Below are positions 1-35,250 of a DNA stretch of 35,250 nt, piece after piece (position 1 is the stretch's first letter; every line of letters starts with the position of its first letter). The stretch is taken from the NCBI GenBank assembly GCA_902762955.1, contig CACWQH010000025.1, positions 38,969 to 74,218 on the forward strand. The letters are read 5' to 3'. This DNA comes from an uncultured Lachnospiraceae bacterium (GTDB lineage Bacteria > Bacillota > Clostridia > Lachnospirales > Lachnospiraceae). The translations under genes and the position numbers were made by a program. Under the pieces are notes generated by a model, which searched no databases, was not told the origin of the DNA, and worked only from the letters and a program-made list of their open reading frames with translations.

Positions 1-981
1 GCCATAATATGTTGAACTGTAAGTCAAATCATATGCCGGACTCATCAACCATATATCTTTATCTTCGTAATAAATATAAGTGAAATTTTTAGCATGATCA
101 TCTCTGTTATGTGCAAAAACGTTAAAACACATTAGTCTGAAAATATTTTCAACTTCTTTTTTATTATCAATTGATAAGATTCTTGTCAATTTTATCAAAT
201 CATTATAATCCAGACACGGTGCTCTAAAATCAGCTTCTAAAATGGCGGAAGCGGTAAGCATGTGATATCTTTTATCACCTTTGGATGTACTTAATCTGTC
301 GAATCTTTTACTTCCAAAATATCCTTTACATTTTAAAGAATCAAAAAGTCGATGCTTTGCAACTCTTATACCACATTTTTCGGCACATTCATTATATTCG
401 TATTCCATATAGCCTATATCTTCATCATCGATGTGAGATGGGAATTTTATAAGCCACTCATCTCCTTCATAATTTATTGAAACTTTAGGTCTGGCACCAC
501 CACTTGAACCACCGTATTTATATAGATAATCAAGATTATCTGAAGTTTTCGATTTTAAGATGTCTTTACAAGAATCAGATATGGTATCTAAATCCAAATC
601 GTATTCTTCATGAAATTCATTTTTCAACTTAATACTCGGCCTATAACATAAAGCGCCCATACCACTATCTCCTATGATGGCCAATCTGTCTAATTCACTT
701 ATATTATCTGGATTAATATCATTATTTTTAAGCAAACGATCAAGTAAAAGTCTTCCCCAAGCATCAGGAAGGCTATCGGAGAACACTCCAGAAAGTCCTC
801 CAAATGTATAGCCTTTTGGAACAAATACCTTTTTTTCAAGCGGAAGAGAAAAAGGACTTATAGAAAAACCATCGTTGAGCCATGTATCTGAATATTCGAA
901 TGCTATCCTTTTATCTTTCATTTCTGCCAAAGTACCTACATGTTTTTCATTATAAAAAACATCCAACTTACCTGTTTTCAT
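1..981 (-). CDS. hipA: HipA-family serine/threonine kinase toxin (C-terminus beyond window)
   Basis: Toxin of a type II HipBA pair. HipA kinases phosphorylate a translation target (glutamyl-tRNA synthetase in E. coli) and induce growth arrest or persistence. I translated 327 residues from the complementary strand with no internal stop; the frame runs off the left edge. Visible motifs are the N-terminal HipA signature around residues 63-76 (GVFSDSLPDAWG), a glycine-rich loop GGSSGGARPK near 158-167, WLIKFP near 178-183, the catalytic loop HNRDDHAKNF near 297-306, and the metal-binding Asp in PAYDLTY near 317-323. The ATG at 981 follows an AGGAGG site with 6-base spacing and lies inside the end of hipB, so the two are translationally coupled. 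Key kinase residues are present, so the toxin looks active. Family call is firm; the substrate is unknown. Confidence 0.95.
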   Translation of the reverse strand, partial: MKTGKLDVFYNEKHVGTLAEMKDKRIAFEYSDTWLNDGFSISPFSLPLEKKVFVPKGYTFGGLSGVFSDSLPDAWGRLLLDRLLKNNDINPDNISELDRLAIIGDSGMGALCYRPSIKLKNEFHEEYDLDLDTISDSCKDILKSKTSDNLDYLYKYGGSSGGARPKVSINYEGDEWLIKFPSHIDDEDIGYMEYEYNECAEKCGIRVAKHRLFDSLKCKGYFGSKRFDRLSTSKGDKRYHMLTASAILEADFRAPCLDYNDLIKLTRILSIDNKKEVENIFRLMCFNVFAHNRDDHAKNFTYIYYEDKDIWLMSPAYDLTYSSTYYG

Positions 982-1249
982 CAATAACCTCCTGAATATT
1001 ATTATAAGAAGTACCGGTAAACAAATTTTTTAAATCATCTGAAATATCAAGTGAAACAGCAAGTTTTGTTAGAGAACTAAGTGAAATTTCACCTGTTGTT
1101 TCAAATCTTTTAATTGAACCGTAGCTAACTCCACTCATATCACTTAGTCTTTTTTGACTTATCTTTTTTCTTTTTCTGATATTTATTAAATTATTTGCTA
1201 TTGTTTTATTTATATCTTCAGGTGTTTCCCAAACTATTTTCCTCGGCAT
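968..1249 (-). CDS. hipB: HipB-like XRE-family antitoxin and repressor
   Basis: Small DNA-binding antitoxin, 93 residues from the chosen start. A helix-turn-helix of XRE/Cro type spans about residues 18-65, including RKRKKISQKRLSDMSGVSYG, followed by a short tail. HipB proteins bind HipA to block its kinase and repress their own promoter. An earlier in-frame ATG exists at 1264, but the TGGAGG at 1255-1260 lies inside that extension and sits 5 bases before the ATG at 1249, so the shorter protein is preferred. It overlaps hipA by 14 bases. The promoter just upstream carries an inverted AT-rich operator pair, as expected for autoregulation. Confidence 0.92.
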   Translation of the reverse strand: MPRKIVWETPEDINKTIANNLINIRKRKKISQKRLSDMSGVSYGSIKRFETTGEISLSSLTKLAVSLDISDDLKNLFTGTSYNNIQEVIDENR

Positions 1250-1278
1250 AAAAACCTCCATCAAAAATGTATTATGCG

Positions 1279-1311
1279 GATAATATATTATATATTATCT
1301 CTAAATGTCAA
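1279..1311 (-). promoter_or_regulatory. Candidate hipBA promoter overlapping a palindromic operator
   Basis: On the minus strand a consensus -35 TTGACA lies at 1306-1311. An AT-only -10 (TATATT, 1282-1287, 18-base spacing) falls within a perfect palindrome at 1279-1299 with 10-base arms GATAATATAT around one central base. Repressor bound there would cover the -10 box. The exact -10 is uncertain because the region is nearly all A and T. Confidence 0.6.
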
Positions 1312-1332
1312 TAAATTATATAATATATTATC
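1279..1332. repeat. Inverted pair of AT-rich operator-like sites upstream of hipB
   Basis: Site 1 is the palindrome at 1279-1299. Site 2, at about 1317-1332, repeats 16 bases of it (GATAATATATTATATA) in opposite orientation. The two flank the candidate -35 at 1306-1311. Paired operators around a promoter are typical of HipB-type cooperative autorepression; assignment to HipB is inferred from position. Confidence 0.6.
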
Positions 1333-1405
1333 TATTTGTATTATAGCATAAATAATATCATAATTCAAGATAATCAAAAAAGCCATATCCGGATTCAAAA
1401 AAATT

Positions 1406-1427
1406 GAGTATGCAATTATGCATACTC
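1406..1427. terminator. Hairpin terminator, second of a tandem pair
   Basis: A perfect 9-bp stem (GAGTATGCA) with an ATTA loop. A T-run follows on the plus strand (CTTTTTT) and on the minus strand (AATTTTTTT), so it could stop transcription either way. For the minus-strand gene ending at 1499 it would back up the hairpin at 1453-1490 and insulate hipBA. Confidence 0.7.
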
Positions 1428-1452
1428 TTTTTTATAATCATATTTTCAAATA

Positions 1453-1490
1453 AAAAGATTGAATATGCATAATTACATATTCAATCTTTT
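1453..1490. terminator. Rho-independent terminator of the CAP/DUF5648 gene
   Basis: A 15-bp perfect stem (AAAAGATTGAATATG) with an 8-base loop, starting 9 bases after the stop codon of the minus-strand gene at 1499. It is followed on the minus strand by TTTTTATTTG. Its stem and loop partly match the 1406-1427 hairpin (TATGCATAAT in both). Confidence 0.85.
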
Positions 1491-1498
1491 ATTATATA

Positions 1499-2932
1499 CT
1501 ACTTCACACCGTACCAGCCGACACCTTCGCCTCTCCATCCGAGCTTGACAAGGTTATCATTTTCCGCCTTGCTTGTGGTATAGTTATGGCTTCCTGCTTT
1601 GGCATTTGGGTTGTACTGTCTGTACAAAGGAACTGATTGGGCATCATCCGAATACCATCCTATTCCTTCGTATTTCCATCCTATACTTACAAGATAATCT
1701 TTCTCTTTTTCATTCATTGTATAATGATGGTCACCTGCGTTTTTATTGTAAAGTCTGTATACCGGTGTATTAGAGCTTACCGGTGCCTTCCAGCCTATGC
1801 CCTCATATCTCCAGCCTAAATTAACAAGGTTATTCTTTTCAGTTGTGCTTGCAGTGTAGAAATGTTCTCCACTGTTTGGGTTGTAGAGACGATACATATC
1901 TACGTTACTTTTTACAAAAACCTCAAAGGATTGTGTAAACGGACCATCTTTAAATGTAATTGTTGCTTTACCATCAGATATACCTTTAACATTTCCGTTA
2001 TTATCTACAGTTACAACAGAAGTATCACTTGAGGTATATGTACCAACTGCACTTATCACATCATTCCATCCTGTCCATCCATCATTTGTTGATACAACAG
2101 GAGTTATTTTTTTAGTGTAACCCCTACTTACGGTTATTGTTCCATCACTTTCAACCCCATCATAATCAAAATCAAGCTTACTTAAATTGCTTTTACTTAC
2201 CTTCATAGATACAGTTTTTGTACCCGAGGTACATATTTGCTCTTCTGTACCCTGCTGATAGCTTGCAGTTTCACCAACTGTAACACCACATGATGCTATT
2301 CCAATATACTTAGAAAATATCAACTGAGTGTAATGTCCTGTAACTCCACCGGTATGATTTACATAATCATCTTTTTCAGTATACCAAAGATTGATGGCAC
2401 TTATTGCATTTGAAGGACTAGCGATAATCTCACCCCAGCTGCTTGATCCGTTTTCCGTTTCACATGTAAAACAGCTTGTTCCATCCGGTCTGGTATGGCC
2501 CCAAAAAACTGATGATTCCGCTGCTCTTTGGAAAGCTATAGCCTCAAGCTCGGAGGACCATATTACAGGAACATACGCATCTATTATACCTTCAACAAAT
2601 GCTTCATATCTTATCTCATTAATTCTGTTAATTATATCCTCTTTTGGCGTTACATTTACATTAGTTGTATATGTAATAGTTGCATAGTCACTATCGTTAG
2701 CTGATGAACCTGCGCCTAAAAGATCATTCTCATCACGTTCTAAGGCAATATCCATGTCGTAATTATCATAATCTATTGTTTCCGCCTCAGTCTCTATATC
2801 ATCTTCCTCAGTTACACTTTCGGATACATCCAAATCATTTTCCTCTGCAAAAACATTTAAATCCGCCACTCCACTACCTGTCAAAAGCAAAACTCCACAC
2901 AAAACAGCTGTAATAAACCTCTTCAATCTCAT
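1499..2932 (-). CDS. Secreted CAP-domain (SCP/PR1) protein with Ig-like domain and DUF5648 repeats
   Basis: A 477-residue exported protein. Residues 1-29 are a signal peptide (basic MRLKR, hydrophobic core, likely cleavage after VFA), followed by an acidic linker (30-80). A CAP domain covers about 98-220 with the cavity residues H146 (WGHTRPDG), E168 (SWGEII) and H200 (GHYTQLIFS). A bacterial Ig-like (BIG2) domain covers about 240-342 (SSDTSVVTVDNNGNVKGISDGKATI). Three repeats of about 45 residues follow (347-391, 392-436, 437-477), each with Y-RLYN-NAG--H-YT and LGW-YEGIGW, which I recognise as DUF5648. CAP proteins of bacteria are mostly uncharacterised; the repeats are probably a surface or carbohydrate-binding module, which is inference. 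The start follows AGGAGG with 5-base spacing. A related repeat protein begins at the right edge of the window. Confidence 0.9.
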   Translation of the reverse strand: MRLKRFITAVLCGVLLLTGSGVADLNVFAEENDLDVSESVTEEDDIETEAETIDYDNYDMDIALERDENDLLGAGSSANDSDYATITYTTNVNVTPKEDIINRINEIRYEAFVEGIIDAYVPVIWSSELEAIAFQRAAESSVFWGHTRPDGTSCFTCETENGSSSWGEIIASPSNAISAINLWYTEKDDYVNHTGGVTGHYTQLIFSKYIGIASCGVTVGETASYQQGTEEQICTSGTKTVSMKVSKSNLSKLDFDYDGVESDGTITVSRGYTKKITPVVSTNDGWTGWNDVISAVGTYTSSDTSVVTVDNNGNVKGISDGKATITFKDGPFTQSFEVFVKSNVDMYRLYNPNSGEHFYTASTTEKNNLVNLGWRYEGIGWKAPVSSNTPVYRLYNKNAGDHHYTMNEKEKDYLVSIGWKYEGIGWYSDDAQSVPLYRQYNPNAKAGSHNYTTSKAENDNLVKLGWRGEGVGWYGVK

Positions 2933-2987
2933 AAATACCTCCTATATTAAGCAATCTAAATAAAAAAATTCAAATTAAACTTATTAA

Positions 2988-3016
2988 ATTTTATCATTCG
3001 TATACATCATCTACAA
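2988..3016 (-). promoter_or_regulatory. Candidate sigma-A promoter for the CAP/DUF5648 gene
   Basis: Minus strand: -35 TTGTAG (3011-3016), 17-base spacer, -10 TAAAAT (2988-2993), about 55 bases before the ATG at 2932. The -35 is a weak match. The rest of 2933-3086 is AT-rich with no ORF I would support; it also contains a small palindrome at 3071-3087 (CACATGC, 3-base loop). Confidence 0.35.
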
Positions 3017-3086
3017 TATTAGAAAAAATATTTAAAATCACAATTAATTCAATATACTTAAAGTAGCAATCACATGCGCAGCATGT

Positions 3087-3333
3087 GTCGGTTGGAGTGC
3101 GGTATAAAAAGCCCTGTAATGACAACAGGTACTATACAGAGCCTTTTGAAACAAGTGAGCACTTAGCGAAAAATAAAAGATTTATTATGCCTCTTGAATT
3201 TATTCAAAAGAGGCATAATAAATCTTAATTATTTTGAGCTTAGTACTCCTACTTGTTTCAATGAGTGCGAACGCGCTCTGTATAGTACCTTGTTGAAGTT
3301 ACAAGGCTTTTTATACCATGCACTCCAATCGAC
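3087..3333. repeat. Element A: 247-bp long imperfect palindrome after nadE
   Basis: The whole segment folds back on itself. The outer arms (left 3087-3142, right 3274-3333) match as GTCG[G/A]TTGGAGTGC, TATAAAAAGCC and GGTACTATACAGAGC, with small bulges. Pairing continues inward through TTGAAACAAGT to an apical perfect hairpin at 3177-3226. The right end touches the nadE stop codon (3335-3337). I see no clear target-site duplication and no protein I believe in. It could be a MITE-like repeat, a structured 3' RNA, or an elaborate terminator. It shares a core with element B at 18223-18453. Confidence 0.85.
3177..3226. terminator. Terminator nested at the apex of element A
   Basis: A 19-bp perfect stem (3177-3195 with 3208-3226, AAGATTTATTATGCCTCTT) and a 12-base loop. 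On the minus strand it is followed by TTATTTTT, a good Rho-independent terminator for the operon that ends with nadE at 3335. On the plus strand the tail is weaker (AATTATTTTG). Confidence 0.8.
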
Positions 3334-3334
3334 C

Positions 3335-5299
3335 TCAAAGTGTTTCAATTTCCTGCATCCAAATGGCTGCACTTGCATCCGACGGCATACGCCAGTCACC
3401 TCTTGGCGAAAGAGCTACAGAACCAACCTTTACACCATCCGGCATACAGCTGCGTTTGAATTGCTGTGAGAAAAATCTCTTGTAAAACATTTTCATCCAT
3501 TTAAGAATTGTCATTGGTTCATAAGTATCCATAAATGCCTTCTTAGCAAGGAAGTAAACCTTTGAAGGTGAGTAGCCGAATCTCATCATATAGTAAAGGA
3601 AGAAGTCATGTAATTCATACGGACCTACCGACTCTTCAGTCTTTTGAGCTATGTTTCCGTTTTCATCAGGCGGAAGAAGTTCAGGACTTATAGGTGTATC
3701 TATGATATCCTTCAATACTTCTGAACTTTCAGGGAATATACCCTCTTTAATTACACTGTCTATAAGCCATTTAACCAAAGTCTTTGGTATGCTTGCATTT
3801 ACACCGTACATACTCATCTGGTCGCCGTTATAGGTACACCAGCCAAGTGCAAGTTCAGATAAATCACCTGTTCCAACAACTATAGCTCCGATTTTATTGG
3901 CATAATCCATAAGCACCTGTGTACGTTCTCTTGCCTGAACATTTTCATAGGTGATATCCTTAATCTCTGTATCATGTCCGATATCCTTATAATGCACCAG
4001 ACATGCCTCCTTAATAGGTATCTCCTTAACGGTTATACCGAGAGTTTCCATAAGAACCACAGCATTATTGTAGGTTCTGTCTGTTGTACCAAAAGCAGGC
4101 ATAGTTATACCGGTAAGGTCTGTCATAGGCTTTCCAAGTTTCTTTAAAGCCTGGGCGCATACCAGCAAGGTAAGTGTTGAATCCATGCCTCCCGAAACTC
4201 CGACAACCATCTTGGTTCCGGTAACACTAAGTCTCTTGATAAGGCCGCCTACCTGCATCGCAAAAATAGACATACATCTGTCCAAACGCTTTCTTTCACC
4301 GCTTGGAATAAAAGGATGTGCATCAATCTCATAATCTTTTGCATCAGAACCAAAGCTTTCACCAAAAGATTTAAAATTAATCGTCCTTATATTTTTATCA
4401 TTGCCATACACTCTATAGGTATCCTTGTATGTCTTGGATTTAACCCTATCAGCTCTGATGCGGCCAAGATCTATATCACTTATAAGCAGATAATTATTAT
4501 CTGCGATATCATAATTTTCCTTAAGAAGCTTTCCGTACTCAGCTATCATACTGTTACCTGAAAATACAAGATCGGTACTTGACTCTCCGCTTCCTGCCGA
4601 TACATAGAGATAATCGCACAAAAGAGCTGAAGATTTACTGATTATAAGATTTTTCCTGTATTCCCTCTTACCGATCAAATCATTGCTTGCAGAGATATTT
4701 ACTATAAGCTCCGCACCTGCCATGGCAAGCCATGAGGATGGTGTAACAGGAGCCCACATATCCTCGCAGATTTCGATTCCGAACTTAAAATCATTATTTA
4801 TGGAGTAAACGAGATCATTTCCCACCGGTATTTCATAATCATCCTTTACATCCTCTATATCCGATACAACAGAAAGTGTAACCTTATTTACATCGAGATC
4901 TAAGGCAGATGAAAACCATCTTTTTTCATAAAATTCATTATAATTAGGCAAAAATGTCTTAACACTTATGCCCTTTAAGCTTCCCTTATAAAGAACATAG
5001 GCGGCATTATACATCTGATGATTTATAACAAGCGGAGCACCAAATATAATTACCATATCCACTATAGAGGAAACAGCAATAAGTTCCTTAACAGCAGACT
5101 TACACTTATCCTGCAGACTCTTTTGGAAAAATAAATCTCCACAGGTATAACCCGTTAAAGACATCTCCGGAAATGCAATAAGATTAACCCCTTCCTTTGC
5201 CGCCTCATCAATTTTTTCAATTATCTTGTTTTTGTTGTAAACCACATCCGCCACCTTTAAATCAGGTACCGCAGCCGCTGTTTTGTAAAAATCATACAT
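3335..5299 (-). CDS. nadE: Glutamine-dependent NAD+ synthetase
   Basis: Last step of NAD biosynthesis: ATP-dependent amidation of nicotinate adenine dinucleotide using ammonia released from glutamine. The 654-residue length fits the two-domain form. An N-terminal nitrilase-type glutaminase has the Glu-Lys-Cys triad E45 (FPEMSLTG), K114 (SVKTFLPNY) and C178 (GIEICEDMW). The synthetase domain has the PP-loop SGGMDS at 369-374 and later GTGDLSELALGW. It is the last gene of the minus-strand operon. A TTG codon at 5305 would overlap recU by 4 bases, but the ATG at 5299, preceded by an AGGCGGA-like site, is preferred. The stop codon abuts element A. Confidence 0.96.
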   Translation of the reverse strand: MYDFYKTAAAVPDLKVADVVYNKNKIIEKIDEAAKEGVNLIAFPEMSLTGYTCGDLFFQKSLQDKCKSAVKELIAVSSIVDMVIIFGAPLVINHQMYNAAYVLYKGSLKGISVKTFLPNYNEFYEKRWFSSALDLDVNKVTLSVVSDIEDVKDDYEIPVGNDLVYSINNDFKFGIEICEDMWAPVTPSSWLAMAGAELIVNISASNDLIGKREYRKNLIISKSSALLCDYLYVSAGSGESSTDLVFSGNSMIAEYGKLLKENYDIADNNYLLISDIDLGRIRADRVKSKTYKDTYRVYGNDKNIRTINFKSFGESFGSDAKDYEIDAHPFIPSGERKRLDRCMSIFAMQVGGLIKRLSVTGTKMVVGVSGGMDSTLTLLVCAQALKKLGKPMTDLTGITMPAFGTTDRTYNNAVVLMETLGITVKEIPIKEACLVHYKDIGHDTEIKDITYENVQARERTQVLMDYANKIGAIVVGTGDLSELALGWCTYNGDQMSMYGVNASIPKTLVKWLIDSVIKEGIFPESSEVLKDIIDTPISPELLPPDENGNIAQKTEESVGPYELHDFFLYYMMRFGYSPSKVYFLAKKAFMDTYEPMTILKWMKMFYKRFFSQQFKRSCMPDGVKVGSVALSPRGDWRMPSDASAAIWMQEIETL

Positions 5300-5301
5300 A
5301 A

Positions 5302-5838
5302 TCAATTCCGCCTTTCTTCCAAATCCTTCATAAGTGCCCTTAAGTAATGAACCACAACACCCGCCTCAGAAGGTATAAAATAATTTTTATCAAGCTCTGA
5401 ATATTTGAAATTCTTTGCATGTCCATCCTTAACCCTGTCAAGGTATCTCTTTAGCTCAGAAAATCTCATATAATAAAACTCATTTTTTAAAGAAAACATA
5501 ATAATCAAAAAACTTATGCCCTGCTGCTTTTCAAAATCCTCCATAAACTTTATCTGATGCTCATGTATGTTATTAAGCGAAAATGTATCGGAGGCACATT
5601 CCTTTGCGTCAAAGCATATCGGAACCCCCTGAACCACACCTATATAATCAACTGTCGAATCCTTCTCAAAGTAAGCAAGGCTTATATTGCCGTTTTCCTT
5701 GTCAATCTTAACCGGTGTGATAGGTGTAGGAATTTTTTGAACAAGTCCAAGCTCTTTTTCTCTATATATTTCATTTGAATAATTTATAAGCTCCTCCAAT
5801 GTAGAGCCTCTTAATCCTCTTGAATTCCAGGTTGCCAT
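5302..5838 (-). CDS. recU: Holliday junction resolvase RecU
   Basis: Firmicute Holliday-junction endonuclease for homologous recombination and chromosome segregation. The 178 residues start with the typical N-terminus NSRGLRGSTLEELI (5-18). Metal-site residues are in STVDYIGV (D64) and CFDAKEC (D77, K79), and the conserved HEHQI follows near 95. The second acidic position is Asp where B. subtilis RecU has Glu, a conservative change. A strong GGAGAGGGA ribosome site sits 5 bases before the ATG. The start lies 28 bases inside the end of the upstream pseudouridine synthase gene, and nadE begins 2 bases after its stop, so the three genes are tightly coupled. Confidence 0.93.
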   Translation of the reverse strand: MATWNSRGLRGSTLEELINYSNEIYREKELGLVQKIPTPITPVKIDKENGNISLAYFEKDSTVDYIGVVQGVPICFDAKECASDTFSLNNIHEHQIKFMEDFEKQQGISFLIIMFSLKNEFYYMRFSELKRYLDRVKDGHAKNFKYSELDKNYFIPSEAGVVVHYLRALMKDLEERRN

Positions 5839-6848
5839 TTAAGTCCCTCTCCATCACATATCCTTTTAAAAATATCGGGCAATTCAGCGTGAACACTGAT
5901 TGACTTTTCCTTCCAGCAGGCATCTCCCGCATGGAGCAGATGATTTCTTAGGTTGTATTTACTTCTCATATATGAGTTTACATCCTTATCACCATATTTT
6001 ACATCACCTACTACCGGAAATCCAAGACATTTTAAATGAGCCCTTATCTGATGTGTCTTTCCGGTTATAAGCTTTATCCTAATAAGTGTATAATCATTTT
6101 CGTATGAAACAGGATAAAACCCTGTTTCTATGCGCGTATAACTATTTAAATCAAGGCGTTCATCTGCTGTATCACTTGACAGTTCCTCGTACTTTTCCCG
6201 GGTTATAACCTTTGATATAAGCTTATTCTCATCCCTGCTTATATAGCCATCAACTATCAGTTTATTATCAAATTTTCCCTTTATTATTGTATAGTAATAC
6301 TTATCAATACTTCTACCCTTAAACGCCTGTGACAATTCCTTACTTCCCTTTAAGGATATACCTGCCCATATAATACCTGAGGTATTTCTGTCAAGCCTGT
6401 TACAAACGGAAGGCTTAAAAGTACTAAGCTCTTCCTTGGAAATTATACCATTATTCAAGGTATAATCAACCACAGCCTCATTAACCGAATAATCATCCTT
6501 TCCCGCCTTTTGCGAAAGAATGCCGACAGGCTTGTTGATTACTATTATGTCCGCATCCTGATATAAAATATCATTATCAATCTTATATATTTCTCTTGAT
6601 TTTTTTTGATTATAATCATCCGTTATGCCGCTTTTAAATTTATCTATGGTATCATCGCTCAAAAAAATCTTTACGGAATCTCCGATGGAAACTATCTCAC
6701 TTCCATCCGCTCTTTTATCATTTAACTTAATATTCTTTTTTCTAAGCATCTTATATACAAATGACGAGGGTGCCTGATTAAGATATTTCATAAGAAATTT
6801 ATTTAGTCTTTGTCCATCTTCATTTTTTCCGATTATAACTTCTCTCAT
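5811..6848 (-). CDS. RluA-family 23S rRNA pseudouridine synthase
   Basis: Converts specific uridines in rRNA (RluC/RluD type) to pseudouridine. Of 345 residues, about 1-62 are an S4 RNA-binding domain (DGQRLNKFLMKYL, KNIKLNDKR). The catalytic domain starts near 90 with ILYQDADIIVINKPVGI. The catalytic Asp is D153 in NRLDRNTSG, and LITGKTHQIRAHL near 260-272 is the conserved C-terminal motif. The family's usual HRLDR is NRLDR here. Lachnospiraceae carry several paralogues and the target uridine cannot be told from sequence. Its 3' end overlaps recU by 28 bases. Confidence 0.93.
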   Translation of the reverse strand: MREVIIGKNEDGQRLNKFLMKYLNQAPSSFVYKMLRKKNIKLNDKRADGSEIVSIGDSVKIFLSDDTIDKFKSGITDDYNQKKSREIYKIDNDILYQDADIIVINKPVGILSQKAGKDDYSVNEAVVDYTLNNGIISKEELSTFKPSVCNRLDRNTSGIIWAGISLKGSKELSQAFKGRSIDKYYYTIIKGKFDNKLIVDGYISRDENKLISKVITREKYEELSSDTADERLDLNSYTRIETGFYPVSYENDYTLIRIKLITGKTHQIRAHLKCLGFPVVGDVKYGDKDVNSYMRSKYNLRNHLLHAGDACWKEKSISVHAELPDIFKRICDGEGLKWQPGIQED

Positions 6849-6930
6849 ACTATATTTCTCTTCATATAAATATTGTTAATGCTTTATTTCAACTAAAACG
6901 AAAAAATATTTAAACTTAAATCACAGCATA

Positions 6931-7509
6931 TCAGACACAGGTAACAAGTATTCTCTCAACTATATGCTTATCTATCTTTACTGTTTTATCATTGGCAGAA
7001 GAAACCGAATTAACCTTTTTGATGTATTCATCCTGATTTGAAAATACCTTTATCGTATATTCAAACTTTGTACCGCTTACACACTCCTTAATCCATGTCT
7101 CATAAGCTTTTTTGTTTTCATTAAAATTCTTATCCTCAACATATGCATATATGCGGCTGTTACAAATGTACATGGACTGATAAAACTTCATCCCCTCTGT
7201 ACGTGTAATAACCACATCATATAATAGATTTCCCGAGGCTTCCTTTGTCTCCCTGGAAATTCTTTCATAGTCTTCCTTAGATAAAGACTTAAAGGTCGCA
7301 CACATAATATATCCGATTAAAAATTTAGAAAAAGGCAAAACCAGCAAAATCGCAAATATAACCATAACCCTTTGTGTTGAGCCAAACATAATAAGCATGG
7401 TTATAATTATAAATGAAATCATTGCCGCAAATATAAGCGATACAATCAGCTTGCTTTTCTTATATGATTCTATATATCCGTACTCACCTTTTTTATGTTT
7501 ATTAAGCAT
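6931..7509 (-). CDS. Unknown two-helix membrane protein
   Basis: I do not recognise a family. The 192-residue protein has a short basic N-terminus, two hydrophobic helices at about 20-42 (LIVSLIFAAMISFIIITMLI) and 47-70, then about 120 mostly polar residues that should lie on one side of the membrane, ending in ILVTCV. An upstream in-frame TTG (7521) is less likely than the ATG at 7509, which has TGGAG 6 bases before it. It sits between the SDR gene and the RluA-family gene in the operon, so it is probably co-expressed with RNA-modification genes, but nothing in the sequence gives a function. Confidence 0.8.
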   Translation of the reverse strand: MLNKHKKGEYGYIESYKKSKLIVSLIFAAMISFIIITMLIMFGSTQRVMVIFAILLVLPFSKFLIGYIMCATFKSLSKEDYERISRETKEASGNLLYDVVITRTEGMKFYQSMYICNSRIYAYVEDKNFNENKKAYETWIKECVSGTKFEYTIKVFSNQDEYIKKVNSVSSANDKTVKIDKHIVERILVTCV

Positions 7510-7524
7510 ATTATTCTCCAAACC

Positions 7525-8283
7525 TTATTTTATAAATTTCACCATAAAACCATGTGGTAAAAGCTTTGTAAGCAGTCTAAAGCCCTTCATCGAAAAACCG
7601 TATACAGATACAGCTTTCTTATGATATGCATCCTTTAATGCAAGCGAAACCACATCACAGGCATTTGCTCTAAAAAGCTTTTTATATACCTTTACGCTGT
7701 TATAAACCTCTGCTATATCAAAGAACTCCGTATCTACAGGTCCCGGACATACAGCAGTTACGGTTATGCGCCTTTTCTTAAGCTCCTGATTTAAAGCTTG
7801 CGAAAGCGAAAGCACATACGACTTGCTTGCAGCATAAACCGCAAACGAAGGTTGAGGTAAAAATGCAGCCGAAGAAGCCATATTAATGATATTTGCCTGC
7901 TTTTTTGACATGTACGGAAGAGATATATCTATCATACGGGTAAGTGCCGTACAGTTAAGCTCGACCATACCGACATTATCCTCTTCCTTTAATTCTCTAA
8001 ATGTACCGATTATCCCATAGCCTGCCGCATTTACAAGTATTCTGATAGACGGATTATATTTTTTTAATGCATTTTTATATTTTACAAATCTTCTCTTATC
8101 CGTAAGGTCACAGGAAAAGCATCTGATCTTTACTGACTTTATCTCCTCTGCCAATTCCAAAAGGCGCTCGGTTCTTCTGGCCAGAACCCAGATCTCATCA
8201 AGGGTTCTGTATCTATTTGCTATCTGCTTTACAAATTCCTTTCCTATTCCGGAGGATGCTCCGGTTACAACAGCTATCCTCAT
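7525..8283 (-). CDS. Short-chain dehydrogenase/reductase
   Basis: Classical SDR oxidoreductase of 252 residues, NAD(P)-dependent, substrate unknown. The nucleotide-binding motif TGASSGIG is at 7-14, NAAG at 85-88, the catalytic Ser near 137-138 (NMASSAAF) and Y150/K154 in YAASK. PGPVDTEF near 185 is also typical. The DltE/YdfG-like group is the closest match by eye. The ATG at 8283 overlaps the rsmF stop as ATGA and follows GGAGG by 8 bases; an upstream ATG at 8298 contains the ribosome site and is rejected. Confidence 0.92.
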   Translation of the reverse strand: MRIAVVTGASSGIGKEFVKQIANRYRTLDEIWVLARRTERLLELAEEIKSVKIRCFSCDLTDKRRFVKYKNALKKYNPSIRILVNAAGYGIIGTFRELKEEDNVGMVELNCTALTRMIDISLPYMSKKQANIINMASSAAFLPQPSFAVYAASKSYVLSLSQALNQELKKRRITVTAVCPGPVDTEFFDIAEVYNSVKVYKKLFRANACDVVSLALKDAYHKKAVSVYGFSMKGFRLLTKLLPHGFMVKFIK

Positions 8284-9650
8284 GACATAAGCCTCCATCC
8301 CGTAAGATACTTATTTTTTAAGGTTCCGTTATTAAGCTTTCCCCATCCAAGCGGATATGAATCAACACATATAAGTGCCCATCCATCCTTTCCGCAAGCC
8401 TCTATGGTTTCACCCTTAAGGTACTTTATAACTCTTTCATCCTTTGAAGATATATCAACCACATTATCAAATTCATCACATTTAAGAGCCATGGCAAGGG
8501 ACTGGCTCGGTTCAAACCTGTTCTTCTTTATATCCCCCAGATAGAGTCCGTTTCGAAGCGTTCTAAGACCTTTTACATCCGGAAGAGTATCCTTGATATA
8601 ATAAAGCTTATCGTTATTAATCTCAAGTCTGTCTAGATTAATATTCTTTTTAATTCTATTCAAAAAATCCTTTGCCGCCTCATCAAGCTTGACCTTTTTT
8701 AAGCCATAGCTTCCGCAATGCGCATAGACTTCTCCTTCATCTTTTTTCTTAATCAGTGCCACAAAATGTCCTTCACCCTCTATTTTATGCGGCCAAAGTC
8801 TGGCACATTTTTTAAGCTCCATGTTGTCCGTATCTCCCCACTCGGGATGACCGTTATCAAAGAACTCATACTTATCGAAATCAAGAAGCTCAAACCTATC
8901 GTCAAGGGAAAGCAAGTATTCTATCGATTTTTCATTTTCAAGCGGTGAAAATGTACAGGTGGAATAAAGCATAACTCCTCCCGGCTTAAGCATAACCGCC
9001 ACATCAGAAAGTATATTTCTTTGCATATCGGCAAATAACTGATTACCGTTATTTTCCCAGGCAGTAATCATGGAACTTGACTTTCTGAACATTCCCTCAC
9101 CGGAGCAAGGTGCATCAACAAGAATTTTATCAAAATATCCCTCAAAACGCTCTGCCAGCTTATGAGTATTTTCACTTGTAATTATATAGTTATCAACCCC
9201 GAAAACCTCAAGGTTTTTCAAAAGTGCTTTTGCCCTCGATGCACTTATATCATTTGAAATCAATACTCCTGTTCCGTTTAGCTTTGCAGCAAGCTCTGTT
9301 GATTTACCTCCCGGAGCAGCACATACATCAAGCACTCTGTCGCCCTCTTCTATAGGTATAACCGAAGCAGGAGTCATAGCACTAGGTTCCTGAATATAAT
9401 AAAGTCCGGCATAGTAATACGGATGCTTGGATGGTTTATCGATATTTTCATCAAAATAAAATCCATTATCACACCACGGAACTTTTTTAAGCAAAAAAGG
9501 ATTAATCTTAAGAAAATCCTCTACAGATATCTTACTTGTATTAATCCTAATTCCATGATGCATGGGCTCATCAAGGCAATTCTTATAATTATCAAAATCA
9601 TCGCCTAAAAGCCCTCTCATATTTTCTTCAAAGGTTTTTGGTAAATTCAT
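8280..9650 (-). CDS. rsmF: RsmF/NOL1-NOP2-sun family rRNA m5C methyltransferase
   Basis: SAM-dependent 5-methylcytosine methyltransferase acting on rRNA. Of 456 residues, the SAM motif is LDVCAAPGGKSTELA (107-121), motif IV is DAPCSGEGMF with C182, and motif VI is STCTFSPLENE with catalytic C232. The C-terminal 150 residues contain the PUA-like RNA-binding part of RsmF/YebU-type enzymes (GLRTLRNGLYLG, FEPSQSLAMAL). The start is only 14 bases after hflX and has a weak ribosome site, which suggests coupling to hflX. RsmF is the best match, but the precise target cytosine is inference. Confidence 0.92.
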   Translation of the reverse strand: MNLPKTFEENMRGLLGDDFDNYKNCLDEPMHHGIRINTSKISVEDFLKINPFLLKKVPWCDNGFYFDENIDKPSKHPYYYAGLYYIQEPSAMTPASVIPIEEGDRVLDVCAAPGGKSTELAAKLNGTGVLISNDISASRAKALLKNLEVFGVDNYIITSENTHKLAERFEGYFDKILVDAPCSGEGMFRKSSSMITAWENNGNQLFADMQRNILSDVAVMLKPGGVMLYSTCTFSPLENEKSIEYLLSLDDRFELLDFDKYEFFDNGHPEWGDTDNMELKKCARLWPHKIEGEGHFVALIKKKDEGEVYAHCGSYGLKKVKLDEAAKDFLNRIKKNINLDRLEINNDKLYYIKDTLPDVKGLRTLRNGLYLGDIKKNRFEPSQSLAMALKCDEFDNVVDISSKDERVIKYLKGETIEACGKDGWALICVDSYPLGWGKLNNGTLKNKYLTGWRLMS

Positions 9651-9664
9651 AGTTTATCTAAAAA

Positions 9665-10894
9665 TTATATGTTAAAGTTCTTATCAACATATGCTTTAAC
9701 AAAAATTCCATCCTCTCTGTATTCTTCACACAAAAGATTGCCGCTTTGTCTGATTTTATTTATAAGTCCGGCATCCTGATAAGGTATAACCTTCTCAATA
9801 TAGGTTCTGCTGTTATTAATTATATCAGCAAGCGTATCCGAAAGCTCATCAAAGCCGGTTCCGCATTTGGCAGATATATTAATAACCTTATCAGCCTTAA
9901 AGTCCTTTAATATCGGCATTTCTTCAAGCTTATCTATCTTGTTAAACAATGTAACTATCGGCTTATCAACTATACCAAGTCCCTTTAAGGTCTCATAAAC
10001 GGTAAGTATGTGACTGTCAGCCTGCGGATTTGAGACATCCACCACATGAAGAATTATATCAGCATATTTAGCTTCTTCAAGGGTTGATCGAAAAGCGTTT
10101 ATCAGATGATGCGGCAGCTTTCTTATAAAGCCGACTGTATCGGTAAGTATAATCTCCTGCCCGTTAGCAAGCTTATAATTTCTCGATGTAGGATCAAGAG
10201 TTGCAAAAAGCTTATCCTCTTCCAAAACGCCTGCATCTGTCAGAGAATTAAGCAGTGTAGACTTTCCGGCATTGGTATAACCGACTATGGATATAATCGG
10301 CTCACTTCCCTCCATACGCTGCTTTCTCATGGTCTGTCTATGCTGTTTCACCTCTTCAAGTTCCCTTGAAAGATGGGCTATACGACTCCTTATGACACGT
10401 CTGTCAACCTCAAGCTTAGTCTCACCGGGACCTCTTGTACCTATACCTCCTCCGAGTCTTGACATGGAAAGACCTGCACCTATAAGTCTTTGAGATCTGT
10501 ATTTTAACTGGGCAAGCTCCACCTGAATCTTACCTTCCTTGGTTGTAGCTCTTCCGGCAAATATATCAAGTATAACCATGGTTCTGTCCATAACCTTGGT
10601 ATCCAAAGCAAGCTCAATATTTTTCATCTGTACCGGCGAAAGCTCATCATCACAGCATACACCTGTGGCACCAAGTTCATATACCATATCGCTTAATTCC
10701 TCAAGCTTACCTGTTCCAAGGTACGTACCGCTTTCAAGTCTTTCCCTGTTCTGTATAAGCTTTCCGACCACAACAGCACCTGCAGTATTAATAAGTTCTT
10801 CCAGCTCCTGCAATGAGGCTTCTACATCCTCGCCGTTATCAAGGTCAACCGCAAAAAGAATAACCTTTTCTACCTCTTTATCATTTTCATACAT
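9665..10894 (-). CDS. hflX: Ribosome-associated GTPase HflX
   Basis: GTPase that binds the 50S subunit and splits stalled or hibernating ribosomes. The 409-residue protein has the N-terminal HflX domain with GTYLGTGKLEEL (56-67) and the glycine-rich RLGGGIGTRGPGETKLE (146-162). The G domain carries G1 GYTNAGKST (205-213), G3 DTVGF (252-256) and G4 NKID. Length and domain order are normal. The ribosome site is weak (ACAGGTAA). It sits upstream of rsmF, a ribosome-centred context. Confidence 0.96.
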   Translation of the reverse strand: MYENDKEVEKVILFAVDLDNGEDVEASLQELEELINTAGAVVVGKLIQNRERLESGTYLGTGKLEELSDMVYELGATGVCCDDELSPVQMKNIELALDTKVMDRTMVILDIFAGRATTKEGKIQVELAQLKYRSQRLIGAGLSMSRLGGGIGTRGPGETKLEVDRRVIRSRIAHLSRELEEVKQHRQTMRKQRMEGSEPIISIVGYTNAGKSTLLNSLTDAGVLEEDKLFATLDPTSRNYKLANGQEIILTDTVGFIRKLPHHLINAFRSTLEEAKYADIILHVVDVSNPQADSHILTVYETLKGLGIVDKPIVTLFNKIDKLEEMPILKDFKADKVINISAKCGTGFDELSDTLADIINNSRTYIEKVIPYQDAGLINKIRQSGNLLCEEYREDGIFVKAYVDKNFNI

Positions 10895-10956
10895 AAAAAA
10901 TTTACCTGTCTTAATCTAATAATAACAATAATAATTAAAAAGTTCCGAAATCATAT

Positions 10957-11979
10957 TTAATTTTCTGATATATTATCCTCATCCGAATTATCTTCTGAAT
11001 CATCGTCCTGACTATCCTCATCAAAATTATCCTCTGAATTATTATCCGGAAGATCATTTTGATTAAATATATCATTGATAACCTCTGTGTCAGGATTTAC
11101 TCTTGTGTCTAGCCATGCTTTTATATCGATACCCTTTGTATCATCAGGATAGCTTTCCGCATAAGCATTAGCCAGCTCGTATGCCTTTTCATAATTGTTA
11201 ACCTTTGTATAGCAAATTATCTGCGTATATAAAAATTCCTGGGTATACATACTGTCGCCAAAGGAAAGTCCCTGCTCTATGCTGGTAAGAGCACTGTTAT
11301 AATCCTCCATATCTATATAATAAGCCGCATATTTATAGCATATATCAGCATTATACCCAAAGCTTCCGGTATAGATATCAAGATTATACTTCATTTTATC
11401 ATAATTACCTGTCTGCTCATAACAATTAGCCGCATACATGCTCATTTCAGTATATCCGGCTTCCACCGCTCTGTTAAAGCATGCAACAGTAGTTACATAA
11501 TCTCCATACTTATATCTGTCAAGAGCTGTAGTTAATTCAATCATAAAATCAAGCTTATCATTATCATAATATTTTTCCGGGTATTTACTCTTTATGGACG
11601 AATAGACTCTTCCCGCAGAAGCAAAATCTGACAGCATAATATAAGCATCCGCTTTATACATCATAATATCAACGTCAATTTCTTCAGCAAACCATTGATT
11701 TATACTAAGCGCCTTATTGAAGCTCTCAATTGAAGCCTCATATTCACCTTTATTATAATAATCAAGACCTTCTTTTCTATAGGTCTTCTTTTTTGTGAAT
11801 ATATGGAGCGCACCATATATAACTACAAATAAAACTATAACTATAAAAACCAAATTATAGTATAGTTTTATTTTTCTGTACCTGTTATTTCGTTTTTTTC
11901 TCATACTGTATGAGCTATTATTTTTATGGACAGCGGATTTTTTATTATCCACTGTCCTTTTCTTCGGTTTATTATCCAT
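10957..11979 (-). CDS. Membrane-anchored TPR protein with acidic tail
   Basis: A 340-residue protein with a very basic N-terminus (1-36), one transmembrane helix at about 38-62 (YYNLVFIVIVLFVVIYGAL), then tandem tetratricopeptide-type helices from about 67 to 290 (YYNKGEYEASIESFNKALSI is one clear unit). The final 40 residues are almost all D, E, N and S. Topology suggests an outside TPR domain tethered to the membrane, or the reverse, depending on insertion. TPR domains mediate protein contacts; the partner is unknown. The neighbouring vanY-like gene is also membrane-anchored, so a cell-envelope role is plausible. Confidence 0.85.
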   Translation of the reverse strand: MDNKPKKRTVDNKKSAVHKNNSSYSMRKKRNNRYRKIKLYYNLVFIVIVLFVVIYGALHIFTKKKTYRKEGLDYYNKGEYEASIESFNKALSINQWFAEEIDVDIMMYKADAYIMLSDFASAGRVYSSIKSKYPEKYYDNDKLDFMIELTTALDRYKYGDYVTTVACFNRAVEAGYTEMSMYAANCYEQTGNYDKMKYNLDIYTGSFGYNADICYKYAAYYIDMEDYNSALTSIEQGLSFGDSMYTQEFLYTQIICYTKVNNYEKAYELANAYAESYPDDTKGIDIKAWLDTRVNPDTEVINDIFNQNDLPDNNSEDNFDEDSQDDDSEDNSDEDNISEN

Positions 11980-12058
11980 ATTTAAAGTTCTTTAACCCAA
12001 CAAAAATTTATAAAAGTTAATTATTTTGATATTTCTGATACATAATTCAAAATAACAA

Positions 12059-12985
12059 TTACATACCGATAAGCTGATAGAACTCTTCAAGAGTCAGATT
12101 GTTATCATGCATGAAGGTTGCTGCTTCTACACCAACATATCTAAAGTGCCATGGCTCATAATTCACACCGGTTATATCAGTCTTTCCCTGTGGGTAACGA
12201 ACGATATATCCGTACATGTAACAATTATTATCAAGCCATGCAACCGTTGCATCTGAAGCAAGACTTTCATCAAGAGTTACTGCACCAAGACCTGTTATAT
12301 CAAGAGCAAGACCTGTCTCATGCTCACTGTATCCCGGACGTTGAACTGACATAGCAGCCTTTGCTTCCGCATCCTCCTGTGACAATCCCTCCTGGGACAT
12401 AAGTGCAGCTACTGTATCATCAAAATCCTGCTGCTGTTTTGTCTGGTCTCTGTAGCCTGAAACAATATTGTATTCATTTCCGGCTGCATTGCAGGCTTCA
12501 AGCATATTTACAAGATCAGTATGGCTTCTGGCATCTATATCCTCGCCACAGTTAAGTGTATAATGTTCAAAGCTGTAGCCCTCTGCTATAGGATGTGAAC
12601 CATTTATAAGAACAAGTAATTCTGAATTATTCTGATATATAGTATTTGCCTGTGCTACCATCTGATTGTGTGCCTCTACAGCAGGATCTTCAGTTATAAT
12701 CTCTGTTGTTGTTTCGGTAGTGGTTTTCTTATCTTTATTTTTCTTTCCGTGTGAAAACAGCTTTCCAAGAAGGACAATCACTAAAATGAAAACAATAATC
12801 GCAATTATTGTGTATATCAAAAGGCTGTAATCCTTAGCCTTAGTGTGTCTTATAAGCTTTCTAACATAACGCTTGAACCATCGTCTGAATTTTTTGAAGC
12901 CTGATTTTAGATGAGTCCATAAGAACTGACCCAGTGCCATAATTTTTAGACCAATGAACTGTAAAACCTCTTTTACCTTATCCAT
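12059..12985 (-). CDS. Membrane-anchored M15B D-Ala-D-Ala (VanY-like) carboxypeptidase
   Basis: Zinc peptidase that trims D-alanine from peptidoglycan stem peptides at the cell surface. Of 308 residues, the first 50 are basic, a transmembrane helix covers about 53-75, a Thr-rich linker follows (88-97), and the M15B catalytic domain covers about 120-295. Active-site motifs are SGYRDQ (R179), SEHETGLALDI (zinc ligands H222 and D229) and EPWHFRY (E277, zinc ligand H280). The ATG at 12985 is 5 bases after AGAGGAG; the GTG at 13000 precedes that site and is rejected. It is the first gene of the minus-strand operon. Confidence 0.92.
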   Translation of the reverse strand: MDKVKEVLQFIGLKIMALGQFLWTHLKSGFKKFRRWFKRYVRKLIRHTKAKDYSLLIYTIIAIIVFILVIVLLGKLFSHGKKNKDKKTTTETTTEIITEDPAVEAHNQMVAQANTIYQNNSELLVLINGSHPIAEGYSFEHYTLNCGEDIDARSHTDLVNMLEACNAAGNEYNIVSGYRDQTKQQQDFDDTVAALMSQEGLSQEDAEAKAAMSVQRPGYSEHETGLALDITGLGAVTLDESLASDATVAWLDNNCYMYGYIVRYPQGKTDITGVNYEPWHFRYVGVEAATFMHDNNLTLEEFYQLIGM

Positions 12986-13044
12986 AGTTTCTCCTCTCAC
13001 AAAAGCATATGTATTTAAAAGATTGTTTAGATATAAATATAATT

Positions 13045-13073
13045 AACATAATTCTAACAGAATTCACAATCAA
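13045..13073 (-). promoter_or_regulatory. Candidate promoter of the vanY-to-nadE operon
   Basis: Minus strand: -35 TTGATT (13068-13073), 17-base spacer, -10 TATGTT (13045-13050). A 6-bp-arm dyad AATTCTAACAGAATT (13050-13064) fills the spacer and could be an operator. The -10 is imperfect. Confidence 0.4.
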
Positions 13074-13078
13074 AAACA

Positions 13079-13193
13079 AGTTAGATTGTTGTAACTTAAT
13101 AATATTTTAAGAAATTTTATCCAAAAATGTCTGATATTATATATTTTCACTTGAATGGCAGTTTAAATTGTTGTAAACTATTTCAGTGAAATA
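13079..13193. promoter_or_regulatory. Repeated dyads and candidate promoter upstream of the DUF1846 gene
   Basis: Two related dyads lie 81 bases apart: AGTTA-GATTGTTG-TAACT (13079-13096) and AGTTTA-AATTGTTG-TAAACT (13160-13179). Both share the off-centre loop ATTGTTG. A plus-strand promoter can be drawn as TTGAAT (13151-13156), 17 bases, TAAACT (13174-13179), so the second dyad would cover its -10. The first lies next to the divergent operon's -35. A third palindrome, TATTTCA-G-TGAAATA (13179-13193), falls near the predicted start of transcription. The binding protein is unknown. Confidence 0.4.
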
Positions 13194-13241
13194 TTTTTAA
13201 AAACAGACAAATGACAGTTATTTACCGGAGGAATTTTTTCA

Positions 13242-14726
13242 ATGAAGAAAATCGGATTCGACAATGAAAAGTACATCAAATTACAATCTGAAAATATCCA
13301 GAAAAGAATAAATATGTTTGGAGGTAAGCTCTATCTCGAGTTTGGTGGTAAGCTTTTTGATGATTACCATGCTTCAAGAGTTTTACCCGGTTTTGTACCT
13401 GATACAAAGGTCAAGATGCTCCTCGAATTAAAGGATCAGGCTGAAATTGTTATAGTTATCAACGCTGATGCCATAGAGCAAAATAAAAAGCGTGGAGATT
13501 TAGATATTACATATGATCTTGATACATTAAGATTAATCGATGCATTTCGTGGTATAGGACTTTATGTGGGAAGTGTCGTTATAACCAGATTTAACAGCCA
13601 GCCTGCAGCCTGTGCTTTTGAAAAAAGACTGATATCTCTTGGCATAAAGGTATATAAGCACTATTCTATTCCTGACTATCCTGCCAACATTCCTCTTATA
13701 GTAAGCGAAGACGGATTTGGCAAAAATGATTATATAGAGACTTCAAGATCACTTGTCGTAATAACTGCACCGGGCCCGGGAAGCGGTAAGATGGCTACAG
13801 CTCTTTCACAGCTTTATCATGAGCACAAACGCGGTATCAAAGCAGGATATGCAAAATTTGAGACCTTCCCGATTTGGAATGTTCCATTGAAGCATCCTGT
13901 TAATATCGCTTATGAGGCAGCAACCGCAGACTTAAAGGATGTCAACATGATTGACTCCTTCCATCTTGACGAGTACGGTGAGCAGGCTGTAAATTACAAC
14001 AGAGATATCGAGATATTCCCTGTTCTTCGTGAGATACTTAAGCAGATTATGGGCGAGTCACCATATAAGAGTCCTACAGATATGGGTGTTAATATGGCAG
14101 GCTACTGTATCTCTGATGATGAGGTTGTCAGGGAAGCCTCTGTTCAGGAAATAATAAGAAGATACTACACTGCTCTTTGTGCCAATAAGCGTGGTGCTGA
14201 AAACAAAGACGAGATATATAAGATTGAGCTTCTTATGAGACAGGTTGATGCAACCATAGATGACAGACCTGTTGTAGCTGCTGCTTTAAAGAAAGCCGAA
14301 GAAACCGGAAATCCTGCTGTTGCCATGCAGCTTGAGGATGGCAGAATCATCACCGGTAAAACCATCGATCTGCTTGGTTCAAGCTCGGTACTTTTACTTA
14401 ATGTGCTTAAGGAGCTTGCCGGAATACCGGATGAGATTGAGCTCATATCTCCTACAGTTATCGAACCTATTCAAAAGCTTAAGATTGATCATCTTGGAAA
14501 CCATAATCCGAGACTTCATACAGATGAGGTGCTTATAGCATTATCCATCTGTGCTGTCACCAATCCTACTGCAGAGCTAGCTATGCAGCAGCTTTCAAAG
14601 CTTAAAGGTCTTGAAGCTCATTCAACGGTAATTCTATCCAAGGTTGATGAGCAGTCCTTCAAGAGATTGGGTGTAAATATAACCTATGAGCCAACCTATC
14701 AGACTCAAAGCTTATATCACAAATAA
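13242..14726 (+). CDS. DUF1846 family protein
   Basis: A 494-residue cytoplasmic protein of the DUF1846 family, common in Firmicutes and without established function. Family features seen by eye: KIGFDNEKYIKLQSENI at the start, a nucleotide-binding-like loop APGPGSGKMATALSQLYHEH (176-195), FPIWNVPLKHPVNIAYEAAT near 212-231, and a C-terminal region SLLKVDEQ-like. Length is normal for the family. The start has a clear CGGAGGA site at 13226-13232. It stands alone, divergent from the vanY operon and convergent with the protease gene, with only 21 bases between stop codons and no hairpin I can see there. The loop suggests a phosphate-containing ligand, which is inference. Confidence 0.9.
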   Translation: MKKIGFDNEKYIKLQSENIQKRINMFGGKLYLEFGGKLFDDYHASRVLPGFVPDTKVKMLLELKDQAEIVIVINADAIEQNKKRGDLDITYDLDTLRLIDAFRGIGLYVGSVVITRFNSQPAACAFEKRLISLGIKVYKHYSIPDYPANIPLIVSEDGFGKNDYIETSRSLVVITAPGPGSGKMATALSQLYHEHKRGIKAGYAKFETFPIWNVPLKHPVNIAYEAATADLKDVNMIDSFHLDEYGEQAVNYNRDIEIFPVLREILKQIMGESPYKSPTDMGVNMAGYCISDDEVVREASVQEIIRRYYTALCANKRGAENKDEIYKIELLMRQVDATIDDRPVVAAALKKAEETGNPAVAMQLEDGRIITGKTIDLLGSSSVLLLNVLKELAGIPDEIELISPTVIEPIQKLKIDHLGNHNPRLHTDEVLIALSICAVTNPTAELAMQQLSKLKGLEAHSTVILSKVDEQSFKRLGVNITYEPTYQTQSLYHK

Positions 14727-14747
14727 TCTATAAAATATAACAGTTTC

Positions 14748-16481
14748 TTATACAGGAAATGAATCTGCAACACATAATGCTCCCCAGCCAATCCGTTCAT
14801 TTGGAATAACATTTGCGCCGGGGAGTTTTTTTGCGCCTTTTATAAGATAACTTTTAAGCTTTTCACCATACAAAAACAAATCATTGCCATCCGTTATCCC
14901 GTATTCCATAAGAAGTGCGGCCGCAGAGCTTACAAAAGGTGCAGCAAAGGAGGTTCCTGACACAAATGTTGTTCCGCCGTCCAATGCTGCTGTATTTATA
15001 TCAACTCCGGGGGCTACTATATCAGGCTTTATATCTCCTGATACACTGTATCCCCTTCCCGAAAACGCAGCATAATTTAGATTATTTTGATTATATGCCC
15101 CTACTGTTACTGCTCTTCTTGCTGTTCCGGGTATTGTTAAGGTTGTGAACTCTTTTGGTCTTATAAATTTCAGTTCAGAGCTTGTGGATGCGGCTACAGG
15201 AAGCCATACATTAACTCTTCCATCAAATATGGATTTTGGATTAAACTTTATCTTCCACACACCTTCATTAATAAAACTATCATTGGGAATTATGCTGATA
15301 AAGGTTTCCTGATTAATATTTATCGGAGAAGGAACACCGTTTAAGACAAATATATTCATATCATTTACAATAAACCTCATGGTTTCCTGATAATTATTAA
15401 ACGGTCCAAGCTCTGCACCGGATGGCGTAACAAGAAATATATCAATTACATCCGAGAACTTTCTCCATATCTGGATATTGATACTTCTTTCAAACCTGCT
15501 TACAAAAAATTCCTCCTGATACCAGGATTTTTCCATAATATTAAATTCAGTATGTCTTGACGTTGCCCCTTCATTTCCCGTTCCGGTAACAATTGATATT
15601 TTAGAAATATCAGCAACAGAATCGATATATCGTTCAAGTATCGCTCCCGAATCATGATCTCCATAGTTATTGCCGAAGCTTAAATTTATGACAAGCGGAA
15701 GCGAAAGCTCCATGGATTTTTTTATAGCATATGTAATTCCAAGCATTATTGATGTGGTTCTCGAAAAGCTGCTCTCAAAGTTTTCCCGTAGCTTTACAAT
15801 CAAAAGCTTTGCCTTCGGTGCAAGTCTTTTGATTATACCGGCAACGGCGGTTCCGTGTCCACTTGAATCAAAGGCTATATTTTTATTATTATCAGCTATG
15901 AGCATATCAATATCTTCTTTTTCGTAAATGCTTCCTATTTTCAGATTAAACGGCGGATTACCGGGCAGATTCTGATCCCATATCTCATATATTTCAGTTT
16001 TATTATCATTATTCAAAAAAACAGGATGCAGATAATTTATACCGGTGTCTATAACCGCTATCAGCACTCCTTCTCCTTCGTAATCATTTATTCCATAATT
16101 AAGTAAATTAAAGCAGGAAATATTGTATCCGGCGGGCATAAGCGATACATACGCAAGGCTGTCCATATTGCCTGCTTCAAAATCGCTTTCAAAATAAACC
16201 TCTTTTGGTTTTTCAATAAATATAATCTGTGGATTATTGGATAAAGCATCAATATTCTCCTGTTTTATACGAATAATCGCATATCCGTTAAATAATTCTA
16301 TATAAGAAAATGCCACCTCTTCATTAATCTCATCAAGCATACCAAAATATCTGATAATAAGCTCCCATTCATCTTCAACCGGATAAAAGCCTTCATTCAA
16401 GCCAAGCGCATTTTCTCTTTCAGCATACGGAACACTTAAGGACAGATTAAGCTCCGTGCTAAGCTTTGTTTTATCAATCAT
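14748..16481 (-). CDS. Subtilisin-like S8 serine protease (clostridial Csp-type)
   Basis: A 577-residue S8 protease. The catalytic triad is intact: D145 (IAVIDTGINY), H209 (SSGHGTAVAGI) and S511 (SGTSFAAPFV), with oxyanion N303 in TGNEG. There is a propeptide-like N-terminal domain (about 35-100), and an insertion of about 130 residues (315-450) between the Asn and Ser motifs resembles the jelly-roll insertion of clostridial Csp proteases. I see no signal peptide, again like the Csp group, which act inside spores or the mother cell. The divergent neighbour is spoIIGA. A germination or sporulation role is inference; a general cytoplasmic protease is the alternative. The AAGGA site is 9 bases before the ATG. 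Confidence 0.9.
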   Translation of the reverse strand: MIDKTKLSTELNLSLSVPYAERENALGLNEGFYPVEDEWELIIRYFGMLDEINEEVAFSYIELFNGYAIIRIKQENIDALSNNPQIIFIEKPKEVYFESDFEAGNMDSLAYVSLMPAGYNISCFNLLNYGINDYEGEGVLIAVIDTGINYLHPVFLNNDNKTEIYEIWDQNLPGNPPFNLKIGSIYEKEDIDMLIADNNKNIAFDSSGHGTAVAGIIKRLAPKAKLLIVKLRENFESSFSRTTSIMLGITYAIKKSMELSLPLVINLSFGNNYGDHDSGAILERYIDSVADISKISIVTGTGNEGATSRHTEFNIMEKSWYQEEFFVSRFERSINIQIWRKFSDVIDIFLVTPSGAELGPFNNYQETMRFIVNDMNIFVLNGVPSPININQETFISIIPNDSFINEGVWKIKFNPKSIFDGRVNVWLPVAASTSSELKFIRPKEFTTLTIPGTARRAVTVGAYNQNNLNYAAFSGRGYSVSGDIKPDIVAPGVDINTAALDGGTTFVSGTSFAAPFVSSAAALLMEYGITDGNDLFLYGEKLKSYLIKGAKKLPGANVIPNERIGWGALCVADSFPV

Positions 16482-16512
16482 AATATAAGTTCCTTCATGA
16501 TGAACCAGGTAT

Positions 16513-16587
16513 TGTCAAAAAATGTCGTTAATAATTTAAAATCCGCTACAGATTACGACGTGTTTTTCATAATGAAAACACTATAAT
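16513..16587 (+). promoter_or_regulatory. Candidate Spo0A-controlled spoIIG promoter
   Basis: A -10 TATAAT lies at 16582-16587, with no good -35 at normal spacing. Two 0A-box-like heptamers, TGTCAAA (16513-16519) and TGTCGTT (16523-16529), are 10 bases apart, one helical turn, and an inverted near-match TACGACG is at 16554-16560, about -40 to -34. The B. subtilis spoIIG promoter also has tandem 0A boxes and atypical -35 spacing. Boxes here have 1-2 mismatches to TGTCGAA, so this is inference supported by gene identity. Confidence 0.5.
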
Positions 16588-16614
16588 TTCATATAAGAAA
16601 TGACGGAGGGGTTA

Positions 16615-17451
16615 ATGAAATACATAGTCTATGCAGATGTAATCTTTTTTTGGAACTTTGTCATCAATATATGTGTGCTTACAGTAACTCACAAGCTGCT
16701 ACACACACAATTCATTTTAAAAAGGCTGATCCTATGGTCATTAATAACCGGTGCACTAACGGATGCAGTATATATCATATTTTTTGACAATATACTTCTT
16801 CCTTTATTTTATGCACTAAGCTACATTTTTATGACCATTATGTATTTTAAAACCACCTCTATACGCGACCTGTTAGGAAAAAATACAGCGTTAATCATTT
16901 CAATGTTAATAGTTTACGGAATTATAAATTTATTTAAAGGAGGTGAAGCTCTATCCTTTCTTCATTTACTAATATCACTTACGACTGGTACCTTGCTTTT
17001 TTGTTTAGCGGCAAGAAATGTAAGCAAAAGGCTTTCAGGAAAATATCATAAATTAAGTTTATGTATGTCCGGAAAGAAAGTACTTGTAACGGGTTATCAG
17101 GATACCGGCAACACTCTATCGGATCCTTATACCAATAAACCGGTGATGATATTAGATTACAGAATAATGAAAAATTTTATCGATACTAAAACCTATGTAC
17201 TTATAACAAATTATCAAAAAACAGGATATATGGATTATGAAGCCTTTAAACAGTTGTCTCATATAAAAATATATCCTGTTCCTTATTCAACCATTAGCTC
17301 GTCATGTGATTTTATGCCTGTATTTCTTATGGATTCGGTTTACTTTCCTGATGAAAACAAGGTATTAAAGCATATAGCCTTTGGTATTAGCAGATTCAAA
17401 TTAAAAAACGATTTTCAGGTTCTTTTAAATGAAAATCTGAAAGCCGTATAG
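16615..17451 (+). CDS. spoIIGA: Sigma-E processing peptidase SpoIIGA
   Basis: Membrane aspartic protease that removes the pro-sequence of sigma-E in the mother cell after a signal from the forespore (SpoIIR). Of 278 residues, the N-terminal half has about five transmembrane helices (2-26, 37-57, 61-78, 92-106, 117-134) and the C-terminal half is a cytoplasmic retropepsin-like domain with the catalytic motif DTGNTLSDP (D163). The ATG at 16615 follows GGAGGGG; the upstream ATG at 16600 precedes that site and is rejected. sigE starts 15 bases after its stop, the conserved spoIIGA-sigE order. Confidence 0.95.
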   Translation: MKYIVYADVIFFWNFVINICVLTVTHKLLHTQFILKRLILWSLITGALTDAVYIIFFDNILLPLFYALSYIFMTIMYFKTTSIRDLLGKNTALIISMLIVYGIINLFKGGEALSFLHLLISLTTGTLLFCLAARNVSKRLSGKYHKLSLCMSGKKVLVTGYQDTGNTLSDPYTNKPVMILDYRIMKNFIDTKTYVLITNYQKTGYMDYEAFKQLSHIKIYPVPYSTISSSCDFMPVFLMDSVYFPDENKVLKHIAFGISRFKLKNDFQVLLNENLKAV

Positions 17452-17466
17452 AGAGGAGTTATTCAA

Positions 17467-18198
17467 ATGATTAGTGTAGTTAGCAATAATAAATTCAGCT
17501 TTAATATAAAAAGCGTTGCTAATTTTATATTGTTTCCCAAAAATGAAGTTCATTATATAGGCGGTGCTGAAATTCTCCCTCCCCCTCTTTCACCTGAGGA
17601 TGAAGCCTGCCTTTTGGAACAGCTTGCAAACGATGAGGATGTTGAAGTAAAGAAAACTCTTATAGAGCACAACTTAAGACTGGTTGTATATATTGCCAAA
17701 AAATTTGATAATACCGGTGTCGGTGTTGAGGATTTAATATCTATCGGAACAATCGGTCTTATTAAAGCCATAAACACCTTCAAAACAGACAAAAACATAA
17801 AGCTTGCCACATACGCATCAAGATGTATTGAAAACGAGATTCTTATGCATTTAAGACGCAGTCAGAGAACAAAGGCAGAGGTATCCATAGATGAACCCTT
17901 AAATGTGGACTGGGATGGAAATGAACTCCTTTTATCAGATATATTGGGAACGGATGATGATGTTATATACAAAGACATCGAGGATGAAGTAGACAAAAAC
18001 CTTCTTGAGCAGGCACTTGACATACTATCTGACCGTGAACGAACCATAATTGAATTAAGATTCGGGATAGGTCGTAATGATGAAGAAATGACTCAAAAGG
18101 AGGTAGCCGACCTACTCGGCATCTCCCAATCCTACATTTCACGTCTCGAAAAGAAAATCATACGCCGCCTAAAGAAAGAAATTATACGTCTTGGATAA
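17467..18198 (+). CDS. sigE: Mother-cell sporulation sigma factor pro-sigma-E
   Basis: RNA polymerase sigma factor driving early mother-cell sporulation genes. The 243 residues closely follow B. subtilis sigma-E, including [41 protein letters not shown] (region 2), [19 protein letters not shown] and region 4 ELRFGIG...[20 protein letters not shown] pro-sequence of about 28 residues precedes HYIGG (29-33), where SpoIIGA is expected to cut. The AGAGGAG site is well placed. In many spore formers sigG follows; here the next gene is trkH on the opposite strand, with element B in between, so sigG must lie elsewhere if present. Confidence 0.97.
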
Positions 18199-18222
18199 GG
18201 TATATAACGCCTTGGATTACGC

Positions 18223-18453
18223 GTGTCACAAGCATGGGTGGTATAAAATAGCAGGGGTATTGTAACAATTTGCCCGATTTTTGTTAAATCAGCAATGAGT
18301 GATTCGAATTGGTTTGCTCAGAAACCGAACTGTTTGAGCATTGCTGGTTTTCAGTTTCGTGCAAAACCAAGAGAATCCGAATGCGCTGATTTAAAAAATC
18401 GATGGCATGTTACAATACCCCCTGCTATTTTATACCACCCATGCTTGTGACAC
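18223..18453. repeat. Element B: 231-bp long palindrome between sigE and trkH
   Basis: Outer arms of 45 and 46 bases (18223-18267 and 18408-18453) are identical apart from one inserted G: GTGTCACAAGCATGGGTGG, then TATAAAATAGCAGGGG, then TATTGTAACA. Pairing continues less perfectly inward (AAATCAGC, GATTC, TTGGTTT), and the centre can also form CAGCAATG/CATTGCTG and TGCTCA/TGAGCA helices. It starts 24 bases after the sigE stop and ends 4 bases before the trkH stop. No target duplication, ORF or classical T-tract terminator is evident. It may act as a bidirectional terminator, a MITE-like repeat or a structured RNA. Confidence 0.88.
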
Positions 18454-18457
18454 TTCT

Positions 18458-19909
18458 CTATGCAACTTTTTTCTTACGCTTCCATACGGATGGTGAAAAA
18501 AGTAAGAGGATTGGGAAAAGCTCGAGTCTTCCTGCCAGCATATCAAACATGAATACATATTTGGAAAATGCCGAGTAACAGGAGAAGTTACATGTAGGAC
18601 CAACCTTGCTAAGTCCCGGACCTATATTGTTTATTGTTGCGGCAACTGCCGTAAAGTTCGAGGTCATATCCTTATTTTCGTATGAAATAAGAAGAAGTGA
18701 TACCGAAAAAATAATTATATATGTCATGAAGTATACATTTATTGAACGAAGTGTCTCATGACCTATAACCTTATCTTCTATCTTGATTTTCTTGACACTC
18801 TTAGGGAAAAGGAAGGATACAATTTCCTTTCTCACTGTTTTTGCCATAACTATAAAACGTGAAACCTTTATACCACCACCCGTACTGCCTGCACAGGCTC
18901 CTATAAACATCAGCATAACAAGTATGGTCTTTGAAAGTGCCGGCCAGGTGTCAAAATCCGCCGTTCCGTAACCGGTTGTTGTTATGATAGAACCGACCTG
19001 GAAAAATGAGTGTCTAATAGTCGCACCTAAAGAACCGATTTTATCATATATATTTATTGCGATAGTTGTAACCGCAACAAAAATTATTATGAAATAAACC
19101 CTTACCTCTTCTATCTTAAAGGCCTGCTTTATCTTTCCGGATATAAGAAGAAAATAAAAGGTAAAATTGACTCCGAACAGCACCATAAATATACCGATTA
19201 CCCACTGCTGGTAAACCGTACAGCTCATAATACTGTCATTCCATATGCTTAATCCGCCTGTTCCTGCTGTACCAAAGGAAATCGTAAGCGCCTCAAAAGG
19301 ATTCATACCGCCAAAGAGTAAAAGTACAACCTCTATAACGGTCATTACAAAATATATGGCATACAGATAAAAGGCTGTATCCCTTACCTTTGGAACCAGC
19401 TTACCAACAGATGGTCCCGGGCTTTCTGCCTTCATAAGATTCATATTGGAACCGCCTGCCATAGGTAAAATAGCAAGTAAGAATACCAATACTCCCATTC
19501 CACCTATCCAGTGTGTGAAGCTTCTCCAGAAAAGACTTGCATGTGAAAGTGCTTCTACATCGGATAAAATTGTTGAGCCTGTTGTAGTAAAGCCTGAAAC
19601 CGTTTCAAACAAAGCATCTGTAAAATGAGGGATATCATCATTAAGTATAAATGGCAAAGCACCAAGTACAGAGAGAATTATCCAGCTTAATGCCGTTGTC
19701 ACAAAGCCTTCCTTAAGATAGAATTTCATATCTTTAGGCTTATGCATCACTATAATTGTTCCTACAAGTGCGGCAGCCACTGCGACATACAAAAATCCCA
19801 ATCCCTCTTTTTCTCCATATATAGCAGCCACAAGACAAGGCAGCATCATACATGCTGCCTCAATATCCATAATCCATCCTAAAACATATATAACTACGCT
19901 GTAATTCAT
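18458..19909 (-). CDS. trkH: Trk potassium uptake channel subunit TrkH
   Basis: Potassium-translocating membrane subunit, 483 residues with about ten hydrophobic helices. The four pore loops of the SKT family are visible: SGFTTTGSTIL (about 104-114), FGTAGTGGLSIW (about 211-222), SIITTTGYGTADF and TINNIGPGLSKVGP, each giving one filter strand. It starts 27 bases after the trkA stop with a GAGGAT site, so TrkA and TrkH are made together and should form one complex. It is the last gene of the minus-strand unit; its stop sits against element B. Confidence 0.95.
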   Translation of the reverse strand: MNYSVVIYVLGWIMDIEAACMMLPCLVAAIYGEKEGLGFLYVAVAAALVGTIIVMHKPKDMKFYLKEGFVTTALSWIILSVLGALPFILNDDIPHFTDALFETVSGFTTTGSTILSDVEALSHASLFWRSFTHWIGGMGVLVFLLAILPMAGGSNMNLMKAESPGPSVGKLVPKVRDTAFYLYAIYFVMTVIEVVLLLFGGMNPFEALTISFGTAGTGGLSIWNDSIMSCTVYQQWVIGIFMVLFGVNFTFYFLLISGKIKQAFKIEEVRVYFIIIFVAVTTIAINIYDKIGSLGATIRHSFFQVGSIITTTGYGTADFDTWPALSKTILVMLMFIGACAGSTGGGIKVSRFIVMAKTVRKEIVSFLFPKSVKKIKIEDKVIGHETLRSINVYFMTYIIIFSVSLLLISYENKDMTSNFTAVAATINNIGPGLSKVGPTCNFSCYSAFSKYVFMFDMLAGRLELFPILLLFSPSVWKRKKKVA

Positions 19910-19936
19910 TATCTTATCCTCTGCTCCAAATAGATA

Positions 19937-21319
19937 TTATTTTAGAATATCCTTTAAATCCTTAAATCCGGTATGAGTCGTAACAATGACAACCTTATCA
20001 TTTTCCTGTATTACATCATCACCTTTAGGGATAATAATCTTTCCGTTTCTGTTGATACATGCAACCAGAAGGTTATCCTTTAACTTTAGCTCCATGAGAG
20101 CCTTACCAACTACAGGAGAATTCTTCTCGGTATTAAATTCTATAGCTTCTGCCTTATTGTCAAATATATGATAAAGCATCTCTATGTTACTTCCGATACC
20201 ATTTTGGGTAGCACGAACATGACCGATGATTGTTTCAGAGATCATATATCTTGGATAAAGTATACTGCCCATGTCAAGATTGTCTATAACATCATGGAAG
20301 GAGCTTCTCTTTATCTTGGTAATTACCTTAGCTGCAGTAAATTGTCTGGCAAATAAGGTAATAAGTATATTTTCTTCATCCAGACCTGTAAGAGGAACCA
20401 CAGAATCCGCTTCCTCTATACCGGCTTCTCGAAGTACAGACTCATCCGTACCATCACCACAGATAATAAGTGCCTTTGGTATAAGTGCGCTTAATTCTTC
20501 GCATCTTTTCATATTGATTTCAACAATCTTAACATCAATATTCATCTCGGTAAGCTGCTTTGCAAGATAGTAAGAGGATTTACCTCCTCCGATTATCATA
20601 CAGTTTTTAACCTGATGCGTATCGATGTCAATCTTTTTAAAGAAATTCTGTGTATTGATAGGTGTTGCGATGAAAGTAATATAATCCTGTCCTCTTAAAA
20701 CAAAAGAACCATCCGGTATAACAAGCTCTCCGCTTCTTTCCACACCACAGACAAGAAGCTGTGAATTATAATTTCTTATATCGGAAATATGTGATCCATC
20801 CAATACATTTCCATCGGGAAGCTTGAATTTTATAAGCTCTGCATGTCCCTTTGTAAATGCATTAATCTCCTCCGCCATAGGAAGACGAAGTAACCTCGCA
20901 ATCTCTCTTGCAGTTTCAAGTTCAGGATTAATTATAAGAGAGATGCCAAGCTTTGATCTTAAATATGCAAGCTCATCACTGTAATCAGGATTTCTGACTC
21001 TGGCAATTGTTGCACAATGTCCAACCTGATTAGCTATAGTACAGCAAAGCATATTTAATTCGTCTGATTCCGTAACAGCTATAAGTACATCCGTTTCATT
21101 GATGCCTGCATCAAGTAAAACTCTATAGCTGAAGCCGTTTCCGGCTATTCCCATTACGTCATAGGTTTCGGAAACACGATCAACCAAATCGCTGTTTGTG
21201 TCAATAACAGTTATATCATGCTTTTCCTGGACAAGCTTCTCAACCAGAGTATTTCCTACTTTTCCGCATCCAACGATAATTATTTTTAATCCTCTGTTTT
21301 TCTTAAATGGATTTTCCAT
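19937..21319 (-). CDS. trkA: Trk system regulatory subunit TrkA
   Basis: Cytoplasmic gating ring of the potassium system. The 460 residues contain two RCK units: Rossmann folds with IIIVGCGKVGNTLVEKL (13-29) and NCMIIGGGKSSYYLAKQL (about 235-252), each followed by a TrkA-C domain, the second ending in KGDDVIQENDKVVIVT. The double-RCK form is the true TrkA type rather than KtrA/KtrC. NAD(H) or another nucleotide is the expected ligand. It lies 45 bases after the 72-residue gene and 27 before trkH. Confidence 0.95.
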   Translation of the reverse strand: MENPFKKNRGLKIIIVGCGKVGNTLVEKLVQEKHDITVIDTNSDLVDRVSETYDVMGIAGNGFSYRVLLDAGINETDVLIAVTESDELNMLCCTIANQVGHCATIARVRNPDYSDELAYLRSKLGISLIINPELETAREIARLLRLPMAEEINAFTKGHAELIKFKLPDGNVLDGSHISDIRNYNSQLLVCGVERSGELVIPDGSFVLRGQDYITFIATPINTQNFFKKIDIDTHQVKNCMIIGGGKSSYYLAKQLTEMNIDVKIVEINMKRCEELSALIPKALIICGDGTDESVLREAGIEEADSVVPLTGLDEENILITLFARQFTAAKVITKIKRSSFHDVIDNLDMGSILYPRYMISETIIGHVRATQNGIGSNIEMLYHIFDNKAEAIEFNTEKNSPVVGKALMELKLKDNLLVACINRNGKIIIPKGDDVIQENDKVVIVTTHTGFKDLKDILK

Positions 21320-21364
21320 ATTTTTCCTATCTCCAAGAAATTAATTTTATAGCAATTTTTTTAT

Positions 21365-21583
21365 TTATAACATCTTTTTTAAAGAACCGAGGGCATCTGC
21401 AGCCTTACCTGCACCGAGCTTTGCCTGAACACCTGAAACTACCTTGTCAAGCATACCATCCGGTATATCAACACCTGCAACCTTTTCGATTGCCTTTTCA
21501 GGATTAGACTTAAACTCCTTTTCAAAATCCTTATCATTTTTTACCTTGTCAACGATTTTAGTTACCTGATCCTTAATATCCAT
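21365..21583 (-). CDS. 72-residue protein resembling a Nif11/NHLP-type leader peptide
   Basis: A small soluble protein rich in Lys, Asp and Val with no Cys. The pattern FEKEFKSNPEKAIEKVAGVD followed by IPDGMLDKVV recalls the F--L--DP--A----G--LP-G consensus of nitrile-hydratase-like (NHLP) and Nif11 leader peptides. No modification enzyme or peptidase-type exporter is next to it, so a RiPP precursor is doubtful. The tail KLGAGKAADALGSLKKML could form an amphipathic helix. The ATG at 21583 follows GGAGGAG; the ATG at 21598 precedes that site. It lies 40 bases after the tubulin-like gene, so the two are probably co-transcribed. Function unknown. Confidence 0.8.
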   Translation of the reverse strand: MDIKDQVTKIVDKVKNDKDFEKEFKSNPEKAIEKVAGVDIPDGMLDKVVSGVQAKLGAGKAADALGSLKKML

Positions 21584-21623
21584 TATTATCTCCTCCATAT
21601 TTTAAAATTTTTATTAATGAACA

Positions 21624-24149
21624 TCAGCATAAATCCGGATATGCAAACATATCCTTATTTACCTCATCTGTATGAAGTCCAAAATACGAAGCCCTGTCAA
21701 CCGCATTGTAAGCTTCCTGAAGTTCCTTTGCACATTCAAGCAAGGATAAAGGAACTCCGACAAGAATATCGTCAATTGATATTTCGATTTCACCATGGTT
21801 AAATGCAATAGTATCTTCAGGTGTATTGTAAGGCTCACCTATAAGTATATTTTTAACCGCTTCCGAAAAATGCGGCATTGCAGCAGGAAGTGAGATGTAT
21901 CGCTTATTGATAACTTTTTCCTCCGAGCCTTCCTTGAGTACGCACATTTTCTTCTTTTCGGTTTTTTCACTTAAGCCTTCAACAAATACTCTTGCAGCAT
22001 TGTTCATAATATCATCACGCTTTTCATTTGAAGCGGAAACAAACATAATATTGGTTTCCTGAAGCGTAGGCTTATTGTCTGCAAATGCAACAGATATAAG
22101 CTTTTCAGGAGCATATACACCAACACTTACAAATATATTCTTATATATTCTTTCCATCATATCCTTAACAGGAACCGGACGAGAATTATCAATATCAGCC
22201 TCATGCTCAACCATGAGCTCAATTATGCCCTTTCTTAACTCATCAATTCTTGCATCTGTTACATAATCAGACGGTAAAAATTCATGTCTTGCAGCACCCT
22301 TGAGTGTATAATTGATTACCTTTCCGCCTCTCTTTGAAAGGTCTTCAACCGCATTCTTTAAATCCTCACCGAACTGACCATAGATATCGTTAAGTCTTTC
22401 TGATTTCTGTCTTAAAATTCTGATAATATCACCAAATAAATCCTGGTCACTTATACCGTCAATAATCATATTTCTCTCTGTAGCAAGAGTTTCCTTTATG
22501 CATGCATCATAATAACCGTTTTCTGTCTCACGCTTTGCAGATGGAAATGTAAAGAATCTCTTTGACACAATGTCTCTGATTGATTCTATGATACGGCTAA
22601 ATTCGCCGGTTGGCTGGTACGAACCAAGCTTTTGTTCAAGCTTTCTAATCTCAGCTATTATTCCTCCGTCCATATCTCTTCCAGCAAAGCCTGCTGAACC
22701 GATTAAATTAATTGTAAGAAACGGACCATACTCCCTCATATACTTATTAAGCAGTCTGTCGATATCGCTAGATACCTTATTTTTCAACTGTTTTATGATA
22801 CTTGGAATATTCTTTTCCACATCAGAAAGCTGTCTTGGCATGGAAGTTCTTAAGGTATCCTGTTTTTTCTTGATGGACTTATAATCCGGTTTCATAAGCT
22901 GATTGATATTGACGAGTCCTTTAACATCAAGGCTTACAGGTTCACCCGGCTTTCCGTCTAAAAATTGATTTAACTCAAATAAAGTATTCTTTAAATCATT
23001 TGCAGCAATTTCATCTATATTATCAAGGGTATGAAGTCTCTTATTTGCCTCATTAAAGACCTCATATTCACAGATATTTTCAATTTCCTTAATAGGCACC
23101 TTATAGTCAGACTCATTAAATATCTTATAATATCCTGAACCCTCTCTGTCAAAGAAGGCATCTCTTAAAAGCTTTCTGTCTTCTACAGCCTTTTCGTTTC
23201 CGATGAATTTATTCTTTGAAAGCATGGATATAAAATATGCAACGTCACTGCATATTACTCCGTCAGGAAGATAACCCTGATCATCCTGCTTTCCGGATAT
23301 AATCATGCAGGAATCAAATACATTTTCCTTCATTGAAAGTCTGTGAGTGGTGCTCTCAAAGGTATAAGCCTCATTTCTGTTTGCAATACGCATAAGATAG
23401 TCAACTTCTTTTAATGTTGCACAGCCGTTTGCATTGAGCAGACTCTTAAGCTCAAGATTATCTGATATAAATCTGTCCGCAAATAAAACATCCGGTGTAA
23501 GAAGACATGCACCGATACGATAATTTGAAAGTCTCTTTGACTTACCAAATGCTCTTATATTATATGCCAAATCGGTAAGTATACCACTTCCTGTTCCACC
23601 TGCGACACTTGATACAATGATTATATCAAGCTTGCCGCTTTCAGATTTGTCATATATCTCTTCGATTTTTTCAAACAAAAGAATTCTTATATCCTCGTAT
23701 GCATTTGAGAACATAAGACGGCCTATCTGACGATTGCCCTTTGCCCCGTCAATACCGATATTCATATCAGGAAAATCACTCTTCATCCAGTTTGCAAGAT
23801 TAGGATGAACCGGATTATTATTTATACCCTTTGAAAGAATTGTTTCAAGATTAGGTCTGTAAATACTCATAACCTCAAGAGCATTAAGGCCTATACCTTC
23901 CTTACTGTCTTCAATGGTAGCCTGCATAGCCTGAATATCAGAATCTATATAAAGCAGATTGATATTGTCTTCAGGTGTAACATCCTCGCTGATCATCCCC
24001 TTAATACTTGTAAGAACCTTGCAGCCAATACCACCCAAGCCGATGATAAGCAAGTCCTTGTTAAAGGTTTGTTCTTCATCATCCTTACCAAATATCCTGA
24101 TATCCTTTAACTTGGCAAATTCTTCCTTTTGCGTATCAATTAAAATCAT
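21624..24149 (-). CDS. Tubulin/FtsZ-superfamily protein (Tubulin_2-like)
   Basis: An 841-residue protein whose N-terminal 300 residues carry the tubulin/FtsZ GTPase pattern: a T1-type loop LLIIGLGGIGCKVL (33-46), LLYIDSD (65-71), GAKGNRQIGR (135-144), and the T4 signature AGGTGSG (183-189) in place of GGGTGSG. LNANGCATLKEVDYL near 238-252 resembles the nucleotide-contacting helix H7. The remaining 500 residues have no recognised domain; 420-480 is charged and helical, possibly coiled coil. It is far longer than FtsZ (about 350-400) and is not the cell-division protein. Related proteins are predicted to polymerise or remodel membranes; the role is unknown. GGGAGGAG precedes the ATG and overlaps the region just after the prfC stop. 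Confidence 0.8.
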   Translation of the reverse strand: MILIDTQKEEFAKLKDIRIFGKDDEEQTFNKDLLIIGLGGIGCKVLTSIKGMISEDVTPEDNINLLYIDSDIQAMQATIEDSKEGIGLNALEVMSIYRPNLETILSKGINNNPVHPNLANWMKSDFPDMNIGIDGAKGNRQIGRLMFSNAYEDIRILLFEKIEEIYDKSESGKLDIIIVSSVAGGTGSGILTDLAYNIRAFGKSKRLSNYRIGACLLTPDVLFADRFISDNLELKSLLNANGCATLKEVDYLMRIANRNEAYTFESTTHRLSMKENVFDSCMIISGKQDDQGYLPDGVICSDVAYFISMLSKNKFIGNEKAVEDRKLLRDAFFDREGSGYYKIFNESDYKVPIKEIENICEYEVFNEANKRLHTLDNIDEIAANDLKNTLFELNQFLDGKPGEPVSLDVKGLVNINQLMKPDYKSIKKKQDTLRTSMPRQLSDVEKNIPSIIKQLKNKVSSDIDRLLNKYMREYGPFLTINLIGSAGFAGRDMDGGIIAEIRKLEQKLGSYQPTGEFSRIIESIRDIVSKRFFTFPSAKRETENGYYDACIKETLATERNMIIDGISDQDLFGDIIRILRQKSERLNDIYGQFGEDLKNAVEDLSKRGGKVINYTLKGAARHEFLPSDYVTDARIDELRKGIIELMVEHEADIDNSRPVPVKDMMERIYKNIFVSVGVYAPEKLISVAFADNKPTLQETNIMFVSASNEKRDDIMNNAARVFVEGLSEKTEKKKMCVLKEGSEEKVINKRYISLPAAMPHFSEAVKNILIGEPYNTPEDTIAFNHGEIEISIDDILVGVPLSLLECAKELQEAYNAVDRASYFGLHTDEVNKDMFAYPDLC

Positions 24150-24165
24150 TTTACTTCTCCTCCCA

Positions 24166-25761
24166 TTAGTTCTTGCGGAACTCTTCCAGTTCTAACCCCT
24201 CGTTATGCTCTAATAAAAGTCGAATCGACCACTCATTTGCGAATAGCAAAAGCGGATTATCCTTCATATCCTTAACTCTCTTGCAATCACTTATTCTGCT
24301 GATTTTATTAAGGTCTGTTGTAGGATCTTTAACCCACCTTATATAATTATACGGTAGCGGCTCAAGTCTTATGTCGCAGCCGTACTCATTTTCCAATCTA
24401 TATTTTAACACATCAAACTGAAGAACGCCAACAACTCCTACAATTATTTCAGACATTCCAAGCGTATAATCCTGAAACATCTGTATAGCGCCCTCCTGGG
24501 CTATCTGTGTAACCCCTTTCATAAACTGTTTACGTTTCATGGAATCAAGATGCACAAGTCTTGCAAAATGCTCCGGTGCAAAGGTAGGTATACCCTCATA
24601 TTCAAATTTATTACCAGGTGTACAAATCGTATCCCCTATCGAAAATATGCCCGGATCAAATACACCGATTACATCACCGGCATATGCCTCATTTATAACC
24701 TTTCTGTCCTGTGCCATTATCTGCTGCGGCTGGGAAAGACGCATCTTTCTTCCGCTTTGCACATGATAAACTTCCTTATCTGCATCAAATTTACCGGATG
24801 AAATTCTCATAAAGGCAATTCTGTCATGATGTGCTTTGTTCATATTGGCCTGGATTTTAAATATAAATCCGGAGAAGACATCATTAATCGGTTCTATCAT
24901 GCCCTCATTTGACATCCTCGGCAGAGGTGATTTAGTCATCTTAAGGAAATGCTCAAGAAAGGTTTGAACTCCAAAGGTTGTAAGTGCAGAACCGAAAAAT
25001 ACCGGTGTCAGCTCACCCTTATCTACAAGCTCCTGATTAAACTCATCACTTGCACCATCCAAAAGCTCCATCTCTTCTATGAACTGACTGTATAGCTCTT
25101 CACCAACCTCTTCCTTTAAAGCGGCATCGTCTATATCATAGTCAGTTTCCTCTGCACCCTTTGCTCCGCCTACAGAAATTGCACGGAACATAGAAACCTT
25201 TTTCGTATCTCTGTCATACACACCTTTAAATCTCTTACCCGAACCGATAGGCCAGTTAATCGGGCAGGTTCTGATGCCAAGAACGGTTTCAATATCATCC
25301 AAAAGTTCAAAGGAATCTCTGGCTTCCAAATCCATTTTATTAATAAATGTAAATATAGGAATATGTCTCATAACACAGACCTTAAAAAGCTTAATTGTCT
25401 GTGCCTCAACACCCTTTGAAGCATCTATAACCATGACTGCCGAATCAGCAGCCATAAGTGTACGATAAGTATCCTCGGAGAAGTCCTGATGTCCGGGAGT
25501 ATCAAGTATATTTATGCAATATCCATCATAGTTAAACTGTAATACTGAAGATGTTACGGATATACCTCTTTCCTTTTCAATCTCCATCCAGTCTGAGACA
25601 GCGTACTTGGAATTAGCCTTACCCTTTACGGAGCCTGCAGTGTTAATAGCACCGCCATACAATAAAAACTTCTCTGTAAGGGTTGTCTTACCCGCATCAG
25701 GATGCGAGATAATTGCAAAGGTTCTTCGCTTCTCTATCTCCTGCTTAAACTTCTCGTCCAT
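24166..25761 (-). CDS. prfC: Peptide chain release factor 3
   Basis: Translational GTPase that recycles RF1/RF2 after termination. The 531 residues match the family length. G1 is SHPDAGKTTLTEK (about 19-31), switch II DTPGHQDFSEDTYR, G4 NKMDLEARD, and the C-terminal domain contains VVGVLQFDVLKYRLENEYG, characteristic of RF3. The second of two adjacent ATGs (25761) is chosen because GGAGG is 5 bases upstream; a TTG at 25773 is less likely. It follows carB by 30 bases and precedes the tubulin-like gene by 16. Confidence 0.96.
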   Translation of the reverse strand: MDEKFKQEIEKRRTFAIISHPDAGKTTLTEKFLLYGGAINTAGSVKGKANSKYAVSDWMEIEKERGISVTSSVLQFNYDGYCINILDTPGHQDFSEDTYRTLMAADSAVMVIDASKGVEAQTIKLFKVCVMRHIPIFTFINKMDLEARDSFELLDDIETVLGIRTCPINWPIGSGKRFKGVYDRDTKKVSMFRAISVGGAKGAEETDYDIDDAALKEEVGEELYSQFIEEMELLDGASDEFNQELVDKGELTPVFFGSALTTFGVQTFLEHFLKMTKSPLPRMSNEGMIEPINDVFSGFIFKIQANMNKAHHDRIAFMRISSGKFDADKEVYHVQSGRKMRLSQPQQIMAQDRKVINEAYAGDVIGVFDPGIFSIGDTICTPGNKFEYEGIPTFAPEHFARLVHLDSMKRKQFMKGVTQIAQEGAIQMFQDYTLGMSEIIVGVVGVLQFDVLKYRLENEYGCDIRLEPLPYNYIRWVKDPTTDLNKISRISDCKRVKDMKDNPLLLFANEWSIRLLLEHNEGLELEEFRKN

Positions 25762-25791
25762 CATGTCCTCCAAGAAATACGATTAAATCTT

Positions 25792-28700
25792 TTACTTATC
25801 TGTTATCTCACTATGCCAAGCCTGTAAGGATTTAATGCTGTTATTTTCATCCTTGTGAGCCTTTACATATGCGATACCTTCAGCTGTAGCCTTAGCTGCG
25901 GCAATTGTTGTCATATAAGGAACTCTGCCCTTAATTGCAGCCTTTCTTAAATAGCTGTCATCATATATGCTGTCCTTACCTACAGGAGAATTGATTATAA
26001 GATCGATATCTCCGTTGGTAATCATATCAAGCATATTTGGTCTGCCCTCGTGAAGCTTCTTAACAACCGTAGCCTTTACTCCGGCAGCAGTTATAATATC
26101 ATAGGTTCCACTGGTAGCAAGGATATTGAAGCCTGATGCTTCAAAGCTCTTTGCAACCTCTACAACCTCATTTTTATCCTTTCTGTTTACAGATATAAGA
26201 ACTGTTCCCTCTAAAGGAAGCTTGGACTGTACTGCCTCCTGTGATTTGAAGAAGGCTTCACCATAATGCTCTGATATACCGAGAACCTCACCTGTTGAAC
26301 GCATTTCAGGTCCGAGTACAGGGTCAACCTCCTGGAACATATTAAATGGGAATGCTGCTTCCTTAACACCGAAATATGGTATGTGCTGCTCCTTAAGTGA
26401 AGGTACAGGTGATGGTCTTCCTGTAAGCTCTGATGTAATAATATCAGTTGCTAGAGGAACCATACGGATATTACATACCTTTGATACAAGAGGTACTGTA
26501 CGGGATGCTCTCGGGTTAGCCTCAAGCACATAAACCTTTCCGTTCTCGATTGCATACTGCATATTCATAAGACCCTTTACATGCATTTCTTCTGCAATCT
26601 TTCTTGTATATTCCTTAATAGTCTTTACATTTTCTTCAGATATATGTAATGAAGGTATGATACATGCCGAGTCACCGGAGTGAACACCCGCAAGCTCGAT
26701 ATGCTCCATAACGGCAGGAACAAATGCATGCTCACCGTCACTTATCGCATCTGCCTCGCACTCAAGAGCATGGTTAAGGAAACGGTCGATAAGAATAGGT
26801 CTGTCAGGTGTTACACCAACAGCCGCATTCATATACTCGGTCATGCTCTCATCATCGTATACGACCTCCATACCACGTCCTCCAAGTACATAAGAAGGAC
26901 GAACCATAACAGGATATCCAATCTTATTGGCGATACTGATTGCCTCATCAACGGTTGTTGCCATACCTGATTCAGGCATAGGAATTTCAAGCTTATCCAT
27001 CATAGCTCTGAATAAATCTCTATCTTCGGCAAGATCGATAACCGCAGGTGCGGTACCGAGAATCTTGACACCGTTCTTCTCCAAGTCGGCGGCTAAATTA
27101 AGTGGAGTCTGTCCACCGAACTGTGCGATTACGCCAACCGGCTTTTCCTTCTTATATATGCTAAGTACATCCTCAAGGGTAAGCGGTTCAAAATAAAGCT
27201 TATCTGAGGTATCATAGTCTGTTGAAACTGTTTCAGGGTTACAGTTTACAATTATTGTTTCAAAACCAAGCTGCTTCAATGCCTTTGCAGCATGTACACA
27301 ACAATAGTCAAACTCAATACCCTGACCTATACGGTTAGGACCACCACCGAGAATCATAATCTTTGGCTTTTCGGTATTAATAGGATTCTTGTCCTCTCCG
27401 TTATATGTAGAATAATAATATGCACTGTTTTCGGTACCGCTTACGTGTACGCCCTCCCAGTTTTCTTCAACACCGAGTTCAATACGCTTATTACGTATAT
27501 CCTCTTCCGGTATAGAAAGAAGCTGGCTTAAATACTTATCAGAAAATCCATCCTTCTTAGCAGTGATGAGCATATCATCAGGAAGCATAGAACCCTTGTG
27601 TTTTAAGATTTCCTCTTCCTCTTCAACAAGCTCTTTCATCTGCTCGATAAAATAAGTCTTAACTTTAGTTATATCAAATATCTCTTCAACTGTTGCACCC
27701 TTACGAAGAGCCTCATACATTACAAAATGTCTCTCACTTGAAGGCGTTATAAGAAGCTTAAGCAATTCTTCCTTTGAAAGCGAATCAAAGTTCTTGGCAT
27801 GACCAAGACCGTAACGACCTGTCTCCAGGCTTCGGATAGCCTTTTGGAATGCCTCCTTGTAGGTCTTACCGATACTCATTACTTCACCTACGGCACGCAT
27901 CTGGGTACCAAGCTTATCCTCAACATTCTTGAACTTTTCAAAGGCCCATCTTGCAAACTTGATAACTACATAGTCACCGTCCGGCTTATACTTATCAAGA
28001 GTTCCGTACTTACCGCATGGAATATCCTTAAGTGTAAGTCCTGTTGCAAGCATTGCCGATACAAGTGCAATAGGGAAACCTGTTGCCTTTGAAGCAAGTG
28101 CTGAAGAACGTGAAGTTCTTGGGTTAATCTCTATAACAATGATTCTGTCAGTTACAGGATCATGAGCAAACTGTACATTTGTACCACCTATAACCTGAAC
28201 CTTTTCAACAATCTTATATGCCTGCTCCTGCAATTTCTTCTGACATTCCTCGGAAATTGTAAGCATAGGAGCCGAACAGAAGGAATCACCGGTATGTACT
28301 CCGAGAGGATCTATATTTTCGATAAAGCATACAGTTATAATGTTGTTATCAGCATCTCTTACAACCTCTAACTCGAGCTCCTCCCAGCCTAAAATTGACT
28401 CTTCTACAAGCACCTGTCCAACCAGACTTGCCTGAAGTCCTCTGGCACAGACAACCTTTAACTCCTCTTTATTATATACGAGACCACCGCCGGCGCCTCC
28501 CATAGTGTAGGCAGGTCTTAAAACAACCGGATATCCAAGCTTATCTGCTATAGCAAGTGCCTCATCCACAGAATAAGCGACCTCACTTCTGGCCATCTCG
28601 ATACCTATGCTGTCCATGGTCTTCTTGAACTCTATACGGTCCTCACCACGTTCGATAGCATCTACCTGAACACCTATAACCTTGACATTGTACTTATCAA

Positions 28701-29022
28701 GCACACCTGCATTGTTAAGCTCGGCACATAAATTAAGTCCTGACTGACCACCAAGATTTGGCAGTAAGGCATCAGGACGCTCTTTGGCGATAATCTGCTC
28801 CAATCTATTGACATTTAAAGGCTCAATGTAAGTAACGTCAGCTATCTCCGGATCTGTCATGATAGTTGCAGGGTTAGAATTAACGAGAACTATCTCATAA
28901 CCGAGCTTGCGAAGTGCCTTACATGCCTGTGTTCCGGAATAGTCAAACTCACACGCCTGACCGATAATGATAGGACCGGAACCAATAATTAATACTTTGT
29001 TGATATCAGTTCTTTTTGGCAT
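25792..29022 (-). CDS. carB: Carbamoyl-phosphate synthase large subunit
   Basis: Makes carbamoyl phosphate from bicarbonate, ATP and ammonia for pyrimidine and arginine synthesis. The 1076-residue protein has the two duplicated synthetase halves, each opening with a matching motif (VLIIGSGPIIIGQACEFDYS near 10 and ILGGGPNRIGQGIEFDYCC near 560), two ATP-grasp domains, and a C-terminal allosteric MGS-like domain (VLISVNRKDKNEVVEVAKSF onward, about 930). The ATG at 29022 has AAGGAG 8 bases upstream and gives the normal N-terminus MPKRTDINKVLIIG; the longer frame from 29070 adds an unlikely extension. The glutaminase subunit carA, usually adjacent, is not here. Confidence 0.97.
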   Translation of the reverse strand: MPKRTDINKVLIIGSGPIIIGQACEFDYSGTQACKALRKLGYEIVLVNSNPATIMTDPEIADVTYIEPLNVNRLEQIIAKERPDALLPNLGGQSGLNLCAELNNAGVLDKYNVKVIGVQVDAIERGEDRIEFKKTMDSIGIEMARSEVAYSVDEALAIADKLGYPVVLRPAYTMGGAGGGLVYNKEELKVVCARGLQASLVGQVLVEESILGWEELELEVVRDADNNIITVCFIENIDPLGVHTGDSFCSAPMLTISEECQKKLQEQAYKIVEKVQVIGGTNVQFAHDPVTDRIIVIEINPRTSRSSALASKATGFPIALVSAMLATGLTLKDIPCGKYGTLDKYKPDGDYVVIKFARWAFEKFKNVEDKLGTQMRAVGEVMSIGKTYKEAFQKAIRSLETGRYGLGHAKNFDSLSKEELLKLLITPSSERHFVMYEALRKGATVEEIFDITKVKTYFIEQMKELVEEEEEILKHKGSMLPDDMLITAKKDGFSDKYLSQLLSIPEEDIRNKRIELGVEENWEGVHVSGTENSAYYYSTYNGEDKNPINTEKPKIMILGGGPNRIGQGIEFDYCCVHAAKALKQLGFETIIVNCNPETVSTDYDTSDKLYFEPLTLEDVLSIYKKEKPVGVIAQFGGQTPLNLAADLEKNGVKILGTAPAVIDLAEDRDLFRAMMDKLEIPMPESGMATTVDEAISIANKIGYPVMVRPSYVLGGRGMEVVYDDESMTEYMNAAVGVTPDRPILIDRFLNHALECEADAISDGEHAFVPAVMEHIELAGVHSGDSACIIPSLHISEENVKTIKEYTRKIAEEMHVKGLMNMQYAIENGKVYVLEANPRASRTVPLVSKVCNIRMVPLATDIITSELTGRPSPVPSLKEQHIPYFGVKEAAFPFNMFQEVDPVLGPEMRSTGEVLGISEHYGEAFFKSQEAVQSKLPLEGTVLISVNRKDKNEVVEVAKSFEASGFNILATSGTYDIITAAGVKATVVKKLHEGRPNMLDMITNGDIDLIINSPVGKDSIYDDSYLRKAAIKGRVPYMTTIAAAKATAEGIAYVKAHKDENNSIKSLQAWHSEITDK

Positions 29023-29079
29023 AGCTTTAATCTCCTTTTCCCAGTGCATTTTAATTTTATCTCTTATCACATTCGTTTT

Positions 29080-29090
29080 ATTGTATCACA
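29080..29090 (-). promoter_or_regulatory. Candidate extended -10 promoter for carB and downstream genes
   Basis: Minus strand TGTGATACAAT gives an extended -10 (TG, one base, TACAAT at 29080-29085), about 57 bases before the carB ATG. A -35 is weak (TTTAAT with 17-base spacing). The leader is short and shows no attenuator or riboswitch fold that I can see. Confidence 0.45.
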
Positions 29091-29094
29091 AAAC

Positions 29095-29112
29095 ACCCTA
29101 ATATTAAAGGGT
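29095..29112 (-). terminator. Weak hairpin terminator after the helicase gene
   Basis: Minus strand stem ACCCT with AGGGT (5 bp, 8-base loop) followed by GTTTTGT, 10 bases after the helicase stop. Short and A/T-poor in its tail, so read-through into carB is possible. Confidence 0.35.
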
Positions 29113-29122
29113 AAATTTTGAT

Positions 29123-31735
29123 TTATCTGACTCTCTTACTCATGGTGCTTCTGCCCTCGCCCTGTTCCTTTAGCTTTTCCTTGGCAGCAGCAAGAATCTT
29201 CTTGCCTTTTTCACTTCTTGTATAAATAAGCTCATAGTTCCCTATATACGAACATATATGGTTATAAAAGCTTTCTGCACTCTCTTTATTTTTCGCAAAT
29301 ATATCCGGAATACTGTAAAATGCATCGGCTCCATCCTTTTTTCCGTATTTAAGGAGCAGATATCTTTGATTATCAACCGGAGCAAAAAACTGATTTATGC
29401 AATTTGCAAATAAAAGCTTATCTCTGGCATTCTGACTGCTTAAATATATGAGCTTCTTATCATTTTTGCCTTCCTCGACACATACCTTTGCATTCTTTTC
29501 TTCAAGAAAATTATTTTTTAACAAGGCATCATATATTCCGTCTCCGGTCGCCTTAAGTCTGTTGCCCGGAGTTTTAAGCTTATTCAGTCTCGGAAGCTTG
29601 GTAAGGCCATAAGCTGCCGAAAAGCCGGATAGACCGAGACCGATTGCACCAAGTGGTGTAAGCGAAAGACCTATACCCGCAGCAACACCAAGTCCTGCAA
29701 GAACTGCCTTGCTCTTACTCTTCTTATACTCGGTTTTAGATAAAGCATTATCCGAGACAGCGGTTTCTTCGGTAACCTCCATCTTTTCGGAATTATCCAA
29801 AGCTCTTTGCCACCTTTCACGAAGCTTAACTCTTTCATTGGCAAATTCGAGCATTTTGCCATTCATTTCATTTACCTTATCTTCGTTAAACGGAGTCTTA
29901 ATAATAGAAAGTCTGTCTATTCCGTTTTCTATTACATCCTCCTCATAATGAAGTCCGAGGAAGTTATCCATACGACGTACCAAAAGCTTGTAATCTGCGC
30001 TGTTTTCACCTGACGCATCACCGTACTTTGGTGGGAGCAGGCATACAAGATGCCAGATATTACTGGTTTTATCCGGAACCGGCTTAAATATACGTATAGC
30101 ACGACCACGCATCTGATTGCTCAGCATAAATGCTCCGACAAAGCTTGCAAGGATAAGTGAATTGATACATGGTGAATCCCAGCCCTCACCGAGTAAAGAT
30201 TTCGTGCCGATTATAACCTTTATATACCCCTGTGTGAAAACCTCGGTAACCGCACCGGTTAAAAAATGTGCATCTCCAACGGCATTTACCTTAAGATAAT
30301 CATTTTCATCCAGATTTCCTACCTTGGAAAATGTAATCTTACCCGAGTCACCTACTGCCTCCAAAAGAGCATCCCTTGCTTCTGCAGGGATAATTACTAT
30401 GGTTCCGCAAAGTACACCAAGTCTTATATTGTTCATGGACGCACTTTCACGTCTTAACTGTTCAAAGAACGGAATAACGCCAAGAGAGGTAACATCATCC
30501 TCCGTACCGATTGCCTTTTCATATTCCTTTCTTATAAAATCAGTAAGTATAAGCATACGAAGACTGTCTCCGAAGCCCTTATACTCCGAAGCAACAACCT
30601 CTTTTATACTCTTACATTTTCCCTTTGAGGTCATAAGAAGCTTTTCGATATTATCATTTATAACCAGACATACCTGTTTTTTCTCTATAAGACCTGCTCT
30701 TTTAAGCTCATTTTCAAGAGCTTCGATATAACCCTCTTCCGTCGCATAAGAATCCGGATTATCATATATCAGATCCTGCAATAAATTTTGAAGTTTAGTT
30801 TCATTATCGATATTTCTTTCATTTATCTCTTTGGAACGACCTGTATAGCTTCTGACTACCTGTATAAATGTATTGTCCGTTTTAAGCTTTTCCTGAAACT
30901 CCTTACTTCTTTCCTTAAACTTATCTATCTCGGCTATCTCTTCCTCTGTCGGATAATTAAAATATACATAATCCTGATGCGGACAGAGACTTCCTTCCTT
31001 AACGAGTTCAGGTATGGCGATTTCCTCATCTATTTCACCGCACATACTCATATATCTCTCCCAAAGTTCAGGAGTTGAATCATAAGGAGGTGTCGCTGTA
31101 AGTGAAATGATTTTCGGTTCATCCAGTGATGATTTGAATTCCTCAAGTGCCTTCCACCACTCTGTTCTAAGGTGATGGCATTCATCCAGACAAAGCACCT
31201 TAATTCCGTTGTTTTTCATCTCTGAAACAAGGTCAAAGCCGACATAGTCGACCTCCTCGGAGTTATATTTTGAATATACCTCATCAAAGGATAAATCACT
31301 GTCATCCGCATTATTATCTACGGAAGTCTTTTTTCCGCCGCTTGCTTTACCGCTCTGGGATGAGGTTTCGTCCTCTCTTAAAATGCCCTTGTAATGATTC
31401 ATCGCACTATGAAGTGCCTGATATGTAGAAATAGTTATAACCTTTGGGGATTTTAAATCCTGTGATATATAATCAGAGGCATTAAGTCCGTCATTTAAAA
31501 ATGCCTCTGCAATTCTTGCCTCCCACTGTTCTCTTATGGTAATGGATGGCGTAAGAATAAGCGCCGGTTCAGAAAGCCTTGCAATCAGTTCAATTCCAAG
31601 AGTTGTCTTACCCGAACCCGGTGCTGCCACTATATGAATTTTTCCATCATCAAGATATTTTTTTGAATGTTCCAGAACCCTCGCCTGATAGTTACGCCAG
31701 GTACCTTTAAATTTCATGATATTTGAATAGTTCAT
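29123..31735 (-). CDS. SF2 DEAD/DEAH-type helicase with a hydrophobic C-terminal segment
   Basis: An 870-residue superfamily 2 helicase/translocase. Motif I is AAPGSGKTT (37-45), motif II DECHH (184-188), motif III SLTATPP (211-217), motif V GTKSLLGEGWD (510-520) and motif VI QMRGRAIR (541-548). Residues 120-150 are a Ser/Lys/Asp-rich insertion, probably disordered. Unusually, residues 677-710 are a Gly/Ala/Leu-rich stretch (GLGVAAGIGLSLTPLGAIGL within it) followed by PRLNKLK, resembling a membrane hairpin or glycine-zipper, and then about 160 residues of unrecognised C-terminal domain. The ATG at 31735 has GGGAG 6 bases upstream; the TTG at 31756 precedes that site. Restriction-type or defence helicases are possible relatives, but no nuclease, methylase or specificity partner is adjacent. 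Function unknown. Confidence 0.85.
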   Translation of the reverse strand: MNYSNIMKFKGTWRNYQARVLEHSKKYLDDGKIHIVAAPGSGKTTLGIELIARLSEPALILTPSITIREQWEARIAEAFLNDGLNASDYISQDLKSPKVITISTYQALHSAMNHYKGILREDETSSQSGKASGGKKTSVDNNADDSDLSFDEVYSKYNSEEVDYVGFDLVSEMKNNGIKVLCLDECHHLRTEWWKALEEFKSSLDEPKIISLTATPPYDSTPELWERYMSMCGEIDEEIAIPELVKEGSLCPHQDYVYFNYPTEEEIAEIDKFKERSKEFQEKLKTDNTFIQVVRSYTGRSKEINERNIDNETKLQNLLQDLIYDNPDSYATEEGYIEALENELKRAGLIEKKQVCLVINDNIEKLLMTSKGKCKSIKEVVASEYKGFGDSLRMLILTDFIRKEYEKAIGTEDDVTSLGVIPFFEQLRRESASMNNIRLGVLCGTIVIIPAEARDALLEAVGDSGKITFSKVGNLDENDYLKVNAVGDAHFLTGAVTEVFTQGYIKVIIGTKSLLGEGWDSPCINSLILASFVGAFMLSNQMRGRAIRIFKPVPDKTSNIWHLVCLLPPKYGDASGENSADYKLLVRRMDNFLGLHYEEDVIENGIDRLSIIKTPFNEDKVNEMNGKMLEFANERVKLRERWQRALDNSEKMEVTEETAVSDNALSKTEYKKSKSKAVLAGLGVAAGIGLSLTPLGAIGLGLSGFSAAYGLTKLPRLNKLKTPGNRLKATGDGIYDALLKNNFLEEKNAKVCVEEGKNDKKLIYLSSQNARDKLLFANCINQFFAPVDNQRYLLLKYGKKDGADAFYSIPDIFAKNKESAESFYNHICSYIGNYELIYTRSEKGKKILAAAKEKLKEQGEGRSTMSKRVR

Positions 31736-31807
31736 TTTATTCTCCCGAATTAACAATAAATCTTTATGATTATCCGAAAAAGTATAATAAATTATCGTTC
31801 TATAAGC

Positions 31808-32749
31808 TTATCTGTTAAGATATGCTCTTAACTCATCCATATGCTTTTTTGTTTCTTCATATCCGACATAGTATAGATGTCCGAGCTTTTCCATATCTCC
31901 CTCAAGCCTTCCGACATCATTTATAAAATCAGTTGGATAAATCACATATATTCTTCCCTCATCATGAAGCTTTTCCATGTATGCACGCTGTTCATTTTCA
32001 AAATGATTTACATGGATAAGACCTTCTGCAAATTCAGGATATTTACGATAAAATCGTCTTATTCTGTCTGCATTTTTTTCACTTTCATCCTTACGAAATC
32101 CCTTCGGTCTTGTAGATACAGCTACTATCTTGTCATAGCCCTCATCTATCGCCCACTGACATGGAATCTTGTCGCTGCTTCCGCCATCCAAGTATTTTTC
32201 GCCTTCAACTATAACCGGTTTTGATACAAACGGCATGGATGCCGAAGCTCTTACCGCCTGAAATATATCAGGTGTCTTGCCAAGCTCAAAATATGCAGGC
32301 TTGCCATCCTTAAGAGCTGTCGCAACAGCTACAAATCTCTGCTTTCCGCTATTTACTCTTTCCATATCAAGAGGCTCTATCTCATTAAAGTCATTAAATA
32401 CAAAATCAAAGCCATATACACCCTTGCTTTCTTTTATAGCCTTTAACCCTACATAACTTGGATTATGCCTATAAGTAAGATTGACACGTCCGCCTCTTCC
32501 TATCTGTCCTGCGACATAGTTCAATCCGTTTAATGCTCCGGCAGATACTCCGATAACGCTTTCAAAATTAAGGTCCTGATACATAAGATAATCAACAACC
32601 GCATTGGTAAAAACGCCTCTGAACGCACCGCCCTCAAGCACAAGACATCCTTTGGTTATATTGTCACTTGCTTTTTTCTTGGGTATCTTATCTATCTTAG
32701 ACCATACCTTTTTATTACGATTTTCATCTTTTATATCTGAATTTCCCAT
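31808..32749 (-). CDS. Patatin-like phospholipase
   Basis: Lipid acyl hydrolase with a Ser-Asp dyad, 313 residues. The oxyanion loop is LEGGAFRG (38-45), the nucleophile is S69 in GVSAG, and the partner D188 is in LDGG. The bacterial YjjU/RssA-like group is the nearest match by eye. There is no signal peptide; the first 33 residues are polar and basic, so it is probably cytoplasmic or peripherally membrane-bound. The substrate is unknown. The ribosome site is AAGGACATCAGG. It lies between thrH and the helicase gene in the same direction with 70-90-base gaps. Confidence 0.92.
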   Translation of the reverse strand: MGNSDIKDENRNKKVWSKIDKIPKKKASDNITKGCLVLEGGAFRGVFTNAVVDYLMYQDLNFESVIGVSAGALNGLNYVAGQIGRGGRVNLTYRHNPSYVGLKAIKESKGVYGFDFVFNDFNEIEPLDMERVNSGKQRFVAVATALKDGKPAYFELGKTPDIFQAVRASASMPFVSKPVIVEGEKYLDGGSSDKIPCQWAIDEGYDKIVAVSTRPKGFRKDESEKNADRIRRFYRKYPEFAEGLIHVNHFENEQRAYMEKLHDEGRIYVIYPTDFINDVGRLEGDMEKLGHLYYVGYEETKKHMDELRAYLNR

Positions 32750-32838
32750 CCTGATGTCCTTTCATGTACTCCTGTATAATTAAACTGTCAGTCTTATCTC
32801 TAAACTTATACTTTTACAAATAATAAGCTTTATTAATC

Positions 32839-33441
32839 TTATAGAATTACTTTTTTGATAGCGTCAAGAAGTTCTGAATACTCTTCAAAGGCAGGTAATT
32901 CCGGATAATCCTTCTTAATCTGCTCGGTACTCTTAAATAAAAATCCAGCCTTACTTGCCTGAATCATACCAAGGTCATTAAAGCTGTCACCGCTTGCTAT
33001 AGTCTCATAACCTATGGATTGAAGTGCTTTAACCGTTGTAAGCTTGGACTTTTCACATCTCATCTTATAGCCGGTTATCTCTCCGTCCGGAGCAACCTCA
33101 AGTGAATTACAGAATATAGTCGGCCAGCCAAGCTTTTCCATAAGAGGCTTTGCAAACTCTTCAAAGGTATCACTAAGTATTATAACCTGACACATGGAAC
33201 GTAATTCATCAAGAAACTCTTTTGCACCCGGCATAGGATCAATCTTTGCAATTGTAGATTGAATTTCCTTTAATCCAAGTCCGTGTTCCTTAAGTATTCC
33301 GAGTCTCCATTTCATCAATTTATCATAATCAGGCTCGTCCCTTGTAGTTCTTTTTAATTCAGGAATTCCGCTTTCCTCGGCAAATGCTATCCAAATTTCA
33401 GGGACTAAAACGCCTTCCATATCCAAACAAGTAATGTACAT
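32839..33441 (-). CDS. thrH: Phosphoserine phosphatase/homoserine phosphotransferase ThrH-like
   Basis: HAD-superfamily phosphatase of 200 residues closely resembling Pseudomonas ThrH, which removes phosphate from phosphoserine and can pass it to homoserine. HAD motif I is CLDMEGVLVPEIWIAFAEE (nucleophile D7, general acid/base E9), motif II is VIILSDTFEEF, motif III Lys is in the MRCEKSK region, and motif IV is SGDSFNDLGM. The DxEG version of motif I is diagnostic of the ThrH/SerB group. The ATG at 33441 follows GGAGGAAG; the ATG at 33456 precedes it. Whether it acts in serine or threonine metabolism here is not shown by context. Confidence 0.92.
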   Translation of the reverse strand: MYITCLDMEGVLVPEIWIAFAEESGIPELKRTTRDEPDYDKLMKWRLGILKEHGLGLKEIQSTIAKIDPMPGAKEFLDELRSMCQVIILSDTFEEFAKPLMEKLGWPTIFCNSLEVAPDGEITGYKMRCEKSKLTTVKALQSIGYETIASGDSFNDLGMIQASKAGFLFKSTEQIKKDYPELPAFEEYSELLDAIKKVIL

Positions 33442-33504
33442 TTTTTCTTCCTCCATATCATATAAATTTATCGTGTTTTATTATATACAAAATCAAAATC
33501 TAAA

Positions 33505-34935
33505 TCAAGTGGTGTGCCTCATCCTGACCTTCTTCCACAGGATAAAATATGCCGACACAACCATGATTCCTGTGAAAATCCAGGATGCCGGATACACGTT
33601 CATCAGTGTTTCAAAGGTATGGCTTTTCTTAAACACCGTGTACATCCAGAGGATTCTGAAGCCTACCGTACCGAACACTGTTAATAGTGATGGTACAATC
33701 TGGTAGCCGATGCTTCGTAATGCGGCAGCAGAAACCTCATATGTTGCGGTGAGTGCTTCGAGTGACATAACATGGAACATTCTTATAAGCGCTATATCGA
33801 TTACTGCTTCCTTGGTTGTATAAAGTCCGGCAAGAGGTCTTGCCCATATAGTAAATATTATACTCAAAAGTGCTGTAAATATCATGCCTTCAGCCATGGC
33901 AATTCTATATATCTTACTGCATCGTTTATAGTTTCCCGCGCCAAAATTCTGACTGGTATAGGTCACGGTGGTTTGAGCAAATGCCGAGGAGATATCATAG
34001 GTAAAGTATTCAAAATTAAGAGCAACCGATGAAGCTGCCACCGTATCCTTGCCGAGGTTATTGATACCTGACTGGATAAATATATTGGAAAGTGAAAATA
34101 CCATGCCTTGTAGTCCCGCAGGAAGTCCAACCTTGATAATCTTTCCAAGATACATTTTATCTATATGAAGCTTCTTAAAATCCAGATGTAAAAAATCATC
34201 ATCCTTTACAAGCAGAACAATAATCAAAAAAGCCGCCAAAACATTGGATATAAGTGTGGCAAGAGCTACACCGGCAACATCCATCCTGCAGCCGATTACA
34301 AATATGAGATTGAGAATAACATTTGTAATACCCGATGCTATCATTATATAAAGCGGATGCTTGGTGTCTCCCTTACTTCTGATAATAGCTGCACCAAAGT
34401 TAAACAGCATTATAAACGGTATGCCAAGAAGATAAATCCTAAGATAAAGCTCTGCCATATCCATTACTTCTTTTGGAGTATTGGTCAAAACCAGCATAGG
34501 CTTGGAAATGATAAGCCCTATACACGAAAGCAAAAGTCCACCGATTATTGCCATCATTATCGTTGTATGTACCGCCTTTTCGGCTTCCTTTTTGTTATCC
34601 TGCCCGATAAGATTGGCAACTATAACATTTGGCCCTGCCGATGAACCTACTATAAGATTGACAAATATACCGACATTTGCAACATTTGCACCAACAGCAG
34701 CGAGTGCATCATCTCCTGCAAATCTTCCGACAACCGCAACATCCGCCGAGTTAAAAAGCTGCTGAAGTATACTGCTTAAAGCAAGAGGGAGCGCAAATAA
34801 TATCATCTTACCGGCAAGACCACCGTGAAGCATATCCTGACTGCTTGTACTTCTTCTGTTTTTCGCCTTGCTATCCTTACTTTCATTAGATGTCTTATTA
34901 AATTCTTTTATATTGTTGTCTTCTGTGATACTCAT
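33505..34935 (-). CDS. MATE-family multidrug/metabolite exporter
   Basis: Sodium- or proton-coupled exporter of the multidrug and toxic compound extrusion family. The 476 residues have a polar 40-residue N-terminus followed by about twelve hydrophobic helices. The first helix pair reads MILFALPLALSSILQQLFNSADVAVVGRF, a typical MATE opening, and the duplicated half begins near 255 (GKIIKVGLPAGLQGMVFSLSNIFIQ). Length is normal. Substrate is unknown. It has its own likely promoter upstream and no terminator before thrH, so thrH may be co-transcribed. Confidence 0.93.
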   Translation of the reverse strand: MSITEDNNIKEFNKTSNESKDSKAKNRRSTSSQDMLHGGLAGKMILFALPLALSSILQQLFNSADVAVVGRFAGDDALAAVGANVANVGIFVNLIVGSSAGPNVIVANLIGQDNKKEAEKAVHTTIMMAIIGGLLLSCIGLIISKPMLVLTNTPKEVMDMAELYLRIYLLGIPFIMLFNFGAAIIRSKGDTKHPLYIMIASGITNVILNLIFVIGCRMDVAGVALATLISNVLAAFLIIVLLVKDDDFLHLDFKKLHIDKMYLGKIIKVGLPAGLQGMVFSLSNIFIQSGINNLGKDTVAASSVALNFEYFTYDISSAFAQTTVTYTSQNFGAGNYKRCSKIYRIAMAEGMIFTALLSIIFTIWARPLAGLYTTKEAVIDIALIRMFHVMSLEALTATYEVSAAALRSIGYQIVPSLLTVFGTVGFRILWMYTVFKKSHTFETLMNVYPASWIFTGIMVVSAYFILWKKVRMRHTT

Positions 34936-34970
34936 TATCCGTTATCTCCGAATTTTAATTTGCAAAACAT

Positions 34971-34999
34971 ATATTAGCACCATTAAACCAAACATTCAA
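34971..34999 (-). promoter_or_regulatory. Candidate sigma-A promoter for the MATE gene
   Basis: Minus strand: -35 TTGAAT (34994-34999), 17-base spacer, -10 TAATAT (34971-34976), about 36 bases before the ATG at 34935. Confidence 0.5.
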
Positions 35000-35064
35000 T
35001 TTCAAACATTTATAAAATCCAAAAAATATGTATATTAATATCATTTTATATAGCATATAAATGA

Positions 35065-35101
35065 TTTCGACCGGAGCACTGTTAATATGCTCCGGTCGAA
35101 A
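35065..35101. terminator. GC-rich hairpin between the DUF5648 gene and the MATE gene
   Basis: A 14-bp perfect stem (TTTCGACCGGAGCA, 9-base loop). On the plus strand it is followed by CTTTTTT; on the minus strand, the direction of the upstream gene ending at 35137, the tail is only ATCATTTATA. It most likely terminates the minus-strand gene with modest strength. No plus-strand gene is seen to use it. Confidence 0.7.
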
Positions 35102-35136
35102 CTTTTTTAAATATATTATTTATTACTTTAGTTCTT

Positions 35137-35250
35137 TTACTTTACTCCGTACCAGCCTATTCCTTCGTATTTCCAACCTAATTTTACAAGTTTATCCTTT
35201 TCAGCAACATTTGCAGTATAGAAATGCTCTCCGCTGTTTGGATTGTAGAT
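35137..35250 (-). CDS. C-terminus of a second DUF5648-repeat protein (N-terminus beyond window)
   Basis: The last 37 codons and the stop of a minus-strand gene that enters from the right edge. Residues read YNPNSGEHFYTANVAEKDKL then GWKYEGIGWYGVK, a single DUF5648 repeat nearly identical in pattern to those of the CAP protein at 1499-2932, including the same C-terminal GVK end. It is probably a secreted or surface protein; the rest of the gene lies outside. Confidence 0.88.
   Translation of the reverse strand: MYNPNSGEHFYTANVAEKDKLVKLGWKYEGIGWYGVK

Follow-up and report, generated by a model that had tools for sequence, protein, structure and literature searches.

A stand-alone tubulin-like gene of the Tubulin_2 (FtsZl1) family, near-universal in two genera of Lachnospiraceae

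The locus and its tubulin-like gene

The window, that is, the whole stretch of 35,250 nucleotides analysed here, carries the genes carB-prfC-tubulin-72-aa gene-trkA-trkH, in this order, on its minus strand. The tubulin gene (21624..24149, minus strand), identified from its open reading frame and its PF13809 match as a gene of the Tubulin_2 (FtsZl1) type, encodes a protein of 841 aa. The gene for RF3, prfC (24166..25773, minus strand), lies 16 bases upstream of it and is preceded by carB (25792..29070, minus strand), which owes its name to the original prediction and was tracked across relatives as a sequence cluster. Downstream follow the CDS of the 72-aa protein (21365..21583, minus strand), trkA (19937..21319, minus strand) and trkH (18458..19909, minus strand). 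Elsewhere in the window (14748-18198), a gene for a subtilase with a CspB prodomain adjoins SpoIIGA and a sigma factor, which is a sporulation neighbourhood.

The 841-aa protein matched the Pfam family Tubulin_2 (PF13809) with an E-value of 1.4e-73 (248.6 bits, cut-off 27), and the domain covers residues 34-368 (23046..24050, minus strand). Its second, weak match was to Tubulin (PF00091; residues 148-199, E 0.0015, 19.3 bits, cut-off 33), and FtsZ_C (PF12327) was absent from its Pfam list. A conventional FtsZ is encoded by a separate gene in the same genome (G000:C5). With a domain match this far above the cut-off, the protein is, judged by its sequence, a member of the Tubulin_2 (FtsZl1) family and not FtsZ, as originally predicted. 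The T1 and T4 tubulin motifs named in that prediction are present as well: GLGGIG at residues 37-42 (24024..24041, minus strand) and GGTGSG at residues 184-189 (23583..23600, minus strand). In the region C-terminal to the Tubulin_2 domain (residues 369-841; 21627..23045, minus strand), no Pfam family above cut-off was found and no transmembrane segment was suggested by hydropathy, the highest 19-residue mean being 1.5.

Among the stand-alone sequences counted, T1 reads GLGGxG in 55/55; the copy from the genus g272, which is outside these 55, has ALGGVG. At T4, 44 of the 55 fit the pattern with GGTGSG, 3 have GGTSGG and 8 are off-pattern. The three sequences with GGTSGG instead of GGTGSG come from three species (G006, G025 and G035; loci L081, L085 and L083). 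The dN/dS ratio was 0.03-0.06 for the tubulin gene (4 pairs) and 0.03-0.04 for the 72-aa gene (the 3 of 4 pairs in which dS was computable); both ratios are rough, because dS was 0.65-1.5. The substitution patterns indicate that purifying selection acts on both genes, and that it is strong for the tubulin.

A Tubulin_2 profile built from 67 sequences, both stand-alone and other, and cut to the first 430 residues of the window protein aligned with FtsZ over residues 27-278 with a probability of 92% and an E-value of 6e-7 (one comparison only), a stretch that by eye covers T1 to T5. When the 14-sequence alignment of stand-alone proteins alone was compared with FtsZ by hhalign, the probability was 1.4%. 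No confident placement was obtained in the profile alignment with FtsZ for T6-H7 and T7, which are needed for polymerisation in FtsZ and tubulin. We considered D302 in the motif ICSDVAYF as T7: the residue is conserved, yet the alignments that place it there are non-significant or of low confidence, and the assignment is not claimed. Two AlphaFold models of the protein, built from input alignments of 7 and 8 sequences, were of low confidence (mean pLDDT 37.9 and 44.2); long helices were predicted in the C-terminal part at pLDDT below 50. The best 50 Foldseek rows for each model were mostly Rossmann short-chain dehydrogenases and included no tubulin or FtsZ; with models of this confidence, which are unusable, the result has little weight and speaks neither for nor against a tubulin fold.

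The small downstream gene and the wider gene neighbourhood

The small open reading frame was called at 21365-21598 (minus strand) with 77 aa. Because the alignment with relatives begins at the inner ATG at 21583 and GGAGGAG (21590..21596, minus strand), the likely ribosome-binding site, precedes it, we place the start of the protein at this ATG, which gives 72 aa; its conservation shows that the frame is a real gene. Starting from 21583, it follows the tubulin gene, so the small protein is its immediate neighbour, as had been described. Its N-terminal stretch resembles NHLP leaders: the match to TIGR03793 scored 32.5 bits, the curated cut-off being 50.9, and 11 of 17 relatives matched a leader of this type at E 0.001 or better, below the model cut-offs. 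The 72-aa protein differs from NHLP leader peptides (TIGR03793) in its C-terminus, which by eye is without a Cys/Ser/Thr-rich core peptide, and no RiPP-modifying enzyme was recognised among the 23 window proteins scanned with Pfam. In another genome, two tandem matches to the 72-aa family lie in one open frame of 145 aa (G519:C14:58403-58834).

The survey of homologue neighbourhoods spoke against the conserved association of the two genes that the original prediction had proposed. Searched with a 17-sequence profile, 18 of the 37 genomes of the genus contain the 72-aa protein and 19 lack it. Counting direct adjacency, an intact copy immediately follows the tubulin gene in 5/36 loci, namely the window and four close relatives, where the two are co-directional; in a sixth close relative, G019, the copy is broken by a stop (A2 is without this copy). 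In G005 and G009 an SNF-type transporter gene separates it from the tubulin, which makes it the second gene downstream; there, an antisense ORF that overlaps it was called in its place. In G033 it lies at a contig end, apart from the tubulin contig, with this transporter gene and rnhA-acc-fab genes next to it. The other nine bearers in the genus have it elsewhere, in three further contexts, which makes five kinds of context across the 18 genomes. In G004 and G013, where the tubulin gene is followed immediately by trkA, the genome has no copy of the 72-aa gene.

In the family sample, the 72-aa protein was detected in 26/200 genomes including the window's own (25/199 others), with some scores weak. 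By genome handles, all 25 other bearers belong to the 396-genome sample searched for Tubulin_2, and among them a Tubulin_2 match above cut-off occurs in G507 alone, where it lies on a different contig from the 72-aa homologue; G519 has a match below cut-off. Homologues of the 72-aa protein occur in 24 genera of the family that have no Tubulin_2 match above cut-off. On the basis of the genus and family surveys, with 5/36 loci intact and adjacent, we rejected the pairing: the 72-aa protein is mostly a coincidental neighbour, and its association with the tubulin is local. The original prediction was to fall if homologues never co-occurred with the small protein; taken literally this is not the case, since close relatives have the pair.

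On the upstream side, prfC lies directly before the tubulin gene in 29/36 loci of the genus and also in the genera g359 and g272. The carB-prfC-trkAH unit is present in the order originally described, and it is local, as trkA follows the tubulin in 8/36 loci of the genus. In 20/36 loci, accD/accA are located at most five genes downstream of the tubulin, and wherever acc genes are present (21 stretches), the RNase H1 cluster accompanies them in 19 cases. A hydrophobic-looking ORF of ~79 aa recurs between rnhA and accD in the opposite orientation (L079:6835-7074 and other loci of the genus); the one member scanned had no Pfam match. In a second genus, where 21 of the 39 bearers were covered, the 21 loci showed various unrelated neighbours of housekeeping type and no constant one. 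By appearance, the neighbours of the tubulin gene (prfC, acc-fab, trkAH, dtd, lepA) are ordinary housekeeping genes.

Distribution, partner genes and descent

The tubulin was found in 36 of the 37 genomes of the genus, and the single genome without it, G002, is 79% complete. The second, large genus has it in 39/41 genomes, and in 20/20 of those of high quality (at least 90% complete, at most 5% contamination); in g359 and g272, each represented by one genome, it is present in 1/1 and 1/1. We conclude that the stand-alone ~840-aa tubulin is a core gene, near-universal in two genera. Across the family sample Tubulin_2 is patchy, with a match above cut-off in 20/396 genomes, 5 of which have the single-gene form of ~800-850 aa. 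Compared with the ~840 aa of the stand-alone proteins, 23 of 26 sequences from other loci are 921-1437 aa long.

At those other Tubulin_2 loci, a gene of the vWA cluster or of a second module is the direct neighbour of the tubulin gene in 20/22 cases (11 and 9, respectively), a figure that is descriptive because these 22 loci also served to define the partner clusters. The recurrent clusters of these loci, represented by 66 query proteins, comprise vWA, DO-GTPase and GAP1 (where members were scanned) and the second module without Pfam matches. L137 and L140 have neither kind of direct neighbour, and the Tubulin_2 match of L140 is fragmentary. In G046, two vWA genes and a DO-GTPase gene form an operon beside Tubulin_2, and in G165, which belongs to another family of the phylum, the Tubulin_2 operon contains vWA, DO-GTPase and GAP1-N2. 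L129 and L130 carry a tandem array of three Tubulin_2 genes, near which genes of the vWA and DO-GTPase clusters are found, and L137 is another solitary Tubulin_2 gene, very divergent (955 aa) and located beside a PLD-domain gene.

No such partners were found beside the stand-alone tubulin. Among the 23 window proteins, Pfam scans listed no vWA domain (8 proteins were scanned at E<=1 and 15 at E<=1e-5, where weak matches are missed), in line with the earlier remark that no vWA-type gene lies near the tubulin. The 66 partner proteins gave no blastp match at E 0.001 when compared with the 59 stretches around stand-alone genes, which comprise 782 proteins and include five stretches shorter than 10 kb; thus, by blastp, a vWA-type operon occurs with the stand-alone tubulin in 0/59 stretches, and no DO-GTPase was matched next to the tubulin in any of the 59. 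GAP1-N2 was found in 0/61 genomes of the bearer genera (60 with the tubulin; 22 of the 41 second-genus genomes covered) and in 3/4 positive controls. Because 32/37 genomes of the genus have a vWA protein elsewhere and the four such proteins examined match operonic vWA over part of their length, a partner acting in trans is conceivable. These four share 24-35% identity with the operonic vWA over 20-33% of their length, and given this short coverage we set vWA in trans aside as a partner of the tubulin. The vWA proteins of ~565-595 aa from four genomes have a lipoprotein-like start by eye. Neither G021 nor G026, two tubulin bearers with a completeness rating of 100%, gave a PF00092 match.

In an FtsZ tree of 28 of the 30 chosen genomes (G478 and G361 gave no match; the sequences begin at an inner Met, without T1), 13 tubulin bearers from 3 of the 4 genera formed one clade (98/94), with the non-bearer G357 as its sister. 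The FtsZ sequences of these 13 bearers and of G357 (L200 and other FtsZ loci) share a very long stem of 2.03 changes per column. The Tubulin_2 tree comprised 72 of 81 sequences: nine without the cropping motif were left out, three of them stand-alone, and the g272 copy had been omitted beforehand, its T4 being off-pattern. The 20 rows that are not stand-alone were all on one side of a branch (100/99) in this tree, which was rooted at the midpoint and carries a long-branch warning, the stem of the stand-alone clade measuring 2.64 changes per column. The genus and the second genus were not separate clades in it, and G027 grouped with three second-genus rows (100/99), while its FtsZ grouped with its own genus. 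Since these two placements disagree, at least one exchange, involving G027, is likely; since the bearers form one clade on the FtsZ tree, a single gain in their common ancestor is the simplest reading. Descent was thus likely mostly vertical, with at least one exchange.

A recent origin from a mobile element was rejected: the tubulin had no match among 50,697 phage records and no relative in viral contigs, and its three plasmid matches (Thermus/Meiothermus-type) were weak, with 28-29% identity over 22-28% of the protein. A defence label was likewise dropped, as PADLOC gave no match for the tubulin.

Interpretation and comparison with known systems

The explanation that we prefer builds on the family membership of the protein, its near-universal presence in two genera, the lack of adjacent partners, the single clade of bearers in the FtsZ tree and purifying selection. 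According to it, this Tubulin_2 member has been a stand-alone core gene since the ancestor of at least four genera of Lachnospiraceae and codes for a soluble, GTP-binding scaffold or filament with a housekeeping role; as a whole, we think that this has about an even chance of being correct. An FtsZl1 member would have turned into a core gene standing on its own in an ancestor shared by at least four genera of the family, and the vWA, DO-GTPase and GAP1 genes that accompany its relatives would have been lost from this lineage or never present in it. Its product would be a soluble, cytosolic nucleotide-binding protein, whose N-terminal domain may bind GTP via loops T1-T5 and self-assemble, and whose C-terminal region may supply what the partners supply elsewhere. 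A single gene product would then make the scaffold or filament, with a housekeeping role such as cell-envelope organisation. It is possible, and here we are more tentative, that an anaerobic gut-type lineage took the tubulin of a GTPase/vWA system of several genes and domesticated it as an autonomous cytoskeletal element, encoded by a single gene, which would shape or organise each of its cells alongside FtsZ.

Self-assembly is the point at which a first alternative departs from this explanation. The protein could lack the T7 catalytic contact and hence not polymerise; it would then act as a nucleotide-dependent switch or scaffold, a monomer or dimer that recruits other proteins. The unplaced T6-H7 and T7, the long C-terminal region without a known domain and the altered T4 in three sequences are consistent with such a switch. 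However, all characterised members of the superfamily form filaments according to the authors of PMC2875224, in the part of that paper drawn on here, and T1 is GLGGxG in 55/55 sequences; we consider the non-polymerising form unlikely.

The tubulin could also belong to a DO-GTPase/vWA system, of membrane or conflict type, with the genes for the remaining components located elsewhere in the genome. This would agree with the vWA proteins found elsewhere in 32/37 genomes, with the inclusion of tubulin genes in firmicute GAP1-N2 systems, as described in the consulted part of Kaur et al. 2020 (PMC7159879), and with the operon of G046, which, together with one other row, comes closest to the stand-alone clade in a long-branched tree. 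It is at odds with the 0/61 genomes for GAP1-N2, with the two genomes rated fully complete (G021 and G026) that have the tubulin and no PF00092 match, and with a near-universal presence where the family at large is patchy, and appears rather improbable.

A functional tie to translation through prfC (RF3) would explain why this gene is the upstream neighbour in three genera (29/36 loci of the genus, g359 and g272), and in the second genus the D-Tyr-tRNA deacylase cluster lies within a few genes of the tubulin in 7/21 loci, four of them with the lepA cluster. Yet prfC is not directly upstream in 7/36 loci of the genus and adjoins the tubulin in none of the 21 second-genus loci, where the cluster labelled prfC (two loci) proved to be LepA in the member scanned, so that we regard this tie as very doubtful. 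That the 72-aa protein works together with the tubulin as a pair, as first proposed from their co-directional adjacency in the window and four close relatives and compatible with the second position downstream in G005 and G009, is scarcely credible given the absence of the small protein from 19/37 genomes, its five kinds of context in the other 18, its occurrence in 24 genera of the family without Tubulin_2 above cut-off and the broken copy in G019.

Returning to the preferred explanation, a stand-alone Tubulin_2 core gene, the protein can be compared with three known systems. With cell-division FtsZ it shares T1 to T5, which align by profile; it differs in having no FtsZ_C match, and the true FtsZ is encoded by a separate gene. 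With the GAP1-N2/DO-GTPase systems the stand-alone form has the tubulin-family component in common, whereas none of the other components was found in the 59 stretches.

The closest comparison is with the FtsZl1 family itself (Pfam Tubulin_2, PF13809), defined by Makarova and Koonin in 2010 together with its vWA gene context (PMC2875224). In the portion of that paper cited here, a vWA operon is ascribed to the majority of members and not to all, T6-H7 and T7 are likewise left unplaced, and the role of the family is a prediction, which it has been since 2010; in the part of PMC9871819 that we cite, Tubulin_2 proteins were set aside as divergent. Our literature search, with most subscription journals outside its coverage, found no experimental study of FtsZl1/Tubulin_2, which bears out the description of these proteins as poorly characterised, and no paper on tubulin-like proteins in Lachnospiraceae. 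Because the stand-alone form has become fixed across whole genera without partner genes encoded next to it, the role of FtsZl1 is reduced to a one-gene question, testable by a single deletion or with a single purified protein. The 841-aa protein and FtsZl1 have in common T1, T4, a long C-terminal part, a co-existing normal FtsZ and unidentifiable T6-H7 and T7. In contrast to FtsZl1, no vWA, GTPase, kinase or OmpA-type gene was seen beside the tubulin, and the stand-alone form is shorter (~840 aa) and fixed in genera, whereas the family at large is patchy. What stands out here is a single-gene form of a known family, Tubulin_2, without adjacent partner genes and fixed in whole genera.
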